IMG/VR virus record: IMGVR_UViG_3300036879_000022
Span: 1-64,000 of that record
Reading direction: 5' to 3' (one strand)
DNA from: a virus
DNA length: 64,000 bases
The position numbers were made by a program, and so were the translations under genes. Of this stretch, positions 1-64,000 are shown piece by piece (the first letter of the stretch is position 1; each line of letters opens with the position of its first letter). The notes under the pieces are model-generated. The model had not been told where the DNA came from. It saw only the letters and a program-made list of their open reading frames with translations, and did not search any database.

Positions 1-1
1 C

Positions 2-367
2 TGTCACCTTGTATTTGTTACAAAGTATCGTCGAAAACTTCTCGACGATCCGGCAATCGATTGGCTTAAGGACCACTTCGGCAAGGTCTGCACTGCAATG
101 GATTGTGTGCTTATTGCCTGTGACGGTGAGAAGGATCACGTCCATTTGCTTATTGAGTACCCACCGAAGCACTCTGTTTCCGGCTTGGTTAACGCCCTCA
201 AGGGAACGTCCTCTCGACTGCTTAGACTTGAGCGTCGCGACATTGCAGCCCGATACTGGAAGGGCGTTCTTTGGTCGCCATCCTATTTTGCTGCCAGCGC
301 TGGCGGCGCTCCGCTTGAGAGGGTCAAGCGATACGTGGAAGCTCAACGGGTTTCCTCCCCGCCGTGA
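2..367 (+). CDS. tnpA: IS200/IS605-family TnpA transposase, N-terminus cut by window edge
   Basis: The frame is open from base 2 (no start, window edge) to TGA at 365-367, giving 121 residues. Seen: LVFVTKYRRK near the N-terminus, the HUH metal-binding pair in DHVHLLI, and the C-terminal RVKRYVEAQ with the expected catalytic tyrosine. This pattern belongs to the small Y1 transposases of IS200/IS605 elements, which cut and join single-stranded DNA at hairpin ends. Family members are about 130-150 residues, so some 15-20 residues lie to the left. The stop codon lies inside a perfect hairpin (357-376) that looks like the element's right end. No tnpB is visible. Confidence 0.9.
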   Translation, partial: CHLVFVTKYRRKLLDDPAIDWLKDHFGKVCTAMDCVLIACDGEKDHVHLLIEYPPKHSVSGLVNALKGTSSRLLRLERRDIAARYWKGVLWSPSYFAASAGGAPLERVKRYVEAQRVSSPP

Positions 368-376
368 ACGGCGGGG
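357..376. mobile_element. IS200/IS605-type end hairpin, copy 1
   Basis: Perfect inverted repeat ccccgccgt-ga-acggcgggg followed by tttcc. It overlaps the tnpA stop codon, as right ends of IS200/IS605 elements often do. Two related hairpins with the same ccccg..ga/aa..ggg and ttTCC flank occur at 1287-1305 and 1504-1523 in the same orientation. Confidence 0.7.
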
Positions 377-394
377 TTTCCACCCGAGGTCACG

Positions 395-571
395 ATGATC
401 GCCCCGAACGCCAAACCGGAAACCGTGTTCTGGACCGTCACGACGATCGGCACCGTCGCGTTGCTCGCCGTATTCGTGCTCGCGCAGACTGCGCACCGCG
501 CTTTGAAACCGCTCCCGACGATCTCTCAGGGATTGTCGGGAGACATCCTGAAAGTGAAGCCGTCCCTATGA
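395..571 (+). CDS. Small single-pass membrane protein upstream of Flp pilin
   Basis: 58 residues from ATG 395, with a ccgagg ribosome-binding sequence 8 bases upstream. A hydrophobic stretch at about residues 11-31 (VFWTVTTIGTVALLAVFVLA) predicts one membrane segment. A short polar tail follows. Its TGA overlaps the pilin ATG (ATGA at 568-571), which implies coupled translation with the pilin. No family recognised; the context suggests a pilus-assembly accessory or a TadE-like small protein, but this is inference. Confidence 0.6.
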   Translation: MIAPNAKPETVFWTVTTIGTVALLAVFVLAQTAHRALKPLPTISQGLSGDILKVKPSL

Positions 572-732
572 TCAAAGCCCTCCGCGCATTTCTCGCCGAC
601 AAGACCGCAGCCGCGGCCATCGAATACAGTCTCTTGGCGGCAGGCATTGGCCTTGTGATCTTGCCCATCATCAACACGCTGGGCGTGACGCTCGCGGGCG
701 TCTTCACGACACTCCAGACAGCCTTGCAATAG
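568..732 (+). CDS. Flp-family type IVb pilin
   Basis: 54 residues beginning MIKALRAFLADK. It has the Flp pattern: a short basic leader, then AAAIEYSLLAAGIGLVIL with the conserved Glu-Tyr pair at mature positions 5-6, then one long hydrophobic helix. Flp prepilins are cleaved by a TadV-type peptidase, usually after Gly; here the -1 residue is Ala. Known role: monomer of bundle-forming Tad pili used for surface attachment. No other tad/cpa gene is in the window, so this is an isolated pilin beside an IS element: either captured host DNA or cargo. Confidence 0.8.
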   Translation: MIKALRAFLADKTAAAAIEYSLLAAGIGLVILPIINTLGVTLAGVFTTLQTALQ

Positions 733-815
733 GCCATGCCAGAGAGAATTCGAGGCCCACCACGTCCTGACCGTTTCTCAGGCGGTCCCCATCAACCCCA
801 ACCTAGTGAGCACAC

Positions 816-1073
816 ATGCAACAGAATAGATCAGAATTGATCGCCCGCGCTATCCTCGACAACGCCGTCTTGAAGGCCGCAGAGTTCGCGGGCGTCCGTC
901 ATCCGACCACTGCCCTCATCCGGGCTCAGCGACTACTGGCGACGCTCCGAATGGCACCGCATCTCATTGAGTGGCGTCTTAATCTCAGTGCGTCGGCGCC
1001 TTCCTACCCGAGCATGGTCCCGACCTACAACGGCGTAGAGCTGGAGATCGCAGAAAAGGTCTACGGCTCATGA
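816..1073 (+). CDS. Uncharacterised 85-residue protein
   Basis: ATG 816, stop overlaps the next start (ATGA at 1070-1073). Predicted mostly helical, with basic and hydrophobic segments (NAVLKAAEFAGVRH, ALIRAQRLLATLRM) and no Cys cluster or membrane segment. Lies between the pilin and IS-like end hairpins, so it may be part of the same acquired segment. No family recognised. Confidence 0.55.
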   Translation: MQQNRSELIARAILDNAVLKAAEFAGVRHPTTALIRAQRLLATLRMAPHLIEWRLNLSASAPSYPSMVPTYNGVELEIAEKVYGS

Positions 1074-1279
1074 CCGGCGCATCTGCTAGCCATACTCCCG
1101 CTCGCGATCGGATCATATTCGACGTGGCCCTCACGGCACTTCATTTGAGCCGTGACATGCGCAACGGCGCCATGGTCCTGATTGCGAAAACCGTACTGGC
1201 CACGATACGCCGTGGCCATACTCCGCTGGAAAGCCACGTCCGCAGTCTGCACCGCTATACCCGGGAGAATTTTCGTTAA
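1070..1279 (+). CDS. Uncharacterised 69-residue protein
   Basis: Coupled to the preceding gene through a 4-base overlap. Basic helical protein (ALTALHLSRDMRNGAMVLIAK). Its stop lies just before the second IS-type hairpin at 1287. No family recognised; the overlap supports it being a real gene. Confidence 0.5.
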   Translation: MTGASASHTPARDRIIFDVALTALHLSRDMRNGAMVLIAKTVLATIRRGHTPLESHVRSLHRYTRENFR

Positions 1280-1286
1280 CGTCTTC

Positions 1287-1305
1287 CCCGCCCTAAAGGG
1301 CGAGG
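1287..1305. mobile_element. IS200/IS605-type end hairpin, copy 2
   Basis: ccccgccct-aa-agggcgagg (one mismatch), followed by atttcctc. Same design and orientation as the hairpin overlapping tnpA, suggesting a remnant end of a related element. Confidence 0.5.
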
Positions 1306-1362
1306 ATTTCCTCTGAAGGTGGACAACGTTCTGTCCCGAAAAGCAACTGCTCTTCTTATACA

Positions 1363-1448
1363 CTTCGGCCGACTTTACTCTAGGCCGAAGCGGAAACCTG
1401 ATAGCGACTTCTCGCCAAAGTGGCCTACTGGCCGGTGCAGCTTTGGCG
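1363..1448. repeat. Two strong inverted repeats between IS-type ends
   Basis: Perfect 8-bp stem cttcggcc (1363-1370) / ggccgaag (1383-1390), then cgccaaag (1413-1420) / ctttggcg (1441-1448) enclosing an inner ggcc-tact-ggcc hairpin. Dense secondary structure next to an IS200/IS605-type end is typical of such elements' termini. Confidence 0.55.
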
Positions 1449-1713
1449 CATTCTCAATAGCCGTATCGCACTGCGGCGTCAACAGTAAAGGTGGGGCATT
1501 CCTCCCCGACCTGAAGGTCAGGGTTTCCAGCCCCAAAATACCGATGACTGCCTCGCACTCTTCCTGATCAATCCTAAAGAGCGTCAGTTCGGCATCGGGC
1601 TGACGCCTGACATAGGTGGGGCGTCCGTCGATCCCGCGCATGGGCTCCATAAGGTCGTTGATCTCTATCCGCCACTGGATAAGATCGTCGGCGCCGCCGT
1701 TGAAGACGCTCAT
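1375..1713 (-). pseudogene. Phage gene with its 3' end replaced by IS-type sequence
   Basis: Starts at ATG 1713, overlapping the upstream stop by four bases. The first 60 or so residues (MSVFNGGADDLIQWRIEIND..., EECEAVIGIL) read as a normal phage protein. From about base 1531 leftward the frame runs through the third IS-type hairpin and its flank, so residues after about 60 are probably translated element DNA. The true C-terminus appears lost. No function recognised. Confidence 0.5.
1504..1523. mobile_element. IS200/IS605-type end hairpin, copy 3
   Basis: ccccgacct-ga-aggtcaggg (one mismatch) followed by tttccagcccc. Third copy of the end design; the junction with intact phage sequence is near 1530, inside the gene at 1375-1713. 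Confidence 0.6.
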
Positions 1714-1910
1714 GGCCTGAGCTTCACCATGTTGAGGGCTGGACGCGGGCCGCGCTCGGCACCGCAGATGTGGAAGCCCGCCGGGACATATGGCTTCATC
1801 TGGGCCTCCATCTCACGCCACGCCACACCGCGCGGAAAATCGATCGGAACGTTGATCCATTCACCCTCGGCGTTCATGTCGTTGTCGGGGACAATCTTGA
1901 TCCGTGCCAT
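1710..1910 (-). CDS. Uncharacterised 66-residue phage protein
   Basis: ATG at 1910. Compact alpha/beta-like sequence with charged N-terminus (MARIKIVPDNDMNAEGEW) and a GFHICGAERG segment. Stop overlaps the following gene's start, so both are in one operon with the acetyltransferase 4 bases upstream. No family recognised. Confidence 0.7.
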   Translation of the reverse strand: MARIKIVPDNDMNAEGEWINVPIDFPRGVAWREMEAQMKPYVPAGFHICGAERGPRPALNMVKLRP

Positions 1911-1913
1911 CTG

Positions 1914-2363
1914 CTACTCCATGTCCGCGTGTTTGAGAACCTTGATCATCTCGATCCAATCGTTGCCGTAGTGGGCGCCCGCGACGAAACCGAACCGGCT
2001 GAAGTAGTTCGGCTTCTGCGTTACGAGAGTGACAACGGAGCCGCCGAGCTTTGTGATCTCCGCGATGCGGTGCTCGGTCAGCTTCTCGCCGACGCCGGAG
2101 CCCTGACAGGGCTTGTCCACGGCCAGCCAGATCAGATCAAAGGCCCCGTTCATCCGCATGGACCGATGATACGCGGCGAAGCCGGCGACGCCCCGGGCTG
2201 TCTCTGTGATCTTCGCGACAAAGAACTTCGGTGCGTACTTTCCGCCCTTGAAGTATTCGTACATCTGCTCTAGCGCGCGATCGGCAGCGATCTCTCCCCA
2301 GTTGTCCCGTACAATCCAGAGACACGCGCTAACGTCGGGGCCTTCAAGACGACGGACGATCAT
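1914..2363 (-). CDS. GNAT-family N-acetyltransferase
   Basis: 149 residues with the GNAT layout: N-terminal helix pair, central beta strands, the acetyl-CoA pyrophosphate-binding turn in DKPCQGSGVGEKL (about 82-94, matching the R/Q-x-x-G-x-G/A rule), and the C-terminal YFSRFGF strand typical of motif B. Family members move an acetyl group from acetyl-CoA to an amine; the substrate cannot be read from sequence. Six bases from the deoxyribosyltransferase gene upstream. Phage acetyltransferases may modify host proteins or toxins (inference). Confidence 0.8.
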   Translation of the reverse strand: MIVRRLEGPDVSACLWIVRDNWGEIAADRALEQMYEYFKGGKYAPKFFVAKITETARGVAGFAAYHRSMRMNGAFDLIWLAVDKPCQGSGVGEKLTEHRIAEITKLGGSVVTLVTQKPNYFSRFGFVAGAHYGNDWIEMIKVLKHADME

Positions 2364-2369
2364 GGTGCC

Positions 2370-2834
2370 TCACTTATCGATGTGACGATACGGCTTGACC
2401 TCGGAGCGGGGCAGGGGGACCGGCAGCTCGCGTAACGCCCGATCGATGCGATCGGCCAGCTCCAGCACGCCAACCTTCGGAGCATAGATCACGTGATCCG
2501 CACTCTCGGTCATCATGAGGTTGACCTTGTCGGCGCCCTCGAACATTCGCATGTCTGTCCGGTAGACCACGATGAGCTTGTTCTTGAAGCCATAGCCCAG
2601 CTCCCAGCACGTGCCGCTGTCCGGGTCTGACCCATCGAGATTGGCAAGGACGCAATCCGCCCAGTCGATCCCAGCGACATCACTCTCGAAGATCAGATCA
2701 GGCCGGTCGGACCGCTGCTCATGTTCTTGTGGCAGGAAGATTTCGTGGCCACGCAAGCGGAGCTGCTCAGCGAGGTCCGTATTGAAGCTGCACTCCGCCG
2801 TCGAAAAGAGTGCACCGGCCATATAAATTTTCAA
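2370..2834 (-). CDS. Nucleoside 2-deoxyribosyltransferase-like protein
   Basis: 154 residues. N-terminal MKIYMAGALF strand-loop binds the nucleoside in this family, and DGSDPDSGTCWELGYG (about 89-104) carries the conserved acidic residues and catalytic Glu before a glycine-rich turn. The family exchanges or hydrolyses the base of (deoxy)nucleosides, serving nucleotide salvage; some phage members are nucleotide hydrolases. Overlaps the upstream stop by four bases. Fits with the other nucleotide-pool enzymes at 6118-6816 and 19150-20052. Confidence 0.85.
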   Translation of the reverse strand: MKIYMAGALFSTAECSFNTDLAEQLRLRGHEIFLPQEHEQRSDRPDLIFESDVAGIDWADCVLANLDGSDPDSGTCWELGYGFKNKLIVVYRTDMRMFEGADKVNLMMTESADHVIYAPKVGVLELADRIDRALRELPVPLPRSEVKPYRHIDK

Positions 2835-3028
2835 GATACAGTCCTCTGGTTGATAACGCGCTCAATCAGCGCAACAAGTAGCGGCTGGGTTGCCGTGATC
2901 GACGCCGATCCGTCCACATCTTCCTTTACGGTATACCCCAACTCATAAGCAAGCTCGATTAGGAGTGCGCCCTCCGCGTCATCGTCTGTCCGGAGGACCG
3001 TGAACACAAGCCTGTCGTCCCCTATCAT
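2831..3028 (-). CDS. Uncharacterised 65-residue acidic protein
   Basis: Four-base overlaps at both ends. Sequence has a DDDAEGALLIELAYELGYTV helix and a strand-rich end. No family recognised. Confidence 0.65.
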   Translation of the reverse strand: MIGDDRLVFTVLRTDDDAEGALLIELAYELGYTVKEDVDGSASITATQPLLVALIERVINQRTVS

Positions 3029-3237
3029 CTGGGCTCTCCGAATGGGTGGCGCCGCACGATCTCCTTGACGCCGTCCGCGAATGTGTCGGCGGCTGTCTTC
3101 TGGAATGATGGCTTGAGCTTCTTGCGGATGATGCGGGCGAGCCGCTGAGCATCCGGGCTGAGCCCCATCGCGTCGAGATCGAGCCCGAGCACGGTCTCAA
3201 TGAGGACGGCCTCTTTGTCAGTCAGTTCGACGTTCAT
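3025..3237 (-). CDS. Uncharacterised 70-residue protein
   Basis: I chose ATG 3237 (MNVELTDKEAV) over an upstream in-frame start at 3273, since the latter falls in a strong hairpin (3258-3294) and the former has an agagcgag sequence just before it. Helical protein with a C-terminal basic region (RIIRKKLKPSFQKTA). No family recognised. Confidence 0.65.
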   Translation of the reverse strand: MNVELTDKEAVLIETVLGLDLDAMGLSPDAQRLARIIRKKLKPSFQKTAADTFADGVKEIVRRHPFGEPR

Positions 3238-3257
3238 GCTCGCTCTTTCGGTATGCC

Positions 3258-3294
3258 CGCCCCCGCCGGCCAAGGTGCACTGTCGGCGGGGGCG
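3258..3294 (-). terminator. Strong GC hairpin between operons, terminator-like without U-tract
   Basis: Perfect 11-bp stem cgcccccgccg / cggcgggggcg with a 15-base loop, between two leftward genes. No T-run follows, so it could be a leader hairpin or an RNA-stabilising element rather than an intrinsic terminator. Confidence 0.4.
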
Positions 3295-3409
3295 TTGGGG
3301 TTCTATGACTTGGGAGCTACCTTCGCCCTCACCCCAGCATTCTTGAAATGGTTGACGTAGTAGAGAGCCCGGCTTCTACTACGCCCGATGTTCTGCGGCG
3401 TCCGGGAGG

Positions 3410-3640
3410 TCAGGGATGCGATGAGCCTTCGCCGAGAACTCCCGGCAGCATATCCGGCAGAACCATTCCGGGGCTTGTCGGCATTGGGCCTCCAGCGGGG
3501 ATGGCCAGCACGAGATGACCCATGATTTCATTCTCGCCTTCAGGGGCAGAGCGCCACGTCCACCCCGGCGTCCCGCCGAAGTGCGTTGCCTGCCAAAGCT
3601 TGCCATCGCTTGTCCGGGCCAAGATCAAAACTGCATCCAT
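3410..3640 (-). CDS. Uncharacterised 76-residue protein
   Basis: Starts MDAVLILARTSDGKLWQATH and has alternating strands with Trp-rich middle (GTPGWTWRSAPEG). Another frame continues to 3303 with a plausible ending (ALYYVNHFKNAGVRAKVAP) but no start codon, so a frameshift or a missed start may divide a longer gene here. Function unknown. Confidence 0.55.
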   Translation of the reverse strand: MDAVLILARTSDGKLWQATHFGGTPGWTWRSAPEGENEIMGHLVLAIPAGGPMPTSPGMVLPDMLPGVLGEGSSHP

Positions 3641-3665
3641 CGCTTTTCTCCGTGTGATAGAAGTT

Positions 3666-3693
3666 CGGGCCAGAGCTTTATTGCTCCGGCCCG
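3666..3693 (-). terminator. Hairpin after the phosphoesterase gene
   Basis: cgggccagagc / gctccggcccg, 11-bp stem with G-U pairs and a 6-base loop, in the 78-base gap downstream of the leftward phosphoesterase gene. No clear U-tract. Confidence 0.4.
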
Positions 3694-3718
3694 TCTTCCT
3701 GTCAAGGTGTTTTTCGGT

Positions 3719-4846
3719 TCAAGCGACTTTCGGGGCCTTCGTTTCCCACGAGGCCCACGCCTGCGACCCCGGCTTGCGCCGCTCCGCGCCGTCGAGATAG
3801 ATCGGCCACTGAGCCGTGATCCCGTACTTCGGATGGATGAACGCGAGCGCCTGAGTGGGCCGCGTTGGGCCGGCGCGCAGCAACAGCCGCGCGTATTCGT
3901 TGTATCCGATCAGCGAACCATTGGCGAGCACGGGCACCGCATCTCCGCGAGGGATGTACGTGTGATAGTGGCCGATGATCAGCGTGTCGAAGTCGCGCCC
4001 GCACTGAGCTTCCGAGCGGCCGACCTTGATCGCACCACGCGCGATCGGACCGAGGGCACCGATGATGCCGTCGCCGCCCTTGACGCCGAGCGTATCACCG
4101 TGAGTGAGCATGAAGCGGTGACCGTAGACCGCGAAATGTGCATCGACTTCGTTCGGCACGTGGATGGTCACCCTCGGGTCCTTCGCGAACCACTGTTCAA
4201 GGTGCTGATAGATCACCCATTCCCAACTGTCGAACACGCGGTTCTTCGCGCGCGGCTTCAGCGTGGTGCGGCCGTGATTGCCCGGCACGCACGGAACGAA
4301 GACCTTGCCGAACTTGTCGGCGAGCATCGTGATAAAGCCGATGAGCATCTCTTCGACTTCGACCACGGCCAGCGTCACCGGGCCGTCATTGGTCTCGCGG
4401 AGGTCCTCGTGGATGCCGCCAGTGATCATGTCACCGCCGACACAGAAGACGACGCCCGGATAGCTCGGGTTCGTCATATGGTTGAAGCACAGATCGAGCA
4501 CCTTCGTTCCGAAAATCTTGACGCGCTCCTTGGAGATGCGTCGGTTGAAGGCGTTCATGCCGCCGACCTGATCCGGGTCAACCATCTCCCCGTGATGCCA
4601 GTCCGAGGCGACGATCAGCGGGACGCCGGTCGTCGAGTGCTTGACTTTGGTATCGACGAGCCACTTCGGCGGCTCGCGCGTGTAGGCTTCAAGGCCGAAG
4701 ATTTCTTGGCGGAGGCTTTCAGCCGTGTCGTTGCTCTGGGAACGACTGCGCAGCTCCTTGTTGAGGGCTTTGATCGTGGTCTCTTTGCCCCGGATGATGT
4801 CGTTGGCGTCGGCGAGACGCTCGGCGTCTGTTTTCTTTTCTGACAT
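3719..4846 (-). CDS. Calcineurin-like metallophosphoesterase
   Basis: 375 residues. N-terminal 60 residues are a charged coiled-coil-like helix (IKALNKELRSRSQ). The catalytic domain follows, with the family's metal-ligand motifs in order: SDWHHGE, VGGDMITGG, CVPGNHGRT and IIGHYHTY. This is the two-metal fold of Mre11/SbcD nucleases and other phosphoesterases; phage copies are usually annotated as DNA-repair exonucleases, but the substrate is not proven. Start ATG 4846 is preceded by aggga. The last part of the upstream gene overlaps it by 232 bases in another frame. Confidence 0.85.
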   Translation of the reverse strand: MSEKKTDAERLADANDIIRGKETTIKALNKELRSRSQSNDTAESLRQEIFGLEAYTREPPKWLVDTKVKHSTTGVPLIVASDWHHGEMVDPDQVGGMNAFNRRISKERVKIFGTKVLDLCFNHMTNPSYPGVVFCVGGDMITGGIHEDLRETNDGPVTLAVVEVEEMLIGFITMLADKFGKVFVPCVPGNHGRTTLKPRAKNRVFDSWEWVIYQHLEQWFAKDPRVTIHVPNEVDAHFAVYGHRFMLTHGDTLGVKGGDGIIGALGPIARGAIKVGRSEAQCGRDFDTLIIGHYHTYIPRGDAVPVLANGSLIGYNEYARLLLRAGPTRPTQALAFIHPKYGITAQWPIYLDGAERRKPGSQAWASWETKAPKVA

Positions 4847-5013
4847 GCTTTGTATTCCCTGTCTGTAGCCAAACCCTTTGGCGATGTTTGATAGGCTCGT
4901 TTTCTCTCAAGGTACTTCGGCGAATGTTGATAGCGGAGCGTGCACTGACGCCCTTTCGGGCTTCGCTTGTAGCGCCGCTGTTTGGCTCTGTATTTCTCCC
5001 GGTCTTGGGCCAT
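4615..5013 (-). CDS. Basic protein with SPKG/SPKY repeats
   Basis: Starts MAQDREKYRAKQRRYK and carries a roughly 13-residue repeat around SPKGR, SPKYL and SPKGL, each followed by basic and Tyr residues. The motif family is common in small phage nucleic-acid-binding proteins. About 75 residues precede the phosphoesterase start; the rest overlaps that gene in another frame and is low-complexity Ser/Arg/Pro, so the real protein may be shorter or frameshifted. Ends two bases after the upstream gene. Confidence 0.5.
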   Translation of the reverse strand: MAQDREKYRAKQRRYKRSPKGRQCTLRYQHSPKYLERKRAYQTSPKGLATDREYKACQKRKQTPSVSPTPTTSSGAKRPRSKPSTRSCAVVPRATTRLKASAKKSSALKPTRASRRSGSSIPKSSTRRPASR

Positions 5014-5014
5014 G

Positions 5015-5671
5015 TTACGGGCGAGGGGGCAATTTGAATTGCTTGGACAGATAAAGAGCGAGGCCGGCGAGCTGCTCTGCCGACAGGTAGGTGTATTCAG
5101 GGAATTTGTGTTTGACCTTGCGGGCGATCGAACTGTAGCGGAGCCCTTTTCCGTTCTCGTCAACATTGAGAAGCAGCGCGCGGGCGTAGTCGCGGGCCAG
5201 AACTTTTGACGATCGGCGCCGGACCGGCATCTGCTTGTCCGAGCCGTTCATCGCGTAGGCGACCATCTGCAACGAGCGGAGCGATGTGCGGAAGGCTGGC
5301 CAATTGCGGGAGCCGTTCGGGAAGCCGTCGTGTAGCTTGTCCAAGATGGCTTTGTACGTGAGCCCAACCTTGCGACCATAGATGTCAACGTAGCTGACCT
5401 GCAAGAGCAAGTCCTCCGCCGCTTCCTTGATCGTCTTGTATGTCTTTTTGCCCAAGGGCGCTCTTTTCTTTTTGCGTTCGTGCGGCTGGTAGGTAGCTTT
5501 CATGCGGGCGCGATGGCATTCGACACAGTATCCAGACGAGGTATATCTTAAGGGCTTGTGTCCGTGGGAGCACGGTTGGGCCGAATGATATGTTTTCAGG
5601 CCAAGGGTCGCCGCTGCAATCCGGGTCGCCTCTTTAATCCGGGCCGTTTCGCTACGTTGTTTCATACTCAC
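5015..5671 (-). CDS. Zinc-ribbon protein of the RYTSSGYC type
   Basis: 218 residues. Near residue 25-55 lies LKTYHSAQPCSHGHKPLRYTSSG followed by CVECH: a Cys-x2-3-His/Cys...C-x-x-C zinc knuckle. The same module, with RYTSSG or RYVSGG, recurs at 51179-51781 (two copies) and 54427-54867. A basic helical domain follows, then a C-terminal region ending YTYLSAEQLAGLALYLSKQ. Probably DNA-binding; related modules occur in phage HNH/endonuclease VII proteins, but no HNH core is seen here. Confidence 0.7.
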   Translation of the reverse strand: MSMKQRSETARIKEATRIAAATLGLKTYHSAQPCSHGHKPLRYTSSGYCVECHRARMKATYQPHERKKKRAPLGKKTYKTIKEAAEDLLLQVSYVDIYGRKVGLTYKAILDKLHDGFPNGSRNWPAFRTSLRSLQMVAYAMNGSDKQMPVRRRSSKVLARDYARALLLNVDENGKGLRYSSIARKVKHKFPEYTYLSAEQLAGLALYLSKQFKLPPRP

Positions 5672-5680
5672 AAGGGCACC

Positions 5681-6118
5681 TTACCAACCTTCACACGCTC
5701 TCAAGAGCACACAAGCCATATCTGACTTCGGGTCGATCACACTCATCGCTTCGAGGTCGGCCTCGGTCGCGATGACATCGTCGTAGCGGCTTCCGGGGAT
5801 CAGGTAGAGCTTCGCGCCATGCGCTTCGCCGACCTGTATCAGGACCCAGTGTATCCGGCTCCCCGCCGCCGTCCGGGCAGTGTGCCAAATCGATTGGCTC
5901 TCCTGCGTCTTCGACCGGATCACGGTGCCGGGTCGCTTCGGTCGAAGGTTTGACTTCAGTTCGATCCAGCACTGATCCCCGTTGATCACTCCCTCGACAT
6001 CGGGGTTGCCCATGCCGGCGTCGTTTTCGATGCGGCAGAAGTGCGTCGCATGTCCGCACTTCTTGAGGTTGGCGATCCCGGTCCGACATCGGGTCCAAAG
6101 AGATGTCTCTTTCGCCAT
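5681..6118 (-). CDS. VRR-NUC-like PD-(D/E)XK nuclease
   Basis: 145 residues. NDAGMGNPD (about 32-40) followed by CWIELKS (50-56) gives the catalytic pattern G-x-P-D...E-x-K of VRR-NUC/Holliday-resolvase-like nucleases, with a preceding Glu (E31). These act on branched or flapped DNA in replication and recombination. Length is normal for phage stand-alone members. It overlaps the upstream gene by one base (TAATG) and is near helicase, polymerase and SSB genes with which it commonly travels. Confidence 0.8.
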   Translation of the reverse strand: MAKETSLWTRCRTGIANLKKCGHATHFCRIENDAGMGNPDVEGVINGDQCWIELKSNLRPKRPGTVIRSKTQESQSIWHTARTAAGSRIHWVLIQVGEAHGAKLYLIPGSRYDDVIATEADLEAMSVIDPKSDMACVLLRACEGW

Positions 6119-6816
6119 TAGAACGTCGGGTCCCGATCCGCCGAATAGTTGCCGCCCGCGCGTTTCCGGCGTGACGATCCGCCCATGTCGCGCTCTTCAG
6201 TCTTATCGCTGATCGGGGGGTTGTGCGGATCGATGATACGTGGGCCGCCGAACGTATCAGCCTCGCCACGGAATGGCGGTTGCTCCTTCAGGCGGGGGAC
6301 GCAACGGTCGGCGTCCACTAATTCAATGCTGCTCTTCGCGATGCAATCGACGAGGGGTAGCCCACTGCGCGCAGCCAGCTCTTCGAGTGTGGACTTCGGC
6401 GGCGCCTTGAAAGCTTCGAGCGGGGCTTGCTCGCCGTTCGGCCCGACAAGCGAGTTCGTCTCCGGGAACGCGCGCGGATCGATGACGCCCTCCGGTAGCG
6501 TCAGGCCAAACTTGCGTTCAAGCACTTCCTGACATAGAGCCCCGGCTCGCCAAAACAGTGCGACCGCTTCGAGTGCGTCGCCGTCCATGCCGTTGTAGTT
6601 GGCCAGATGACGCATGATGCAGTCCGTGTGATCCATGCTCTTCCCGCGTGCATGATGCAGCGGTTCGCCCGGGTTGTGCTTCTCGTTGCCCTTGTACGAA
6701 TGCTCGGCAAGCGCGGCGATGGCGTCGGGGAAGTAGGCCATGACGCCGGAGAACATCGGCACCTTCTTGCGGCCGGCGCTGTCGAAGCGGTCAAGATATC
6801 GTTTCTCTTCAGGCAT
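6118..6816 (-). CDS. MazG/MazZ-like dATP/dGTP diphosphohydrolase-domain protein (DUF5664 type)
   Basis: 232 residues from ATG 6816 with gaggatt before it. The first ~115 residues fit the phage DUF5664 layout: FDSAGRKKVPMFSG, PDAIAALAEHSYKG, then DCIMRHLANYNGMDGDALEAVALFW, the helix pairs that bind Mg-nucleotide in all-alpha pyrophosphohydrolases. The family includes MazZ of aminoadenine phages, which removes pyrophosphate from dGTP/dATP, but it is widespread in ordinary phages too. The C-terminal half is charged, Pro-rich and unrecognised. Confidence 0.7.
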   Translation of the reverse strand: MPEEKRYLDRFDSAGRKKVPMFSGVMAYFPDAIAALAEHSYKGNEKHNPGEPLHHARGKSMDHTDCIMRHLANYNGMDGDALEAVALFWRAGALCQEVLERKFGLTLPEGVIDPRAFPETNSLVGPNGEQAPLEAFKAPPKSTLEELAARSGLPLVDCIAKSSIELVDADRCVPRLKEQPPFRGEADTFGGPRIIDPHNPPISDKTEERDMGGSSRRKRAGGNYSADRDPTF

Positions 6817-6876
6817 GATCAATCCTCACATGAAAGTGCCCGCTAACACGGGCGATGTTAGTGGGCAGGATGAGGG

Positions 6877-7140
6877 TTAGGCTGAAGCGCCGCGCCGTGT
6901 GATGCTCGTCGAGCTGGCGAGCTTGCGGATGTCGTCGATCAGGCCATCCGCGAAACCGGCGATGAGCGAGGGGCCGGCGTTGGCGATCTCTTCGTGCTGT
7001 TCATTCGAGAGATCGGGCTGCTCGTGCATTTGTTCGATCTCTTCGAACGTCGAAATGATTTCCTTGATTGAAAGCCCGGCGCGGTATGCGGAAAGGCCCT
7101 GAGTGTAGCGAGCGGGGACAATGACGGGATGGCGCGACAT
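6877..7140 (-). CDS. Uncharacterised 87-residue protein
   Basis: Acidic helical centre (IKEIISTFEEIEQMHEQ) and a possible amphipathic helix (IAGFADGLIDDIRKLAS). Preceded on this strand by a possible promoter TTGCAA-N17-TAGGCA (about 7204-7171). No family recognised. Confidence 0.65.
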   Translation of the reverse strand: MSRHPVIVPARYTQGLSAYRAGLSIKEIISTFEEIEQMHEQPDLSNEQHEEIANAGPSLIAGFADGLIDDIRKLASSTSITRRGASA

Positions 7141-7210
7141 GGACAGCTCCAGATATGGTTAATGCAGGACGATGCCTACACGAACTCTGGAGGGATTGCA
7201 AGGGGGTTGA

Positions 7211-7246
7211 CAAAGAAAAACGCCGCCCCTGCAAACTGGGGCGGCG
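7211..7246 (-). terminator. Rho-independent terminator of the tRNA transcript
   Basis: Perfect 9-bp stem cgccgcccc (7221-7229) / ggggcggcg (7238-7246) with an 8-base loop; on the minus strand it is followed directly by tttttcttt. It closes the transcription unit that begins near 8428. Confidence 0.9.
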
Positions 7247-7321
7247 CCATTCATGTTTCTTTCCGTCACGTGACCCGAGCTTACCGCTTGCCAGCGCCCG
7301 GCGGGGTGGAACCCATTAGCG

Positions 7322-7352
7322 AGTATAGATCACATCTCGCGATCGGTGTCAA
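7322..7352 (-). promoter_or_regulatory. Possible promoter between tRNA-Asn and the terminator
   Basis: TTGACA (7352-7347) and TATACT (7327-7322) on the minus strand, spacing 19, longer than ideal. With the terminator at 7211-7246 it would make a ~105-base RNA, possibly a small RNA or a secondary start. Confidence 0.4.
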
Positions 7353-7373
7353 TGGGCTTCGTCAGAAGAAAGT

Positions 7374-7449
7374 TGGCTCAGGGAGTAGGGCTCGAACCTA
7401 CGACCTACGCTTTAACAGAGCGCCGCTCTACCATCTGAGCTATCCCCAA
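7374..7449 (-). tRNA. tRNA-Asn (GTT)
   Basis: 76 nt with encoded CCA. Acceptor TTGGGGA/TCCCTGA (two G-U pairs), D arm GCTC/GAGC, anticodon stem GCGCT/AGCGT around CTGTTAA, T arm GTAGG-TTCGAGC-CCTAC. Confidence 0.92.
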
Positions 7450-7455
7450 AAACCA

Positions 7456-7530
7456 TGGTGCCCGTGGCTGGTATCGAACCAGCGACCTGACGGTTATCAA
7501 CCGCCCGCTCTACCACTGAGCTACACGGGG
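7456..7530 (-). tRNA. tRNA-Ile (GAT)
   Basis: 75 nt, CCA encoded. Anticodon loop TTGATAA in a GGCGG/CCGTC stem, T arm GCTGG-TTCGATA-CCAGC. The first acceptor pair is a C-C mismatch; otherwise canonical. Confidence 0.9.
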
Positions 7531-7568
7531 CATTCGCACTAGCAAGCGGTCGCGCGCTTGCACTAATT

Positions 7569-7645
7569 TGGTGGACCGGGTCGGCTTCGAACCGACGACC
7601 CCCTGCTTGCAAAACAGGCGCTCTCCCAACTGAGCTACGCGGCCC
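7569..7645 (-). tRNA. tRNA-Ala (TGC)
   Basis: 77 nt, CCA encoded. Anticodon loop TTTGCAA in CCTGT/GCAGG, T arm GTCGG-TTCGAAG-CCGAC. The acceptor pairs as GGGCCGC/CCGGTCC (G3-U70 present, last pair mismatched) and there is one extra base before the D stem. Confidence 0.85.
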
Positions 7646-7646
7646 G

Positions 7647-7678
7647 CTGTCCCGAATTTGTATACAAATTTGGGACAG
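7647..7678. repeat. 32-bp near-perfect palindrome between two tRNAs
   Basis: ctgtcccg/aatttgtatacaaatt/tgggacag: 16-base arms with a single mismatch (7654/7671) and no loop. Lies exactly in the 40-base spacer between tRNA-Ala and tRNA-Met. May be an RNase-processing hairpin in the precursor or a dyad site for a DNA-binding protein. Confidence 0.8.
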
Positions 7679-7685
7679 AAACTTT

Positions 7686-7763
7686 TGGTGACGGACGCTT
7701 GGATTTGAACCAAGGACCCTCGGGTTATGAGCCCGACGCTCTACCGGGCTGAGCTACGCCGTC
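7686..7763 (-). tRNA. tRNA with CAT anticodon (Met, or Ile2 if lysidine-modified)
   Basis: 78 nt, CCA encoded. Anticodon loop CTCATAA in TCGGG/CCCGA, T arm CTTGG-TTCAAAT-CCAAG. One extra base in the 3' acceptor strand. No initiator-type C1-A72 mismatch, so elongator-like. Confidence 0.85.
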
Positions 7764-7764
7764 A

Positions 7765-7840
7765 TGGTGCGAAGAGATGGGGTTGAACCACCGACGCGCA
7801 CGCTTTCAACGTGCCGCTCTACCAACTGAGCTATCTTCGC
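7765..7840 (-). tRNA. tRNA-Phe (GAA)
   Basis: 76 nt, CCA encoded, perfect acceptor GCGAAGA/TCTTCGC, loop TTGAAAG in GCACG/CGTGC. Only one base separates it from the tRNA downstream. Confidence 0.92.
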
Positions 7841-7855
7841 GAAATCTAAAAGCCG

Positions 7856-7933
7856 TGGTGCCGCTGGAATGGATTTGAACCTTCGACCTACCCCTTACGA
7901 AAGGATTGCTCTACCGGGCTGAGCTACAGCGAC
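7856..7933 (-). tRNA. tRNA-Thr (CGT)
   Basis: 78 nt, CCA encoded, acceptor GTCGCTG/CAGCGGC, loop TTCGTAA in ATCCT/GGGGT. The T stem pairs only if one A is bulged out. Confidence 0.85.
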
Positions 7934-7934
7934 A

Positions 7935-8008
7935 TGGCACGGGCTCTAGGATTTGAACCTAGACTGACGGGTTCAGAGCCCGTTGGGCTACCGTTACACC
8001 AAACCCGC
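7935..8008 (-). tRNA. tRNA-Gln (CTG)
   Basis: 74 nt, CCA encoded, acceptor GCGGGTT/AGCCCGT, loop CTCTGAA in ACGGG/CCCGT, T arm CTAGG-TTCAAAT-CCTAG; one base from each neighbour. Confidence 0.9.
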
Positions 8009-8009
8009 A

Positions 8010-8083
8010 TGGCACAGGATCAAGGTTTCGAACCTTGGCCAGCGGTTTTGGAGACCGCCGTGCTACCGCTACACCAATCCTGT
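8010..8083 (-). tRNA. tRNA-Trp (CCA)
   Basis: 74 nt, CCA end encoded, perfect acceptor ACAGGAT/ATCCTGT, loop CTCCAAA in GCGGT/ACCGC, T arm CAAGG-TTCGAAA-CCTTG. Confidence 0.93.
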
Positions 8084-8142
8084 AAAGATCAGGACCAGCT
8101 TTGCGATTGCGCGGCGGCGATAATAGTCGATGTGGGATTATT

Positions 8143-8220
8143 GGTCAGGGCGGCAGGATTTGAACCTGCGTTCTTCTGGGTCCGGGCCAGACGGGGACAG
8201 CCAAACTCCCCCACGCCCTG
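8143..8220 (-). tRNA. tRNA-Pro (CGG) with C33
   Basis: 78 nt, CCA encoded, perfect acceptor CAGGGCG/CGCCCTG. Anticodon loop CCCGGAC in TCTGG/CCAGA reads CGG but has C instead of the near-universal U at position 33. T arm GCAGG-TTCAAAT-CCTGC. Confidence 0.85.
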
Positions 8221-8320
8221 TTTAGGGCTTGGGTTGGTCGGGCTGTTTGCGCTGCGGCTCATCATCGGAACATCCTCGGTCTTCGACGTTGTAGGCGTGC
8301 GTATGACGCCTCGTTCGTTT

Positions 8321-8409
8321 CCCAGTGCATCCCCGCGAAGCTACCCGACCGAAATCGGGGACCGCTCGAAAGCGGTGCTTCTACGGGGCGATGTAGACGG
8401 GCCACTGGG
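8321..8409 (-). ncRNA. Structured leader RNA at the head of the tRNA transcript
   Basis: Nested helices read on the minus strand: outer cccagtg/cactggg (8403-8409 with 8321-8327), then catc..ccccg with cggggatg (8384-8393 with 8328-8335), then gaagc/gcttc (8377-8381 with 8337-8341), enclosing two hairpins: accgct-ttcg-agcggt (8361-8376) and cccga-tttcgg-tcggg (8344-8359). This is a three-way junction some 20 bases after the predicted transcription start. No reading frame explains it and it is not a cloverleaf. A further aggcgt/acgcct hairpin follows at 8293-8311. Function unknown. Confidence 0.7.
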
Positions 8410-8434
8410 CTCTCGTCGCTAACTCAGGGTGCGG

Positions 8435-8463
8435 CTTATAGAGGAAGTCAAATGGCTTGTCAA
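8435..8463 (-). promoter_or_regulatory. Sigma-70-type promoter of the tRNA array
   Basis: TTGACA (8463-8458), 17-base spacer, TATAAG (8440-8435): the strongest promoter match in the window. Predicted start near 8428, before the structured leader and nine tRNAs. Confidence 0.9.
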
Positions 8464-8466
8464 TCC

Positions 8467-8670
8467 CTAAATCGCCGCCCATGGATCAACTCGTGTATTC
8501 TGCATCTCATAGACCGCCTTGTTATAAGCGACAGCCGTCGCGCGCAGCGGATGATTGACGCATGCGGGGGAGCGCAGCCAGTTCACGAAAGCCTGAAACG
8601 TGTCGATCCGCATCGCGTGCGCCTCACGCAACGGGGCTTCGAGCCGGTCAATCTCTGTCAGTCCTTCCAT
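8467..8670 (-). CDS. Uncharacterised 67-residue protein
   Basis: Starts inside the end of rtcB (13-base overlap) after a gagggagaa site. Helical, with a FQAFVNWLRSP segment. Ends just upstream of the tRNA promoter. No family recognised. Confidence 0.6.
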   Translation of the reverse strand: MEGLTEIDRLEAPLREAHAMRIDTFQAFVNWLRSPACVNHPLRATAVAYNKAVYEMQNTRVDPWAAI

Positions 8671-10049
8671 GGGTCAAATTCTCCCTCGCCCGCCATCGCG
8701 ACGGCAAATGGTCGCAAAGTATGGAGCACCTTAACCGAACCCGCGTGGTGCGCCAGAACGTCCGGGAGCCTCCGGTATGCCATCGGGCTTTCGTCGAGAT
8801 CAGCGCCCACGAGCGTCACGCCACGGGCCTGAAGCCACTGATCCATCTGATCCTTGGTGAACGTGCGCTTGGCCTGCTTGCGGCCCATGACGCGGCCGGC
8901 GCCGTGCACGGTCGAATAGAGCGCGGCCTTGGCTTCGGGGCTATCGATGCCTTCGAGGATCACGGCGTCGTCGCCCATGGAGCCGCCGACGAAGCCCCTC
9001 TGGCCCGGGAACGCGGGCGTCGCGCCCTTGCGGACCACGAGCAGCTCGCGCTCGACGCCGTTGATGTTGTGCGTCTCTTTCCACGCGTAGTTGTGATGGT
9101 TGTGGATGCTCTCCGTGACGTTACCGCCGATGATCTGCCGGACGCGCTCGGTCACCCAGTTGCGGCCGGCGCAGGCGTACTCCCCGGCGAGCTTCATCGC
9201 TTCATAGTAGCGCGCACCGACCTCCGTGTTGAGGTTGACGACAGCGGGCGCAACGTTGATCCCATCGGTGCCGCCCGCGAGCTTGATATACTTGCTCGCC
9301 GACGTGTGGCCCAGACCACGCGAACCGAAGTGCACGCCGATCCAGACGTAGCCCTCTTCGTCGCGGAGGATGTCCACATAATGGTTGCCGGAGCCGACCG
9401 TGCCGAGCTGGGCTCGCGCCTTCTGGCGATAGTCTTCCATCTGGGCAGCGCGCCACACTTCATCCGCATCAAACAGCTCATGCTCGACACGCTCATCGTT
9501 CGAGCGCCCGACGCCAAATGAGATCGTCTTCTGCACGTCACGGATGATCGTCGGGATGTGCTCGGCGATGTCCGCGAACTTTGTGTCAAGCCGCACGGCC
9601 TTGTTGCCGCACCCGATGTCGAAGCCGACGCCGGAGATGGAGACGTGGCCCTTGTCGTATGCGATGACGCCGCCGACAGGCTGGGCGTAGCCGAGATGAC
9701 CGTCCGCACAGATCACGCCGGCCACGACGTTGCCGACCTTCATGCAGTTTTTCATCTGTTCGATCGTCTGATCGTCGTGCTCGCCGAAAATCGTCAGCGG
9801 CGCGTTCGCGTAGTCGGCCGTCTGGGCGGGCACCGACATTGCGGCGAGCTTGTCCGCGAGAACTTTCTGCTCGGCAGCAATCATTTCCTTGCGCGCGCCG
9901 TCACGGTACTCGGTCCATGCAGGGTGACCCCGGCCCATGGCCTGTTTCGTGGCGTCCCACTCTGCGCCATGTCGAGCGTCCGGGTTGAACCCGGCTTCGA
10001 GGCAGAGCTGGCGAGCGCGATGTTCATGCGGATCGGTACGTTGTGCCAA
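8658..10049 (-). CDS. rtcB: RtcB-family RNA ligase
   Basis: 463 residues, normal length. Seen: CADGHLGYAQPVGGV (metal-binding His/Asp), FDIGCG with the metal-ligand Cys (143-148), GSGNHY, HFGSRGLGH, NHHNYA, and VHGAGRVMGR, whose His accepts GMP in the known mechanism. RtcB joins 2',3'-cyclic phosphate (or 3'-phosphate) ends to 5'-OH ends, the breaks left by many anticodon nucleases. Its place beside nine tRNA genes suggests repair of tRNAs cut by host defence (inference). No archease is visible. Confidence 0.95.
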   Translation of the reverse strand: MAQRTDPHEHRARQLCLEAGFNPDARHGAEWDATKQAMGRGHPAWTEYRDGARKEMIAAEQKVLADKLAAMSVPAQTADYANAPLTIFGEHDDQTIEQMKNCMKVGNVVAGVICADGHLGYAQPVGGVIAYDKGHVSISGVGFDIGCGNKAVRLDTKFADIAEHIPTIIRDVQKTISFGVGRSNDERVEHELFDADEVWRAAQMEDYRQKARAQLGTVGSGNHYVDILRDEEGYVWIGVHFGSRGLGHTSASKYIKLAGGTDGINVAPAVVNLNTEVGARYYEAMKLAGEYACAGRNWVTERVRQIIGGNVTESIHNHHNYAWKETHNINGVERELLVVRKGATPAFPGQRGFVGGSMGDDAVILEGIDSPEAKAALYSTVHGAGRVMGRKQAKRTFTKDQMDQWLQARGVTLVGADLDESPMAYRRLPDVLAHHAGSVKVLHTLRPFAVAMAGEGEFDPWKD

Positions 10050-10479
10050 AGTTCTCTCCTAGTAAGTAGTGAGCTACAAGCGCGGGATTGCGCATTGCGG
10101 TGTGATAAAATCCCCACTGCTGTTTTGAATAGGGCCGACCATCTAACGGAAAGCCGTTTGATATCGCAACCCTGAACAGCATAGAAGCCAAACTCTTCGC
10201 GCCTCCGCGCCCGACTTCCGCCCCCATAAGACCCAGAGCCCGGCCCGCGCAGTGCTGCCGATAATACAGACGATGATACACACGCAAGTCGGGCCGTTTT
10301 CGAGGACCACCCGGGCGCTTTCGTATGGCATCTCGCCTACGCTCGGCGGCCAGTCGCGCTGCCCTAACCTCAGAACGCTGGCGGTACGCCTTTTCGCGAG
10401 CTTGAACTGCTGGACGCTTCCGCGCGAGTTTCCATCGCGCCCGTTTCCTAGCAATGGCTTCGGGGCTTTTAGCTGGCAT
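10024..10479 (-). CDS. Basic, probably nucleic-acid-binding protein
   Basis: 151 residues. First 75 residues are Lys/Arg/Ala-rich helix (RKRARWKLARKRP, RAARLAAERRRDAIRKRP). The C-terminal part ends in NPALVAHYLLGENFG. Overlaps rtcB by 26 bases. No family recognised; the charge suggests RNA or DNA binding. Confidence 0.65.
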   Translation of the reverse strand: MPAKSPEAIARKRARWKLARKRPAVQAREKAYRQRSEVRAARLAAERRRDAIRKRPGGPRKRPDLRVYHRLYYRQHCAGRALGLMGAEVGRGGAKSLASMLFRVAISNGFPLDGRPYSKQQWGFYHTAMRNPALVAHYLLGENFGTTYRSA

Positions 10480-11011
10480 TCTCCCACACCTTCCGATCCG
10501 CCGTTGTTAAACTACCAAACCTGTCAGTAGGCCGGTAGCGTTTAGCCCCAATGAACTTTCTAAGGACTGCTGCTCTAGCTGGCCCCAGTTCCTCATGCGC
10601 GATGACCTGAGCAATCGTCATCGTGCTCAATGCTACCGCGAGGGTTGCTAAATAGTTCTCAAACGTCTTATTCGCCTGATCTTCTCTATCTTTCTTGGCC
10701 TGTGGCTTGGGTTCCGGTTTCATGGCCGGGGCAACAGGCCGTTCCGGCGGAACGCTCGCGCCCGTCACCGGATTGACGCCGGCCGCGCGAACATCGCCTT
10801 CGGCCTGATTGAGCGCGTTCGTGACGATGTAGCCCAAGAATTCGCTCTCGTACTGAGCGTAGAGCTTGGCCCCGATCATGATCTTGTCAACCCCGTACTG
10901 CACCAAATCCTCGTGGGGCATGCGCGGGTTGTCTCGCATGGCTTTAGCGAGCGCCTTGCGCAGTTCCTTCATCGGGATCGCGAAATCAGTGTATCCGTTA
11001 CGACGACGCAT
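10469..11011 (-). CDS. Uncharacterised 180-residue protein
   Basis: Start chosen at ATG 11011 (MRRRNGYTDF), which has a gagg site; an upstream in-frame start falls in hairpin DNA. N-terminal helical half, Pro/Lys linker (PAMKPEPKPQAKKDRED), then a helical C-terminal domain. No family recognised. Confidence 0.65.
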   Translation of the reverse strand: MRRRNGYTDFAIPMKELRKALAKAMRDNPRMPHEDLVQYGVDKIMIGAKLYAQYESEFLGYIVTNALNQAEGDVRAAGVNPVTGASVPPERPVAPAMKPEPKPQAKKDREDQANKTFENYLATLAVALSTMTIAQVIAHEELGPARAAVLRKFIGAKRYRPTDRFGSLTTADRKVWENAS

Positions 11012-11040
11012 AACAAACCTCGTTGCGTGCTGGAGGGGAA

Positions 11041-11110
11041 GATCGGCGGAGGACAGCACACCCTCCGCCGATCCCGCGCAGGGTCAGCTCCCGGGGGCGG
11101 AGAGCTGACC
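11041..11110 (-). terminator. Two tandem hairpins in a short intergenic gap
   Basis: 12-bp stem gatcggcggagg/cctccgccgatc (11041-11073) and 9-bp stem ggtcagctc/gagctgacc (11082-11110, overlapping the stop of the upstream gene). No U-run; likely attenuator or mRNA 3'-end protection. Confidence 0.5.
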
Positions 11111-11299
11111 AAGTCCTTCACGTCGGGCGCGCTTCGCCGCCATGATCTTCTCGACTTCGGCAATGGACGCAAGGGCGCGCTCTCTAGCCGAGGCTTCGGC
11201 GACAGGCCCGCAGGGGCACGGAGACATTTTCCGCGCCCCAAACGTTTTCAGTTGCGGGGCCATGGCACGGCGAAAATTGAGAGGACGAAAATGAGCCAT
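11084..11299 (-). CDS. Uncharacterised 71-residue basic protein
   Basis: Starts one base after the upstream stop. Contains a CPCGP turn and a long helix (ERALASIAEVEKIMAAKRARR). No family recognised. Confidence 0.6.
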   Translation of the reverse strand: MAHFRPLNFRRAMAPQLKTFGARKMSPCPCGPVAEASARERALASIAEVEKIMAAKRARREGLGQLSAPGS

Positions 11300-11300
11300 G

Positions 11301-11663
11301 TCAGTGGCTCCCCCACGTCTGGCCGCCGTCGTGCGAGTGCACGCCCTGCGCGAGAGCCTGCTTGTTGACCGTGCGGCCCGCCATGGCCTCGGCCTGCGCG
11401 AGCTTCGCCTTGGTCAGCGACGATCCGGAAACCATCAACCGACGATAGATGCATGCATCGGTCGCGCCGTCGCGAATGGTGTCGTCGAGACCGTCGAAGG
11501 CGACGGCGCCGGTCCGCTTGTCCACGATCGGCTTGACTTTGCCGGCCGCAATCAAGCTGTTCACGTCCGTCACGGTGCGCCGGATTTCTTCGGCGCGCTC
11601 GGAGATCGTCTGGCGACGTTTCAAATTCCTGTAGTTCTCTTTCAGTCTCGTGTCGCAGGGCAT
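11301..11663 (-). CDS. Uncharacterised 120-residue protein of the AAA-module regulon
   Basis: Helical N-terminal half (ISERAEEIRRTVTDVNSLIAAG), then VDKRTGAVAFDGLDDTIRDG. Preceded by the leader cagcacataggaacagca shared with the next two upstream genes, and by promoter TTGACG-N18-TACAAA. No family recognised. Confidence 0.7.
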   Translation of the reverse strand: MPCDTRLKENYRNLKRRQTISERAEEIRRTVTDVNSLIAAGKVKPIVDKRTGAVAFDGLDDTIRDGATDACIYRRLMVSGSSLTKAKLAQAEAMAGRTVNKQALAQGVHSHDGGQTWGSH

Positions 11664-11741
11664 GTGCTGTTCCTATGTGCTGTAGGAGTTTGTAGCGGAG
11701 CCCGAGGCGACCCGTCAAGAGCCGCCTCGGATAATGGTTAA
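11664..11741 (-). promoter_or_regulatory. Promoter of the AAA-module type, for 11301-11663
   Basis: Minus strand: TTAACCATTA box (11741-11732), TTGACG (11718-11713), TACAAA (11694-11689), then the shared leader with aggaa. The box starts 23 bases before the -35, as in three sister promoters. A 7-bp ccgaggc/gcctcgg hairpin lies over the -35 area. Confidence 0.6.
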
Positions 11742-12556
11742 GCAAGCATGTCCTCCAAGTCGAGATCGATCGGCGCCGGGGCCGGGACCTCGCCCAGAAG
11801 TTCGGCGAGCGGCTCCAGATCGAGCACGCGGGCCGAGGTATCCACCGGGGCCTGCACTTCGGTCGCGCCGTCGAGATCAAGGAACGCGGTGCGGGACGAC
11901 GCCAGCGCGGCGAGGGTCGCTTCGTCGATCACGATCGCCGCCTGCTCGCCAGCCGTGACGGCCTTCGCGATCTTGCGGGCGACGGCGCGAGCCACTTCAA
12001 TGGCCCCTTCGAGGCTCTTCTGGCCGTCCGAGGACAGCATGGTGCCGAGCTTCTTGGCTTTGTTCGCGGCGGTGCGGACAGCGTCCACGTCGAGCGACTT
12101 GATGCCGGTCTCCATGGTCTCCAGCAAGCCGTTAAGCTCGTTCTTGATCGCGCGAACCGCCTGCACGTCATCGGCCGCAATGCGCCCGGTGATGACGAAG
12201 AAATCGATCTCGGTCAGCCGCGCCGTGAGGTTGAACTCCGTGCAGAGGTCCTGAGCAGTCTTGACGGCGGCCTCCAGATCGGCCTCGCGCGTATCCGGGC
12301 AGAGATAACCGAAGTCCGACTTCGCGCAGATACCCGTGATCAGGCTGCGCGCCTTCGAGCGAACCTTAGTGGCTTGCTCAAACTCGGCGGCATCAGCGAC
12401 GGACTTGTCCGTCTGCCACGAGCTGACGAGCACGCCGAACTCGTCAACGTGTTCGGCTTCGATCTCGGTCTTGTTGTACTCGACATTGTCGCCCGTGATC
12501 TTCGTGCTCAGGCCGACGAGCAATCCGGGGCGGAGGGTCTTTGAAGCGAGAGACAT
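11738..12556 (-). CDS. Uncharacterised 272-residue partner-candidate of the AAA+ ATPase
   Basis: N-terminus MSLASKTLRPGLLVGLSTKITG is beta-rich; the middle is long helices (KTAQDLCTEFNLTARLTEID, AIKNELNGLLETMETG) and the C-terminus is acidic and Leu/Pro-rich (ELLGEVPAPAPIDLDLEDML). No membrane segment or known enzyme motif. It shares promoter design and a 20-base leader with the AAA+ gene just upstream, so the two are probably made together and may form a complex (inference). Confidence 0.7.
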   Translation of the reverse strand: MSLASKTLRPGLLVGLSTKITGDNVEYNKTEIEAEHVDEFGVLVSSWQTDKSVADAAEFEQATKVRSKARSLITGICAKSDFGYLCPDTREADLEAAVKTAQDLCTEFNLTARLTEIDFFVITGRIAADDVQAVRAIKNELNGLLETMETGIKSLDVDAVRTAANKAKKLGTMLSSDGQKSLEGAIEVARAVARKIAKAVTAGEQAAIVIDEATLAALASSRTAFLDLDGATEVQAPVDTSARVLDLEPLAELLGEVPAPAPIDLDLEDMLA

Positions 12557-12654
12557 TTGCTGTTCCTATGTGCTGTAGGGCCGGGCCATCCCGGCTGCAA
12601 ACTTTCTAATCCTGTCCCGGAGAAGACGCAAGAGCCTTCTCCGGGGATGGTTAA
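12557..12654 (-). promoter_or_regulatory. Promoter of the AAA-module type, for 11738-12556
   Basis: TTAACCATCC box (12654-12645), TTGCGT (12631-12626), 17-base spacer, TAGAAA (12608-12603), then the shared cagcacataggaacagcaa leader. A 10-bp cccggagaag/cttctccggg hairpin spans the box-to-spacer region and may also end the upstream transcript. Confidence 0.65.
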
Positions 12655-14301
12655 TCAGAGGTCAAGCTGGCGGCCACCCGTGACCACTTCCAGCTTCGTC
12701 GCGCTGGTAGCCGGCCGGGCGTTCGCCTGACCCCACTTGCGCAGCTCGGCGACCTTGTCGGCCTTGGTCTTGGCCAGCGGCACGACGCGATCGGCAGCGT
12801 TGAGCAAGTCCTTAGTGTTGATCTCGCGGACACCGTCCGCGAAACCGGCGTAGAGGGCGGTCGCTACCAGCTCGGCAACTTCCGAACCGGTGAAGTCCGC
12901 AGTGGCCTCGGCGACGGCGCCGAAGTCAATCTTGATCTTGTCGCGGCCGTTGGCCTTGAGCGCGGCCTTGAGCACGCCCTTGCGCTCGACCGTGTTCGGG
13001 AGGTCAACGAAGAACACTTCGTCGAAGCGGCCCTTGCGGAGCAGTTCCGGCGGCAGCGATGATACATCGTTCGCCGTCGCGATCACGAAAGCACCGGCCG
13101 GATGATCCTGCATCCATGACAGGATCGTGCCGAGCGCGTCAGCGGAGACACCGCCGTCCGCAGAGCCACCGTTCGTCGCGCCCTGCATTGCCTTCTCAAT
13201 TTCGTCGATCCACACGACACACCGGCCAATGGCTTCGATGACCTTGAGGGCCTTGCGGAGGTTGCCTTCGCTACCACCGACGAACTTGTCCTTGAGCGCC
13301 CCAAGGTCGAGCCTCAGAAGCGGGATGCCCCATGCCGTGGCAACCGCCTTGGCAGTGAGCGACTTACCGCAACCTGACATGCCAGTCAGCACAACACCCT
13401 TCGGCGCCGGCAGACCATATTCGCGAGCCGCCGGGCTGTACGCTTCCGTGCGGGCATTCAGCCACTCCTTGACGTTGTCGAGCCCGCCAACCGCGTCGAG
13501 CCCGCCCTTGATCGGGTCATGCCATTCAAGCACGCGCTCGCGGGCGATGACACGCTTCTTTTCGTTCGACACGAGCTGCGGGTCGATCGTGCGCGTCTGC
13601 ACAAGCGACTTGGCGAAGCACGAGGCAGCCTCGTCTGCCGTCAAGCCGACAGCGGCGTCGATCGCGGTCTCACGCGTCTCCGGCGTTGTCGCGAGTGAGC
13701 GGATCGGCTTGCCCTTAATGTCTTCGCCGGTTTCCTTGTCCTTTTCGAACTCAGGCAGCGAGTTGATCGCAGTGGTCAGCACCTTTTCGATTTCCGAGCG
13801 GTCCGGGAGCGGCCATTCGAGGACCGTTGCGTGGCCGGCGAGATCGGCCGGAATGTTGCCTTCCGTGGTCAGGATGATAATCGCCTGCGCCGCCTTGCGG
13901 TCAACGCCCGGGAGATGCTTGGCGAGATTGCGGAGCTGACGCATCGGGGTCGCACCCGGCTGGCCTTCAAGCCATTTCGGAAGGTCGCGCATGACCCAGA
14001 CCTGACGAACGCCCTTGGTGGCGCCCTGATCGGCAGCAGTGCGGATCGCGGTCAACGTATCGCCGCAGTCGTTACCGCCGACGCCCTTGACCGGGTCGCC
14101 GTTGATCATGGTGACACCCTGCTCTACGTCCCAAAACAGGGTCTTGTAGCCTGCGGCGGCAGCGGCTTCAACGAGGAAACCTTCGACGCGAGCTTCCTCG
14201 CGGGTGACAATCCAGAGCAGCGAGTTGCGGGCGCGCAAAAGCGAGGCAACGTCAGCAGCGGCAGTCTGGCCTTTCGAGATCGTGGTCTTGGTCGCGGTCA
14301 T
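12655..14301 (-). CDS. Ycf46-like AAA+ ATPase
   Basis: 548 residues. N-terminal ~250 residues resemble the Ycf46 regulatory domain (SLLWIVTREEARVEGFLVEA). AAA core: Walker A GMSGCGKS (307-314), Walker B VVWIDE (362-367), sensor-1 IATAND (407-412), second-region Arg in LRKGRFDE (421-428), then a helical lid and an unusual basic tail. Family members are ring-forming remodelling ATPases of unknown substrate. Large phages often carry one, but its role is undescribed. Sits in a four-gene group with common promoters. Confidence 0.85.
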   Translation of the reverse strand: MTATKTTISKGQTAAADVASLLRARNSLLWIVTREEARVEGFLVEAAAAAGYKTLFWDVEQGVTMINGDPVKGVGGNDCGDTLTAIRTAADQGATKGVRQVWVMRDLPKWLEGQPGATPMRQLRNLAKHLPGVDRKAAQAIIILTTEGNIPADLAGHATVLEWPLPDRSEIEKVLTTAINSLPEFEKDKETGEDIKGKPIRSLATTPETRETAIDAAVGLTADEAASCFAKSLVQTRTIDPQLVSNEKKRVIARERVLEWHDPIKGGLDAVGGLDNVKEWLNARTEAYSPAAREYGLPAPKGVVLTGMSGCGKSLTAKAVATAWGIPLLRLDLGALKDKFVGGSEGNLRKALKVIEAIGRCVVWIDEIEKAMQGATNGGSADGGVSADALGTILSWMQDHPAGAFVIATANDVSSLPPELLRKGRFDEVFFVDLPNTVERKGVLKAALKANGRDKIKIDFGAVAEATADFTGSEVAELVATALYAGFADGVREINTKDLLNAADRVVPLAKTKADKVAELRKWGQANARPATSATKLEVVTGGRQLDL

Positions 14302-14402
14302 TTGCTGTTCCTATGTGCTGGTAGGGCCGGGGTCGTTCCCCGATGACCAACACCTAGCGGCTCTCCCGGAGAAGATCAAGCACTCAATTTGATGATGGTA
14401 AA
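14302..14402 (-). promoter_or_regulatory. Promoter of the AAA-module type, for the AAA+ gene
   Basis: TTTACCATCA box (14402-14393), TTGATC (14379-14374), 17-base spacer, TAGGTG (14356-14351), and the cagcacataggaacagcaa leader. The region holds no gene. Confidence 0.65.
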
Positions 14403-14492
14403 TACCGCGTTAACCTTGCGACAAAAAGTCAGTTGCAAAGTGAGCAATTCGGATCGGGCGGACTGGAGGGTTCCCGCGACCGGCTGTCGCGG

Positions 14493-14666
14493 CTAGTCGT
14501 TCGGACAGGGTCGGCTCGTGATGTACGAACCATCGTGGTATGGCCCCAGAGCCTCCAGCCAGCCTCTCCCGTTGCAGTCCTTGCGCTGGGGGCGTCCACA
14601 CTCATGGCAGGTCGGACGGTCATCACGGGGCTGGATAATGGCGGACAGATCGGGTTTTTCGAGCAT
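14493..14666 (-). CDS. Small zinc-ribbon protein
   Basis: 57 residues, start ATG 14666 with ggag 9 bases before. TCHECGRPQRKDCNGRGW plus a late Cys in RPCPND gives a C-x2-C-x7-C...C knuckle. Such tiny ribbons are frequent in phages; function unknown. Confidence 0.65.
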   Translation of the reverse strand: MLEKPDLSAIIQPRDDRPTCHECGRPQRKDCNGRGWLEALGPYHDGSYITSRPCPND

Positions 14667-14706
14667 CGGTTATACTCCGTTTGCAGGTTGCGTATAACGA
14701 ACAAAT

Positions 14707-14766
14707 GGCCCGGCGCGCTGAGCGCAGCCGGGCCGCTTGCCTCTCGACGGCTCCTATATGGAGCCG
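14707..14766 (-). terminator. Two hairpins in a 210-base gap without a gene
   Basis: ggcccggc/gccgggcc with an inner gcgc/gcgc extension (14707-14734) and cggctcc-tatat-ggagccg (14748-14766). The gap 14667-14876 otherwise shows no convincing gene. Confidence 0.5.
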
Positions 14767-14876
14767 CCGCGTCTTCAGTGCCCTTGAACGGTTCGAGACA
14801 TTTAGCCGAAGCGAGGCCCGCAGGACACCTTTCTGATAGCCGAGCGACGAACCCGACCGCAAACGCCCTCGCCGGG

Positions 14877-15071
14877 CTAGCTGTTGTTCCTTTCGCCCTG
14901 CGCGGACCATACCGCGTCAAGGGCTCGATAGAGGCGTGCCGTCGCGGTCTTGGTGCGGCGGTGCGCGAGCTGAGCCTGAGCTTCGAGAAGCTCGATGCGC
15001 GCCGTCTCCAAACGCTGAGGTAAGTCAATGAAGGGAGACGGCGGGAGAAGTGCGAAGGTCCCGTGCATCAC
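14877..15071 (-). CDS. Uncharacterised 64-residue helical protein
   Basis: Four-base overlap with the upstream stop. Long helix RLETARIELLEAQAQLAHRR of coiled-coil character. No family recognised. Confidence 0.6.
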   Translation of the reverse strand: MMHGTFALLPPSPFIDLPQRLETARIELLEAQAQLAHRRTKTATARLYRALDAVWSAQGERNNS

Positions 15072-15745
15072 ACGCGCTCGGTGGAGTGCGCTTCCATGTG
15101 AAGCTTGGCATGCCGAGCGCCGTAGAGCGCAGCTTCCGGCGACGCATAGCCGATCGGACCGTGGGGGTTGTGCACGGTGCGCCAGATCGTGCCGTTGTCG
15201 CTGACCTGACGGAACTCGCCGTAATAGGTCTTGTGACCGTCATAGGGCTTCGCCGGGATCGCGCGCAGGCCGTCGTACTCCTTGCCGATGAAGGTCAAGG
15301 CGCCAGCCGGCGTCGGACCACCGAGGAAGGCTTCCTTGGCCTGCCCGTAGCCGAGTTCGGGGCGGCCGTGAGCAGCCGCGTCGTCATTGAGCTTCTGCCA
15401 GAACTTCGGGAACGGCGGCTCCGCGTCGATCGCAGAGTGGATGCCTTCCATGCCCGAGTGACGCGGGGCCGGGCGGGGGTTGAGGACGCTTTCGAGGGCC
15501 GCGTCGATGAAGAGGTCGGCGAGAATGCCGGCGACGATGGCTTCGCCCTTGCTCGCGTTCTGTACGCGAGCGTGGGAGGAAGAACCATCCCAGCCGCGCT
15601 CCGCCTGCTCGCGCTTGTCGGCCATGTTGCTCTCGAAGGGGCGGTTCACGTCCGGGCTTTCCGTGTGCCGGCCGACGCCGAACATTTCGCTCGAACGATG
15701 ATGGGGGGTCTCGTTGGCTTCGATGATTTCAGAAATTCCACGCAT
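15068..15745 (-). CDS. Uncharacterised 225-residue protein of the AAA-module regulon
   Basis: No known motif. Polar N-terminus, a helical hydrophobic stretch (GEAIVAGILADLFIDAALES) and a C-terminal half rich in aromatics and Gly (YYGEFRQVSDNGTIWRTVHN). The promoter upstream is of the same type as those of the AAA+ genes. Confidence 0.65.
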   Translation of the reverse strand: MRGISEIIEANETPHHRSSEMFGVGRHTESPDVNRPFESNMADKREQAERGWDGSSSHARVQNASKGEAIVAGILADLFIDAALESVLNPRPAPRHSGMEGIHSAIDAEPPFPKFWQKLNDDAAAHGRPELGYGQAKEAFLGGPTPAGALTFIGKEYDGLRAIPAKPYDGHKTYYGEFRQVSDNGTIWRTVHNPHGPIGYASPEAALYGARHAKLHMEAHSTERV

Positions 15746-15792
15746 GGGGGTCTCCGTTGTTGCGCGTTGTTGTCTGCGGTGTTCGCAATCGG

Positions 15793-15844
15793 AAGCTAGG
15801 CGCGATCCATAAACGGGTCAAGAGCGAAGTTGGTGGATGGTTAA
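15793..15844 (-). promoter_or_regulatory. Promoter of the AAA-module type, for 15068-15745
   Basis: TTAACCATCC box (15844-15835), TTGACC (15821-15816), 17-base spacer, TAGCTT (15798-15793). The box-to--35 distance is again exactly 23 bases. Confidence 0.65.
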
Positions 15845-15848
15845 TGGA

Positions 15849-16094
15849 TCATATCTCGACGGTCTCGGTATCCCACGAGGAAGTTCGATAATCGTCGTTC
15901 TCCATGAGATCGGCAGTGCCGACCGCGACCGCTACCAAATTATCGTGCGACACATAGAGCGCGGCTCGGGCTGCACGAAGGACCAACGTCGTCGGCACAT
16001 TGTTTGCGTCAAGCATCTGAATGACCGGCCGCCATTCGCCAGCGTAGAACATCCGGTACTTCGTTTTCGGCGGGGGGTTGCGCCAATCACTCAT
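15849..16094 (-). CDS. Uncharacterised 81-residue protein
   Basis: Beta-rich, starts MSDWRNPPPKTKYRMFY; overlaps the upstream stop by four bases. No family recognised. Confidence 0.65.
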   Translation of the reverse strand: MSDWRNPPPKTKYRMFYAGEWRPVIQMLDANNVPTTLVLRAARAALYVSHDNLVAVAVGTADLMENDDYRTSSWDTETVEI

Positions 16095-16348
16095 TTGAGC
16101 ACCGCCCGGCCGCCGACGTATTTGTAGTCGCTCTCCGGGCGGCCCGACTGTTTCGCCGCGCGGTCGATCGCGCGCCCGGCTGGCCCCATGGCTTCGCGCT
16201 CCTGTCCGGCCTTGGTCAGGCGCTCGCTGTTCTTGTAGACGTGGCCACGCTCCCGGAGGATGCGAAGTGCTTCCTCGCGCGCGTCCGGGTAGTTGGCAGT
16301 ACCGATCTGCCGTGTGAGCCGTGTGATCAGTGGAAGATATTTCGCCAT
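16091..16348 (-). CDS. Uncharacterised 85-residue basic protein
   Basis: Helical and basic (EEALRILRERGHVYKNSERLTKA in two parts). Three bases from the upstream gene. No family recognised. Confidence 0.65.
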   Translation of the reverse strand: MAKYLPLITRLTRQIGTANYPDAREEALRILRERGHVYKNSERLTKAGQEREAMGPAGRAIDRAAKQSGRPESDYKYVGGRAVLK

Positions 16349-16351
16349 GAC

Positions 16352-16606
16352 CTACCTCAAATCGATCTCAAGCCATTCCCTGTACGGCGGAGCGCCCGCC
16401 ACACCGTCTGTTGCTTCGCCGCGCTCGCGGATGATGCAGTCACTCCGATCGTAGAAAGTCAGCAATGCTTCGCGCGGCTGAGCCGCTAATTTGATGAGCA
16501 TCTCGACTACCGTCGTTTGCAGGAGCCGCTGTTGCTCGACTGTAACGATGAGTTTCATGCTCGGTCGATACTCGTTGAGAATGCTTTGGAGCTGCCCGAC
16601 ACGCAT
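16352..16606 (-). CDS. Uncharacterised 84-residue protein
   Basis: ATG 16606 is preceded by aaggaa at good spacing, so I keep it although it places 167 bases inside the upstream gene. Contains LIVTVEQQRLLQTTVVEML helix. No family recognised. Confidence 0.6.
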   Translation of the reverse strand: MRVGQLQSILNEYRPSMKLIVTVEQQRLLQTTVVEMLIKLAAQPREALLTFYDRSDCIIRERGEATDGVAGAPPYREWLEIDLR

Positions 16607-17063
16607 CGGCGTATTCCTTCAGTTGGGTTTGCAGGCTGACGTTGATCTGGCCTGTCTTGATGAACTCGTCACAGAACTGGGCTCGGAGTTCCCGGATATG
16701 ATCCGGGGACGTATCTTCTGCGGCGTTCGGGGCTCGTTTACGCGTCTTGCGGTCACGTCGAGCGGCAGCGTTCCACGCCTCCCGCTCCCAAATAAACTTT
16801 CCGATCTCTACTCGCGTGATCTCGCCAAGCTGATAGTGCTTGGTCGTGACCATACGTTTGAGTTCGGCGACCCGAGCCTGTTTAGCTGCGTATCTCTTGT
16901 GACGTTGCATCGTCGCCTTTCGGCTCGGGTGCCGTGTCTGGACCGGAGTATTGACAGCGCGCTCAAAGCTCCAGCCGTTCAACAGCCGCATGTACGCGCA
17001 ACTGTAGCTGACGCCCGGGGCGAGTGGCGTACTCTTCGACAGTGCGGGAAACTTCCTAGACAT
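16440..17063 (-). CDS. Uncharacterised 207-residue basic protein
   Basis: Residues 40-120 are strongly basic and helical (RHKRYAAKQARVAELKRM), and the last 55 residues overlap another gene in a different frame and look less natural. It begins eight bases inside the helicase end. A role with the helicase is possible but unproven. Confidence 0.6.
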   Translation of the reverse strand: MSRKFPALSKSTPLAPGVSYSCAYMRLLNGWSFERAVNTPVQTRHPSRKATMQRHKRYAAKQARVAELKRMVTTKHYQLGEITRVEIGKFIWEREAWNAAARRDRKTRKRAPNAAEDTSPDHIRELRAQFCDEFIKTGQINVSLQTQLKEYADACRAAPKHSQRVSTEHETHRYSRATAAPANDGSRDAHQISGSAARSIADFLRSE

Positions 17064-18600
17064 CGGTCCTCATCAACAAATCGCGCAACCCGCGCCCGGA
17101 AACAGTATCGGCTAGTGTGATCTTCCCGTCTACAATATCATAGTTGCGATCGTCAACGGTGCCCGGCGTCCGCATCCGCACGATGGATACAGAGTGGCCG
17201 GCGATGAGCGTTCCGCGCTCCTTGGCCTGTTCGTAGTGGATGGCGTTCGGCGTACTGGAGAAGAAGATAATAGCATCTGCCGCGCTAAAGTCTCGGCCCT
17301 CTCCGCCAGCCGCCGGCTGACCCACGAGGGGGTTATAGGCTGGGTCGTTCTGGAAAGCAAGACGGACACCCTCACGCTTGTCAGTCGGGATACCACCGTG
17401 AAATTCGAGGGGGTTGAACCCGGCCTTCTTGAGCTTGGCGACGACGCGTCGAATGTCTTCGCGGTACCGGCACCAAATAATGGACTTCCCGGGGAGGGTA
17501 CCATAGACCTCTTCAAGCAGGGCGGCGTAGATCGGCGCGTCCGGGTCGATCTCGATAATGGCGTCTTCATTTTTGATGTACCCATTCACGATTTGCTGGA
17601 GCTTCATCATCCGCGCGCCAGCGTCAACGGCCGTGATCTGTTCGCCGTTCTCAATCTCGACAAGATGGCGCGAGACCATCTCCAGATAGGCACGGCGCTG
17701 CTTATCGCTCATGACCACGATCCGCTCGGCCGAGATCAGCGCGGGCATGTCCCCGATGTCCTCGCGGAGCACGACCGAGGCGTAGTTCGCCATCATGTCC
17801 CGGAGTTCGTCAAGGTCCCTGTAGCCCGTGATCTTCTTGTATGCCCGGCGCTTGCGGTTGCCTCGCTTATCACTGTCTTCGATGACCGCGAACCGTTGCA
17901 CGAACTTCTCATAGCAGTCGCCCTGAAAGTCGGGACCGAGCGCGTCGTCGTCCATGATCTTCGCCATGGAGTACCAGCGCAGCGGCGAGTTCAAGATCGC
18001 GGTGCCGGTTTCGAGCGTGATGAATTTGGCGACCTTCCCGAGATTGCGCGCCAGCCGCGTCCGCTTTGCGCCGGCATGCCCAAAGTGATGAGCCTCGGAG
18101 ATCACGAGCATGAACCGACCGTGGCACGCCGTCTTGAACCGCTTCACCGCCGCGATCACGTCTCGGGTGGCTTCATCGTTGCTGCCGAAAGCCTCCATAT
18201 TGATGGCGAACCATCTGAGACCGCCGGTATGGGCGCAGAGCGTATTGAAGTCGGCGATCTTCCCCCAGTCAGCGCGCTTCGGCGCCTCCCACGCGAAAGC
18301 CAATGGCTGGCCGTTCTCGGGCCACGACCATTTCGGAATTTCGTTGACGCAATAGTTGATGTGGATGCCATTCGGCGCGAGCACGATGACGCCTTCGATG
18401 GCACCCTCGCCGAACTGATATTCAGCCTTGTCAATGACGGCCTTGGACTTGCCCGTGCGCATGGACCATAGCAGCGCGCGGCAACGGTCGTCCTTGTGCT
18501 CATCGAACTCCTTGGCTTGGTGCGCCCACGCCACGGTCGGTGCCGGCTCGGGCTCCGGGCCTAGAAGGTCGAACAGCTCATCTGCGGAAGGGATTGTCAC
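17056..18600 (-). CDS. SNF2-like superfamily 2 helicase with altered motif II
   Basis: 514 residues. Motif I SMRTGKSKA (46-54), motif III-like ETGTAILNSPLRW (197-209), and C-terminal motifs IV-VI region with SIIWCRYREDI, EFHGGI, GGEGRDFSAADAIIFF and HYEQAKERG. This fits the phage SNF2/DEAD helicases that accompany the PolA-type replication module. Oddities: motif II reads VISEAHHFG, where D-E-x-H is expected (Ser for Asp), and the RxHRxGQ of motif VI is degenerate. It may translocate poorly or act as a structural factor. Confidence 0.8.
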   Translation of the reverse strand: MTIPSADELFDLLGPEPEPAPTVAWAHQAKEFDEHKDDRCRALLWSMRTGKSKAVIDKAEYQFGEGAIEGVIVLAPNGIHINYCVNEIPKWSWPENGQPLAFAWEAPKRADWGKIADFNTLCAHTGGLRWFAINMEAFGSNDEATRDVIAAVKRFKTACHGRFMLVISEAHHFGHAGAKRTRLARNLGKVAKFITLETGTAILNSPLRWYSMAKIMDDDALGPDFQGDCYEKFVQRFAVIEDSDKRGNRKRRAYKKITGYRDLDELRDMMANYASVVLREDIGDMPALISAERIVVMSDKQRRAYLEMVSRHLVEIENGEQITAVDAGARMMKLQQIVNGYIKNEDAIIEIDPDAPIYAALLEEVYGTLPGKSIIWCRYREDIRRVVAKLKKAGFNPLEFHGGIPTDKREGVRLAFQNDPAYNPLVGQPAAGGEGRDFSAADAIIFFSSTPNAIHYEQAKERGTLIAGHSVSIVRMRTPGTVDDRNYDIVDGKITLADTVSGRGLRDLLMRTDV

Positions 18601-18802
18601 GGTCAGCCTTCGCCGTTTTCGAACAGTCGGAGCAGAGATGATCGCCCCCGTTCATCCTCCATCCTTCGTCAGCGTGCAGCTCATGCCAACACGCGAGGAA
18701 GTTCTGCACGTCGGCTCCTTCGGCCTTCGAGAACTCGAACGTGTCGAAGCACGCATCGCACTGGAAAACCAACAGCCCTTTACTCGGTCTTTCGAAGCTC
18801 AT
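18578..18802 (-). CDS. Small zinc-binding protein
   Basis: 74 residues with two pairs: CDACFD near residue 15 and CSDCSK near 57, plus a Cys-x-His in ACWHELH. Overlaps the helicase start by 23 bases. Zinc-ribbon fold likely; function unknown. Confidence 0.65.
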   Translation of the reverse strand: MSFERPSKGLLVFQCDACFDTFEFSKAEGADVQNFLACWHELHADEGWRMNGGDHLCSDCSKTAKADRDNPFRR

Positions 18803-18806
18803 TTTC

Positions 18807-18983
18807 TTATTTCCCCGCTTTAATTCTGGCGCAGATGCGAAGTGCTGCGCATGCTGCCTCGACGATCTCGCCAGTTGCTAGTTGAATGCGCTTGCCATCG
18901 CGCACTTCGTATTTCGGCTTTTCGAGGATGCTCGCGTAAGGGAGCATCGTCTCTGGGGCCGGAAGCTCTTCTAGGAGGTCCAC
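18807..18983 (-). CDS. Uncharacterised 58-residue protein
   Basis: Start set at GTG 18983, just after the upstream stop and preceded by gagagg, rather than a start at 19025 inside the neighbouring gene. Ends VEAACAALRICARIKAGK. No family recognised. Confidence 0.55.
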   Translation of the reverse strand: MDLLEELPAPETMLPYASILEKPKYEVRDGKRIQLATGEIVEAACAALRICARIKAGK

Positions 18984-18985
18984 GC

Positions 18986-19153
18986 TCAGGCCTCTCGCTT
19001 GATCAGCGCCTCCGCCGGCTTCCACCGGCCCGGGTTCTTGTAGAGCACGAACCGGATCGGTCCAACCGAGAAGATGTCTTTCTTCTCACGTCGCCAAACG
19101 CCGAAGCGCCACGAGGACGGGAATATAACGATCCCGAAGGCGATGGTCTTCAT
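18986..19153 (-). CDS. Uncharacterised 55-residue protein
   Basis: Begins MKTIAFGIVIFPSSWRFG, with a gagag site, and overlaps the HD-domain gene's stop by four bases. N-terminal hydrophobic strand, C-terminal basic tail. No family recognised. Confidence 0.55.
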   Translation of the reverse strand: MKTIAFGIVIFPSSWRFGVWRREKKDIFSVGPIRFVLYKNPGRWKPAEALIKREA

Positions 19154-20052
19154 GCTGCTCTCTCCATGATCTCGAAGTTGCCGTGAACCCACTTCCACTG
19201 GGGACGCGGGAAAGTGCCGCCGGTCGTATCGCGAACCACGATGCCTTCATCGTCGTGAAGACGAACCCGGCCGACATGACCTTTAACATCCACTTCGAGC
19301 ACGTCAAGCGATTTCCGAGTATCGCTGTTCGTTTGATGGAAGACATTCACCGGGAGGCCCCACGAATAGTTGATGTACTGATAGGAGCCATAGACCTCCT
19401 TCGAGTACGCCGCGTACATCATCAAGAATTGCTTCTCGGCGTCAGCCGGCGACCACGGCTCGATCTTGATGCCGATCAGCTCCAGATGGTGGCCCCAGTC
19501 GAGCCCGCTCCGCGACATCAGCGCGGCGCGTTCGTCCACGATGATCCGGCTGTCGAGTTCGTCTTGGATCGCGAGCATGGGCAAATCTTTCCATCCCATC
19601 CACTCGCGGATCACGTCGTTGATCGCGTGGTCCCAGACACGGTACTGCGGCATGTACTGCTTGACCGGACGCGGGATGTCCACGAGATAGGCTTCGGGAG
19701 CATCATGCATCAAAATTTGAAGGCAGTCGAGCGCCGAGCCGCCGTGGTTCGCCAGCCACGCCGCCAGCAAACAACAGTGCTGGGCCACGCTGTAGAAGAA
19801 CTGCACGTGGCCGGAGTAGCGGCACTGGTTGGCTAGGGCATGTGCGATGTCGATCACCGACAGCGCATCCATCGTCGGCTGGAGCGGCCAGAACGCGCGC
19901 CCAGTGTAGGTCTCGATAAATGTCGCGGCCCGATAGGCCGTGTCGGTCTTCAGGATCGCCGCGTCATCTGCCTGTGTGATGTGGCGCGGATCGAAATTCT
20001 TGTATGACACGTCCACGGGGGACATGCCTTCGCCGATCGCTTTGGGGGACAT
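19150..20052 (-). CDS. HD-domain nucleotide phosphohydrolase (YfbR/DatZ-like)
   Basis: 300 residues. FWPLQPTMDALSVIDIAHAL (54-73) and the HD ligands H92 (SVAQHC), H116-D117 (LMHDAPEAYLVD) and a later Asp in DERAALMS match the YfbR-type 5'-nucleotidase fold, used by phages to remove dNTPs or dNMPs. DatZ of aminoadenine phages is a relative. The last ~85 residues, beta-rich with VDVKGHVGRVRLHDDEG, are an extra domain not seen in short family members. Start ATG 20052 has taggagat. Confidence 0.8.
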   Translation of the reverse strand: MSPKAIGEGMSPVDVSYKNFDPRHITQADDAAILKTDTAYRAATFIETYTGRAFWPLQPTMDALSVIDIAHALANQCRYSGHVQFFYSVAQHCCLLAAWLANHGGSALDCLQILMHDAPEAYLVDIPRPVKQYMPQYRVWDHAINDVIREWMGWKDLPMLAIQDELDSRIIVDERAALMSRSGLDWGHHLELIGIKIEPWSPADAEKQFLMMYAAYSKEVYGSYQYINYSWGLPVNVFHQTNSDTRKSLDVLEVDVKGHVGRVRLHDDEGIVVRDTTGGTFPRPQWKWVHGNFEIMERAA

Positions 20053-20061
20053 GGGTATCTC

Positions 20062-20307
20062 CTATAGTCCTTCGAGTTTGTCGTATGCCCTCATGATGCG
20101 CTGCGCGAGATCGTAGGCCCCTCCGCTGTCCGTCGTGAAGCTGCTCAGGACACCGTCTTCGTTGTGGAATTGCAGACGGAATGCGTTGTCGTCAATGTTG
20201 GTTTCGATGGTATACTCGGTCGCCTCGCTGTCTTCGAGCAGCTCCATCATCAACTCTTCGGTCAGTTCGATTTCGGGTTCGTTGTCTTCGATCAGTTCCG
20301 CAACCAT
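20062..20307 (-). CDS. Acidic 81-residue protein
   Basis: Very acidic N-terminal half (EDNEPEIELTEELMMELLED), then a strand-rich half ending with AQRIMRAYDKLEGL. Lies between polymerase and HD genes, nine bases from the polymerase. A DNA-mimic role would be speculation. Confidence 0.65.
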   Translation of the reverse strand: MVAELIEDNEPEIELTEELMMELLEDSEATEYTIETNIDDNAFRLQFHNEDGVLSSFTTDSGGAYDLAQRIMRAYDKLEGL

Positions 20308-20316
20308 AGCATCCCC

Positions 20317-22902
20317 CTACTTCCTTAAACGTGGTCCGACCCAGCCCTCCGCCGTGATTGGCATGCCCGGCGCCCAGATCGGTACGATAGACATGATTGC
20401 CTCAAATTCCTGCACATTACAAGTGTCAATTACTGCCTCCGCGATGACCTCGTCATGGATCGACAAAAGCAAGTCAAACTCGGGCATTTCGTCGATCCGG
20501 AGCATCGCTTCCGCGAGCAGATCACGCGACGATGCCTGATCATAATTCTCGACAAGCGAACCGCCGTGCGTTCCGCATCGCTTCCACTGTTTAGTGTAGG
20601 TATCACGCCCCATGAATGACAGATGCGGCGAGACGAAGCTCTCCGGCGGATCGGGGAGTAGCTTCTTGTGCTGCTTCTCCGCGAGCTTCTCCGCGTGCCA
20701 GCGCACTTGATGCTGCGGCACTTTCTTCTTGGCGGGGAAGTTGATCGCGCAGGGGCGTCCGCGCTCATTGAGCGCAGCGAAGCGATACGTGACGCGCTGG
20801 CGAACTTGCGGATAGAGATAGGCGAGCAGTCGGCCGCTGGGCAGCCTGCAATGCAGGAAGTTGCCATCGTCGGACATGAAGTAGCTGACAGCTCCGATGC
20901 CTGTGATTGGGTCGCCGCCGCAGAAGTGCTCGCCGCCTTCAACCACCGCTGCGATAGCCGCCCTCTCGCTGTCGCGCCAGAGCATCGGGACTTCGGGGTA
21001 TTTGTCTTTGCGATAGACCTTGACGACCATCTGACAGAACTCGTCTTCAAGCCAAATGCCTTCGTCGGCCCAGACCGTCGCTTGGAACTTCTCCCATCCC
21101 ATCGCGTAGCCGAGGCCGAGCACCGCCTTCTTACCGAGGTTGCGCTCAGTCTTGTCGGCCTTCGTGATCAGGCGCTTGTAGATGCCGCTCGCCATGTCGC
21201 AGTAAATATCTTTGCCCGGCGTGAACATCGCGAGCATGTCAGCGCAGCCCGAGAGCCACGCGAGCTTGCGCGCCTCGATCGCATTGAAGTCGGCCGCGTA
21301 CAGCTCTTTGCCCGGGGATGCGATCAGCGCGCCACGGCAGGCCTTGGCGAGCATCACCATCGGCTCGCCCCACATCATCGTGATCAGGTCGTGATCGAGA
21401 TGCATGATATCGTTCCATGCATCGCCCATCTCGTCGAACCCGTCAGATGTCAGCTTCTTGTATCCGCCGCCGTAGCCGCGAACGAAGTTGTGCGGCTGCA
21501 CACCTTTGCCGGACCATCGGCCCGTGCGGTCAGCTCCGTTGTAGAGCATGATGTCGTGCAGGCGATCGTCGGGGCAGACGCTCTGGAGCATGCGCTTGTA
21601 TTTGGCGACCGATGAGCGGTTGACCTCCATGCAGATGCGGAGCGCCCGTTCGACGTACTCGCCCTCCGGACCGAACGCATCCCACTTCTCTCGACTGGGC
21701 TCCAGAGCAGCCTCGCGTGCCTCGTCGCCGGCTTTCGTCGGGACGCCGTCGAGCGCGAAGCTGAGCGTGTCGGCCTTGGTATCCTTCAGTGGCTCGCCGC
21801 CCAGCTCAGTTAGCTTGTCATTCGCCCAGCGCAGGAGCGCGGTGCGTTGCGAGCCCTTGAGCACGCGGTTGCCCGTCAGGGCGGCCAGCTCGCCATTGAG
21901 CCTCTTGGCCTCTTCGGCGGCATAGTCAAACGCGGTTTGCGCGGCCGGGATATCGAGCGCGACGCCCCGCAGGTTCATGCGGAAGTCCATGAGCCAATAC
22001 TCACGCTCACGATCGGTCATCTCGGGGCAGAACTCCGAGAGACCGCGCTCGGCGCGCACGTCGCCTTTGCAGTATTCCCAGTTGCGGCGATGCTCAATTT
22101 CTTCTTCGCAGAACCGGATTTCATTCGGGTTGATCGGGGCGGGCGCGCGGAGTTCGTTGTCCGGCGGCTCCACGTCGGTATAGACCCACTCTTCTCGCCT
22201 GACCTGACGGAGATAGCCCTTCTTGACCAACCGATCATTGAGGGAGTTACGCGCGCTCGCCCACGGCTCTTTCGTTGCCGGGTAGAACGGGACGAGGTCT
22301 TCGAGAATGTCGCGAGCCTCTACATTGGTCAGAACTTTGTCAGGCTCCCAGTTCGCGAGCACTTCCCGTTCGAAGGCGCCCTTCAGGGTCTCGCCCTCGG
22401 CCTTCTTGCGTCGTCGAGCCATTGGCTTCGATAGCTTGTTGATGAGCCGCTTGCCGTCCGCCACCTTGTGATAGGGGAGACCGAGCGCGGTGATTGCGTC
22501 CTCCAGCCCCCGGGGCAAGGATAGGCACGACGCTTTCGCTGCCGAGCAGAACATCTGTTCGAGCTGGAGCTTGACATCAAACATGGGAAACTCGCGCGTG
22601 AGCGCTTCATTCCAGATGTTGAACTCGAAGCCGGCGTTGTGCGCTTCGACCGGCTCGCCGTCGCGGATGCGCTCGATTAGTTCATCGGGGCGAGGGTCCG
22701 CCTCGCACCACGTGGTATTGGTGACCGGGTCATAGTGGCCCCGGTGCCAGAGATGCACAGGACCATCGATCGGCTCTTCTGGGAATTGCCAGCACAGGCA
22801 CAAGGCTTGCGTGCTCGTGTCGAGCGCGTAGCGCCGCTGACCCCACTTTAGGAGGTCGGCGACGCTTCGCGTTTCGAAGTCGATCGTGATCGGCCTGATC
22901 AT
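20317..22902 (-). CDS. Family A DNA polymerase with 3'-5' exonuclease domain
   Basis: 861 residues. Exonuclease: D8 and E10 in TIDFETRS, HNAGFEFNIW (88-97) and WEYCKGD with the Tyr-x3-Asp of Exo III. Polymerase: GADRTGRWSGKGVQPHN, motif A YAADFNAIEARKLAW, motif B KTERNLGKKAVLGLGYAMG and motif C LLSIHDEVIAEA. This is the phage PolA type that travels with Enc34-SSB, DUF2800 and VRR-NUC genes. It is the likely replicative polymerase. Its stop is nine bases before the next gene; start overlaps the upstream gene by four. Confidence 0.95.
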   Translation of the reverse strand: MIRPITIDFETRSVADLLKWGQRRYALDTSTQALCLCWQFPEEPIDGPVHLWHRGHYDPVTNTTWCEADPRPDELIERIRDGEPVEAHNAGFEFNIWNEALTREFPMFDVKLQLEQMFCSAAKASCLSLPRGLEDAITALGLPYHKVADGKRLINKLSKPMARRRKKAEGETLKGAFEREVLANWEPDKVLTNVEARDILEDLVPFYPATKEPWASARNSLNDRLVKKGYLRQVRREEWVYTDVEPPDNELRAPAPINPNEIRFCEEEIEHRRNWEYCKGDVRAERGLSEFCPEMTDREREYWLMDFRMNLRGVALDIPAAQTAFDYAAEEAKRLNGELAALTGNRVLKGSQRTALLRWANDKLTELGGEPLKDTKADTLSFALDGVPTKAGDEAREAALEPSREKWDAFGPEGEYVERALRICMEVNRSSVAKYKRMLQSVCPDDRLHDIMLYNGADRTGRWSGKGVQPHNFVRGYGGGYKKLTSDGFDEMGDAWNDIMHLDHDLITMMWGEPMVMLAKACRGALIASPGKELYAADFNAIEARKLAWLSGCADMLAMFTPGKDIYCDMASGIYKRLITKADKTERNLGKKAVLGLGYAMGWEKFQATVWADEGIWLEDEFCQMVVKVYRKDKYPEVPMLWRDSERAAIAAVVEGGEHFCGGDPITGIGAVSYFMSDDGNFLHCRLPSGRLLAYLYPQVRQRVTYRFAALNERGRPCAINFPAKKKVPQHQVRWHAEKLAEKQHKKLLPDPPESFVSPHLSFMGRDTYTKQWKRCGTHGGSLVENYDQASSRDLLAEAMLRIDEMPEFDLLLSIHDEVIAEAVIDTCNVQEFEAIMSIVPIWAPGMPITAEGWVGPRLRK

Positions 22903-23183
22903 GCGAGATTGGATGCTTCCGCGACGGTGCGCGTGAGCGTCGTCTCCAGATCGCCAGCACGGCTATGCCGCTGAGACTGGACAACACGAAGAGAGGGCTG
23001 GAGAAATTCTCTGAGACAGCCCTTCAATACCTCCCGTGCGTCGAGCACGTTCTGATAATTGGCTTGTCGCTGAGCCATGAACCTCGGCTCGGGGGAGGCT
23101 GAGATCACGGATGCGAGTACGAGGGCCTCGATCGCTTCCGTGACGAGTTCAATCTTGGTTTCGGTGACAGGATTTGAGGACAT
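22899..23183 (-). CDS. Uncharacterised 94-residue helical protein
   Basis: Overlaps the polymerase start (ATGA). Long helices (LVTEAIEALVLASVISA, LDAREVLKGCLREFLQP). No family recognised; position suggests expression with the polymerase. Confidence 0.65.
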   Translation of the reverse strand: MSSNPVTETKIELVTEAIEALVLASVISASPEPRFMAQRQANYQNVLDAREVLKGCLREFLQPSLRVVQSQRHSRAGDLETTLTRTVAEASNLA

Positions 23184-23414
23184 GATGCGCTTTCCAAATT
23201 GACGATGCAGACTTTAGAGACCTTGGCCGCGCCGTTGTCAAATGGTTGGGGCGCGACACCGTTTTGCGATATCGCGCCCCGGAAGGTGCAGAGGTCGGAC
23301 GCACTAATCCCGGCGTTCATTAGAGTGCTGGGTGCACCTAAAGCGGGGGCGGTGTCATCGGGCTCAAGAATGGCCTCCTGAAAGCACCGCCCCCTAACAA
23401 CCGCGCGTGGCCAG
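23184..23414 (-). terminator. 231-base gap with two hairpins
   Basis: Downstream of the SSB gene: gggggcggtg/caccgccccc 10-bp stem (about 23345-23395) and ggcgcga/tcgcgcc (about 23252-23280). No gene seen. Probably ends or shortens the SSB transcript. Confidence 0.5.
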
Positions 23415-24053
23415 TTACGCGGTCGGATCGTCGTCGCCGACGCCGCCGAAGTCGTCGTCGTCATCGGACGTGAAGCCCTCGGCCGGATCATCGCCGAAGT
23501 CATCCTCGGCCGACGTGAAGCCTTCGAAGCTATCGTCATCGCCGAGCTTCTGGATGTTGCCCAGACCGATGGCCAGACCCTTGCCAATCTTGTCGAAGGC
23601 GTAGGGGTTGACCGAGGCGCGAGCCCAGCAGCCGGCGTAGAACTCTTCCGCGTTCTCGGATGTGATCGGGTTGCCCTTCACGTCGAGAATTTGGGGGCGC
23701 CGCTTCGAGTTGGCCATGGAGAAGAACACCATGTCCGGATCGCCGTAGCCCTGATAGGTCTTCTCGTCCCCCTTGTGGAACGGGATTTTGAAGGAGCGAT
23801 CCTCCTTCATCTTCTTGATGTCCTTCTTGAAGAACTCCTGACAGACCTCGCCGAGCTTGGCGCGGATGGCCTGCCACTTCAGCTTGTCAGCCTCGGTGAA
23901 CTCCTTGGGATAGAACAGACCCACGAGCGAATAGCGGAGCGTGCCGTCATTGTAGCTCGACTTCTCGAAGACTTGGGGAAACGAGACCCGGAATTTCGGG
24001 GTCAGTAGGCGGGAGCCCTTTTTGCCGGGCGCAGCGGTAGCGTTGGATGCCAT
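23415..24053 (-). CDS. Enc34-type single-stranded DNA-binding protein (DUF2815)
   Basis: 212 residues from ATG 24053, preceded by aaaggacaaagac; an earlier in-frame start lies in promoter DNA. RLLTPKFRVSFPQVFEKS, RYSLVGLFYPKEF and EEFYAGCWARASVNPYAF follow the OB-fold family found beside phage PolA genes. The last 30 residues are Asp-rich (SDDDDDFGGVGDDD), like the acidic tail by which SSBs bind partner proteins. Role: coats ssDNA at the phage fork. Confidence 0.9.
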   Translation of the reverse strand: MASNATAAPGKKGSRLLTPKFRVSFPQVFEKSSYNDGTLRYSLVGLFYPKEFTEADKLKWQAIRAKLGEVCQEFFKKDIKKMKEDRSFKIPFHKGDEKTYQGYGDPDMVFFSMANSKRRPQILDVKGNPITSENAEEFYAGCWARASVNPYAFDKIGKGLAIGLGNIQKLGDDDSFEGFTSAEDDFGDDPAEGFTSDDDDDFGGVGDDDPTA

Positions 24054-24106
24054 GTCTTTGTCCTTTCGATTTGATGTGATGTGATAATTGGACTTGGCAG
24101 TTGCGG

Positions 24107-24135
24107 GGTTTAACGATTTGGTAACCATGTGTCAA
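24107..24135 (-). promoter_or_regulatory. Promoter of the SSB gene
   Basis: TTGACA (24135-24130), 17-base spacer, TAAACC (24112-24107), 54 bases before the SSB start. Confidence 0.75.
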
Positions 24136-24190
24136 GAGATAAAATGATGCCATCCAAAGAAAACGGTGGCCCCCAACATAGCACCCGGGG
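24132..24190 (-). pseudogene. Duplicated C-terminal fragment of the PAP2-like gene
   Basis: This stretch translates to PGAMLGATVFFGWHHFIS and stop, almost the same as the end of the PAP2-like gene at 25449 (PGAMLGSIVFFGWHYFIP). DNA identity is also high. It has no start and lies between the SSB promoter and a terminator: a remnant of tandem duplication or recombination. Confidence 0.8.
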
Positions 24191-24197
24191 ATAACGC

Positions 24198-24222
24198 AAA
24201 AAGATGCCCGGCAGAGCCGGGC
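24198..24222 (-). terminator. Rho-independent terminator after the ParB-like gene
   Basis: gcccggc-aga-gccgggc stem (24206-24222), followed on the minus strand by atcttttt. Confidence 0.85.
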
Positions 24223-24243
24223 GTCTATGACGGGTCGGGGAAT

Positions 24244-25161
24244 TTAAGCAGTCAAGGTCGGGGCCGGTAGGATCGGTTTTACAGCCTTGGGGAAGAACCG
24301 CTTGCCCTCAACAGTGATGACGCCCTTATACTGGGCTACCGAGACCCCGGTCACAAGAGCGTTCCAGACCTTGACGCCGATTGCAAGACGGTCAATCGCC
24401 GAAATCTTCTTAGTCTTGTTCTTGCCGTTGGCCTCCGTCAGGCGCTCGCGGTAGAAAAGCACCGGATCACCCTTTTTGAGCCCAGCCCCCGTAGCCATCT
24501 GATCCGCCCAGACATCCGCCCAAGCCTTGTTGAGCTTGGCAAAGACATAGTAGAGCCCCGCCGCCTGTGACGGGGCCAAGTGCGAGATGGATTGCGACTT
24601 CACGACGGCAGCGATGAGGTTCGCCGGGTCCGCATCGTAAGCAGCCCTAACTACTTCGTTGTCCGCCGTGTAGCTCATCACCGACCACTGATTTTCAATG
24701 ATGGTCGAGTTGCGGATCGCGCCAAAGACCAACGCGGCTGCGCGAGCCGGAGAGAGCCCTTCGATTTCGCAACCTTCGATCCCGACGATGTCGTTGCCGC
24801 GCCGAGTACGACCGCGACCCATAGTTGAGAAGGTCTCCCGATCAATGCCGTAGATAACGAAAGACATGAAAGGTGTTCCAGTTTCAACACTGGCGATACA
24901 GCGGTGCTGCCCGTCTAAAGTTTCGCCCTCGTCACTGATGATGATCGGCTCTCCGTTGACGCGCCACTTGTTCTCTGTAAGCTGGCGGCTGTAGTCGCGA
25001 ACAGCACTCTTGTTGACGGGCCGGTTCTTAGTCATATGGTCGAGCAAGTCCTGTGCGCGCTCCGGTGAGATCAGTTCTACCCGCGCCAGATATGACTGTC
25101 GCCCGGTATGGACATGGCCCGTTGCGATGAGGGTATTGAGGCGATCAGATTTAGCTAACAT
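24244..25161 (-). CDS. ParB/DGQHR-like domain protein
   Basis: 305 residues from ATG 25161, with gaggaac before it. NGEPIIISDEGETLDGQHR is the ParB/sulfiredoxin-type active-site strand and DGQHR loop; VNKSAVRDYSRQLTENKW precedes it as in related phage proteins. The remaining 190 residues are helical and unrecognised. Proteins of this type bind or cut DNA, or use CTP/ATP; which applies here is unknown. Ends in a clear terminator, so it forms a single-gene unit. Confidence 0.75.
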   Translation of the reverse strand: MLAKSDRLNTLIATGHVHTGRQSYLARVELISPERAQDLLDHMTKNRPVNKSAVRDYSRQLTENKWRVNGEPIIISDEGETLDGQHRCIASVETGTPFMSFVIYGIDRETFSTMGRGRTRRGNDIVGIEGCEIEGLSPARAAALVFGAIRNSTIIENQWSVMSYTADNEVVRAAYDADPANLIAAVVKSQSISHLAPSQAAGLYYVFAKLNKAWADVWADQMATGAGLKKGDPVLFYRERLTEANGKNKTKKISAIDRLAIGVKVWNALVTGVSVAQYKGVITVEGKRFFPKAVKPILPAPTLTA

Positions 25162-25326
25162 AGCATTGTTCCTCGTGTTTGATGGTTGGTATGGATTGGA
25201 CTTGTTCACATGCCGTCGTCTGTATCAACGACCACGCGGATGCGAAAGTCAAGAGGCATTTGCCACATCTTAACGAGCACCCTCGAAATCCTCTTAATAT
25301 CCGGTTAAGACGAAAGAACAGCGATT
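25162..25326 (-). promoter_or_regulatory. Leader/promoter region of the ParB-like gene
   Basis: A TTGACT lies at about 25250 on the minus strand with TGATAC 19 bases on; weak. The gap holds no gene. Confidence 0.3.
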
Positions 25327-25452
25327 TCAGATTTTCAGGGCCGTCAGAGCTTTAGGCGTTTTCCCGAGTTTCGTGACGTGAGTGCGCCACGTCCACTCGC
25401 CAGTCAGCGGGTCGTAGCGCAGGATCGATTTCAGATACGCTTGGGAGATCAT
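25327..25452 (-). pseudogene. Truncated HNH-endonuclease N-terminus
   Basis: 41 codons starting MISQAYLKSILRYDPLTGEW, the typical opening of phage HNH/homing endonucleases (L-x-x-L-x-Y-D-P-x-T-G-x-W/F). The His-Asn-His core is absent and the frame ends after 20 more residues. Overlaps the PAP2-like stop by four bases. Likely remnant of a lost homing endonuclease. Confidence 0.65.
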
Positions 25453-26069
25453 GGGATGAAGTAGTGCCAGCCAAAGAAGACGATAGACCCCAACATAGCA
25501 CCCGGGATGATATCGACGCAATAATGCTGCTTGGTCTTGAGCGCGGACGTTGCGATGAGCAGCGGGAAGAGCGCGCAGACGTAGCCGGCGACCGGCCAGT
25601 TGGCGCCGATGGTCAGATCAACCATCATGGCGACGCTGACGTGCATGCTCGGCAGGCTGTTGCGGAGCTTGTCATAGCTCCAGACCATGTCGAGCATCCG
25701 CATTGACTTCGGATGCTCCACACGGGCATCGGAGACATGGAAGGCCGTGCGCCAGTGCCCGGGGATAGCGACCGGCCACGTGACGAACATGAAGACCTGT
25801 ATGGCCAGCAACGTCAGGAAGCATCCCACGGTGTAGGCATAGGCCTGCCACGTCGGCACGCTGAGCGCGGCAAGCAGGATCATCGGATAGTAGAGCCCGG
25901 AATAAATCCAGACCCATCGCGGATCGAAGTTGATCCGCTGATCCCAGCCGGTCTCGAAGTAACGTGCGTCGAAGAACGTCTGGCGCTGCGCCCAGAAATA
26001 GAATTGGTACCCGCCGACGATCAAGACGACCGTGATGAAGAGTTCAAGAATTCGGTCGAATAGTTCCAT
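25449..26069 (-). CDS. PAP2-family membrane phosphatase/transferase
   Basis: 206 residues from ATG 26069, after ggggag. Five to six hydrophobic segments (for example ILELFITVVLIVGGYQF, YYPMILLAALSVPTW). Motifs NSLPSMHVS and TKQHYCVDIIPG match the PAP2 C2 (S-x-S/M-x-H) and C3 (H...D) catalytic motifs. Known family members act on membrane lipid phosphates such as phosphatidic acid or undecaprenyl-PP. In a phage it may alter host envelope lipids (inference). Confidence 0.8.
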   Translation of the reverse strand: MELFDRILELFITVVLIVGGYQFYFWAQRQTFFDARYFETGWDQRINFDPRWVWIYSGLYYPMILLAALSVPTWQAYAYTVGCFLTLLAIQVFMFVTWPVAIPGHWRTAFHVSDARVEHPKSMRMLDMVWSYDKLRNSLPSMHVSVAMMVDLTIGANWPVAGYVCALFPLLIATSALKTKQHYCVDIIPGAMLGSIVFFGWHYFIP

Positions 26070-26223
26070 CGTCAAGCTCCCCTTTGGCAACGGCTTCCGC
26101 GCGCAGCCTCGCATGTATGATACCGACATTCGGGCCGGTTGGGTTTTTGATCCACTCTGCCGCCGCCTCGGTCATAAGCCGCATCTCGACCCGGCGGCGC
26201 TCGCATCCTACGCACCGCTCCAC
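26044..26223 (-). CDS. Small Cys-pair protein, GTG start
   Basis: 59 residues. GTG 26223 is preceded by a near-perfect aaggagg seven bases away, which decides the start. N-terminus ERCVGCERRRVEM has a C-x2-C pair; the rest is helical. Overlaps the PAP2-like gene by 26 bases. Function unknown. Confidence 0.65.
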   Translation of the reverse strand: MERCVGCERRRVEMRLMTEAAAEWIKNPTGPNVGIIHARLRAEAVAKGELDDGTIRPNS

Positions 26224-26226
26224 GGC

Positions 26227-26859
26227 TCAGCCTCCTTGAGGGTGCCGAATGAGACAATAGACGGTGCCGACCTCGCCGCCGTGGACGGTCATGAAAACCC
26301 ATGACACGTCAGTCGGATTGTCGAGATCGTCGTCGAGCTTGTTGACGAGTTCTGGCGGAACCGGGACTTCCGTTCCATTCGGGATGGCTTGTCGTGTCGT
26401 GCCGTCCGGATACGCCTTCGCGGAGCCGTCGCCGATCTTCGCGGTCCATGTCCCGTCCGCATTACGCCAATAGTCTTCGACCGGATAGGCATCGCCCTTG
26501 CCACAACACGAGCCGGGCATGTTCGGGCGCTGAAGGCGCTCAAACCATTTCGTTGTCGCGCTGTTCGGGTTGAAGCCGTGATCCATTGCTGGAGCCGAGT
26601 GCGGCCAGAGAACCCAGAGCGCGAGGGCGAGGAAGCAAGCCCAGCCCACGAGCGAGCGCGCAGTGTTCGCGGTCGGGCTCGACGGTGCTGGCCCGTCATA
26701 GGTCTCGATCAGGCGCGCATACGGATGACCGCGATCACGTCCGTCCGGGCATCCCGGATACTCGCACGTGAAAAAGCGGTTCTTGTCGCCGTTGCAGATC
26801 GGGCAGCGATACTCCTTGCGGGGCTCCGGATACGCCGGGCCGTGTTCATCCGTGCCCAT
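26227..26859 (-). CDS. Membrane protein with N-terminal zinc ribbon
   Basis: 210 residues: YRCPICNGDKN and FTCEYPGC form a four-Cys ribbon (residues 17-37), SLVGWACFLALALWVLWP is one membrane segment (about 69-86), and the exported/other-side part holds GSCCGKGDAYPVEDYW and a beta-rich domain. Similar single-pass proteins occur in rhizobial genomes and their phages. Function unknown; the Cys pair CC could be redox-active. Confidence 0.65.
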   Translation of the reverse strand: MGTDEHGPAYPEPRKEYRCPICNGDKNRFFTCEYPGCPDGRDRGHPYARLIETYDGPAPSSPTANTARSLVGWACFLALALWVLWPHSAPAMDHGFNPNSATTKWFERLQRPNMPGSCCGKGDAYPVEDYWRNADGTWTAKIGDGSAKAYPDGTTRQAIPNGTEVPVPPELVNKLDDDLDNPTDVSWVFMTVHGGEVGTVYCLIRHPQGG

Positions 26860-27244
26860 GGGCGTCCTCGTTGATTGTGATCGGCGCCTTCTCGACGCCG
26901 CTCAGCGGCGGATTGTCCTTGAGCGAGAGCGGATCAAGGCCGCGCGCAAGACACTCTTCAACGCTGAGCCCGTCAAGCTCATGCGGGACCGGCTTGACGA
27001 CGTAGGCGCGCATCGCCGGCTGATTGGCGGTGCAGAGACCGATCTCGACAACGCCGCCCTCGTTGAGCATCTTGAGTTCGTGCTTGGTCGGCTTCCATGT
27101 GCTGATCAGCTCGACAACGTTGGCCTCGCCGAATGTTTCCGCGCGGACCTGTAGGTCACCGCACTCCCCGTCCATGGTTTTCGCATCCCAGTTCTCGGGC
27201 TTCGCGAATAGATGCGTGGCTCCACGCGTGACTGTCGGCTTCAT
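26846..27244 (-). CDS. Uncharacterised 132-residue protein
   Basis: Mixed alpha/beta, segments VVELISTWKPTKHELKMLNE and VEIGLCTANQPAMRAYVV. Overlaps neighbours at both ends. No family recognised. Confidence 0.65.
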   Translation of the reverse strand: MKPTVTRGATHLFAKPENWDAKTMDGECGDLQVRAETFGEANVVELISTWKPTKHELKMLNEGGVVEIGLCTANQPAMRAYVVKPVPHELDGLSVEECLARGLDPLSLKDNPPLSGVEKAPITINEDAHGHG

Positions 27245-27540
27245 TTGGGGCTCCTATGACTTTTCTTCGGCCGCTTGTCATACTCGACGGCCTTCAGTGC
27301 CTCGCCAACGAGATACCAAACATGGTGCTCATCGCTGGGGACTTGACTGACTTTTCCTTGCCGGTTTACGATGCGCTTGTCAAGGTCTTCTTTCTTCCGG
27401 CCGCGCAACGTTTTGACATCGTAGTTGTGAAGTCCGGCGGGCTCGCTCCCGTCATCGATATTGCTGATATGCATCCGAGCAAGCTCTTTGCTCCGGCTGG
27501 AATGGATCGCGCTGTCAAGGTAGACCGTCACGATGATCAT
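27241..27540 (-). CDS. Uncharacterised 99-residue protein
   Basis: Start at ATG 27540 (MIIVTVYLDSA), coupled to the upstream stop; a much longer in-frame start would cover the DUF1653 gene. Basic middle (VKTLRGRKKEDLDKRIVN). No family recognised. Confidence 0.65.
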   Translation of the reverse strand: MIIVTVYLDSAIHSSRSKELARMHISNIDDGSEPAGLHNYDVKTLRGRKKEDLDKRIVNRQGKVSQVPSDEHHVWYLVGEALKAVEYDKRPKKSHRSPK

Positions 27541-27827
27541 CGCAGAACTCCCGCCGAGCTGTTGATGTATTGACACGGGCTGAGCCCGCTCGGTGACCGC
27601 TCGTACTTGAAGCGCGGCACTCCGTTCGCGACCTCCTGTACGAACCGAATGAGGCGCTGAGTGTAGATCGGCGCGAGCTGCGCATTTCCCCACGTGTAGT
27701 CCGTATAGACGACTACGGCGTGGCCTTCATCGTCTCGGGCCATGCCGATGATCGTGTAGAGGCCGCTCTTATAGTGCCTCCACGCCTCGCCAGTCGCGGG
27801 CATCCGGAAGTCCTGTTGCACGGTCAA
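27537..27827 (-). CDS. DUF1653-family protein
   Basis: 96 residues. WRHYKSGLYTIIGMARDD, VVVYTDYTWGNAQLAPIY and a late GVPRFKYE fit DUF1653 (G-x-Y-x-H-x-K..., V-x-Y..., R-F). Molecular role unknown. Overlaps the DUF2800 gene by four bases. Confidence 0.75.
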   Translation of the reverse strand: MTVQQDFRMPATGEAWRHYKSGLYTIIGMARDDEGHAVVVYTDYTWGNAQLAPIYTQRLIRFVQEVANGVPRFKYERSPSGLSPCQYINSSAGVLR

Positions 27828-29134
27828 AAGTCATCTCCATCGTCATCGTCATCGGCGAACTCGTTGACTGCATCGTCGAGCACGCTTGTCGCCTCGCGCG
27901 GGTCGTAGCCGGGCGCGATCGTCAATTTCCCGTTCGGCATGAAGGCCAGCTCGCCAATGGCTTTCTTGACCCGCTTACGCTGATCCTTGCCGACGCCGAG
28001 CTTCTCCAACTGCGCGGGCGTCTTGAGTTTGGGCTCAACATAGAGGTCTTCGACCGCGAGCCCGATGTAGTCGATATCCGGGCCAAGCTCTTCAGCCGAC
28101 GCGGTCAGGCGCCGTTTCGTTTCCTCGGGATCGATCAGACGCCGCTTCGACTTCCCACGTACAAGCTTCCAGTCGCCCACGGCGTTGCCATTCTCAAGCT
28201 CACGCTGGATATCGCCCTTGATGTTGTTGCACCATGCTTCGATCACCGGAAGCCATTCGGCCTTGTGTGCCAGCTCCTTGGTGCTTGTCGGCAACGGCAG
28301 TTGAGCCGGCGGCTCGTCTTCCGTGAAGTCGGCCTGCGCCTCTTCAAGCAACATGCTGTCGAACTCGGTACAGCGGCGCTTGGCCGGGCACCATAGGCAC
28401 CAATCGCCTGCACGCAGCGGCGCATTCGGCGCGTCCGTCGCGTCGGCCGCTTCCTTCATCCTGATCTCGTAGAGCTTCAGCTCATCGATCGAATAGCTCT
28501 CGGATCGGATGGTCCCTTCCTTGTGCGGGGCATGCGGTTGGGAGATCGTGACCGTGACGCCTTCGCAGTCGGGATGCTCATGCGCGGCAAGAACCGCGTA
28601 CTGCTTGAGCTGATCGTTATCCTTCGCCTCGACGATGATGTAGCCGTTCTTGTGATCGACGATGTCGAGCCATCCGTAGGGCTCGGCAACGCGAACGTCG
28701 ATCGACCCGCCGAAGCGATGGTCTAGCCACGAGCCGTCGAGATAGACCTCGGAGTAGACCTCCGGCGCGAAGCGGGCCGCCTTGATGCGGCCAACCTCGT
28801 CAATGGTTTGCTGCACGCCTTCGACCATCTTCTCATCGGCGACGAACATGAACCATCCCGGGCGCGCGTGCTCGGGATCGAGCGCAGGCTTGCCCGGGGG
28901 ATAATACTCGGTCTCTTCGTCACCGTCCGCCTTCACGAGGAAGGTTGAGCCTGCGTACTCGCTGGCGTCTTCGGCTCCGGCGATGATCATGATCTCGACG
29001 AGCTTGTGCGCGGCCGTGCCGAGCATCGCGGCTTGGCCTGTCGTTGAGCTTTCGTCGCCGATTAGGGCGATCGAGCCCGGACAGTTCATCCATCGGTGCG
29101 ACGCGGAGGGGGATAGCTTTGCGTGGCCGGCCAT
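27824..29134 (-). CDS. DUF2800 PD-(D/E)XK nuclease (RecB/Cas4-like)
   Basis: 436 residues from ATG 29134 (MAGHAKLSPSASHRWMNCPG), with gaaggaaacgaa before it. GTAAHKLVEIM (catalytic His helix), IDVRVAEPYGWLDIVDHK and YIIVEAKDNDQLKQYA give the RecB nuclease D...D-x-K and Q-x3-Y motifs; CLWCPAKRRC plus an earlier Cys could hold an iron-sulfur cluster. DUF2800 proteins travel with phage PolA and Enc34-SSB and probably act as exonuclease in replication or recombination. Confidence 0.85.
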   Translation of the reverse strand: MAGHAKLSPSASHRWMNCPGSIALIGDESSTTGQAAMLGTAAHKLVEIMIIAGAEDASEYAGSTFLVKADGDEETEYYPPGKPALDPEHARPGWFMFVADEKMVEGVQQTIDEVGRIKAARFAPEVYSEVYLDGSWLDHRFGGSIDVRVAEPYGWLDIVDHKNGYIIVEAKDNDQLKQYAVLAAHEHPDCEGVTVTISQPHAPHKEGTIRSESYSIDELKLYEIRMKEAADATDAPNAPLRAGDWCLWCPAKRRCTEFDSMLLEEAQADFTEDEPPAQLPLPTSTKELAHKAEWLPVIEAWCNNIKGDIQRELENGNAVGDWKLVRGKSKRRLIDPEETKRRLTASAEELGPDIDYIGLAVEDLYVEPKLKTPAQLEKLGVGKDQRKRVKKAIGELAFMPNGKLTIAPGYDPREATSVLDDAVNEFADDDDDGDDF

Positions 29135-29154
29135 TTCGTTTCCTTCTAAAAAGT

Positions 29155-29312
29155 TGGCGCGCTGGGGAGGACCGGACCCTCCATCCATACTCTACGTTTC
29201 GATTTCGTCTCGGCGTCCCGGCCACTTCCGTCAGGTCTCGCCTGATGGCGTTGTGTGGCGACGACTACTGACTACCTCGTAAAGTCGCTCTGTCTGTTTG
29301 AGCTACCAGCGC
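29155..29312 (-). ncRNA. 158-nt tRNA-like RNA with CCA end and long insert
   Basis: 5' GCGCTGG pairs perfectly with 3' CCAGCGC, followed by G73 and CCA. D-like arm GCTC-AAACAGACA-GAGC, then a 17-base anticodon-like arm GACTT-TACGAGG-TAGTC (CGA in anticodon place, but A33), then ~85 bases holding gccac...gtggc with an inner tcagg/cctga hairpin, then a T-like arm GGAGG-GTCCGGT-CCTCC. G73 and CGA would fit a serine tRNA with a huge variable arm. Both loops lack the usual GG and TTC. Ten bases from tRNA-Cys. Confidence 0.6.
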
Positions 29313-29322
29313 AAATTTGGTT

Positions 29323-29397
29323 TGGAGGATCAGGCGGGTGCTTCCCCCACTCATACGAGTTTTGCAGACCCGCGCGTTCGTGTTTCGCCACCGACCC
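29323..29397 (-). tRNA. tRNA-Cys (GCA) with non-canonical D and T loops
   Basis: 75 nt with encoded CCA and U73, the cysteine discriminator. Acceptor GGGTCGG/CTGATCC, D arm GCG-AAACACGAA-CGC, anticodon CGGGT-CTGCAAA-ACTCG, T arm GTGGG-GGAAGCA-CCCGC. The D loop has no GG and the T loop no TTC, so the usual elbow contacts cannot form. Lies between protein genes of one operon. Confidence 0.75.
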
Positions 29398-29400
29398 TAA

Positions 29401-29760
29401 TCAGGCAACCGTATAGGGGAACGTGATCGGCTTGCGGCCGACGCGAACGTCCCACGCCATCATGTCGTCCTTGAAGACGCAACAGTAGCGCTTGTTGACC
29501 TTGATCTGATCGTCCTCGACGCCCTCGGGATGCTCCCACTCGTCATCCTCGCCAGTCAGTGGCGTAAGCGGCATGCCACGGGCGAGCGTCTCGAAGACCG
29601 CGAGCGTCTGCTCGGCGCCTCCGCCGGAGTGACCATAGGCCGTGAAGACCTCCATCAACGACGTGACTTGCACGGCGACATCGCCGTTGTATTCGGCGTC
29701 CGCGTCGAAGAGGCCGGCGGCGCGGAGTTCGCGCTTGGCGTGTTGGCTGAGCCTACTCAT
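29401..29760 (-). CDS. Uncharacterised 119-residue protein
   Basis: Start ATG 29760 with agaggtt. Segments AKRELRAAGLFDADAEY and DVRVGRKPITFPYTV; acidic middle. Ends four bases before the tRNA-Cys. No family recognised. Confidence 0.65.
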   Translation of the reverse strand: MSRLSQHAKRELRAAGLFDADAEYNGDVAVQVTSLMEVFTAYGHSGGGAEQTLAVFETLARGMPLTPLTGEDDEWEHPEGVEDDQIKVNKRYCCVFKDDMMAWDVRVGRKPITFPYTVA

Positions 29761-30050
29761 TTTCGAAACCTCTTGATGATACGACCCTTGAGGATACAAC
29801 TGCGCAGCCGGGTCGCGACATGGCTACCGTCTTCGTCTTCCTTGTCTTCGTAGTCGCGCGCGATGTGCGCGACCGTCGTGATCGTCTTCGGCGTGACCTC
29901 GACAACGAAACCGACAGTCTCGCAAATCGAAGGCGTCAGCGCCCCGACAATCTTCTCCTTGATGTCGAGCCATCCTTTACCGTCGTATGTGCAGTGGTCT
30001 TCCCACAACACGTAGACGAGATCGCCGACCTTCGGATCGAATTTAATCAT
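29757..30050 (-). CDS. Uncharacterised 97-residue beta-rich protein
   Basis: PKVGDLVYVLWEDHC at the start suggests a small SH3-like barrel; C-terminal basic tail LKGRIIKRFRK. Coupled to its neighbours by short overlaps. Confidence 0.65.
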   Translation of the reverse strand: MIKFDPKVGDLVYVLWEDHCTYDGKGWLDIKEKIVGALTPSICETVGFVVEVTPKTITTVAHIARDYEDKEDEDGSHVATRLRSCILKGRIIKRFRK

Positions 30051-30312
30051 CAACCTTGGCCCCGTAAACGATGTCCACGCCCCGCTCGTTGCCTTCGACG
30101 CCGACCTTCACATTCATGTACTGACCAACCTTCGGCGCAGCGACCCCCAAGCGAATGGTTTCGGAGCCGTCATCCGAGGTCACGACAGCTTCCGCGACGG
30201 CGCCCGCCGTCGAGACGTTGAATAGCACGACGCTCCAGCCGGGGGCAGGCGTGATCCTGACGTGGTCTTTGCTGATATGACGGACGGTTGCGGGGGCGGC
30301 AGTGAGGGTCAT
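30043..30312 (-). CDS. Uncharacterised 89-residue beta-rich protein
   Basis: Start ATG 30312 (MTLTAAPATVRHISKDHV), overlapping the upstream stop. Repeated strands (APGWSVVLFNVSTAGAVAEA) suggest a beta sandwich. No family recognised. Confidence 0.65.
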   Translation of the reverse strand: MTLTAAPATVRHISKDHVRITPAPGWSVVLFNVSTAGAVAEAVVTSDDGSETIRLGVAAPKVGQYMNVKVGVEGNERGVDIVYGAKVDD

Positions 30313-30650
30313 GACTGATCCATCGGCACGGGGAGAGGGTTCTGAGCTGCGATCTGGGCCATGCGCGCTTCGTGCTGCGCCAGCTTGATCTTCTCCTTGA
30401 GCCGGGCCTGCTTGCCCAGCATGTCCTTGATCGCCGGAGGATAGCTCTCGAAGCTGGCGTCGCCGATATGCGTCGAGACAGCACGCCACCCGTAAGTTCG
30501 GTCGGGCTTGCGGTCCAACTGTTCGACATGGAAAATGAGGTTGAGGTCGTTCACGACGATGCGAAGTGCTCGGGTGGGGACTGCAACGGCGAGGACACGC
30601 CAGCCCTCGGGGCAAGCGTTGATGATCTTTCCTGCTTCAACTGCATCCAT
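30309..30650 (-). CDS. Uncharacterised 113-residue protein
   Basis: Start ATG 30650 (MDAVEAGKIINACPEGWRV). Globular N-terminal part and a long C-terminal helix (IKDMLGKQARLKEKIKLAQ). No family recognised. Confidence 0.65.
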   Translation of the reverse strand: MDAVEAGKIINACPEGWRVLAVAVPTRALRIVVNDLNLIFHVEQLDRKPDRTYGWRAVSTHIGDASFESYPPAIKDMLGKQARLKEKIKLAQHEARMAQIAAQNPLPVPMDQS

Positions 30651-31056
30651 TGTGTTTGGCCCAGCGCGCGATATGGTGTTGGATAGGTATACCGCGTTTG
30701 ATGTCGTAGTCAATCCATCCGCAAAGGCGCATACGCACGCCCTTCATGATGTTCTTCGTTACGGGGAGGCCCTCATTGCGGAAGCAATGAAGCGCGAAAC
30801 GCTCTGCCTCAAACTCTTCGCGATGTTTCGGAAGCTTGAGCTTGAAGTGGTCCTGCTTGACGTGTCCGACTTCGTGAAGGTAGAGAAATAGGCTGTCGTC
30901 GTCCTTGAGCGTAGGAACGGAAAGGGTGCGTTTGTTGCTATCGGCCTCTGCGCTTTCCCAAGTCCATCGGTGCTGGCTCTGTCGAACGCGCCAGCCTCGC
31001 GGCCTGTGCCGCTTGACGATCTCATTGATCCTCTCCTGCGACAGCTTGCGGCTCAT
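30637..31056 (-). CDS. Zinc-metalloprotease-like protein (HExxH)
   Basis: 139 residues from ATG 31056. YLHEVGHVKQDH carries the HExxH zinc motif, and EEFEAERFALHCF downstream gives the third acidic ligand, similar to ImmA/IrrE-type proteases. Those cleave repressors in mobile elements; whether this one does is unknown. Overlaps both neighbours. Confidence 0.65.
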   Translation of the reverse strand: MSRKLSQERINEIVKRHRPRGWRVRQSQHRWTWESAEADSNKRTLSVPTLKDDDSLFLYLHEVGHVKQDHFKLKLPKHREEFEAERFALHCFRNEGLPVTKNIMKGVRMRLCGWIDYDIKRGIPIQHHIARWAKHNGCS

Positions 31057-31357
31057 CGGGTGGCTCCCATCGGACGACGACAACGCCGGAGGTTCCAAAC
31101 CTCGGGTCGCGTGACTTGTGCACGGTGACCGTCACGCCTGCATCCATCAATGGCGCCAACTCCGCCGCAAGACCGCGCGGAAGGTGCCCGAGTTTTTGAT
31201 TGAAGATGTGGAGCGAGATAGCGTTGGGATCGTACTTGTTCGTGGGCTCCCGTTCAACTCGCAATTGCTGGCCGGGCCACAATCTCGGGATATGGTTTCC
31301 TGCTCCCGGATAGAAGCTGGAACCCATTATGGACGCTTGTCTTTCTTGGAGGGCCAT
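31022..31357 (-). CDS. HIRAN-domain protein
   Basis: 111 residues. ATG 31357 has ggagg eight bases upstream. GAGNHIPRLWPGQQLRVEREP, NKYDPNAISLHI and LGHLPRGLAAELAPLM are the HIRAN pattern, a small barrel that binds 3' DNA ends or damaged DNA in SNF2 proteins. Here it is stand-alone. It might assist the SNF2-like helicase (inference). Confidence 0.8.
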   Translation of the reverse strand: MALQERQASIMGSSFYPGAGNHIPRLWPGQQLRVEREPTNKYDPNAISLHIFNQKLGHLPRGLAAELAPLMDAGVTVTVHKSRDPRFGTSGVVVVRWEPPDEPQAVAGEDQ

Positions 31358-31950
31358 CAAAAATACCTCCGGATAGAGTTGGAGACGGCGGCGGAGACTT
31401 CCTCGGCGGTCGCCGGGCGCGGCATGGCGTCAACCCAGTGAGTTCCCCACGGCCAGAAGACGCGGGCGTGCTCAGTGTCGCCGGTCCGCTGATTGAGCGT
31501 GACGGAGCCATCCACGAACTTCGTCTCGTGGATTTCGTCGGCGCGCTGTCCGTAGACATCGCCGGGCTCGTACAGCTCTTCGTAGCGCGGCTCCAGCACG
31601 CAAGCACCATATGCAGACTTCTCCAGCCCGCCGCCCTCGCCGGTCTTGATCGTTGTGAATGCGTGCGTCGGCTCGAACGATGAGCCCGCGTGCCGCGTCA
31701 TGTTGTATCGCTGATTGGCGAACTCGCCCGCGACGATGACCGACGTGAAGTCCCACGGATGATCATGGATGGTCGAAACATTGGGGACCGTGAAGTGATG
31801 GTCCCAGAGGTTGAGCCGATACATCTTGGGCGCGTTAGGCGGCCCGAAGTAGGTTCGCAGAAAACCAAAGCCTTGCACGGTCCAAGACCGGCGATCGTCC
31901 TGCATGATCGTAGCGACAAGCGGCTTGAGAAAAGTCAGATCGTTTTTCAT
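31357..31950 (-). CDS. Cupin-like protein
   Basis: 197 residues. TIHDHPWDFTSVIVAGEF has the His-x-His and later Glu/Gly of cupin motif 1; later strands include DEIHETKFVDGSVTL. Cupins bind a metal and act as dioxygenases, isomerases or binders. Enzymatic role unknown. Shares one base of its stop with the HIRAN gene start. Confidence 0.65.
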   Translation of the reverse strand: MKNDLTFLKPLVATIMQDDRRSWTVQGFGFLRTYFGPPNAPKMYRLNLWDHHFTVPNVSTIHDHPWDFTSVIVAGEFANQRYNMTRHAGSSFEPTHAFTTIKTGEGGGLEKSAYGACVLEPRYEELYEPGDVYGQRADEIHETKFVDGSVTLNQRTGDTEHARVFWPWGTHWVDAMPRPATAEEVSAAVSNSIRRYF

Positions 31951-32012
31951 GATCGGTCTCGAAGAAAGTCGGGCGGCGCACCATTGCGCCGCCCGGGACT
32001 TGGGTGCGCGGC

Positions 32013-32549
<537 letters not shown>

Positions 32550-32654
32550 GGGGGACAACTCCGGGTTGGATGGTCTCATTGAGACTAGATCGTTAACGAT
32601 GATGGCTCATATCCCGAAAGCCGGGAGCCGTCAAGCGGGGTCAATGATTTATTT

Positions 32655-32906
32655 TCAATGTTCTCCGGTAGAAGTTAAATCGAACAACAGCCGGACGGCG
32701 CGGTTCAACATTCGCGTCTCGCGGTGAACCTTTGCGCGATAGCGTTCTTCCGTGAAGTGTTTTTGTTCGGGATGCGCCTTGATGTAGGCGCGCTGACGGC
32801 GCGCAGTGCGGACAGCACTACACTTCGGAGAGCATGTCTTGGAGTTTCTGCGAGGCGCGAATGGCGCCTCGCAGATGATGCACGACCTCACGCCGGGATG
32901 CCCCAC
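32655..32906 (-). CDS. Small zinc-finger protein
   Basis: 83 residues: CIICEAPFAPRRNSKTCSPKC is a compact four-Cys knuckle, followed by a basic helix (VRTARRQRAYIKAHPEQ). Typical of phage DNA-binding or HNH-related proteins, though no HNH core is present. Confidence 0.7.
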   Translation of the reverse strand: MGHPGVRSCIICEAPFAPRRNSKTCSPKCSAVRTARRQRAYIKAHPEQKHFTEERYRAKVHRETRMLNRAVRLLFDLTSTGEH

Positions 32907-33502
32907 GTGGTCGTCGTCTCCAGCGGGACGGGCAACTGCACGTCCTTGAGACCCTCGACGTAGGCGAGGCCCTTCTCGGTCGCGCGATACGCCCAGCCCG
33001 GATGCGCGTTGCGCTGGGCATGCGTCGGCCGCTCGATCATCTCGTCAGCAAGCAACTGCTTGACGAACTTCGTGTAGGCCGGCGATGTGCGCTGAGCCTC
33101 GGGAGCGAACGGCGAGATGGTCGTCGCGAAGTGCAGCATCATCGCGATCTTCATCGGGGGCGTGCGGTAGCGTTTCGGGGGCGGGTCGAACGGGAGCAAC
33201 ATCCGCGCCAGTTCGGCCATCGTGTATGTTTCAGACATGGGAGTTCTCGTTGGTTGGGGTTGACGCGCGGACCATCGGCCTGTGACCGTTCCGGCGTAAT
33301 TGATCCGCCAGTCCGTGAGGACAGCGGTCGCCTCTGCTTGTCGGAGAGCGGCCGTCCGGCGCACGTCAAGAGCCCGCTTGATTTCGACCGGCTTTCCGGA
33401 GTAGCTTTTCCAGCATGCGGGATCGATTTCGTAGGCGATGGCTTTGACGTGCGGCGGGTATGGCATGGGTTCTCCGTTATTCCATTCTTGTTCATCTGTC
33501 AA
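32888..33502 (-). CDS. Uncharacterised 204-residue protein
   Basis: C-terminal part (MAELARMLLPFDPPPKR, TKFVKQLLADEMIERP, YRATEKGLAYVEGL) looks like a winged-helix DNA-binding domain. An internal ATG at 33238 could make this part alone. First gene of the long leftward operon, 76 bases after a promoter. Confidence 0.6.
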   Translation of the reverse strand: MTDEQEWNNGEPMPYPPHVKAIAYEIDPACWKSYSGKPVEIKRALDVRRTAALRQAEATAVLTDWRINYAGTVTGRWSARQPQPTRTPMSETYTMAELARMLLPFDPPPKRYRTPPMKIAMMLHFATTISPFAPEAQRTSPAYTKFVKQLLADEMIERPTHAQRNAHPGWAYRATEKGLAYVEGLKDVQLPVPLETTTTWGIPA

Positions 33503-33555
33503 GTCGGGATTACAGCGTCATGTCGAGACCTCCTGAGCGTCTATGCGCTAGATGC

Positions 33556-33583
33556 AGCGTACACGAACTCGGAACGCTGTCAA
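33556..33583 (-). promoter_or_regulatory. Leftward promoter of the 16-33.5 kb operon
   Basis: TTGACA (33583-33578), 16-base spacer, TACGCT (33561-33556) on the minus strand, back-to-back with the rightward promoter at 33595-33623. Confidence 0.7.
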
Positions 33584-33594
33584 CATCGTGGGGC

Positions 33595-33623
33595 TGGACA
33601 TAGTTAACAAAAGGGTGTAGACG
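33595..33623 (+). promoter_or_regulatory. Rightward promoter of the primase-helicase gene
   Basis: TGGACA (33595-33600), 17-base spacer containing gttaac, TAGACG (33618-33623). The gttaac core also fills the presumed origin region, so the same protein might bind here. Confidence 0.65.
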
Positions 33624-33658
33624 AGCCGACTGTCCCCGATCCGCGTGAGAACTTTCAC

Positions 33659-36013
33659 ATGATTTTTGATAGCTTGGCGCTCGCGCTCGCATACCTTGAT
33701 CGGCATATGTATTCGCGATATCTTTTCCCGATCGCCGCAGGCAAAAAGTTTCCGCCGTGCCTCAAAGACAATCTCGACGGCAACTGTTCGAACGACCCAA
33801 AGCAGATCATCGCGTGGGCCAAGCAGTTTCCCGGCTGCAACTGGGGCGTAGCGCACCGCAAGTCACGCTTGATGGTCGTGGACGTTGACACCAACAAAGC
33901 CAAGGGTAAGGTCGGCGACGAAACATTCGCCTATCTCGACATGCTGTACGGCTGGCCCGAAACCGAGCGCACGGGGACGCCGTCCGGCGGCTGGCATTTG
34001 ATCTACGAGGGCTGGGACGACGCAAACCATCCTGCGCACATCTTCGCGCTCGGCGAGAACGGCATCGGCAAAGATATTGATAGCCCGAACTACTCGCTGA
34101 TCCCCGGGTGCCGCTTTGCTGACGGCACGAGCTACACCACGAATGACGCCGACGCCGTCGCGTGCCCGGAATGGATTTACGACACCATCAAAAGCTCCAA
34201 GACCAAGTCGCGTATCACCGACGCGGGCGAGGTCGTTGTCGAGCTTGATCAGCAAGCGAACATCGATATCGCAATCGACTTTTTGCAGGATGATGCAGTC
34301 CCGGCCATCGAAGGGTCGGGCGGCGACTTCAATACCCTGAAGACCGCGATGTACCTCAAGGACCTCGGCATCTCGCCGACGCTGTCCGTCGATCTCTTGA
34401 ACGAATACTACAATCCCCGCTGCGTGCCGCCGTGGGATCGCGATGATCTGGAGCGCAAGGTTGAGAACGCCTTCGCCTACTCCAGCCTCTCGAAGGCCGG
34501 CGGCAAAACCGCCGAGGCCGACTTCGCCGATGACGCGCCCGAGCCAATCACGCGGAAGGGCACCTACAATATCGAGACCAAGCAATACGAGTTCAAGCCC
34601 AGTGCCGATCCGGACACCGCCAAAGAGAACCGGGAAGCCGCGCGAAAGGGGGTCGCTGCTCTTACGCCAGAGCAACGAGAGCGATTTCTGAAGATGACCG
34701 AACTCATCAATGAGTGGGTATGGGTCGGTGGCCTCAAGCGGTTCATTGAAAAGGTAGACACCCGGCGTCTCTGGGACAAGGAAGCCTTCAACAGCCAGTA
34801 CAACAACATTCTCGGCGAGAAGGCCACCAAAAATATCTCCGACGTTCTGCTCCGCAAAAAGAAAGGCACGATCGCCCGCTTCAAAGAGATCGCGTACAAG
34901 CCCGGGCTAGGGCAGAGGATCAGCGGCGAGGTCTTCAACGTCTATCTGCCCTCGGACGTGCTCCCGGTGGAGGGCGATGTCTCGTGGTGGGATGATCATC
35001 TCGAATACCTCTTCCCGATTGAAGAGGATCGCGTGATGGTCCTCAATTGGATGGCTTGGCTACTCCAGAACATGGCGACCAAGCCAAAGCACGCGTTGCT
35101 GATCCAAGGCGATGATCAGGGTACGGGCAAGAGTTTTCTTGTCGAGATGCTCGGCCGTATCCTCGGCCAGCGCAACGTCTCGAACATCAATCAGACCGAT
35201 TTGCACGGCGACTTCAATGGATGGGCTCAGCACTCGAAGCTGCTCGTCATCGAAGAGCTGCGCGCGATCGATAAGACCGAGGTCGCCAACAAGCTGCATC
35301 CGTTGATCACGCAAGACATGATCAGCGTCAACGAAAAGAACCTGCCCCGGCGCGATGTTGAAAACTGTTTCGGTATCTTCGCGATGTCAAACCATGAGGC
35401 AGCCCTCAATCTCGACGACAAGGACCGGCGCTATCTCGTCATCAACACGAAGGCGACACCGCGTTACGGGAAGGGCTCGCCGGCCTCGGTCGCATACTAT
35501 ACCGACCTCTACGTCACGAAGCTCAATGACCCGGCGGCCGTCGCGGCCGTCGCATTCAAGCTCCAGAACTGGGACTACGGCGAGTACAGCGGCGCGGCAG
35601 CCGCGCCCGCTACGTCGGCCAAGACTTCGATGATCACGGCCGGTCAGAGCGATCTCGAACATTGGATGGATGAGAACCGCGACAAATTCCCGTTGAATGG
35701 TCGGGTCGTCGCGGTCAGCGATATCATCTTGGTCTTGCCAAAACGTCTGGAGGGCCGAAGCCCGCGCCTGCATGCGTCCATCAAGGGCATCTTGATGCGG
35801 AGGTTCGGCGCCGAAGAGGTCGGACAGGCCACGCTCTCCGATGGCGAGCGTCCGCGTCTGTACGCGATCAACGGCAAAGCAGGTATCCTGAAGAACCTCT
35901 CGCCCAAGGCAATCGGCACGATCTACGAGACCGACAGGGCGAAGGCGGGCAAGGGCCAGCCTCTCGACGATGACGCGACCGAAGAGTTCGGCGAACCCAA
36001 CAATATAGCTTGA
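33659..36013 (+). CDS. NrS-1-like primase-polymerase/helicase
   Basis: 784 residues. N-terminal prim-pol (AEP) domain: SRLMVVDVDTNK (about 70-80) with catalytic Asp pair, GGWHLIYEG with the conserved His. Middle helical PriCT-like region (DFNTLKTAMYLKDLGISP). C-terminal SF3/DUF5906-type helicase: Walker A GDDQGTGKSF (about 483-492), Walker B KLLVIEEL, then NKLHPLITQ and FAMSNHEAAL. This matches self-priming replication proteins such as that of phage NrS-1: primer synthesis and unwinding in one chain. Starts its own rightward transcript. Confidence 0.9.
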   Translation: MIFDSLALALAYLDRHMYSRYLFPIAAGKKFPPCLKDNLDGNCSNDPKQIIAWAKQFPGCNWGVAHRKSRLMVVDVDTNKAKGKVGDETFAYLDMLYGWPETERTGTPSGGWHLIYEGWDDANHPAHIFALGENGIGKDIDSPNYSLIPGCRFADGTSYTTNDADAVACPEWIYDTIKSSKTKSRITDAGEVVVELDQQANIDIAIDFLQDDAVPAIEGSGGDFNTLKTAMYLKDLGISPTLSVDLLNEYYNPRCVPPWDRDDLERKVENAFAYSSLSKAGGKTAEADFADDAPEPITRKGTYNIETKQYEFKPSADPDTAKENREAARKGVAALTPEQRERFLKMTELINEWVWVGGLKRFIEKVDTRRLWDKEAFNSQYNNILGEKATKNISDVLLRKKKGTIARFKEIAYKPGLGQRISGEVFNVYLPSDVLPVEGDVSWWDDHLEYLFPIEEDRVMVLNWMAWLLQNMATKPKHALLIQGDDQGTGKSFLVEMLGRILGQRNVSNINQTDLHGDFNGWAQHSKLLVIEELRAIDKTEVANKLHPLITQDMISVNEKNLPRRDVENCFGIFAMSNHEAALNLDDKDRRYLVINTKATPRYGKGSPASVAYYTDLYVTKLNDPAAVAAVAFKLQNWDYGEYSGAAAAPATSAKTSMITAGQSDLEHWMDENRDKFPLNGRVVAVSDIILVLPKRLEGRSPRLHASIKGILMRRFGAEEVGQATLSDGERPRLYAINGKAGILKNLSPKAIGTIYETDRAKAGKGQPLDDDATEEFGEPNNIA

Positions 36014-36028
36014 AACAGGTAGCTGCCT

Positions 36029-36733
36029 ATGGTAGACGAAGTTCGCGACTGTAGCTCAATGTTAGAGCACCCCGGGTCCACTGGGGAAGATGGCGGTGCA
36101 ATTCCGACCCGGTCGCTCCATATCAAACAAATCCCCGTTGCCCAAGCCCGTGCGTTCATCAAGATGTGGCACAGTCGTTTGCCCAATTGCGATGGGCCTT
36201 TCAAGATCGCGTTTGGGGCGTTCGATCAGGGCGGCTACCTCATGGCGGCTGCACTCTGGCATAACTGCTCAGCGCGAAACCTCCCGCAAGACTGGACTGA
36301 GTTGCGGCGCATGGCTGTCGCCAGCATGTACGCGCCACCGAATACGGCGTCCATCATGATCGGCCAAATGGTCAGATGGTTCAAGAGAGAAGGCAAAGCG
36401 ACAACGCTCGTCTCTTATCAGGACCTCGGTGAAGGCGCCCCTAACTCAGTAGGGTTCGTCAAGCATACCGGCACGATCTACAAAGCAACTAATTGGACCC
36501 CGGTAGCGATCAGCCGTCCGCGTCTTCGAACCCGCACAGTAGCGGATCAAGATTGGGTCAAGAATGGTCGGAAGGTGTACCGCCGTAATGACAAAAACCT
36601 CACGCCGGAGGGGACGACCGACGCTATCGCATCCGCGAAAGTCCGTTGGCAGTACAGCTTGCGAGGCGAGAAGTTCACTGCCCTGACCCCGGAGCAGATC
36701 GAGGCCGCCCGAAGGATGAAGCCGACCAAATAG
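36029..36733 (+). CDS. XF1762/Mom-like acyltransferase-fold protein
   Basis: 234 residues from ATG 36029, but the first ~31 codons are the DNA of a tRNA-like sequence and match nothing. From about residue 32: HIKQIPVAQARAFIKMWHSR, KIAFGAFDQGGYLMAAALW, WTELRRMAVASMYAPPN, TLVSYQDLGEG and GTIYKATNWTP follow the GNAT-like phage family that includes Mom relatives. Mom modifies adenine in phage DNA; for this family member the function is not proven. No ATG/GTG/TTG lies near the conserved start, so the true start is uncertain. Confidence 0.7.
   Translation: MVDEVRDCSSMLEHPGSTGEDGGAIPTRSLHIKQIPVAQARAFIKMWHSRLPNCDGPFKIAFGAFDQGGYLMAAALWHNCSARNLPQDWTELRRMAVASMYAPPNTASIMIGQMVRWFKREGKATTLVSYQDLGEGAPNSVGFVKHTGTIYKATNWTPVAISRPRLRTRTVADQDWVKNGRKVYRRNDKNLTPEGTTDAIASAKVRWQYSLRGEKFTALTPEQIEAARRMKPTK
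36045..36120 (+). tRNA. tRNA-like sequence, probably tRNA-Gly (TCC)
   Basis: 76 nt with CCA and U73 (as glycine tRNAs have). Acceptor GCGACTG/CGGTCGC, D arm GCTC-AATGTTA-GAGC, anticodon arm CCCCG-GGTCCAC-TGGGG (TCC, but G33), T arm GGCGG-TGCAATT-CCGAC with one mismatch and one extra base. Lies in sense orientation within the start of the next gene. Confidence 0.6.
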
Positions 36734-36742
36734 TTAACATCC

Positions 36743-36809
36743 CGCCGGCGAAAAAGTCGCTCGCCGGCGAAAATAACGCTTGACGCTCGCCGGCGAACGC
36801 GTGTATGGG
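36743..36809 (+). promoter_or_regulatory. Promoter with three CGCCGGCG operator-like sites
   Basis: Palindrome CGCCGGCG at 36743-36750, 36762-36769 and 36788-36795, each followed by aa. The third lies between TTGACG (36780-36785) and TATGGG (36804-36809), where a bound repressor would block polymerase. A cccacg/cgtggg hairpin follows in the leader. Confidence 0.75.
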
Positions 36810-36871
36810 TATTCTCATGAGGCAACCCCACGCCTACGTGGGACCCTCTCAAAAAGAGAAAGTCCCTCAAG

Positions 36872-37870
36872 ATGACAGTACGTGTTGTTCAGGCCAAGTG
36901 GTCTAAGAAACAGATGCTCGCCCTCCCGGAGTGGGAAGGTCAGCGCGATACCGACAAGCGGGTTGCGAAGTACCTCGCGCGCAAGGATTTTGATGCGACG
37001 AACGCAACCATCAAGACTGGATGGGCGACCGTGGTCGTAGGCGGCGAAGAGAGCCGGATTAACGGCAACACTCGCGCGCACGTCATGAACCATATGCCTC
37101 TCGACGAAGCCGAGATGACGGTACGGCGCAAGGACTTCGCCAAGCACTTCCCCGAAGAAGTGCTCGGCGACAAGTACATTTGCTCAACGAAGGAGGAAGC
37201 TCAGGAAATGTATAACAGCATTGACAACACTTCTTCGAGCAAGGGCGCAGCGGACAAGCTGACTTCTGCATTCAAGGCTTGCGGAGTTGGCGTGCGGTCG
37301 AAGATGTACAGGTCAGGGCGCGGTACGTCCGGTCTTGCTCTCGCATGGCGGGCGTTACTCGGTCAGGCTTCCAATTCCGCCTGTTGGCGGACCGAGACCA
37401 TGGTCACTGAGTTCATTCATGAGCTTCGGCTTTTGGATAAGCTCATGTCCGACAATAACGTTCCGGCCAATAGCCGGGTCGTATCCTATCCCGGCTTTCA
37501 GATGGCCGTGCTGCTCACGCTCTACCGCGCTCGTTTAACCCCGCACAAGCGGGGCGATGGCGAGAGCGTTGATGAGGTCTACAAGTTCTGGGACACCGTC
37601 ATCAAGTACGAAGGGGAGATTATCGTCGCCGGGAGCGATCTCGTGTCGAAGTCCCCCGTGATCAAGATGTGGACGATGGTCAACGACGATGTTCTTGCTG
37701 CGTCCGACGACAAGACACAGTCGCGGGAGACGTGGTATGAGGTCGGAGCCAAGGCGCTCAGCCTCTTCTTGCGCCGCCGTGAGGCGTCAGTTGACAGGCC
37801 GTCCCATAAGAAGGTGGTTATCGAAACCTTCTTCCCCTGTCTCGTGGAAGCTCAGGCCGAAGCGGCCTGA
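36872..37870 (+). CDS. Uncharacterised 332-residue protein with ParB-like INGNTR motif
   Basis: VVGGEESRINGNTRAHVMN (about residues 52-70) resembles the ParB-type strand plus D/N-G-N-T-R loop. The rest is helical (AADKLTSAFKACGVGV, GFQMAVLLTLYRARL) and unrecognised. Single-gene transcript between an operator-rich promoter and a terminator, so it is regulated on its own. Possibly a DNA-binding or CTP-using regulator; unproven. Confidence 0.65.
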   Translation: MTVRVVQAKWSKKQMLALPEWEGQRDTDKRVAKYLARKDFDATNATIKTGWATVVVGGEESRINGNTRAHVMNHMPLDEAEMTVRRKDFAKHFPEEVLGDKYICSTKEEAQEMYNSIDNTSSSKGAADKLTSAFKACGVGVRSKMYRSGRGTSGLALAWRALLGQASNSACWRTETMVTEFIHELRLLDKLMSDNNVPANSRVVSYPGFQMAVLLTLYRARLTPHKRGDGESVDEVYKFWDTVIKYEGEIIVAGSDLVSKSPVIKMWTMVNDDVLAASDDKTQSRETWYEVGAKALSLFLRRREASVDRPSHKKVVIETFFPCLVEAQAEAA

Positions 37871-37918
37871 TACCTACTCCTACTCGGAGCCGGTCGCGAA
37901 TGACCGAGTGGCTAAACA

Positions 37919-37954
37919 GCGCGCCGGGGTCTCCGCCTCGGCGCGCATCTTATT
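37919..37954 (+). terminator. Terminator after 36872-37870
   Basis: gcgcgccg (37919-37926) / cggcgcgc (37939-37946), 12-base loop, then atcttatt. Confidence 0.75.
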
Positions 37955-37958
37955 GTGC

Positions 37959-37987
37959 TTGACACCTTCCGTTCCCGTGCGTAGGCT
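37959..37987 (+). promoter_or_regulatory. Promoter for a non-coding transcript
   Basis: TTGACA (37959-37964), 17-base spacer, TAGGCT (37982-37987). No protein gene follows before the tmRNA. Confidence 0.75.
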
Positions 37988-37993
37988 TCTCAC

Positions 37994-38200
37994 GTGCAGT
38001 GGCCGGAAGACGTAACCCCCGAAGTGTTCTAGACGCGGACAGGGGAACAGCCGGCGCCCCGCTAATCCCGAGGGCAAGACGTGTGACGAGAGACGCGGCG
38101 ACCCGGTTGCTGATCAGATCGGACCTCTACGCACTCAATCACATTCATCGGGGGACGAACCAACGTTGCGGCCTCGCGAACCGCCTGCACATTTCTCCCT
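37994..38200 (+). other. Possible small RNA between two promoters
   Basis: About 200 GC-rich bases start at a good promoter but contain no convincing reading frame, tRNA or terminator. They may form a separate RNA or read through into the tmRNA. Confidence 0.35.
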
Positions 38201-38201
38201 C

Positions 38202-38230
38202 TTGACACGCCTCACACATCGGTCTAGTCT
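38202..38230 (+). promoter_or_regulatory. tmRNA promoter
   Basis: TTGACA (38202-38207), 17-base spacer, TAGTCT (38225-38230); start expected near 38237. Confidence 0.85.
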
Positions 38231-38236
38231 TCGGGT

Positions 38237-38631
38237 GCGATCGATACAACGGACGAGGCTTTGGCCCTCACGTACCAAGGTGCGCAAAGAGGGATGGGTA
38301 GCGAGCGGTTGACCAATCGAGCGTGATGGTTCTGAATGTTGAGACGGACTGCGGTCAGACCCGGGGGCAGTACCCGGCGCCTCCACCACGAGCAGCGCGA
38401 TGAGGCATGGATGCCTTGCACTAAATGTGCGTACACCCCTCGGGGAACACGCGCTGCTTCTGATGGGGGCGACACAGGATCGATGGACGCTCGGAAAGTC
38501 TCGAAAGTGAACTCGGCGTGATCTGCCGCGATCGGATCAAACACCTAAATGACAACGACAACTTTGTCATGGATCAGCGCCTCGCGGCGTAACGTTCCGG
38601 GGTTGGTCGCCTAGCAACAGAAAGACCCCAG
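38237..38631 (+). ncRNA. ssrA: Circularly permuted two-piece tmRNA
   Basis: The acceptor piece comes first and ends CGCCTCC-A-CCA (38378-38388), preceded by a T-arm-like ccggg-ggcagta-cccgg. After 76 bases, whose ends pair as gcagcgcg/cgcgctgc, the coding piece begins GGGGGCG (38465-38471). GGGGGCG pairs with CGCCTCC and includes the G3-U70 alanine identity pair. A reading frame at 38551-38592 encodes DNDNFVMDQRLAA and stops with taa. It rescues stalled ribosomes and tags the product for ClpXP. The permuted order and NDNF...AA tag are typical of alphaproteobacteria. Mature ends are not determined. Confidence 0.9.
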
Positions 38632-38667
38632 ACGCCCTAGCCGCAAGGCTGGGGCGTTTTGCTTTAT
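38632..38667 (+). terminator. tmRNA terminator
   Basis: acgccctagcc-gcaa-ggctggggcgt, 11-bp stem (one G-U), then ttttgcttta. Confidence 0.92.
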
Positions 38668-38707
38668 AGTGGGTTCATTCAAGCAGCCGTGGCCCGGTAT
38701 CAACCCA

Positions 38708-39196
38708 TTAAAAGGGGATGTCTTCTGGGGGCGGCGTCTTGGACCGCGCTGGGCGGACCGGAGAACGCGCTGTACGCCTATTCTGGGAGGGGGTCGCCCA
38801 TTCGAGGTTGTCCCGCCGGCAATTCAGGCTGTCGCCGTCGCCGTGGTCGCCCATGACGTGCTTTCCGCAGGGTGGGAGCTTCATTGAGCGGACCAAGATT
38901 TCCTTGTGGAGATAGAGCTTGATCCGGCGCGGACCGGCATGGGTCGAGCGCGTCGCATACGCTTTGCGTTTGTGCCGGTCCCACGTGATCTGCCACTTCC
39001 ACTGAAGCGCCCACGCATAGTCCTCGAATGAGACCGTGGCGTAAATGCCTGCCTCAACGTCGAGCCAAATGCGGTGTTCAATAGTAGTAGTGCGGAGGGA
39101 GGCATCCGACGCTGATGAAGCCGGGTCGGCCACTGGCTTCGATCCATCGCCATGCAATGGCGAGGCCACAACGATCGGCCGGGACTGTTCGCTCAT
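38708..39196 (-). CDS. HNH endonuclease
   Basis: 162 residues from ATG 39196. VMGDHGDGDSLNCRRDNLEW followed by ATPSQNRR is the HNH pattern of phage homing-type enzymes (D-H...L-x-N-R-x-x-N-L-x-x-A-T). N-terminal part has YATVSFEDYAWALQWKW, a typical substrate-strand region. Free-standing HNH genes nick or cut DNA and spread by homing; this one sits at the end of the leftward operon beside the tmRNA terminator. Confidence 0.8.
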   Translation of the reverse strand: MSEQSRPIVVASPLHGDGSKPVADPASSASDASLRTTTIEHRIWLDVEAGIYATVSFEDYAWALQWKWQITWDRHKRKAYATRSTHAGPRRIKLYLHKEILVRSMKLPPCGKHVMGDHGDGDSLNCRRDNLEWATPSQNRRTARSPVRPARSKTPPPEDIPF

Positions 39197-39245
39197 AGCA
39201 AGGGGCTTCCCAGTCGGCGTGGTAGGTGAAGACATAGGCGTGCAT
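39078..39245 (-). CDS. Uncharacterised 55-residue protein
   Basis: MHAYVFTYHADWEAPCYERT..., ending HYYY. It overlaps the HNH gene's N-terminus in another frame by 119 bases, so one of the two starts may be wrong. Confidence 0.45.
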   Translation of the reverse strand: MHAYVFTYHADWEAPCYERTVPADRCGLAIAWRWIEASGRPGFISVGCLPPHYYY

Positions 39246-39246
39246 G

Positions 39247-39429
39247 TCACGCAACGCGGAAGAGGATGATATTGTCGGGGAGTTCTTCTCCCGGGTCGGG
39301 GTCACCGTCATCGAAGCCCTCTATCAACAGAACCATGCAAGCCAAAGTCTTGACCGCGAACGTGTCGCCGCCGATCGCGCGACGCTCCAGCTCATTGACG
39401 TGAGCAACGATGTCTTGGCGGGTGCTCAT
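39247..39429 (-). CDS. Uncharacterised 60-residue protein
   Basis: Coupled to the upstream stop by ATGA. Helical (MSTRQDIVAHVNELERRA) with an acidic tail. No family recognised. Confidence 0.6.
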   Translation of the reverse strand: MSTRQDIVAHVNELERRAIGGDTFAVKTLACMVLLIEGFDDGDPDPGEELPDNIILFRVA

Positions 39430-39698
39430 TCCAGCGACTTGAGCCATTCTCTGGCCTCTTCGAGACTGATCTCGGTATGGCCGCGACTGGCGAGGAACCG
39501 ACGCTGACGAGGCGTGGCCTCCATGTCAATATAGCGCAGCTTCTCGGGATCGTATCCGCGCAGGATTTCCACATCCTCGTCGCGCTCGACGATCATGAGT
39601 GTGCGCCGCGCGGCCGTGCTGGGATAGTCGAGATCAGTGATCGCGCGAGCGTAGCGGGCGCCTCGGCCGAGGCAGACGATGCGCTTGAGGTCACTCAT
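39426..39698 (-). CDS. Uncharacterised 90-residue protein
   Basis: LKRIVCLGRGARYARAI start, then a charged helical half ending EEAREWLKSLE. No family recognised. Confidence 0.65.
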   Translation of the reverse strand: MSDLKRIVCLGRGARYARAITDLDYPSTAARRTLMIVERDEDVEILRGYDPEKLRYIDMEATPRQRRFLASRGHTEISLEEAREWLKSLE

Positions 39699-40029
39699 TG
39701 CCGTTCTCCCTCCACGCCTTGACCTCGACCTCGGTCATCGGCCGCAGGTTTGTGAACGGGCTATCCTCGGTCAACTCCATCTTCGTGAGGATCGCCGCAT
39801 CCTTCAGGTTGCCGAAGTTGGCGAGGTCCTTCTCCGCGACGACGGCCGACCACCCGCTGGACATCTCGCCCTCATCGCACGTGATCATGCGCTGGAGCGT
39901 GACGATGAAAAACTGTTCGGTATCAGGCATAGGCTTCTTTCTCCGTTTGGTCGGCTTGCAGCTCGCGCACTGGACCTTGCACGTCGGGCCGTTGAACTCT
40001 TCGCTCTCGCACATGAAGTTAGCGGGCAT
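39691..40029 (-). CDS. Protein with N-terminal Cys cluster
   Basis: 112 residues; start ATG 40029 has gaggg. MCESEEFNGPTCKVQCASC has four Cys in 17 residues, likely zinc-binding. An internal ATG at 39930 (MPDTEQFFIVTLQ) could give a shorter form without it. Confidence 0.6.
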   Translation of the reverse strand: MPANFMCESEEFNGPTCKVQCASCKPTKRRKKPMPDTEQFFIVTLQRMITCDEGEMSSGWSAVVAEKDLANFGNLKDAAILTKMELTEDSPFTNLRPMTEVEVKAWRENGNE

Positions 40030-40141
40030 GGCGCGCAACCCTCACGCTGATCCGGCGCCCGTGCTCCTTGCGGCTGCGGGCCGGCGGCATCTTCGCCAGA
40101 TGACGAAGAGCCCTACGCTGTTTCTTGTTGAGCCTGATCAT
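40019..40141 (-). CDS. Very basic 40-residue peptide
   Basis: MIRLNKKQRRALRHLAKMPP and an Arg-rich tail; 15 Arg/Lys of 40. ATGA-coupled to the upstream gene. Could bind RNA or DNA; function unknown. Confidence 0.6.
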   Translation of the reverse strand: MIRLNKKQRRALRHLAKMPPARSRKEHGRRISVRVARHAR

Positions 40142-40395
40142 TTGATCCGATGAACCTCGTAGTCGGCTTCGCGGAGATAGATGCGATAGACGTTGACGCC
40201 GTAGTTGATGCAGTTGTGGAATTGCTGCTCGCTCGTCATCATCGGCTCGCGGCGCATGTAGCCTTCGACCATCTTCTCGCCCCCGATCTGGGCAGGGAAC
40301 GCAAGCTCGACCATGTCACTCTTGAACAGTTGATGACCGTCGATCGGGAGCTGTTCGCTCGCCATGAGCAGATAGGCGCGTTCGGCGTTGCTCAC
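40138..40395 (-). CDS. Uncharacterised 85-residue protein, GTG start
   Basis: GTG 40395 (SNAERAYLLMASEQL) overlaps the upstream stop as GTGA and has gagggtgg before it. Ends with NVYRIYLREADYEVHRIK. No family recognised. Confidence 0.6.
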   Translation of the reverse strand: MSNAERAYLLMASEQLPIDGHQLFKSDMVELAFPAQIGGEKMVEGYMRREPMMTSEQQFHNCINYGVNVYRIYLREADYEVHRIK

Positions 40396-40592
40396 TTGAC
40401 CACCCTCAAATCGGGAAACTTTATCTTGCGTCGGCAGTCCGGGCACGTTGTCCGGACATCGAAATGCGTGGTCTTGATCGGCTCGTCATAGTAGCCGCGC
40501 GACGTGTCGGTGTCGCTCAGCCGAATGCCGCACCGCGTATAGACAGAGCCGTGCTCCAGCAATGCCAACCGATGAACGTCACATCGTGCCAT
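40392..40592 (-). CDS. Small zinc-binding protein
   Basis: 66 residues: an N-terminal Cys-x-x-His (RCDVHRL), Cys in YTRCG and TTCPDCRRK complete a four-ligand site. Function unknown. Confidence 0.6.
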   Translation of the reverse strand: MARCDVHRLALLEHGSVYTRCGIRLSDTDTSRGYYDEPIKTTHFDVRTTCPDCRRKIKFPDLRVVK

Positions 40593-40869
40593 AGATGATC
40601 TTCCGGGGCGTTGCCTTGGCCGCTACGGACGCCGCCTGTCGTGCGGTCACCACGAGGGAGACACCGGTGCGCTCGGCCAGCGCACGCGCCAGAAGAGCCC
40701 GGGGAGTGGCTTTCCGACCGCTCGGGCCAGACCCGGAAGTCTTGCTGTTGCCGCCGCGCTTCTGCCAGACGAACCGGCGATGTTTCGTCATGCCATCACG
40801 CATCGGCTCCAGCCACGCCCCCTGACCGGCTACCTTCGGGCTGACACAAACTCCTGCACGTCCACGCAT
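40579..40869 (-). CDS. Basic 96-residue protein
   Basis: Ser/Gly/Lys-rich centre (KRGGNSKTSGSGPSGRKATP) then a helix (RALLARALAERTGVSLVV). Probably nucleic-acid-binding. Overlaps both neighbours. Confidence 0.55.
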   Translation of the reverse strand: MRGRAGVCVSPKVAGQGAWLEPMRDGMTKHRRFVWQKRGGNSKTSGSGPSGRKATPRALLARALAERTGVSLVVTARQAASVAAKATPRKIIYGTM

Positions 40870-41066
40870 CACGATTTTCCTTTTGCTTTGAGCTTCGCCT
40901 TATAGCTCCGATCGAACAGCCGCGCAAGGTCTTGTTGAAGAGCATGCGTGTTCGCGTTGAACGTCGCCAGCCGGCAGTTATAGTCCCGGGTATAGATGCC
41001 GACCTTGCCATCTTCTCCCGTGCGAATTTCGTAGTTGGCCCAGCCGAATTTCTTGGGATACCCCAT
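40869..41066 (-). CDS. Uncharacterised 65-residue protein
   Basis: ATG 41066 with gaggg. MGYPKKFGWANYEIRTGEDG then a helix and a Lys tail. No family recognised. Confidence 0.6.
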   Translation of the reverse strand: MGYPKKFGWANYEIRTGEDGKVGIYTRDYNCRLATFNANTHALQQDLARLFDRSYKAKLKAKGKS

Positions 41067-41125
41067 AGCATGTCCCTCATGAGAACGGAGCCGGTCGCCC
41101 GGCTCCGCTACGCTAGAAGTTGATC

Positions 41126-41632
41126 TCAGTGATCGGCGGTGCCGACGATGAGCGGCTGGATGCGGAGCCGGATCGGCTGATCGCTGTAGAGGTACGATCC
41201 CTGACCCCACTGACGATAGACGCCGTCCGTGTTCCAGTAGTAGATGTATTCGCCCGACGAGCCCCACGTTCCTTCGTCGGAGGCTGCGGCCCGGGCGATG
41301 GTGTTCGTGCCACCGCCGCCCCAGCCTGACGAGGCGCGATCGGGCGGCGTAAGGCGCTTGCCGCCGCTCGTCACCTTACCCTTGACGCCTTCGTACAGGA
41401 TCGGCTGGCCTGCCTGATTGAGCAGAACGATGAAGCCGAGCTTGCCCGGGTCCGCCGTCAACTGGAGGCGATGCTTGATATTGTCGATCTCGGCATTGTC
41501 CTCGAAGTTGATTGACTTGGCGGCCTCGGCCGCCTTGTTAGTCTGGACCTGCTTGTTGGTCGGCGGGTCCACATCGCAGCCGGCGAGCATCACGCACGCG
41601 AGGGCCGCAAAGATAGCAGAGATAGTCTTCAC
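41126..41632 (-). CDS. Phage lipoprotein
   Basis: 168 residues with a signal peptide ending in the lipobox LAGC (Cys19), so the mature protein is expected to be anchored in a membrane on the outer face. A later part with GTWGSSGEYIYYWNTDG and YLYSDQPIRLRI is a beta-rich region found in phage lipoproteins. Overlaps the next gene upstream by four bases. Could take part in superinfection exclusion or lysis (inference). Confidence 0.75.
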   Translation of the reverse strand: MKTISAIFAALACVMLAGCDVDPPTNKQVQTNKAAEAAKSINFEDNAEIDNIKHRLQLTADPGKLGFIVLLNQAGQPILYEGVKGKVTSGGKRLTPPDRASSGWGGGGTNTIARAAASDEGTWGSSGEYIYYWNTDGVYRQWGQGSYLYSDQPIRLRIQPLIVGTADH

Positions 41633-42060
41633 TCACATTCTCCTGAGTTGAGCTGATCGGGGAGGTCGTGCGACCGGAAGATGCCCCGGTTCATCTTCTC
41701 GGAATTGGCATTGTACCGACGCGAGAGATCGCGGCAGGACTGCTGAATGGCCGCCATATCGATGCGGAGCCTGCTCTTCTCCTGAGCATCGGTCTCGGCG
41801 CCGAGCAAGCCCTTGAACTGCTTGACCTGAGCGACGCGCGCCAGATAGTTGCCGTTCGCGTCATGGAACCATTCGTAATTCGTGATGACGTTGTCGGCGT
41901 CGAGCGTCTTGTTGACGATGCGCCCGGGCTGCAAGATCAGACTGCCGATGCCGAGCGCGGAGCCCAGCACGAACAGCCCGATGATGGTTGCGAAAAAGAT
42001 TTTGGGGAGCGACCAATAGAAGTTGCCCTCCGCCTCGTGAACGTCTCTCCGATAGCTCAT
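41629..42060 (-). CDS. Single-pass membrane protein paired with the lipoprotein
   Basis: 143 residues. IFFATIIGLFVLGSALGIGSL (about 21-41) is a membrane segment; the C-terminal 100 residues are soluble helices (CRDLSRRYNANSEKM). Its adjacency to the lipoprotein suggests an inner/outer-membrane pair, but spanin identity cannot be shown. Confidence 0.65.
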   Translation of the reverse strand: MSYRRDVHEAEGNFYWSLPKIFFATIIGLFVLGSALGIGSLILQPGRIVNKTLDADNVITNYEWFHDANGNYLARVAQVKQFKGLLGAETDAQEKSRLRIDMAAIQQSCRDLSRRYNANSEKMNRGIFRSHDLPDQLNSGECE

Positions 42061-42449
42061 CGCTTTCCTCCGATTAGTAATGGACCACGGCTTGCCTCAT
42101 ACGCGATGATCAGCCGTTCGACAATAGCCTGTAACGAGTACGCCTCAAATTCCGAGGACGGGGTTAATTCGCCCATCGCCTCCCGCATCTGGCGCCAGAC
42201 ATGGCTTCCCTCGTGGACAAGATAGCCCACGACCTTCCGCTTGGACTTGACGTGCTCCCCGACACAGACGAGCGTTGTGGACACGCCCTCACGATCTATG
42301 AAATGGATACTGCACGCGTCGTGATCCGGATAGGCCCGGTCAAGATGATATCGCTTGTCGGCCTCTCCCCACGCTCGCGCGCTGGGACAGAACGCGAAGT
42401 GATACGGAAGCCAATCGTCGCTGCACCAAACTAATTTGTGCTTGATCAC
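42057..42449 (-). CDS. HExxH-like metallopeptidase
   Basis: 130 residues. YLVHEGSHVWRQM carries HExxH and SSEFEAYSLQ a downstream Glu, arranged like small phage zinc peptidases. Substrate unknown. Confidence 0.65.
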   Translation of the reverse strand: MIKHKLVWCSDDWLPYHFAFCPSARAWGEADKRYHLDRAYPDHDACSIHFIDREGVSTTLVCVGEHVKSKRKVVGYLVHEGSHVWRQMREAMGELTPSSEFEAYSLQAIVERLIIAYEASRGPLLIGGKR

Positions 42450-42670
42450 ATCAAGTCCTCAAACTCATCCACCGGCTGAAGCTCATTGAACCGCTTGCGC
42501 TGATCTTCGATCTCGCTGGGGTACACTGGCGCGTTGATGCACCAAAGAAGAAACGCTTGCTCGGTGCCGACCTCAGACGACGCCGGCACCAATGCCTTAA
42601 CGAGCCCAGCGCATCGCTCGCGCTCTTCCTCGATATAGTGCTGGATCGTGTGCTCGTAGACATAGCTCAT
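42446..42670 (-). CDS. Uncharacterised 74-residue acidic protein
   Basis: Helical (YIEEERERCAGLVKALVP), ends with ELQPVDEFEDLM. Four-base overlaps at both ends. Confidence 0.6.
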   Translation of the reverse strand: MSYVYEHTIQHYIEEERERCAGLVKALVPASSEVGTEQAFLLWCINAPVYPSEIEDQRKRFNELQPVDEFEDLM

Positions 42671-42915
42671 TTGCGTTTGGCCCGACGTTTATTCTCGGCG
42701 TCAAATGCGGCGTCGCACGCTTCTTTGCCTTGCTCCTTGACGAACCGAGTGAGCGCGAGCCGCGATGTGATGCGCTCCAACTGATCACGCGAGCCGACGC
42801 CGTCCACGAGTTTGTTGAACTTGCGGGCTTCCGCCGTGGTCAGCTTCTTGGGCGGCAGGAGGCTGTCGGCGCCGAGCTTCTTGACCTGAGCCTTGATGTT
42901 GAAGCGTGGGATCAT
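42667..42915 (-). CDS. Uncharacterised 82-residue basic protein
   Basis: ATG 42915 after gagggg. Helical (AEARKFNKLVDGVGSRDQLE), ends ENKRRAKRK. No family recognised. Confidence 0.6.
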   Translation of the reverse strand: MIPRFNIKAQVKKLGADSLLPPKKLTTAEARKFNKLVDGVGSRDQLERITSRLALTRFVKEQGKEACDAAFDAENKRRAKRK

Positions 42916-43037
42916 TTGCCCCTCAAGATCAGATAGCACGCGGCCGTGATGAGCAACAGCCGCCATTCTCCGGTGGCTACCGCGCCGACGCAGGACACGA
43001 CGAACGCGATGATAGCGAGTGAGCCGATGAGCATCAT
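42912..43037 (-). CDS. 41-residue two-helix membrane peptide
   Basis: MMLIGSLAIIAFVVSCVGAV then a short turn and LLLITAACYLIL: two hydrophobic segments. ATGA-coupled to the next gene. Confidence 0.6.
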   Translation of the reverse strand: MMLIGSLAIIAFVVSCVGAVATGEWRLLLITAACYLILRGK

Positions 43038-43038
43038 G

Positions 43039-43158
43039 TCAGAAGCACCTTTCGCTTTGCGTGACCGCGCACCAAACGTGCGCACTCCAGAACGGATTGA
43101 TGGCCGTCGCTATAGCGAGTGCTGCGATGGCTGTCAACATGCCCAGTGCAAACCTCAT
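43039..43158 (-). CDS. 39-residue membrane peptide
   Basis: MRFALGMLTAIAALAIATAI hydrophobic start, then a polar tail with two Cys. ATGA-coupled to the exonuclease gene. A TTGACA-N17-TATAGC promoter match (43137-43109) lies inside it. Confidence 0.6.
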   Translation of the reverse strand: MRFALGMLTAIAALAIATAINPFWSAHVWCAVTQSERCF

Positions 43159-43880
43159 AAAGCCCAGTGTCCCCAGACCTTATGGGCCTGCACGATGCAA
43201 TCGTAGACTGGGTCGTGTGGAACACCGTCGATCTTCATAGAGGGCGGGATGATCCGCGTCGGCGGCGTCTCACGGCAAAATGACCGCATGTCGCGCGGTG
43301 CCTGATAGTGCCAAAGCTCGGGCTCATCCCGGTCGTTCGACTGGCCATAGGCGCCCATCTGCATGTTGAGGCCGACAAGATTAGACAAATCGAACTGTGT
43401 GCCATTGGCCCAGACGCGTGATGCGTTCCGACAGAAGTCCCGAACATCCTTGAGCGTGCCGGCCATTGAGCGCCGCTCGCCCACGTATTCTGCCCAGTGC
43501 GCCCGCGCTTCCTTCGACTGCGCCATCCACCACTTCTGAGTGCTGGCACTGACTTCGCGTCCGAGGATGAGCTGTTGCTCGATACTGGGGATGATCAGCT
43601 TGCGCTTACCGATGCGCAGACCCTCGATCGGCTCCGGCGTGAACTCGATCAGGCCGATCGACAGGATCAGCGCGTTGTTCGGGTGCAGCGACATGGTTTC
43701 GATATCGATCATCACGTGATCAAACAGCTCTTCCGTCAGGCCGCGATCAAATGCCTCGCGCTGCTCGGGCGTAGCGTCGCGGATATACGCACACGATCCC
43801 GGGTCATTCTCCGCGCACTTGATCAGTGTAACGCCGACCGTGTCATCATCGATCACCGCGTCGTATTGGGTCGTCACCAT
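43155..43880 (-). CDS. Rv2179c-like 3'-5' exonuclease (DnaQ fold)
   Basis: 241 residues from ATG 43880. FDHVMIDIETMSLHPNNALIL has the D-x-E of ExoI; STQKWWMAQS, VWANGTQFDLSNL (ExoII-like) and a late His/Asp (DPVYDCIVQAHKVW) complete the family pattern. Such enzymes trim RNA or DNA 3' ends. Possibly acts on host RNA or phage intermediates. Confidence 0.8.
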   Translation of the reverse strand: MVTTQYDAVIDDDTVGVTLIKCAENDPGSCAYIRDATPEQREAFDRGLTEELFDHVMIDIETMSLHPNNALILSIGLIEFTPEPIEGLRIGKRKLIIPSIEQQLILGREVSASTQKWWMAQSKEARAHWAEYVGERRSMAGTLKDVRDFCRNASRVWANGTQFDLSNLVGLNMQMGAYGQSNDRDEPELWHYQAPRDMRSFCRETPPTRIIPPSMKIDGVPHDPVYDCIVQAHKVWGHWAL

Positions 43881-44089
43881 GACACACGCTCCAGAGTTGT
43901 AAGTTGGAAGGGATATTCGTTTGGCTTCATGTTGAGGTCGAACCAAATGCACCGGGCAAACTCGCCCTCGATTTTCTTGACGACCATCTCTTGGTTGCAG
44001 CCGGACAGACGCACGACCGAGCCGTCGCGAACTTCATGAGATCGGGCCACGTAAGCCCCCCTATGGGTCCGGTCAGAAGGGAATGTCAT
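43874..44089 (-). CDS. DUF2158-like protein
   Basis: 71 residues. VRDGSVVRLSGCNQEMVVKK and ARCIWFD fit the small DUF2158/YodC barrel pattern. Start among three near ATGs uncertain; 44089 chosen. Confidence 0.6.
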   Translation of the reverse strand: MTFPSDRTHRGAYVARSHEVRDGSVVRLSGCNQEMVVKKIEGEFARCIWFDLNMKPNEYPFQLTTLERVSW

Positions 44090-44498
44090 CGCCATTATCC
44101 ACATATCCCGAGGCTTTGCGAGCCTCGGCTGCTTGATGGTTCTCAGCACGGCGCCGGGCGATTGCCATACTGTGCGGGAAGCCGAGCATTTCTTTGTCGG
44201 CCCCGACGTACTGGATCGTATACCCCTTGAGCGCGGCACTGACAAGCCATTTTCTCATGCGCTCTTTGTCGAGCATCTCGACGCCGACGCGGTCCTTCTT
44301 GGCCCAGTCGAAGTGCAGGGGACAGGCGAGGTTCTTCGGCGGCCGGATATCATGATTGATCGCGAACCGGAAAGGCCTCTCAGTCAGCTCCAGACACTTC
44401 GCCGCGAGCAGTTCGGCGACGCGCCGATCGCTATAGGCCGGCGTGATCGCGAGGACTTGCTGATTGATCGACAGCTTGCTCGGCCCGTGCTCGCCCAT
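44073..44498 (-). CDS. Uncharacterised 141-residue protein
   Basis: MGEHGPSKLSINQQVLAIT start; PLHFDWAKKDRVGVEMLDKE in the middle; acidic tail DNGDDIPF. No family recognised. Confidence 0.6.
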   Translation of the reverse strand: MGEHGPSKLSINQQVLAITPAYSDRRVAELLAAKCLELTERPFRFAINHDIRPPKNLACPLHFDWAKKDRVGVEMLDKERMRKWLVSAALKGYTIQYVGADKEMLGFPHSMAIARRRAENHQAAEARKASGYVDNGDDIPF

Positions 44499-44499
44499 T

Positions 44500-44967
44500 T
44501 TAGGTGATGCCCTTCTCGCACGCCTGCCACGACGCGCAGTCCGCTGGCTCAATGCAACGAGAACACGGGACCCACGCGTCCGGCTCCAGCCCGTGCGCAG
44601 CGCGGATCGCGTCGAGCCTCTCGGCTTCGTTCGTTGGGGCCGCGTGGACCCTGATCTGTTCGTTCGGATCGCGCTTCAATTCGCGCGGATCATATCCCTT
44701 GCGGATGCAATTGGCGACGACGCGGAACGCCTTGGCGACCTCTTCGAGTAAATGGGCGTTGTACTCCCACTTGGGCGCGACATGCGTGGTCTTCTTGAAC
44801 GGGGGCCAGATCGCCCGGGCAGTGAACGTGCCCTCCTTGCGAACACGATCGGCACTGACGATGCTGATATCCGCGCGCATTTCGCAGAGCAGCGCGCAAC
44901 GTTCGGTCTCGTCGGCGCGATGCGCCCGCTCCATGGCATAGAGTTCGTCCTCGGATAAGTCGGCCAT
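44500..44967 (-). CDS. Uncharacterised 155-residue protein with C-terminal Cys cluster
   Basis: Acidic helical start (LSEDELYAMERAHRADE), Trp-rich middle, then VPCSRCIEPADCASWQAC, probably metal-binding. No family recognised. Confidence 0.6.
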   Translation of the reverse strand: MADLSEDELYAMERAHRADETERCALLCEMRADISIVSADRVRKEGTFTARAIWPPFKKTTHVAPKWEYNAHLLEEVAKAFRVVANCIRKGYDPRELKRDPNEQIRVHAAPTNEAERLDAIRAAHGLEPDAWVPCSRCIEPADCASWQACEKGIT

Positions 44968-45173
44968 CACCGCGCCCTCGCTTCATCCAATTCACGGTCC
45001 AATTCACGGTCTCGCTCACGCGCCGCTCGCCGAAACGTGTCAGCGCGCTTTTGCAGGTCCAAGGCCCGGACATGATGTCCATCGCAGAGTTCGATCCCGG
45101 CCCGGCGCATCGCTTCGTCGGCGCCCGCGTCCAAAAGCTCGGGCGAAAACTGCTTGCTGATCGGGTCACTCAT
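44967..45173 (-). CDS. Uncharacterised 68-residue charged protein
   Basis: ATG 45173. Ends in a highly charged helix (RRAARERDRELDRELDEARA). Coupled to its neighbours. Confidence 0.6.
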   Translation of the reverse strand: MSDPISKQFSPELLDAGADEAMRRAGIELCDGHHVRALDLQKRADTFRRAARERDRELDRELDEARAR

Positions 45174-45348
45174 CTTCGTTGCACTTTCCGTCTTTTCGCA
45201 GGCACGAACCGGTTGGCAGGAAATAGAAATCGTTGCCCAGTCGCACGTGACAGTCGCACGGCTCCAGTGGGATTGTATCCATCCCCGAACGCTGCACCGT
45301 ATCGGGCAGATGGATGATCGTTCCGTCCTGAGTGCGAAACTCACGCAT
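45166..45348 (-). CDS. 60-residue Cys-containing protein
   Basis: MREFRTQDGTIIHLPDTVQR then beta strands with CDCHVRLG and GSCLRKDGKC. Four Cys suggest zinc. Confidence 0.6.
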   Translation of the reverse strand: MREFRTQDGTIIHLPDTVQRSGMDTIPLEPCDCHVRLGNDFYFLPTGSCLRKDGKCNEDE

Positions 45349-45351
45349 TCC

Positions 45352-45615
45352 CTAATCCTCTGATTTGCAAGCTGCACAACGAAGATCGGATGACCCGCGC
45401 GCTACGATCGCCTCGAACCGCTGGAGCCAATCGCCCATGAAGTTTTGGTGCTGTCGAAACGCCCCTTCGATATTGTCCGCTGCGCGCAGCATCAGATCGG
45501 CCGAACCGCTGACGGTATCGCCTGCGCGCAGCATCAGATCAGCCGCGCTGGATATCGTGCGGCCGGCGCGGAGAACATCCTCGGCGCCCATCAATGTAAC
45601 GTATTCGCCCATCAT
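45352..45615 (-). CDS. 87-residue protein with internal repeat
   Basis: SAADLMLRAGDTVSG is repeated as SADLMLRAADNIEG, so a helical repeat; ends RCAACKSED. ATG 45615 or 45612. Confidence 0.6.
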   Translation of the reverse strand: MMGEYVTLMGAEDVLRAGRTISSAADLMLRAGDTVSGSADLMLRAADNIEGAFRQHQNFMGDWLQRFEAIVARGSSDLRCAACKSED

Positions 45616-45989
45616 GCACCCCCAAGGTATGAAACAAGCCGGCACTCATAGTGCTCCGGCTTGCTGGCGCGTGTCAAGCAGCTATCCCAAACTTTTCCGT
45701 CGCGCCAGACGACCCAATGCCAGTCGTAGCCGCCCTCGCACTCAGGAGGGATCACCTTGACGATCGCGCGCTCGGGTGGAATGTCGTGCCAGCTCTTGAC
45801 GCGGATCAGCTTTGGCTTCGTGATGTCGATCGCGGTTGCAACCTGTTTTGTCCGGGTGTTGAACCTGAGCCTGTTGTAGTGCGCGTTGCCCCATATGCGA
45901 TGAGCGGCAGCTCTCCACGAGATGTCGAGCAGATTGGCCACGGCGCAGACGCCGCAGTCATGGAGCTTGGTGTTCTTGATCATCCTCAT
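45612..45989 (-). CDS. Papain/C39-like cysteine peptidase-fold protein
   Basis: 125 residues. HDCGVCAVANLLDISW carries a candidate nucleophile Cys, YDWHWVVWRDGKVWDS the His and Asp of a C39-type site. Common in phages, role unknown. Confidence 0.6.
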   Translation of the reverse strand: MRMIKNTKLHDCGVCAVANLLDISWRAAAHRIWGNAHYNRLRFNTRTKQVATAIDITKPKLIRVKSWHDIPPERAIVKVIPPECEGGYDWHWVVWRDGKVWDSCLTRASKPEHYECRLVSYLGGA

Positions 45990-46285
45990 GGGATATAGGC
46001 CTTCGCTACCCATGCGACGATCAGCAACACGAAAATCCCGCCGAAGATATATCCAAGGTAGTCCGGCTTCTCGACGCGCGGCTCCCAGCCCTCGCCCGTG
46101 GTCCCGCACATCTCTTCGGCCTCCCGGACAGTCCGGGCCTGTTGCGCATACCAGCCGTCAACGACATCGAACTTGCGGTATAGAACATTGGTGCACGTGT
46201 TGCCGTCGTCGCCTCCACGAGAAAACCATTTGCACTCGCGGCAGGGCTTCAATGTGTTGGTGTAGTCAGTCATTCGCAGCTTCAT
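45986..46285 (-). CDS. Membrane protein with N-terminal Cys pair
   Basis: 99 residues: PCRECKWFSRGGDDGNTC, then a C-terminal membrane helix (GGIFVLLIVAWVAKAYI). ATG 46285 chosen for its ATGA overlap. Confidence 0.6.
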   Translation of the reverse strand: MKLRMTDYTNTLKPCRECKWFSRGGDDGNTCTNVLYRKFDVVDGWYAQQARTVREAEEMCGTTGEGWEPRVEKPDYLGYIFGGIFVLLIVAWVAKAYIP

Positions 46286-46491
46286 GGCATCCATCCCATC
46301 ATGGTGTTGACCGCGCGCACAAACTCAGACCACTGATCCTGAGTGAGAAACTCGGTCGCGTCCTGATCCGATCCGAGGACGCTCAGCGCAATCTCGCCCA
46401 CGTTGTTCGGCGTAGCCACAACGCACCGACGCTGATCGCAGCCCTCATCGTTCTCGTCATCAGGGTCGGTGAAGACTACAGCTTCGGTCAT
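46282..46491 (-). CDS. Uncharacterised 69-residue acidic protein
   Basis: MTEAVVFTDPDDENDEGCDQ start; ends NTMMGWMP. No family recognised. Confidence 0.6.
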   Translation of the reverse strand: MTEAVVFTDPDDENDEGCDQRRCVVATPNNVGEIALSVLGSDQDATEFLTQDQWSEFVRAVNTMMGWMP

Positions 46492-46721
46492 GACGTATGC
46501 TCCGTCCACCACTTGGCGAGCAGTCGGGCTTGCGCGCCGGTGCACATGACTTCATCGCAGCACGCACCCGTGCCGAACGTGCAACCAATCTGCTCGGCAT
46601 AGCGATGCATCTCGTCGAACAGCTTAGCCTTAGCCTCCCGCCACTGTTGCTGGCGCAGCGCCTCCATATCAACGCGCATCGCCGGCCGACGAAAGTTTGG
46701 GTCAAACTTACGCATCTGCAT
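46488..46721 (-). CDS. Uncharacterised 77-residue protein
   Basis: Start ATG 46721 or 46715. Helical (EALRQQQWREAKAKLFDEM), with GACCDEVMC Cys group near the end. Confidence 0.55.
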   Translation of the reverse strand: MQMRKFDPNFRRPAMRVDMEALRQQQWREAKAKLFDEMHRYAEQIGCTFGTGACCDEVMCTGAQARLLAKWWTEHTS

Positions 46722-46902
46722 GCCCCGGGCCGATGTATCGGATCGTGGTGCCATCAGGCAGAATGATGGGCGGCGGTGGATCGGTCGCAGCCAGCGCGGC
46801 GAGAGCCTTGATGTACGGCTCAGCACGCGTATGATATTCGTTTCGGAGCCTGTCAAGCTCCCGATACAGAAACTCACGCTGGCGCTCTTTATAGAAGCTC
46901 AT
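46708..46902 (-). CDS. Uncharacterised 64-residue protein
   Basis: MSFYKERQREFLYRELDRL helix then a Pro-rich turn and short strands. ATGA overlap decides the start. Confidence 0.55.
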   Translation of the reverse strand: MSFYKERQREFLYRELDRLRNEYHTRAEPYIKALAALAATDPPPPIILPDGTTIRYIGPGHADA

Positions 46903-47021
46903 CGGAAAAATCCATGCACCCAATCGAGGTAGTAGGGATAGCCGAGCATAATCCACGGCAGCACCAAGAACGTCACGACGAAACCGCCGATCACCGCCAG
47001 CATCGCTTGCAGATAGCTCAT
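46899..47021 (-). CDS. 40-residue membrane peptide
   Basis: MSYLQAMLAVIGGFVVTFLV and an aromatic end (YPYYLDWVHGFF). ATGA-coupled on both sides. Confidence 0.6.
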   Translation of the reverse strand: MSYLQAMLAVIGGFVVTFLVLPWIMLGYPYYLDWVHGFFR

Positions 47022-47167
47022 CGGAAAGCCCTCTCCAGCTTCTCTAGCCGGTCCATGAGACCGACTGTTCCCTGTTTCATCACGTACACTGCCGCGCTGT
47101 CCACGACGATCCAAGCCGCCATGATCGCGACGACCATCAGCAAGGACGCTAACAAGCTGCGTTTCAT
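47018..47167 (-). CDS. 49-residue membrane peptide with coiled tail
   Basis: Membrane helix SLLASLLMVVAIMAAWIVV, then a charged helix MDRLEKLERAF. ATGA-coupled on both sides. Confidence 0.6.
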   Translation of the reverse strand: MKRSLLASLLMVVAIMAAWIVVDSAAVYVMKQGTVGLMDRLEKLERAFR

Positions 47168-47394
47168 ATTGCGGCTCCCAGCTCTCGAAGTGTGCGCTTC
47201 GCCAGCGCCATCACGTTGCGTTCTGCCCGATGATCGCTCGGGGTATTGCCGATCACGATGAAGCGAGACTTCTCCCGAAATACGAAGTACACTTTCGGGT
47301 GCCGTCCACCGTGAACGACGTTGATTTGAGCGCCGACGCTTTCGGCTAGGTCGGCTAGGTATTGTTCGATCTCACGCGTCTTGCTGCTTGCCAT
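47164..47394 (-). CDS. HicA-like double-stranded-RNA-binding-fold protein
   Basis: 76 residues with aggagg before ATG. GGRHPKVYFVFREKSRFIVI and RNVMALAKRTLRELGA follow the alpha-beta-beta-beta-alpha order of HicA-type proteins (catalytic His in HGGRH plausible). No HicB partner is adjacent, so a toxin role is uncertain. Confidence 0.55.
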   Translation of the reverse strand: MASSKTREIEQYLADLAESVGAQINVVHGGRHPKVYFVFREKSRFIVIGNTPSDHRAERNVMALAKRTLRELGAAI

Positions 47395-47439
47395 GTTGGC
47401 CTCCTGTCCCAGTGGCTTCGCATGCCGCCGGGGCAGTGT

Positions 47440-47544
47440 CTATCTAAAACCCTCGGGATGGTTAACCCTTCGGGTGATCGGCATGCCGTATTGATTGAGC
47501 CACGCTTCTTTGGTGCCATTCGTCGGATTGATATAATAGCCCAT
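47440..47544 (-). CDS. 34-residue peptide
   Basis: MGYYINPTNGTKEAWLNQYG followed by a basic tail. Four bases from the upstream gene. The peptide has the feel of a conserved phage family (N-P-x-D/N-G-T-K-E-x-W-L). Confidence 0.55.
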   Translation of the reverse strand: MGYYINPTNGTKEAWLNQYGMPITRRVNHPEGFR

Positions 47545-47547
47545 GGT

Positions 47548-47973
47548 TCACTCCGTTGTCAGATAGGCCTCGACGGCCTCAAGAAGCTTCCTGTCTTTGT
47601 CCGGTTGCTCGCGCCCGACCGAATAGGCCAGCAACTCTTCGATCTGCTTCGCGAGCGAGGGCACGTCATCACGCTCTTCGAGAAGCCGGGTCACGTCTTT
47701 GACAAGGCCCTTCATCGTGGTCGGCTCGCACGTTGCGATGTGGCGCATGTCATTGCGGCCACTCATGCCGGCGTTGATCCCATAGACCGTGTGATCCTTT
47801 TCGTTCCACGGCTGCTTGCACACATCGAAGTCGGCGCCGCCCTTCTTATTCTTGCCGGGCGAGATGACGTGGCCATGGCTCATATACCACGGGCCGGGCG
47901 AGGTCGCCTCGGTGTTGGCCGCGATCGTCGCGATGACGCGCTTGATCCGGTTGATGGCACTTGTCTCAATCAT
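47548..47973 (-). CDS. Uncharacterised 141-residue protein
   Basis: ATG 47973 after aggac. GPWYMSHGHVISPGKNKKG and HIATCEPTTMKGLVKDVTRL suggest the Ead/Ea22-like class of phage early proteins, weakly. Function unknown. Confidence 0.6.
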   Translation of the reverse strand: MIETSAINRIKRVIATIAANTEATSPGPWYMSHGHVISPGKNKKGGADFDVCKQPWNEKDHTVYGINAGMSGRNDMRHIATCEPTTMKGLVKDVTRLLEERDDVPSLAKQIEELLAYSVGREQPDKDRKLLEAVEAYLTTE

Positions 47974-48133
47974 TGTTTTGGTCCTCATCAATGAACACGG
48001 GCACGATCTGCCCTGTCCACGGGTTGCGTCTCGGGTCAAGAGGCCTCTCTTGGCTCCGGTCTTGTGTTGTTGGCCGAAGAGCCACGTCTCCCCTGACTTT
48101 CCAGTCCGGCCGATCTTTAGATTTTGGTTTCAT
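47966..48133 (-). CDS. 55-residue polar protein
   Basis: MKPKSKDRPDWKVRGDVALR; no hydrophobic core, ends FIDEDQNND. ATGA-coupled to its upstream gene. Confidence 0.55.
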   Translation of the reverse strand: MKPKSKDRPDWKVRGDVALRPTTQDRSQERPLDPRRNPWTGQIVPVFIDEDQNND

Positions 48134-48954
48134 TTGCGTCGCTTCTTGCTGCGCTGTTCCCAGTCCCGCTTCTTGGGACCGCGACCGTAGACCGCGTCCT
48201 CGGTTGTCTTTACCGTGAGGTCTCGAAGCGTGTCAAGCTCCATATGGCCGAGTGCACGCTGCTCCATCTGCGAATAGTCGAAACGGTTAAGAACGTCAGA
48301 CCTCATTTTGTAGTCCACCCAATGCGGATCGCCGTTCTTGTCGATCATCATTGCGTCGTGGCCAGCGCGCACGCGCTCGCGCTCGGCCGCCGTGAGCGGA
48401 TACATGGGATCACCGCCCATGACCACGAGCACTTCGGCTTTCGAAACCATCGCAGCATAGGCACGCAATTGCTCTGTGCTTTTCGCCATCGCCGCCGTGT
48501 GCTCGGCAACGCTGTTATACATGCCGATGTGCGTGTCACCCACGATCAGCGTGTGCTTCGTCGGATCGCGGCCTGTCGCTGAATAGGGTTCGTCCATCGC
48601 GTTCGTCTGTGCTCCCGGGTGCGGGTTGATGCGCTCGCGCCAGTTCGTTGCGAAGCTGTCGTCCCGATAGAAGCGAGCGAGCCAATACCGATCGTAGAAG
48701 CCGGAGCCCGGGTTGTTCTCGGTCAGGATTTTCTCTGGGGTAAGTGGTGACAGGCGCAGCGTCAGCGCATTGAGCGCCGCATTGGTCAGCGGCTCATTGC
48801 CATTTTCCTTGATCGCCTCTTCGATCTGTTGATGGACCCACGTGCCAAAGTCCGCAGGGTTGGACATCTGATGGGTCGATCGGCTCTCGAAGTCGAGCGT
48901 GACCATCTTTTTGCGTTCGTTGTTCTTCGCAGCTCTGCGTCGTTTGTTGCTCAT
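48130..48954 (-). CDS. Uncharacterised 274-residue protein
   Basis: Basic N-terminus (SNKRRRAAKNNERKKM). HTLIVGDTHIGMYNSVAEHT and VLVVMGGDPMYPL hint at metallophosphoesterase-type turns (G-D-x-H, G-G-D) but the order and remaining ligands do not clearly fit. C-terminus basic. Confidence 0.6.
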   Translation of the reverse strand: MSNKRRRAAKNNERKKMVTLDFESRSTHQMSNPADFGTWVHQQIEEAIKENGNEPLTNAALNALTLRLSPLTPEKILTENNPGSGFYDRYWLARFYRDDSFATNWRERINPHPGAQTNAMDEPYSATGRDPTKHTLIVGDTHIGMYNSVAEHTAAMAKSTEQLRAYAAMVSKAEVLVVMGGDPMYPLTAAERERVRAGHDAMMIDKNGDPHWVDYKMRSDVLNRFDYSQMEQRALGHMELDTLRDLTVKTTEDAVYGRGPKKRDWEQRSKKRRK

Positions 48955-48990
48955 CTGATATCCACGAGACCACTCTCGCGCTCCTTCATC

Positions 48991-49659
48991 TTAGTCATCG
49001 AAGTCAATCCCTGCGAAGCGAGCCGCGTCACCGACAGGCTTTGGTGTCGGAGGCTCTATAGGTTTTGCTGTTGGGAGGGTCCAACTCGGGTAACGGTCAA
49101 CATCGAGCACCCTCCACGACGTGTCACTGAAGCGCGTGATCTCGGCCCGCACGCGGCGTGTCTGATCACACAGATAGACGCGTTGGTCGTTCGGATTGGC
49201 TTCCACGGACCAACGAGGGGGCATGACCTCGAAGATCATTCCAACGAGAGGCTGCTCGGTGATATACAGCGGACCGGTGGGGCCGCCGGTCGAGCCGGGG
49301 CTGTCGAGAGAGGCGTTGGCGACGCGGGCTGCATTTTGGGCCTTCCGGTGTTCGCGCTCGCACGTCGTGCACAGTTCGCCCTCATTGACCGGGTGACCGT
49401 TGCTGCAAAAGAGTGGCTGATTGACGCGGATCATGAACTGATTGGCGCTGCTGCTGCTGCCCCGGGCGTTCTGCATGAGCCGCGCCAGCTCGGCGACGGC
49501 GATGGCTTCCTCTTTTGTCACGTAGAGGACGGCGACCGATCGCAAGTTGGGCTCGCCGCTCAGTGGCGTCTTGGTCTCGTGAGTTTCGATCCTGCTCGTC
49601 TTCGGCGTTGCCACTTTATCATCCCATCCAGCCGCTCGGGCCATCGCATCGCTCAGCAT
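48991..49659 (-). CDS. Uncharacterised 222-residue protein with Cys ribbon
   Basis: LFCSNGHPVNEGELCTTCER is a zinc ribbon in the middle; N-terminal helix (VTKEEAIAVAELARLMQN) and Pro-rich C-terminus. No family recognised. Confidence 0.6.
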   Translation of the reverse strand: MLSDAMARAAGWDDKVATPKTSRIETHETKTPLSGEPNLRSVAVLYVTKEEAIAVAELARLMQNARGSSSSANQFMIRVNQPLFCSNGHPVNEGELCTTCEREHRKAQNAARVANASLDSPGSTGGPTGPLYITEQPLVGMIFEVMPPRWSVEANPNDQRVYLCDQTRRVRAEITRFSDTSWRVLDVDRYPSWTLPTAKPIEPPTPKPVGDAARFAGIDFDD

Positions 49660-49694
49660 ATGTTTTCATCAATTGCACGCTCGCGAAGCCATTG

Positions 49695-50108
49695 TCAAGA
49701 GATGCGCGACCACGTGATGACGCCCTCGAAGTTGCCGAGCTGGGCGCGCTCGGCCTCGGTCAGCTCCAGCCGATCCATGATGGCATAGGGCGTCTCAGGG
49801 GCGTCCGTGGCAGCTCTCAGGTTGGCCGCAGTCGCAAGGTGGCCGGCAGCTTTTGTGGCTCTTTCGGTCTCGTACCCGGGCCGCCCGCGCCGGAGCAGAC
49901 TGAGCACGTATTTCTCATTCTTGGTTGCCAGCTCTTCCACGGTAAGAGCCCGACGCGTCGGTGGCCCGGCGTCAACAACGGCTCGCTCTGCACGGGACAA
50001 GTACATTCGGTTGACCCGGCTAGGTCGGCCATTGAAAGGCTTGGTCATGCCCTGAGCGGCGGCAATCTCGGCATACGAGCGGATGAGCGGTCGGCGAACT
50101 TGGGGCAC
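49695..50108 (-). CDS. Uncharacterised 137-residue protein, first gene left of the origin-like region
   Basis: Start is GTG 50108, preceded by aaaggatgg. PLIRSYAEIAAAQGMTKPF and RRALTVEELATKNEKYVL suggest a helix-turn-helix-like, DNA-binding protein. As the first gene behind a good promoter it may be an early regulator (inference). Confidence 0.6.
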   Translation of the reverse strand: MPQVRRPLIRSYAEIAAAQGMTKPFNGRPSRVNRMYLSRAERAVVDAGPPTRRALTVEELATKNEKYVLSLLRRGRPGYETERATKAAGHLATAANLRAATDAPETPYAIMDRLELTEAERAQLGNFEGVITWSRIS

Positions 50109-50153
50109 TTTTCCATCCTTTTTGAGGGGTCATTTTCGCGGTGTTTGATGTGC

Positions 50154-50181
50154 GTTATCACAAGGCTCGGGCCGATGTCAA
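50154..50181 (-). promoter_or_regulatory. Leftward promoter of the 38.7-50.1 kb operon
   Basis: TTGACA (50181-50176), 16-base spacer, GATAAC (50159-50154) on the minus strand. Confidence 0.75.
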
Positions 50182-50279
50182 GTTGGGCGCTCTGGGACGG
50201 CTCGCCGGGGGATTGTTCAATGGTTTCAACGTTTGTCGCTGGGCGGCTACTCAGTGACGCACACTCAGAACTCAGTGGC

Positions 50280-51140
50280 CGCTGAAAGGTTTTCCATTTG
50301 TCAAATCAACAACTTGTCTTGTATTAACTCATCCACTCATTAGGTCTCATAAACTCCAGCTATAGAAGTCCATGTATCAGCCCCTCGGAAGAGCCCTATA
50401 TATGCTGTATGTGGAAAGGCTGGTAAGGGAAATCATAACAGCACAGTAAGAGAGTGTCCGGTAAGTGCTTGATCAGTCAAGGCCTTTAGCGATGCTCAAA
50501 TCGCGACCCAACCCTCAGGGGCCTATGGCTGCGCTGCCATACTGACCATGTCAAGCACTAGTTTAGATTAACTGCCTCAATGGGCGCGTTAACCTTACCA
50601 GTTAACCTTAACTACGCGCATGCGTGGTTAACCTTAATTGTGCGCCATAATGGCACACCTTATCGCTTATTAACGTTAATAATCAACCACTTAACCCCTG
50701 TATAGGGCACCCTTAACCCTACTAATTAAGGTTAACCCTCCCCTACGCGCGAGCACACAGGGTCAGGGGGGCTGTCAACCACACTATACTACCTATTGGT
50801 ATTAACCTTAACTATTCAGGTTAACCGCAGCCTGCCTTGTAGGGTGCAGCCTATAGGCTATGTGGTATTAACCTTAACTATTAAGGTTAACGATCCCCTA
50901 CGCGCGCGCGCAGCCACATGCGATGCATTAACCTTAATAGTACACCATATCATGCAGTACAACCTGTGATCGCGTTGACCTACCAAGGTTGGTGTGGTAC
51001 CCTGCGCGCCGGGGAACTACGGGGTAGGCCCCAAATTTCGACGGATCGGCAGGATGCCTATGCCCCCTTGTGCATTCACACTTCCCCGATTTTGAGATTA
51101 AACCCGCCAGAAAAATAAAAATATCCCGGAGAAAAATTTA
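50280..51140. other. Non-coding, repeat-rich divergence region; candidate replication origin
   Basis: No gene in some 860 bases. From 50,589 to 50,937 TTAACCTTAA or its complement occurs about ten times, including TTAACCTTAA-CTA-TTAAGGTTAA (50868-50890), the same with one mismatch (50802-50824) and TTATTAACGTTAATAA (50667-50682). Three copies are followed by tacgcgc. All genes left run left, all right run right. An AT-rich iteron array at a divergence point suits an origin, a centromere-like site or a regulator hub. Confidence 0.75.
50802..50890. repeat. Two copies of a 23-bp palindrome
   Basis: TTAACCTTAA-CTA-TTCAGGTTAA (50802-50824) and TTAACCTTAA-CTA-TTAAGGTTAA (50868-50890), 66 bases apart; the second is perfect. 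Confidence 0.85.
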
Positions 51141-51143
51141 GGG

Positions 51144-51172
51144 TTGACACAATTCCGGTTTTCTACTAGACG
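51144..51172 (+). promoter_or_regulatory. Rightward promoter, possibly giving a leaderless mRNA
   Basis: TTGACA (51144-51149), 17-base spacer, TAGACG (51167-51172). The ATG at 51179 lies where transcription should start, and no ribosome-binding sequence is present. Confidence 0.8.
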
Positions 51173-51178
51173 ACAAGC

Positions 51179-51781
51179 ATGGCACTCACGTTCAAAAATG
51201 ATCCGGCTCGCACCGCCGCTCTCGCGGACAACCTGACCACGTATGTCGGGCGCCCGTGTCTCCGTTGCGAAACCGTCGAACGATATACTTCGTCCGGGGC
51301 GTGCATCACATGCACAAAAGCCCGATCGACCCAACGTGGTGGCTCCGCACTGACGCGCTACAGGCCGAGCGAAGACAGCGCACGCGGTGCCGCGCTCGCG
51401 GCTGAAGAGAAGACATACATCGGGCCGCCGTGTCGAACGTGCACAAGCACCGAACGATACACGTCGTCAGGCGGATGTGTCCACTGCACGAAGGCCGCTG
51501 TCACTCAGCGCGGCGACGGCAGGCCCCGGCGAAAGTACGAGCACCACGAGAAGCACGGGCTCAGCGTTCCGCTGCAACCGGAAGACAGCAAGTGCGAATG
51601 CTGCGGCAAACCCGCGAAGCTCGTCATCGATCACGACCATAAGCTCGAAATTCTCGGCTTCCCGGGCAGCGAAACTTTCCGAGGATGGATTTGTTACGCT
51701 TGCAATGCAGGCATTGGTCGGCTAGGGGATGACATCGCGGGAGTGCAGCGCGCTCTCGACTACCTACGGAGACCACGATGA
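51179..51781 (+). CDS. Endonuclease VII-like protein with two zinc-ribbon repeats
   Basis: 200 residues. Two ribbons, RPCLRCETVERYTSSGACIT with CTKA, and PPCRTCTSTERYTSSGGCVH with CTKA, precede an endonuclease VII/HNH core: CECCGKPAKLVIDHDHKL, RGWICYACNAGIGRLGDD. T4 endonuclease VII resolves Holliday junctions and branched DNA before packaging. First gene of the rightward operon; likely leaderless. The doubled ribbon is unusual. Confidence 0.85.
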   Translation: MALTFKNDPARTAALADNLTTYVGRPCLRCETVERYTSSGACITCTKARSTQRGGSALTRYRPSEDSARGAALAAEEKTYIGPPCRTCTSTERYTSSGGCVHCTKAAVTQRGDGRPRRKYEHHEKHGLSVPLQPEDSKCECCGKPAKLVIDHDHKLEILGFPGSETFRGWICYACNAGIGRLGDDIAGVQRALDYLRRPR

Positions 51782-52026
51782 CCGTTGCATGCGACGACCG
51801 CTATCACACCGAACTCAATTTCCAGCGCGAGGTTTTCGCGAGCCGCGTCCGCGCGAGCCTCGCTCGCGAGACGCATGTCATCGTCGGCGATCACACACCC
51901 GAGGTTCGCGACGAAGGGCTCTGGCCTGACGACGGTCTCGGCAACATGCGGCTCAGCGGCTCCGGCGCCCAAGTGCGCGCGATGAACCGTTATCGTGGAC
52001 AGGCGTTCAAGGATGGCCCGCGATGA
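51778..52026 (+). CDS. Uncharacterised 82-residue protein
   Basis: ATGA-coupled. Charged helix (REVFASRVRASLARETH), then VIVGDHTPEVRDEG. No family recognised. Confidence 0.6.
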   Translation: MTVACDDRYHTELNFQREVFASRVRASLARETHVIVGDHTPEVRDEGLWPDDGLGNMRLSGSGAQVRAMNRYRGQAFKDGPR

Positions 52027-52538
52027 GACCCGGTGACGAAGTCGAATGCATCAAGGACATGAGCCGCATCTGGCATCTGCGCAACGAACGGTTCTGGCAT
52101 TGCGCGACCCCCGTCGTCGGCCGGCGCTACATCGTGCGCAACGTCTGTCCTGTGTCCCGGGACGTGCCGCGCATCCTTCTTGCGGGGCTCGTGAACCCGG
52201 TCGTGAAGTTCTACGCGCACGCATCCGGCGAGGCGTCGTTTCCGATGAAGCACTTTCACAAGATCACGACGACGACCGTCGAGACATGGCTTGAGAAGCC
52301 AACCGACGCGGACAGCGAGCAGTGGGATAATCGACGGGAGGGTCAACGCGTGAGCACAGTTTCGAAGTTCATGAGCATCGGCGACGACGACGATCAGTAC
52401 GCGATGGTTGGCTACACCGGTTTTCACAAACCGATGGCGCCCATCGCAGCGGTCTCCGATGATTTCTTTTTGTGGCTCAAGAGCCACGCGCAGCCGAGCG
52501 CGTGCGAGTGGATGATCCCCGGAGCAAACCATGAGTAA
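52023..52538 (+). CDS. Uncharacterised 171-residue protein
   Basis: Begins MRPGDEVECIKDMSRIWHLR and GRRYIVRNVCPV: a small beta-barrel-like start also seen in other phage proteins. Later part charged. No family recognised. Confidence 0.6.
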   Translation: MRPGDEVECIKDMSRIWHLRNERFWHCATPVVGRRYIVRNVCPVSRDVPRILLAGLVNPVVKFYAHASGEASFPMKHFHKITTTTVETWLEKPTDADSEQWDNRREGQRVSTVSKFMSIGDDDDQYAMVGYTGFHKPMAPIAAVSDDFFLWLKSHAQPSACEWMIPGANHE

Positions 52539-52641
52539 ACTCGAACGCGTCCTCATCTGGACATTCATCATCACGGGCATGGGCTGCAACGTCGTGCTCT
52601 ACTACGCGATCTTCAAGATCGCAACCGGATGCACGTCATGA
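52531..52641 (+). CDS. 36-residue membrane peptide
   Basis: MSKLERVLIWTFIITGMGCN and a second hydrophobic stretch VVLYYAIFKI. Overlaps both neighbours by 3-8 bases. Confidence 0.6.
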   Translation: MSKLERVLIWTFIITGMGCNVVLYYAIFKIATGCTS

Positions 52642-52874
52642 TGCGCAAAACCATTTTCACTCTCAACGATCTCCGCGCCGCGTTCGACGGGACGTACCCG
52701 ACGAAGCTGTCGGAAGAGCTGTACGATCGCGCCAAGGCCGAAGGCTACGAGATGGCTGGCTACGTGAGAGGCTGGCAGCGAACCAACTACTTCTCCGGCG
52801 GCTGCGCGTCGCACGCGCCGGATCGCAGCAACCGCTATGTCGTGCCCGCCTCCGCAAGTCATGGACCACGCTAA
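52638..52874 (+). CDS. Uncharacterised 78-residue protein
   Basis: MMRKTIFTLNDLRAAFDGTY; start set by ATGA overlap. No family recognised. Confidence 0.6.
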   Translation: MMRKTIFTLNDLRAAFDGTYPTKLSEELYDRAKAEGYEMAGYVRGWQRTNYFSGGCASHAPDRSNRYVVPASASHGPR

Positions 52875-53137
52875 TGGCGGCGCTCTCCCTCACCCAGCGA
52901 TACGCGCTCGAAGCGATGTACTGTTCGAACGGGATCGGATATGACGGGCAGCGGGATCGCACCATGATTGCTCTGCAACAGCGCGGGCTCGCTCGATTTC
53001 AGCGGCGTCACAAATACGGACGCGACTGTTGGCACCTGACCGAGGCTGGCACCGCCGAAGCCGCGAAGCGCGCAGCCCAACGGGCGCGACGCTTCACTAG
53101 AAGTGGATCACCCGGAGCAGATGATGTCCCATCGTGA
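52874..53137 (+). CDS. 87-residue winged-helix-like protein
   Basis: LTQRYALEAMYCSNG, MIALQQRGLARFQRR and DCWHLTEAGTAEA follow the helix-helix-wing layout of small DNA-binding proteins. TAATG overlap. Target unknown. Confidence 0.6.
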   Translation: MAALSLTQRYALEAMYCSNGIGYDGQRDRTMIALQQRGLARFQRRHKYGRDCWHLTEAGTAEAAKRAAQRARRFTRSGSPGADDVPS

Positions 53138-53597
53138 AAAATCCCTGACGCCGTGGATCACCAACGAGACGCACGGCGATTTGCCGCCGGCACATTTCGA
53201 CGGCACGCGCTGGAGCGACGACGATCCGAAGACCGACCGCGAGAAGCACGAATTCTGTCGGCGGCGGACCGGCGTCTGCGCGACGTTCCTCTCGCCCTCG
53301 CTCTATGCGAAGGCCGAAAGCCTCGGATACGATATGCGCAATTTCGTAATCAACAAGTCAATCCCGGTCGTACTCAGCCCCGGCGAAATCTCGCTCGACA
53401 ATGGCAAGACGTGGGAAATCTCGAAGCTCGCGCCGTCGCACGCGGTGCGCTGGGATGATTGCCGACCGGCCCCCAAGCTGTACCCGCATGGCAAGGTTGG
53501 CCGCAAGCATATCAGCGAGAAAACGTGCGGCGACAAAGATGTCGTCTGCATGCCCGGGCTCGACGGCAAGTGCGTGGCGTGCTCCGATGACGATTGA
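53121..53597 (+). CDS. Uncharacterised 158-residue protein with C-terminal Cys
   Basis: Start ATG 53121 or 53124 after ggag. Ends with KTCGDKDVVCMPGLDGKCVACSDDD-like Cys-rich segment (four Cys). No family recognised. Confidence 0.6.
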   Translation: MMSHREKSLTPWITNETHGDLPPAHFDGTRWSDDDPKTDREKHEFCRRRTGVCATFLSPSLYAKAESLGYDMRNFVINKSIPVVLSPGEISLDNGKTWEISKLAPSHAVRWDDCRPAPKLYPHGKVGRKHISEKTCGDKDVVCMPGLDGKCVACSDDD

Positions 53598-53769
53598 CGC
53601 TTACCACTACGAACAAACGGAGCGCTGGATCAGAGCGATGGCCCAGCGTATCGAGAACTGCCCGCATACCGAGATGTATAGCCTCCGGCCGAAGTCGCTG
53701 CGAATGAGCTGCAAGGATTGCTTTTTCACTCGCGCCATGACGGCCGAGGAAATCGAGAGGACAAAATGA
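53587..53769 (+). CDS. 60-residue zinc-binding peptide
   Basis: ENCPHTEMYSLRPKSLRMSC followed by KDCFF gives Cys-x-His...Cys-x2-Cys. Overlaps neighbours. Confidence 0.6.
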   Translation: MTIDAYHYEQTERWIRAMAQRIENCPHTEMYSLRPKSLRMSCKDCFFTRAMTAEEIERTK

Positions 53770-53948
53770 AAACTTCCGAGGTAGCGCAGACCATCACGAA
53801 CCCTCTGCTCAACCTGCGGAGCAGCGCGATCGTCGAGCACGAGCAGACGATGGTCGGCACCGAGACGATCCACCTGACAACACGCGAGCCGTTCACCGAG
53901 GGCGGCCAGATCGACACGTTCAAGATCACCGTCACGAGGCAGCGATGA
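53766..53948 (+). CDS. Uncharacterised 60-residue protein
   Basis: MKTSEVAQTITNPLLNLRSS then beta strands (DTFKITVTRQR). ATGA-coupled. Confidence 0.55.
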   Translation: MKTSEVAQTITNPLLNLRSSAIVEHEQTMVGTETIHLTTREPFTEGGQIDTFKITVTRQR

Positions 53949-53963
53949 CCGGTAAGTCGAAGT

Positions 53964-54233
53964 ATGACTAGCTTCATGGAGCCATCGGACATCAAGCCCG
54001 GCGATCAGGTCGTTTCTCGCGTCCTAGTCGCGGGCCGAGCCCATACACCAACGATGGACGTTGTCAGTGTCACGGCAGGCTTCGCCACGTGCAGATGGAT
54101 TGGCGTCGATCCGAGCCGCCTCTCTAAGGATGGCAAGGAAATAATTCTTCAGAGATACCCTGTCCCAAGGTTCAACATTTTCCACACGTCCGATTTGGTC
54201 GTCGTGGCTCGACAAGAAGGATTGAGATCGTGA
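53964..54233 (+). CDS. 89-residue DUF2158-like barrel protein
   Basis: IKPGDQVVSRVLVAGRAHTP, TMDVVSVTAGFATCRWIG and FHTSDLVVVARQ resemble YodC/DUF2158-type barrels, as at 43874-44089. Function unknown. Confidence 0.6.
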   Translation: MTSFMEPSDIKPGDQVVSRVLVAGRAHTPTMDVVSVTAGFATCRWIGVDPSRLSKDGKEIILQRYPVPRFNIFHTSDLVVVARQEGLRS

Positions 54234-54430
54234 GCGTCATTGACAAACAAATGCTGCGAGAGCTGGAGCGGCGCCTCGCCGAACACGAAGCGGTCATCAA
54301 AGAGCTGTTCAACGTTTTCTCCGCCTATGGAGAGGGCGCGACGGTAGAGCATCGATACCTCGAAGGCACGGACATAACTCCGGATGCGCCGACGATCGCT
54401 GCTATCATTCGAAAAGGACCAAAATCATGA
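54230..54430 (+). CDS. 66-residue coiled-coil protein, GTG start
   Basis: GTGA overlap fixes the start. MLRELERRLAEHEAVIKELF coiled coil. Function unknown. Confidence 0.6.
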   Translation: MSVIDKQMLRELERRLAEHEAVIKELFNVFSAYGEGATVEHRYLEGTDITPDAPTIAAIIRKGPKS

Positions 54431-54867
54431 CCACCAAACCCCCGGGCGGCAGGCCCGTCAACGATAACCGCCAGATCGCGCTCCAGTACGGTCTCAAGAC
54501 CTACGACGGCAGCCCGCACTCGAAGTGCGGCACCACGGAACGCTACGTCAGCGGCGGCGGATGTGTGCATTGTGCGCGCGTCACCGCGACCGAGCAGCGT
54601 GACGCCCTGAAGTTCTTGAAGCAGCATGCGATCGACGAAGCGATTGCAGCGAAGCAAGCGGCGGACGGCGTTGATCCGGCGAGCATTAACGATGATTTTG
54701 GGATCATCTCGACGCCGTTCGGGACGCAAGGCGAGACCTTCGCGGAAGAGCCTGTTAACGATGACGCCGACAACCCCGACGATCCGCTTGACAGTGCCGA
54801 CGAAGATGGCTTAGAGATCGATGACGCTGAAGCCCGGAGACTGGCGGCGATCGAAGACCTTATGTGA
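54427..54867 (+). CDS. Zinc-ribbon protein of the RYVSGG type
   Basis: 146 residues. LKTYDGSPHSKCGTTERYVSG, then GGCVHCARV: same module as in the endonuclease VII-like protein and at 5015-5671, here alone, followed by a helix (LKFLKQHAIDEAIAAKQAA) and a very acidic C-terminus (NDDADNPDDPLDSADEDG). Confidence 0.7.
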   Translation: MTTKPPGGRPVNDNRQIALQYGLKTYDGSPHSKCGTTERYVSGGGCVHCARVTATEQRDALKFLKQHAIDEAIAAKQAADGVDPASINDDFGIISTPFGTQGETFAEEPVNDDADNPDDPLDSADEDGLEIDDAEARRLAAIEDLM

Positions 54868-54874
54868 GAGCAAT

Positions 54875-55411
54875 ATGCCCCCCGAAAGCAGCACCAACTT
54901 CTATGGCCATCTTCTCGCGGACCCCGCGCGCAATCGCGATCTGATCGACTGCTACCTCAGCGGCCAGATTTCGGAGCGCCAGTGGATGAAACACCTTGAC
55001 GCGGAGCCCGGCCTGCTTGACGCATGGGTGGATCGCAAGTATGTGGGTGGACCCCGGCTGACCGTGGAGCACGCCAAGCGCACGATCAGCAAGCACCCCG
55101 CGCTCGCCGTGCCCTACGGCCGAGGCCTTCAGGAGAACACCATTCAGCTCGACGAGATCGCCGTGGCCCAGCGCAAACTTTCACCGCGCCTCCCCACGAT
55201 CGCGGAGGCCACCGAGCGCCGCACCGCGCTGCGCGAGACGATCATCGCGCGCACGCTGCTCGGGCTCACGGTCGGCGGCTTGATCTATTCCGTCTGGGAC
55301 CGCTCCGGCTTTGGCCTCGCCGGGGCCAGCTTCGTCGGCTTCGTCATCACGTGCTTCGTCGCTGGCAACCGCCGGCATGGGCGCAGCGGCGGCGGAGGGT
55401 TTCCCGGATGA
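54875..55411 (+). CDS. 178-residue protein with C-terminal membrane helices
   Basis: ATG 54875 after gagag. Soluble helical part (YLSGQISERQWMKHLDAEP), then LLGLTVGGLIYSVWD and GLAGASFVGFVITCFVAG as two membrane segments and a Gly/Arg tail. First of a run of membrane proteins. Confidence 0.65.
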   Translation: MPPESSTNFYGHLLADPARNRDLIDCYLSGQISERQWMKHLDAEPGLLDAWVDRKYVGGPRLTVEHAKRTISKHPALAVPYGRGLQENTIQLDEIAVAQRKLSPRLPTIAEATERRTALRETIIARTLLGLTVGGLIYSVWDRSGFGLAGASFVGFVITCFVAGNRRHGRSGGGGFPG

Positions 55412-55602
55412 GTGCGGTCATGGGAAGTGGTCCCCGAAACAAGGAAGAGACGCTCAACGAACTCAACGAGCGTCATCGGCGTCGTGTGCAGCTCATGCGG
55501 ATGCAGGGCGACATCGATCGGCAGGAGAGACGCGTGCACATCATGTGGGCCGTCGCTGCTGTCCTCGGCGCCATCGCTCTCCTGCTGTTGGCCGTGTCGT
55601 GA
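55408..55602 (+). CDS. 64-residue tail-anchored membrane protein
   Basis: Charged helix (NELNERHRRRVQLMRMQG) then MWAVAAVLGAIALLLLAVS at the end. ATGA-coupled. Confidence 0.6.
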   Translation: MSAVMGSGPRNKEETLNELNERHRRRVQLMRMQGDIDRQERRVHIMWAVAAVLGAIALLLLAVS

Positions 55603-55820
55603 GTGTCCCGCCGGAAGAGAAGTTCGAGATGACGCCGGATGAAAGGTTTGAGCTTGCCAAGCAGCTTCGGATTGCCACGCGCAACCGGCGGGTCAGCAAA
55701 GCGTTGCTGAAGCGCGCCGAACAGCGGCAGCTCAACTCCATCGGGTTTGGCGCGGTCGGAAGCGTGATCTTGATTGGCCTGTTAATGTGGGGAATGTTCT
55801 ATGTCGCATTGGCGAGATAA
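55599..55820 (+). CDS. 73-residue tail-anchored membrane protein, GTG start
   Basis: GTGA overlap. Basic helix (LLKRAEQRQLNSIGFG) and hydrophobic end AVGSVILIGLLMWGMFYVAL. Confidence 0.6.
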   Translation: MSVPPEEKFEMTPDERFELAKQLRIATRNRRVSKALLKRAEQRQLNSIGFGAVGSVILIGLLMWGMFYVALAR

Positions 55821-55920
55821 AACGCGCGCACGGCGAAGGCTGGAGATCGTCCGGGTCGTCGTGTTCTTCGGCGTCTCCGTGATCGTTATTGCCTTGATCA
55901 CGTTCGGGGCACTGCGATGA
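55801..55920 (+). CDS. 39-residue membrane peptide
   Basis: Basic start (RDKTRARRRLE) then one helix VVVFFGVSVIVIALITFGAL. Overlaps both neighbours. Confidence 0.6.
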   Translation: MSHWRDKTRARRRLEIVRVVVFFGVSVIVIALITFGALR

Positions 55921-56060
55921 AACCGGACTGCGATATCTGCCAAGGCACTGGCCATGTCCGCCTGATCCGGCACCGCGACAGCGGAGAAAGTTCGCGACGT
56001 TCGCGAGAGCCGCGAGAGCGCCCGGGATCGGTTTTCCGGTCTCGAACTGTTTCAGGATGA
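55917..56060 (+). CDS. 47-residue Arg-rich peptide with Cys pair
   Basis: MKPDCDICQGTGHVRLI has one C-x2-C-x-G-x-G unit, as in DnaJ-type ribbons; the remainder is Arg/Ser-rich. ATGA-coupled. Confidence 0.55.
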   Translation: MKPDCDICQGTGHVRLIRHRDSGESSRRSREPRERPGSVFRSRTVSG

Positions 56061-56072
56061 TGGAGAGATGTC

Positions 56073-56213
56073 ATGAGCCCGGCTACCGAAAATGTTTGCA
56101 CGCTCGCTGTCACGGGCGCAACGATCGCTCTTGCACTTTGGTTCGGAGCTGGCGGCTGGAGCTTCGTTGCGCTGATCTTCCTCGGGAACTTGAACAAGCG
56201 AACGCACAGATGA
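56073..56213 (+). CDS. 46-residue membrane peptide
   Basis: ggagag before ATG 56073. Hydrophobic region CTLAVTGATIALALWFGAGG and WSFVALIFLGN. Confidence 0.6.
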   Translation: MSPATENVCTLAVTGATIALALWFGAGGWSFVALIFLGNLNKRTHR

Positions 56214-56389
56214 GCCCGCCTCCGGATGGAAAACATGCCGCGCTTCAGGAGCAGCTCCGTCGTCTCGCGTCGCAGACACTCGATGTGCTCGTGCCGTCCG
56301 ACGATTTGATTATGCTGCTCGATTACATCCGTGAGCTTGAAGAGGCCGACTACCATTCGTGGGAAGCCCATATGGGAGAAGATTTGTGA
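56210..56389 (+). CDS. 59-residue acidic helical protein
   Basis: MSPPPDGKHAALQEQLRRLA; then DDLIMLLDYIRELEEADYHS. ATGA-coupled. Confidence 0.6.
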   Translation: MSPPPDGKHAALQEQLRRLASQTLDVLVPSDDLIMLLDYIRELEEADYHSWEAHMGEDL

Positions 56390-56622
56390 CGCACGACATT
56401 ATCGCGACGCGCATCATCGCCGCGCTCCACGCTGCGGAGGTTGATCTTGTCGGCTCGACCGTGCAGACGTTCAACGGCGAGGCTGGCACCTGCAAAGGCG
56501 TCCGGCTTGACGATCACCACGGACTGTGCTTTACAATCGATGATCCGCGCACGTCGCTCGATATGTACGTGCGCGACATGCGCCGCTGGTACCCCGTTTC
56601 AACAATTAGGATGAAGTCATGA
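56386..56622 (+). CDS. 78-residue protein, GTG start
   Basis: GTGA overlap. Alpha/beta (IIATRIIAALHAAEVDLVGS) and a GTCKGVRLDDHHGLCFTIDD barrel-like part. No family recognised. Confidence 0.55.
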   Translation: MTHDIIATRIIAALHAAEVDLVGSTVQTFNGEAGTCKGVRLDDHHGLCFTIDDPRTSLDMYVRDMRRWYPVSTIRMKS

Positions 56623-57125
56623 GTGAAGCGACTATCGTCATCCGTTTCATCGCCGAGAAGGGCTTCGTGCCGTGGGCCATCCGCGTGCAAGCGGGCGTCA
56701 CGATGCCCATCACCCCGAACCATGTCGAGAGCGTTTCCCCGGATGGTCAGTGGTATTATGGCGAGCACATCTCAGGCGGCTTGCGCAAGCGCCCCAAGGG
56801 GTATGACAGCGCGACGTTGCTGCGCGAGTTCTTCGTCACGATCCCCTGCACTCAGGCGCAGGCCGATGCCTACTATGGCTATCTCGAAGGCAAGGTCAAC
56901 AATGAGCCGTATGACTGGCGGTCGATCGTCAGCTTCGTCATCCCGTCGTGGAATTTGCACAAAGTCGGCGAGCTGATCTGCTCGGCGATCACGGGCGCGG
57001 CCTTGCGCAAGAGCGAAGTTTTCCCGTGGCCACTGGCTGTCCCTTTCCATCATCTGTCGCCGCGTGATATCCTGCTCTTGCTGAGCGCAGTCGTGAAGGT
57101 CGATCATCCGGAGATGCCACTGTGA
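56619..57125 (+). CDS. NlpC/P60-like permuted papain-fold protein
   Basis: 168 residues. TMPITPNHVESVSPDGQWYY (His), AYYGYLEGKVNNEPYDW and VGELICSAITGAAL (Cys) follow the permuted YiiX-type papain fold, where the His precedes the Cys. Such proteins hydrolyse amide or lipid ester bonds, often at the envelope. Surrounded by small membrane proteins, so a lysis or envelope role is possible. Confidence 0.7.
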   Translation: MSEATIVIRFIAEKGFVPWAIRVQAGVTMPITPNHVESVSPDGQWYYGEHISGGLRKRPKGYDSATLLREFFVTIPCTQAQADAYYGYLEGKVNNEPYDWRSIVSFVIPSWNLHKVGELICSAITGAALRKSEVFPWPLAVPFHHLSPRDILLLLSAVVKVDHPEMPL

Positions 57126-57343
57126 CCTCACTCCGCATCATCGTCTGTCTGCTTGTCGGTCTCAGCTTTCTGGCGGGGAATATCGTCGGGTATAAGAGCG
57201 GCTGGGGTGATGGCGCCGGCTCCGCCCTCAACGACGTTGCTAAGGTCAAGGAAGAACACGACCGCATCATGCACAAGCTCGGCCTGTGCAAGTGGGCGCA
57301 AATCTGGGCCGAGGATACCCGGTGCAAGGCGGAGCGGCCATGA
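57122..57343 (+). CDS. 73-residue protein with N-terminal membrane anchor
   Basis: GTGA overlap. IIVCLLVGLSFLAGNIVGYK anchor, then a helix (AKVKEEHDRIMHKLGLCK). Spanin-like length and layout but nothing decisive. Confidence 0.6.
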   Translation: MTSLRIIVCLLVGLSFLAGNIVGYKSGWGDGAGSALNDVAKVKEEHDRIMHKLGLCKWAQIWAEDTRCKAERP

Positions 57344-57678
57344 TCACGATCGAGAAACCTGACCCTCACTGCATCGGATGGGTACGAGCAAGCGCCGCAC
57401 TCTACGGCATGTCGCGTGATCACGATCTTGATGAGCCCGTTCTGTTGAGCGAGCCAGTCTTCTGTCGCGTGAGGCTCGGCGAGATGTCGGTCATCGCCGA
57501 TCGCGAGATTGTATTGAAGGCGTGGTGCGCAGGGCACCATGTTGCGCTTCGCTTCACATTCAAGGACGGGAGCTTCTACGAGGTCGAAAGCGGCGAAATT
57601 TCCAGCATCCTCAACGGCCAGACAGCAACAGTGGACGTGACCCGTCCCACATTACGGGGCGCCCGGGGCATGTCATGA
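57340..57678 (+). CDS. Uncharacterised 112-residue protein
   Basis: ATGA-coupled. CIGWVRASAALYGMSRDHD, later ALRFTFKDGSFYEVESGE strands. No family recognised. Confidence 0.6.
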   Translation: MITIEKPDPHCIGWVRASAALYGMSRDHDLDEPVLLSEPVFCRVRLGEMSVIADREIVLKAWCAGHHVALRFTFKDGSFYEVESGEISSILNGQTATVDVTRPTLRGARGMS

Positions 57679-57953
57679 AGGTTCATCCGAACAACGATCC
57701 GATGCTTGACCGTTGCGAGGCCGCGTACCGCGCGGAGTACGAGCGATGGTGCGTGCGCCGTGTGCGCGCCGACGACAGCCACAACTTCCATCTTGTCCGC
57801 AACGCGAGCCCAAACCGCGACCTCATCACCGATCAACAAGAGATCGTCAAGCTGGCCAAGCACGAGGCCGAGAGCTACAGCGACGCGGAGAGTTGGCTCA
57901 ACACCTATCGCGGACGCGCTGCGATGCGCGCCGCACTGGAGACGCTGAAATGA
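57675..57953 (+). CDS. Uncharacterised 92-residue protein
   Basis: Helical, aromatic and charged (YRAEYERWCVRRVRADD; KLAKHEAESYSDAESWLNT). ATGA-coupled on both sides. Confidence 0.6.
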   Translation: MKVHPNNDPMLDRCEAAYRAEYERWCVRRVRADDSHNFHLVRNASPNRDLITDQQEIVKLAKHEAESYSDAESWLNTYRGRAAMRAALETLK

Positions 57954-58186
57954 TCATCTGCAAGCTTCCGCCCAAGCAGGGTATCCGGTTCGCGTGGATG
58001 CCCGTGTGGACCGAGGATGGCAAGGTATGGCTTGAATGGGTCCACTTCCGCTACAACGATGTCGGGCTCGAAGGTAGCTACACCTATCGCCGCTGGGTCC
58101 CAACGAAGGAATACGACGCGGGCAAGCGTGCGTGGGGCTCGACGTGTCCGAGCGTGACCGGCCGCGACGGAGCCGACTATGAGTGA
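57950..58186 (+). CDS. Uncharacterised 78-residue protein
   Basis: Trp-rich beta protein (FAWMPVWTEDGKVWLEWV). ATGA-coupled. Confidence 0.6.
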   Translation: MIICKLPPKQGIRFAWMPVWTEDGKVWLEWVHFRYNDVGLEGSYTYRRWVPTKEYDAGKRAWGSTCPSVTGRDGADYE

Positions 58187-58424
58187 CGTGCTCGCACTCG
58201 CGGCCCGCGCCGCCGGCATGCTGGAGAATACCAGCGACAGCCTCGAAGACCTCGCCGAGCGCGACGCGCGGACTGCCGAGGTAGTTGACGACGCCGAGTT
58301 TTTGAAGTATCTCGACAGCATGGTCTTCTGTTGTGTCTCGTGCAATTGGTGGCATCGCCAGCGCGAGAACGCGACGCCGGACGGCGCCGAGTGGGAATGT
58401 CAGGAGTGTCACGATGAGCGATAG
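58179..58424 (+). CDS. 81-residue zinc-ribbon protein
   Basis: Acidic helix then CCVSCNWWHRQREN and WECQECHDER: two C-x2-C pairs near the C-terminus. Function unknown. Confidence 0.65.
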   Translation: MSDVLALAARAAGMLENTSDSLEDLAERDARTAEVVDDAEFLKYLDSMVFCCVSCNWWHRQRENATPDGAEWECQECHDER

Positions 58425-58641
58425 CGCATATGAAGCGGAGGCCGCGCGCACGCACGCGGCCATGCTCAAGGCCCGTGATCCCGTGCCCAAGTCGTACCCG
58501 GCGCGCGACAAGGCATTCAGGGAATGGGCGGACAGTGCGATCAGCGCTGCGAACCCGCCGGAGCGTGCGTTCGCCAAGGCTATATTCGTCGCCGGCTGGG
58601 ACGCGCGCAAGCGTGCCCAGTACAGCGGCGACGCCAGTTAA
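58414..58641 (+). CDS. Uncharacterised 75-residue protein
   Basis: Helical, Ala-rich (AYEAEAARTHAAMLKARDP; ERAFAKAIFVAGWDARKRA). No family recognised. Confidence 0.55.
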   Translation: MSDSAYEAEAARTHAAMLKARDPVPKSYPARDKAFREWADSAISAANPPERAFAKAIFVAGWDARKRAQYSGDAS

Positions 58642-58666
58642 CCATTCGACCAACGAGGGCTAGACC

Positions 58667-58768
58667 ATGTTCTTCGATCATGCTATCGGGTGGCTCGTGA
58701 TTGGCACGTGCGCGCTGATCCTGATCAGCGTTATCGTTTCCGGCGCACGAGGGAAGTTCAAGTTATGA
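58667..58768 (+). CDS. 33-residue membrane peptide
   Basis: MFFDHAIGWLVIGTCALILI helix then a basic tail. Overlaps the next start (ATGA). Confidence 0.5.
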   Translation: MFFDHAIGWLVIGTCALILISVIVSGARGKFKL

Positions 58769-58851
58769 CCGAGACCCAAGCGCGAACGTGGACCGTCTGC
58801 GCGCTGCCGTTTCTGATCCTCGCTGCGCGGAGTTTCGTGTTGTGGATTTGA
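58765..58851 (+). CDS. Possible 28-residue hydrophobic peptide
   Basis: MTETQARTWTVCALPFLILA, coupled through ATGA, but most of it overlaps the next gene in another frame. Confidence 0.35.
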   Translation: MTETQARTWTVCALPFLILAARSFVLWI

Positions 58852-59051
58852 ACGACGCCATCCATACGGCGGAGTGCGGCGGCTTCATCCGCAACGATGA
58901 TACCATGCGTCCCGGTTGGTCAATCCGCTGGGACGCCAAGGACAAGCTGCTCTACTTCTTCGACCCGCAAGGCGAGCGCAAGCACCGGGTTCAATTCAGC
59001 GACACGCACCGCATGTCGTTTCAATGGCGCACCACGATCGACGGCAACTAG
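58788..59051 (+). CDS. Uncharacterised 87-residue protein, GTG start
   Basis: IRNDDTMRPGWSIRWDAKD and LLYFFDPQGERKHRVQF look like a compact beta protein. The start (GTG 58788) lacks a good ribosome-binding sequence and may be wrong. Confidence 0.5.
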   Translation: MDRLRAAVSDPRCAEFRVVDLNDAIHTAECGGFIRNDDTMRPGWSIRWDAKDKLLYFFDPQGERKHRVQFSDTHRMSFQWRTTIDGN

Positions 59052-59066
59052 GAAAGGAAATCGACA

Positions 59067-60038
59067 GTGACCCCCTTCGGTATTTTTGGAGTGGCAGTTC
59101 TTGCGGTCCTCGTGATCGTGATCCTCGCGCTCACATTCTCGCCGCGACGCAAGCGTCGTCCCGGCGACGGCGAGATGGTCGATCTCTGGGACGGTTCGCA
59201 CTTAGACCGCTCTGGCCTTCCACGTCCCGGCTTCAACGCCAAGGGCGAGTATATTCCATTCCCGCCGCCCGCGTACTCCCCCGTCGCGCTCGACAAGATG
59301 CGCGATCGTTTCCGGGACGGCGGCCTCGCGCATTCAATCCCGCGTGCGGAGCCCCCGGCCGCTGCAAATGCCTATCACACGGCGAAGGGTCCGGTGCCGC
59401 CGAGCTTCGGCAAGCGCAAGCCCTCGATCTTCCTGACCCCGCGCCAGTTGGAGCGGGTCAACATTCAGCGCAAGCTTCAGGGGCGCCAGCCGCTCAACCG
59501 GCGGGGCTTCACCAACGCGGTCGCCCATGCGTGGGACCAACATGAGAGCACTCATCCCACGCGCCAGAGCCAGCCGGTCAATACCGGAGATTGGTTGACG
59601 TACCTCATCCTGTACGAATGCCTGTTCGATGACCACTCGACGGGCCGGACCTACGTCGATACCGGCCTGACGATCACCCCCGAGGCCCCCTACAACGGGC
59701 ACGGGGGCGAGTTCGCCGGGGCGGGCGCATCCGGTGACTGGGCGAGCCCGACCGCATCCACGGCTGCGGCTGCGGCGGCTATCGCGGCTGACGGGGGCGC
59801 GCCGTTCCCCGCCCCGCAATACACCGATGACAATGCGCCTGAGCGCGCCGTCGAGCCGGCCATCACCGGGAACGGCTACCACTTCACCGACCCGGCGCCG
59901 TCAACTCCGAGCTATACACCGGACCCCGCGCCGTCAACTCCGAGCTATACGCCGGACCCGTCGCCCAGCTACTCGCCGGACCCGAGCCCGAGCTTCGACA
60001 GCGGCAGCTCGTCTTCGGGCGGCGGCGACGGCTCATGA
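59067..60038 (+). CDS. Membrane-anchored protein with repetitive Pro/Ser tail, GTG start
   Basis: 323 residues. GTG 59067 is preceded by aaaggaaatcgaca. One membrane helix (FGVAVLAVLVIVILALTF, about 7-24), basic stop-transfer, Pro-rich linker, a folded region with DWLTYLILYECLFDD, an Ala-rich stretch, and a C-terminal repeat of TPSYTPDPAPS-type units followed by a Ser/Gly/Asp tail. The repeat is also direct at DNA level (59893-59960) and may vary in length. Function unknown. Confidence 0.65.
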   Translation: MTPFGIFGVAVLAVLVIVILALTFSPRRKRRPGDGEMVDLWDGSHLDRSGLPRPGFNAKGEYIPFPPPAYSPVALDKMRDRFRDGGLAHSIPRAEPPAAANAYHTAKGPVPPSFGKRKPSIFLTPRQLERVNIQRKLQGRQPLNRRGFTNAVAHAWDQHESTHPTRQSQPVNTGDWLTYLILYECLFDDHSTGRTYVDTGLTITPEAPYNGHGGEFAGAGASGDWASPTASTAAAAAAIAADGGAPFPAPQYTDDNAPERAVEPAITGNGYHFTDPAPSTPSYTPDPAPSTPSYTPDPSPSYSPDPSPSFDSGSSSSGGGDGS

Positions 60039-60241
60039 GATGCCTCGACGCGAGCGATCGTGAAAAACTGCTTGACCTCATCGTGGAGGCCAAGTTAGTA
60101 GAGATCACCTACGCTCGCGTCGAAGACGGCTCGATCTATTGCACCATTCAACGAAGGAAGAACCCCCATGGCGACCTCAGCCGAACAACTGATCCTGCGC
60201 GGATTGAACCTCGTGATCCGGGCGAGCTTTTCACCGAATGA
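60035..60241 (+). CDS. Uncharacterised 68-residue protein
   Basis: ATGA-coupled. DREKLLDLIVEAKLVEITYA helix-strand start; basic end overlaps the next gene by 74 bases. Confidence 0.5.
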   Translation: MRCLDASDREKLLDLIVEAKLVEITYARVEDGSIYCTIQRRKNPHGDLSRTTDPARIEPRDPGELFTE

Positions 60242-60389
60242 TCCCGCTGGGCAGGCGAAGCACTTCGCCGCGCTGACGCAGGACATCGGACCGTGGTTCA
60301 AGGACTACGCCGAAGAGATTGCGAAGCCCGCAGTCGATTGGAGTGTTGATTTCCAGGAGGCGACCGAAGACGGCGACCTGCAACAGTGA
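60168..60389 (+). CDS. Uncharacterised 73-residue acidic protein
   Basis: aaggaag before ATG 60168 supports this start despite the overlap. Helical (LILRGLNLVIRASF). No family recognised. Confidence 0.55.
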   Translation: MATSAEQLILRGLNLVIRASFSPNDPAGQAKHFAALTQDIGPWFKDYAEEIAKPAVDWSVDFQEATEDGDLQQ

Positions 60390-60604
60390 ACCCCTACAGG
60401 GTCACATGGGCGATCGAGCACACGCCTGACGGCTCCTATGTCGTCGAGCGCGAGACCGATCGCCCCGTGACCGTCTACGGCCCAATGCCCGCTGCTCTCG
60501 TGACCGCGTTCATTCGCGATCGGGAAGCAGTGATCCGAGAAGTTTTTCAGGCGCATCTTAACAGGAGTTTCCTTCATGGCCAAAACCCGCCGCAAGAAGA
60601 TTAA
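60386..60604 (+). CDS. Uncharacterised 72-residue protein, GTG start
   Basis: GTGA overlap. Beta strands (GSYVVERETDRPVTVYGPM) then a helix. No family recognised. Confidence 0.55.
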   Translation: MNPYRVTWAIEHTPDGSYVVERETDRPVTVYGPMPAALVTAFIRDREAVIREVFQAHLNRSFLHGQNPPQED

Positions 60605-60986
60605 CAAGTCCCCCAGCCGTCCGTATCGCAACGCCAAGGCGTTCATCGCCGACAGGGGCGACATGATCACCACGGCCGGCGTGCGCGGACGCACCAAGGT
60701 CGTGCGCGTGCGCGACGAAAACGACAAGCGCGTCACGTCGGTTCGGTCCGTCATGGTCGTGCCGCAAGTCGCGGCGAAGACCGGGAGAGCCCGCGACGCC
60801 GAGGGAGCCCCGACCAACAAGCCCCGGGGCATCTTCGTGGGGCGCTGGTACACTGGCATCGCGCGCAGCAAGGTCTACCCGACGCACGGCGCGAAGCGCG
60901 GCGGCGTGGCACCCAAGCCCGCCGGGCTCATGGCGCGGGCTGCCAAGGCGGTCAAGCGCGTGGTCGTCCGGGACGGAGCCAAGTGA
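60576..60986 (+). CDS. Very basic 136-residue protein
   Basis: MAKTRRKKINKSPSRPYRNA and a Lys/Arg/Ala-rich end. Nearly a quarter of residues are basic; likely nucleic-acid-binding. aggag before ATG. Confidence 0.65.
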   Translation: MAKTRRKKINKSPSRPYRNAKAFIADRGDMITTAGVRGRTKVVRVRDENDKRVTSVRSVMVVPQVAAKTGRARDAEGAPTNKPRGIFVGRWYTGIARSKVYPTHGAKRGGVAPKPAGLMARAAKAVKRVVVRDGAK

Positions 60987-61261
60987 TGCAGACGGCTATC
61001 GAAACCGAGTACCAGCGCCAGCGCATCATTGGCGTCGCTGACGCGATCCGTGGGCTACAGGCGTGTGGCGACGAGCGCCGCGCAATCCAGTTGCTCATTC
61101 TGAGATTTCCCGAGGCCGCGCGGTACGTGCCGATTGGCAGCCGCATCGGCGAGCCGAGGCTGACGCCGCGAGCCGCGATCTCATATCGCGAGGGCACGGT
61201 CCACTACTGGCGCCCCGGCAATGATGGATACGCGGACAGCACATGGTTGGTACCGCAATGA
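60983..61261 (+). CDS. Uncharacterised 92-residue protein
   Basis: GTG 60983 directly followed by ATG 60986; either start possible. Helical, Arg-rich. No family recognised. Confidence 0.55.
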   Translation: MMQTAIETEYQRQRIIGVADAIRGLQACGDERRAIQLLILRFPEAARYVPIGSRIGEPRLTPRAAISYREGTVHYWRPGNDGYADSTWLVPQ

Positions 61262-61542
61262 ATAGCGTTGACGCGAAGGGCAAGCCCCTCAAGATCGGCG
61301 ACGAAGTCTATTGCTTCATCAAGGGCCATGGCAGCGAAGGGTGTTTTGGTTTCATCATCGGCGTGATGAGCTACGCGACAGATGCGGATGACGAGGTTGT
61401 CTGCATCGCATCGGAGCAATACTCCGGCATGCCAGTGAACACCGCGCATCTCCAGCGCACGGGCGAGCACCGTCCGGACGTGGCGCGAGCGCGGCGCGAG
61501 CAGTATCTCATGCAAATCCCCGGCGCATTTAAGCCGGAATAG
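61258..61542 (+). CDS. 94-residue barrel-like protein
   Basis: GKPLKIGDEVYCFIKGHGSE and CFGFIIGVMSYATDADDEVV: small beta-barrel layout. ATGA-coupled. Confidence 0.6.
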   Translation: MNSVDAKGKPLKIGDEVYCFIKGHGSEGCFGFIIGVMSYATDADDEVVCIASEQYSGMPVNTAHLQRTGEHRPDVARARREQYLMQIPGAFKPE

Positions 61543-61556
61543 AACGTGGCGAAATT

Positions 61557-61763
61557 ATGAAAAACGACCCCGCGAGTAGATCAGTGACGGAGCGCGAAGT
61601 CCTTATCCGAGTGACCGCCAGTTTGGCCGCTGCGATCTCGATACTGGAGCGCATACCGGGCGCACCGAAGGCCGTTGCATCGGACAAGATGTTCAAGCAG
61701 ATGATCGTGGACTATACGCGCTCGCTCAATGCAGCGCGGTCGCTGCTACGCGGAGCGGACTGA
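61557..61763 (+). CDS. Uncharacterised 68-residue helical protein
   Basis: VLIRVTASLAAAISILERIP helix. Last gene of the rightward operon; converges with the leftward gene that follows. Confidence 0.55.
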   Translation: MKNDPASRSVTEREVLIRVTASLAAAISILERIPGAPKAVASDKMFKQMIVDYTRSLNAARSLLRGAD

Positions 61764-61882
61764 TCTAATCCGACCCATGCGAGCCCGAGCTGTTGCTCAG
61801 CGGTGCGCTTGCGGACGTTCTCGAACGCCGCCCGCTGGAGCCTTGCAAGCTCCAGCGTGATCTCTTCGTGGATGTCAAACAT
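61712..61882 (-). CDS. 56-residue helical protein
   Basis: MFDIHEEITLELARLQRAAF start is convincing; the last ~15 residues overlap the converging gene and are less so. Confidence 0.55.
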   Translation of the reverse strand: MFDIHEEITLELARLQRAAFENVRKRTAEQQLGLAWVGLDQSAPRSSDRAALSERV

Positions 61883-61886
61883 CGGA

Positions 61887-62084
61887 CTAGGCTTTCCGGT
61901 AAGAGTTGATGAGGCCGCCGACCGACGCCGCGTAGTACGCGACGTAGTCGCCCTCCGGCTGTTTCTCCGTGGCGGCGCAGAGCCGGTCGAATTTCCGGTT
62001 GGCCTCGTGCCGCGTGCAGTAGACGCTTTCGGTCGAATGCGCGAAGTGATTGCACACGACGAAGGTGAACATTTCATTTTCCAT
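61887..62084 (-). CDS. Uncharacterised 65-residue protein
   Basis: MENEMFTFVVCNHFAHSTES; Cys and Tyr-rich. Overlaps the next gene upstream by 11 bases. Confidence 0.6.
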   Translation of the reverse strand: MENEMFTFVVCNHFAHSTESVYCTRHEANRKFDRLCAATEKQPEGDYVAYYAASVGGLINSYRKA

Positions 62085-62460
62085 TTTGCTTCTCCAGTGC
62101 TCTCACGATGGTCATGATCTCGACGGCGCGGCCCTGACAGTTGCCCAGCGTGCGCCGCCATTCGATGCCGAAGTGGTGCGTCAGGTATTTGTGCGCGTCG
62201 TGATCATAGACGCTGATGCCGAAGCCCGCGTCCGTGCTCTTGACGATGTCGAACTTGATGTTGCCGTGCTTGGCATGGTATTCGTACATCGGACGGCCCG
62301 AGTTATCCTCGCCGTCGTTCTCGCGCGTCCATTCCAGCCCGGCGACAACCTCCCATGCTTTCTTCGGCTTGCGCCGACAGAGAGCGGGGAAATTGTGTCT
62401 ATGCACGGCCTCGGCAGACATGCTGCGAAACCGTTTGCCACATCGGCATGACAAGTCCAT
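62074..62460 (-). CDS. 128-residue protein with N-terminal zinc finger
   Basis: CRCGKRFRSMSAEAVHRHNF and PALC give a C2HC/C2H2-like finger; the following domain is beta-rich (YHAKHGNIKFDIVKSTDAG). Possibly DNA- or RNA-binding. Confidence 0.65.
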   Translation of the reverse strand: MDLSCRCGKRFRSMSAEAVHRHNFPALCRRKPKKAWEVVAGLEWTRENDGEDNSGRPMYEYHAKHGNIKFDIVKSTDAGFGISVYDHDAHKYLTHHFGIEWRRTLGNCQGRAVEIMTIVRALEKQNGK

Positions 62461-62463
62461 AGC

Positions 62464-62664
62464 TCAACCCTCCAGTGACGCTTTGCAGGCGGCCAGCGAG
62501 ACGAATACTTCGCCGCCGAGCTTGTCGCCCTTGGGGTAGTAGCACCACCCGCCGGTCACAAGGTGGGGGACGCGGGCGCCCGTTAAATGCCTGATAGTGC
62601 CGACGCGACGGCCGGCGATGAAGACCTTGACTTCGGTGTAGGTCTCATAAGTGATCGTGCTCAT
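62464..62664 (-). CDS. Uncharacterised 66-residue protein
   Basis: Beta-rich (TEVKVFIAGRRVGTIRHL), ends VFVSLAACKASLEG. No family recognised. Confidence 0.6.
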   Translation of the reverse strand: MSTITYETYTEVKVFIAGRRVGTIRHLTGARVPHLVTGGWCYYPKGDKLGGEVFVSLAACKASLEG

Positions 62665-62675
62665 GGTGTGCTCCG

Positions 62676-63011
62676 TTAGAAGTTTGCGCTGTCGTCGAAC
62701 GAGAATGTCCGAACGTCCTGTGTTTCGTCACCATCCGCGAAGATGACAACGTCGCCTTCCGCCACTTCGTCAACCGCACGGCGGTCCCAGAAGCGATGGA
62801 TAAAATCGGGTCGGCCCCATGTCTTGATCGCGTTCCAGTAGCGATCGTCCTTGAAGCCGACGAAGTGAAACGCACCGCGCTCTTCGTAGGGCGTGCCGCG
62901 CGTGACCTTCTGCCAAGCAGCGCGCGTCACGTAGAGCCCGCCATCGGCCCGGCGCTCGACGACGCCGCTGTCGATCAGGGATTGATGCGGGTCTTCCCCG
63001 GGACCGTGCAT
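62676..63011 (-). CDS. Uncharacterised 111-residue protein
   Basis: Start MHGPGEDPHQSLIDSGVVER, helix-turn-helix-like beginning (LYVTRAAWQKVTRG), Trp-rich middle, acidic end. No family recognised. Confidence 0.6.
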   Translation of the reverse strand: MHGPGEDPHQSLIDSGVVERRADGGLYVTRAAWQKVTRGTPYEERGAFHFVGFKDDRYWNAIKTWGRPDFIHRFWDRRAVDEVAEGDVVIFADGDETQDVRTFSFDDSANF

Positions 63012-63076
63012 AGCTCAGCTCCAGAGTTTGAGGCGGCGCCTGCGATAGCGGGCAACAGAGTTCGCTAGAGAAACTG

Positions 63077-63177
63077 TGGAGAGGTCGGAGGGTATCGAAC
63101 CCTCTACGCCTGCGGGGCGTGTCCGATGTAGGCCTTGCATCCGCTTCCCGCGTTCCGGGGATGGGGCCGTCGATCTC
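63077..63177 (-). ncRNA. tRNA-like RNA with CCA end and no clear anticodon arm
   Basis: 5' GAGATCG pairs with 3' CGACCTC (one mismatch), then U73 and CCA. A canonical T arm GAGGG-TTCGATA-CCCTC and, before it, a variable-arm hairpin acgcc-ccgca-ggcgt. The remaining part folds as one long hairpin (ggcc..ggcc, catcc/ggatg), not as D and anticodon arms. Promoter TTGCAC-N16-TATGTT ends 11 bases upstream. Confidence 0.55.
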
Positions 63178-63187
63178 TTGTGTCCCC

Positions 63188-63215
63188 AACATACACGCTG
63201 CCCCCGGCCGTGCAA
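63188..63215 (-). promoter_or_regulatory. Promoter of the tRNA-like RNA
   Basis: TTGCAC (63215-63210), 16-base spacer, TATGTT (63193-63188); predicted start is about 4 bases before the RNA's 5' end. Confidence 0.6.
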
Positions 63216-63359
63216 GGCAAACCGATGCTTATGGTTTACGAACCGTGAAGACCCTTGCAGAATAGGCGTTAGCGAAGCGTTAACCACGGCGAGCGGTTTG
63301 ACTTGCGAGCCGCGATGGCATGCGCTACATCGGTGGGTATAAGAGATGGAGCAAAGCAA

Positions 63360-63527
63360 GTGACCTACGAAGTGAGCATCAAGACCCAATACGCGCAGGC
63401 CGATAGCGTCTTTATCGAAGCGGCTACCGCGAAAGACGCGATATCGAAAGCCCGCCGGACCGCTCGTCTTGAAGGCTGGTTCTGTCTCCGCAATGACGGG
63501 CGTGTTACCTACACAGTGGTTAAGTGA
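63360..63527 (+). CDS. 55-residue protein, GTG start
   Basis: ggagcaaagcaa before GTG 63360 decides the start. TYEVSIKTQYAQADSVFIEA: alpha/beta, followed by a basic helix. First of a rightward group at the window end. Confidence 0.6.
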   Translation: MTYEVSIKTQYAQADSVFIEAATAKDAISKARRTARLEGWFCLRNDGRVTYTVVK

Positions 63528-63733
63528 TGCATTTACGCACCGTCAACAACGTGTTCTCCGCCTCGAAGCTCCCGATCGAGCTTGTCAAGGGCAAGGACTA
63601 TCTGTACCTCATCTTCGATGACGGCACGCGCTACGACACGCTGTCCATCATGGTGCCGAGGCTCAACGATCTCACGCTCGCGCAGTGGGTCGAAGAGGGA
63701 AAACAATTCGCCGCGAAAATGGAAAGCAAATGA
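63527..63733 (+). CDS. Uncharacterised 68-residue protein
   Basis: TGATG overlap sets ATG 63527. MHLRTVNNVFSASKLPIELV; beta then helix. No family recognised. Confidence 0.6.
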   Translation: MHLRTVNNVFSASKLPIELVKGKDYLYLIFDDGTRYDTLSIMVPRLNDLTLAQWVEEGKQFAAKMESK

Positions 63734-63987
63734 GCAAGCGCAAAACGATCCAGATCGCCGACCTCAAGGCGAAGGCCAACAAGGTCTTCCGCGAAAGCGA
63801 AGATGATTATGCGGACGGTCGCCGGCACATCCAGAACTTCGTCGAGAACGTCTTGATGGAGGCCGATCAGTACAAGGGCTTCGGCTACCTGAGCAAGGAC
63901 AAGGTCGCCCCGGGCAAGACGTTCGGGATCGAGTTCGTCGGCAATGAGCCTAAGTTTCATGACCATACCCGGATCGAGTTCTTTTAA
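63730..63987 (+). CDS. Uncharacterised 85-residue protein
   Basis: ATGA-coupled. Basic helix (QIADLKAKANKVFRESED) then FGIEFVGNEPKFHDHTRIEF. Stops 13 bases before the window edge. Confidence 0.6.
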   Translation: MSKRKTIQIADLKAKANKVFRESEDDYADGRRHIQNFVENVLMEADQYKGFGYLSKDKVAPGKTFGIEFVGNEPKFHDHTRIEFF

Positions 63988-64000
63988 CCACGATCAACGG

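Follow-up and report, generated by a model that had tools for sequence, protein, structure and literature searches.

The main non-coding gap of this phage carries an array of TTAA-containing repeats which is probably an operator array for a host regulator that times phage transcription. Judged from its motifs and from comparison between phages, the binding protein is most likely CtrA, a response regulator of the host cell cycle, perhaps with a partner. CtrA is named here as the most likely factor and not as a demonstrated one; the sampling of host genomes speaks against a simple copy of host operators. In the proposed mechanism, CtrA would bind the 13-bp-spaced units and the inverted repeats, and binding beside the promoters of the gap would activate or repress them. 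Lytic expression would thereby be delayed or timed, as has been proposed for phiCbK-like phages and for phage Delta of Brevundimonas. In support of this reading, the array is present once, with no copies outside the gap, and has been kept across the lineage; the unrelated alphaproteobacterial phages which possess the element include those with published CtrA gaps (PMC9437464). The window, i.e. the whole 64,000-nucleotide stretch analysed, covers the first 64,000 bases of a virus record of 84,382 bp.

The control gap and its repeat array

The repeats occupy a gap flanked by an ORF of no known function (49695-50108, minus strand) and by an endonuclease VII-like ORF (51179-51781, plus strand). 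This gap is the most AT-rich stretch of the record, with a GC content over 600 bp of 0.46 compared to 0.606 overall. A first-pass annotation had placed the repeats at the transcription divergence, and that this gap is the principal control region there is borne out by the ORF map, the lowest-GC stretch and the presence of an equivalent gap in nine related records. The same annotation had described about ten copies of TTAACC(TTAA), in direct and inverted order, over some 350 bases. Indeed, with up to one mismatch, TTAACCTTAA gave 11 matches, every one within 50,589-50,937, compared to a mean of 0.52 and a maximum of 3 in shuffled sequences. The exact sequence is present in 7 copies in the 84,382-bp record, with zero outside the array, and the 700 bp holding the array contain 22 TTAA, against 3 in the next densest 700 bp of the record.

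Among the units, the best is an inverted repeat of 23 bp, TTAACCTTAA-NNN-TTAAGGTTAA. Both 23-bp palindromes reported initially were recovered, one perfect (50868-50890) and one with a single mismatch (50802-50824), but a third, imperfect one (50713-50735) had escaped the count. The repeated tacgcgc tracts are likewise real, TACGCGC occurring three times in the region (~50612, ~50744 and ~50899). Within the gap, the distances separating TTAA motifs show peaks at 6, 13 and 19 bp, and no pair lies 11 bp apart, which corresponds to the N7 spacing. The gap is organized as follows:

50109..51178, no strand assigned: non-coding control gap between divergent gene blocks (ORF map, lowest GC, equivalent gaps in nine related records)
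50588..50937, no strand assigned: putative TTAAC(C/G)TTAA half-operator array, about 11 units (match counts and shuffles)
50589..50611, plus strand: direct pair TTAACCTTAC-cag-TTAACCTTAA, spacing 13 bp, copies at 50589/50602 (sequence)
50628..50637, plus strand: lone TTAACCTTAA unit (mismatch-tolerant motif scan)
50670..50679, no strand assigned: self-palindromic unit TTAACGTTAA (motif scan; similar sequence in G003)
50713..50735, no strand assigned: inverted repeat 1, imperfect, TTAACCCTACTAATTAAGGTTAA (sequence)
50802..50824, no strand assigned: inverted repeat 2, 1 mismatch, TTAACCTTAACTATTCAGGTTAA (sequence)
50868..50890, no strand assigned: inverted repeat 3, perfect, TTAACCTTAA-CTA-TTAAGGTTAA (sequence; collection scans)
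50928..50937, plus strand: TTAACCTTAA unit, 47 bp upstream of the conserved promoter-like -35 (cross-phage comparison)
50975..51003, plus strand: candidate rightward promoter TTGACC-N17-TACCCT (position kept in 7 oriented gaps; simple scan not above chance)
51019..51033, plus strand: conserved block TACGGGGTAGGCCCC, downstream of the TTGACC-N17-TACCCT candidate promoter (cross-phage comparison)
51144..51172, plus strand: candidate second rightward promoter TTGACA-N17-TAGACG, behind A-tracts (sequence)

These promoters were deduced by comparison across phages, the sole approach that helped: a promoter scan of the gap did not rise above chance and a second scripted prediction was unproductive. 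In the lineage gaps, which were oriented via a conserved block, TACGGGGTAGGnCCC, a promoter-like TTGA(C/G)-N17 has its -35 located 43 bp ahead of the conserved block in five of the seven oriented gaps. Of the TTAA-S units considered, the nearest begins 37 bp before this -35 in two phages and 46-48 bp before it in the five others, distances which differ by about one helical turn. This arrangement suggests that array units may be bound on a fixed helical face beside the promoter. By inspection, TTGACA-N17-TAGG(G/C), similar to the second candidate promoter, is also found in G003, G007 and G011.

CtrA-motif boxes at promoters elsewhere in the genome

An ungapped CtrA motif, TTAACCAT, is on record (PMC6180460, PMC11527210). 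Within the lineage, it lies exactly 15 bp upstream of TTG (-35) in 22 of 65 cases, compared to a mean of 1.3 for other spacings (P ~3e-21, although such spacing probabilities treat related sequences as independent and so overstate the significance). The count is 4 of 7 in the present record and 19 of 58 in three unrelated contigs; the concentration on one spacing across unrelated phages is independent of this kinship caveat. The TTG is followed by N16-18 and then mostly by a TANNNT-like -10. Upstream of the box, the best TTAA match of a half-site falls at exactly 11 bp, i.e. N7, with a score of 2.36 out of 4 compared to ~0.4-0.8 outside 10-12 bp. As expected of a CtrA-regulated gap, the CtrA motif is therefore found at promoters of the same genome, as TTAACCAT-N15-TTG with an N7 half-site.

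The first-pass annotation had also noted TTAACC in boxes of the AAA module, and these proved to be TTAACCAT at 11734, 12647 and 15837, three of the 6 in the window (0.37 expected), a sequence which recurs in promoter modules. In contrast, the GTTAAC it had linked to the primase-helicase promoter (33603) is non-specific, ten single copies occurring outside the array where chance predicts 4.7 in the whole window. The minus-strand modules at 15844, 12654 and 11741 precede ORFs which start 78-99 bp from the box. All four modules below come from motif and spacing analysis:

15793..15855, minus strand: predicted promoter module TTAACCAT-N15-TTGACC-N17-TAGCTT, upstream of ORF 15068-15745
12603..12665, minus strand: predicted promoter module TTAACCAT-N15-TTGCGT-N17-TAGAAA, upstream of ORF 11738-12556
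11689..11752, minus strand: predicted promoter module TTAACCAT-N15-TTGACG-N18-TACAAA, upstream of ORF 11301-11663
63269..63331, plus strand: promoter-like module TTAACCAC-N15-TTGCGA-N17-TACATC

In published CtrA-activated promoters of Caulobacter and Rhodobacter, the CtrA site lies near or overlaps the -35 (PMC6180460, PMC11264516). The modules described here similarly place a CtrA motif, TTAACCAT, at sigma-70-type promoters; unlike in these hosts, which also use TTAA-N7-TTAA, 15 bp separate the end of the box from the -35 downstream of it.

Distribution of the array among phages and bacteria

The lineage was defined by IMG/VR contigs found via the polymerase and the primase; most records in the comparison come from metagenomes and may not be complete. 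One contig, G002, is identical to this record over most of their overlap. Nine lineage records (G003, G006, G007, G010, G011, G012, G015, G017 and G021) each show, in the equivalent gap, a single dense cluster of TTAA, and the 13-bp spacing is strong and far beyond shuffles in eight of them, G015 being degenerate. TTAA-N7-TTAA, the hallmark of CtrA-regulated gaps, is absent from the gaps of 10 lineage records, including that of the window. In three members lacking the array (G005, G013 and G016), the AT-skew minimum lies at or near the contig end, so that their gap is probably missing and they are not taken as counter-examples. In a distant relative, G020, the gap is by inspection similar to the one in Delta, the Brevundimonas phage. 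Among named phages, the nearest relative is RDJL3, a phage of Roseobacter (TerL 61%, polymerase 38%, primase 32%), in which the array is absent within the 50 kb examined, and a nucleotide search of named phages with the window returned no match. The window belongs to a tailed phage, the host of which is probably an Alphaproteobacterium.

Several other features of the window deserve mention. Nine tRNA genes form one minus-strand cluster (7374-8220), and a predicted tenth, tRNA-Gly (36045-36120), lies inside ORF 36029-36733 and may be a false call. The AAA ATPase (12655-14301) is 47% identical over its length to homologues from Mycobacterium phages (Dylan, Catdawg), in contrast to the terminase and the polymerase, which are closest to those of proteobacterial phages. 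A 132-aa protein of no known function (26846-27244) is common to Sphingomonas phage vB_StuS_MMDA13 and Delta (phmmer E ~1e-8).

The viral collection contains 12 contigs with the exact inverted repeat, and an 84,980-genome collection none. A search with a 30-bp consensus retrieved named phages; the best ~30, which clearly differ in phage genome size, have Erythrobacter, Sphingomonas, Sphingobium, Brevundimonas or Caulobacter as hosts; the 13-bp spacing and the TTAA-SS-TTAA core were upheld by shuffles in most of the regions tested. In three phage contigs without detected protein relation to this lineage (G018, G019 and G022), 40 of 42 inverted repeats are intergenic and located upstream of genes. 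Phage contigs L049, L051 and L066 hold arrays of small genes, many of which come with a separate module made up of inverted repeat, TTAACCAT and promoter. G024 (L069), considered as a further array carrier, was rejected, its single isolated inverted repeat being taken as chance.

The closest described systems are those reported by Mascolo et al. 2022 (PMC9437464), who found gaps in Delta and other phages to be dense in CtrA sites of the form TTAA-N7-TTAA. CtrA binding to such gaps was shown by EMSA and reporter effects were seen, CtrA repressing DELTA_120 and activating phiCbK and Cp1R7A-A1 genes (PMC9437464). As in Delta, divergent gene blocks of the window are separated by a single gap of ~1 kb that is densely filled with TTAA half-sites; unlike in Delta, the gap of the window lineage has no N7 pair and contains only the 13-bp-spaced and inverted-repeat form, of which no mention was found in PMC9437464. 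In our own count, the Delta gap contains 30 TTAA, 6 N7 pairs (the 12 half-sites of the paper) and 7 pairs at 13 bp, so both geometries coexist in it. In vB_StuS_MMDA13 (PMC7472734), a 1186-bp AT-rich gap also separates opposite gene arms and holds repeats containing CGTTAACCAT and one inverted repeat, but it differs from that of the window by having fewer units and one N7 pair.

In bacterial genomes, the inverted repeat with up to 2 mismatches was found in 9 of 385 Alphaproteobacteria versus 9 of 369 Gammaproteobacteria, i.e. no class-wide excess, and in 1 of 40 Caulobacteraceae, the same as the control. A relaxed genome scan gave 24 matches, 14 of them alphaproteobacterial, and most of these 14 represent one homologous promoter. 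A TTAA exactly N7 away accompanies 12 of the 14, which are not independent, versus 0 of the 10 others. In a Hyphomicrobiales clade the sites are located upstream of an outer-membrane protein gene; those of Asticcacaulis and Emcibacter lie close to flagellar genes. The inverted repeat with its N7-spaced TTAA was seen upstream of the outer-membrane protein gene in the Hyphomicrobiales genomes L141, L142, L146, L151, L161 and L164, this promoter lying mostly beside a phosphoglucosamine-mutase-like ORF. In Brucella, CtrA has been reported to bind upstream of omp25 (PMC10538546). A host-copied operator, suggested by the 14 of 24 relaxed matches, was not retained, being weakened by the one-promoter homology and by the lack of a class-wide excess.

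The binding protein and alternative functions of the gap

No Trans_reg_C protein was detected in 11 array-type records, and phmmer revealed no small DNA-binding protein common to G000, R22L, MMDA13 and Delta (the last three in part). A host factor is therefore favoured. These results also make it unlikely that the array is bound by a phage-encoded regulator exchanged among alphaproteobacterial phages, and the promoter boxes fit the published CtrA motif and N7 spacing. Such a regulator would account for an element that is nearly absent from bacterial genomes yet present in unrelated phages, and many phage proteins are without known family. Far less probable still is that the array is a decoy titrating CtrA off host targets as the phage genome multiplies. 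With ~22 half-sites per genome in 700 bp, in a multi-site form not used by hosts, titration would be conceivable, but the units lie at fixed distances from conserved promoter-like sequence and isolated boxes are found at other promoters.

The first-pass annotation had proposed an origin of replication, and it is improbable that the gap is (also) one in which the TTAACC units are iterons for a phage initiator such as the Prim-Pol/DUF5906 primase-helicase. One-unit repeats in an AT-rich region are indeed present, and, as in the iteron origins of phages and plasmids, these are short and both direct and inverted. There is a single such gap per genome, in a conserved place, and the Prim-Pol/DUF5906 protein is kept in nearly all lineage records (28% in G020). 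The Caulobacter chromosomal origin also carries CtrA sites. Similar gaps hold additional phage-specific direct repeats, for example in G011, in G017 and, as five copies, in R22L. In R22L (L181, an Erythrobacter phage; 7536-8140), a TTAACC array is accompanied, apart from it, by five GTCGTCACAGAGGGG copies ~24 bp apart, which are a better iteron-origin candidate than the TTAACC units.

Unlike iteron origins, however, the gap has no adjacent initiator gene, its two flanks being the ORF of no known function and the endonuclease VII-like ORF, nor any DnaA box even when 1 mismatch is allowed, and elsewhere the element is tied to promoters, the inverted repeat preceding many separate genes in G018, G019 and G022. 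The cumulative A-T skew has its minimum at or near the array in nearly all records, but the skew tracks gene strand: a plus-strand block to the left of the array (33.7-37.9 kb) has an AT skew of +0.122, like the right arm, which indicates that AT skew marks transcription and not replication. No strand-composition switch independent of gene strand was found, and the GC-skew switch anticipated at the array did not appear, GC skew being flat with a cumulative minimum at 55.4 kb, 4.6 kb off. The proteins put forward as binders (24244, 36872 and 49695) are not conserved in array phages: 49695 was found only in G006, 24244 weakly in two records, and 36872 in none at the listing threshold. Collectively, the repeats upstream of genes in three contigs, the strand-following skew and the lack of DnaA boxes do not support iterons, while an origin function in the same gap, alongside operators, is possible.

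Control by CtrA thus remains the preferred reading, against which stand an inverted repeat that is not in general use by host genomes, a gap without canonical TTAA-N7-TTAA, a gap promoter scan no better than chance, promoter boxes set 15 bp away from the -35 and not near it as in the published host promoters, and the absence of the array from the part of RDJL3 considered. Tentatively, and with some doubt, the 23-bp inverted repeat, in which TTAA-S2-TTAA units stand 13 bp apart, might represent a second operator geometry, read by the cell-cycle regulator or else by some unnamed host factor, acquired by unrelated alphaproteobacterial phages and largely avoided by host chromosomes. The phage would then read the host cell-cycle state otherwise than host promoters do, and might also use this gap to gate its own replication.

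If the CtrA reading is right, a large uncultured phage lineage would join the few phages known to read the host cell cycle via CtrA. A search for TTAA-N7-TTAA gaps is blind to this lineage, so CtrA control may be more frequent among phages than the published survey suggests. With its fixed spacing, TTAACCAT-N15-TTG would provide a simple genome signature for such phages and a guess of alphaproteobacterial hosts, and the reading of non-canonical spacing by CtrA would become directly testable.
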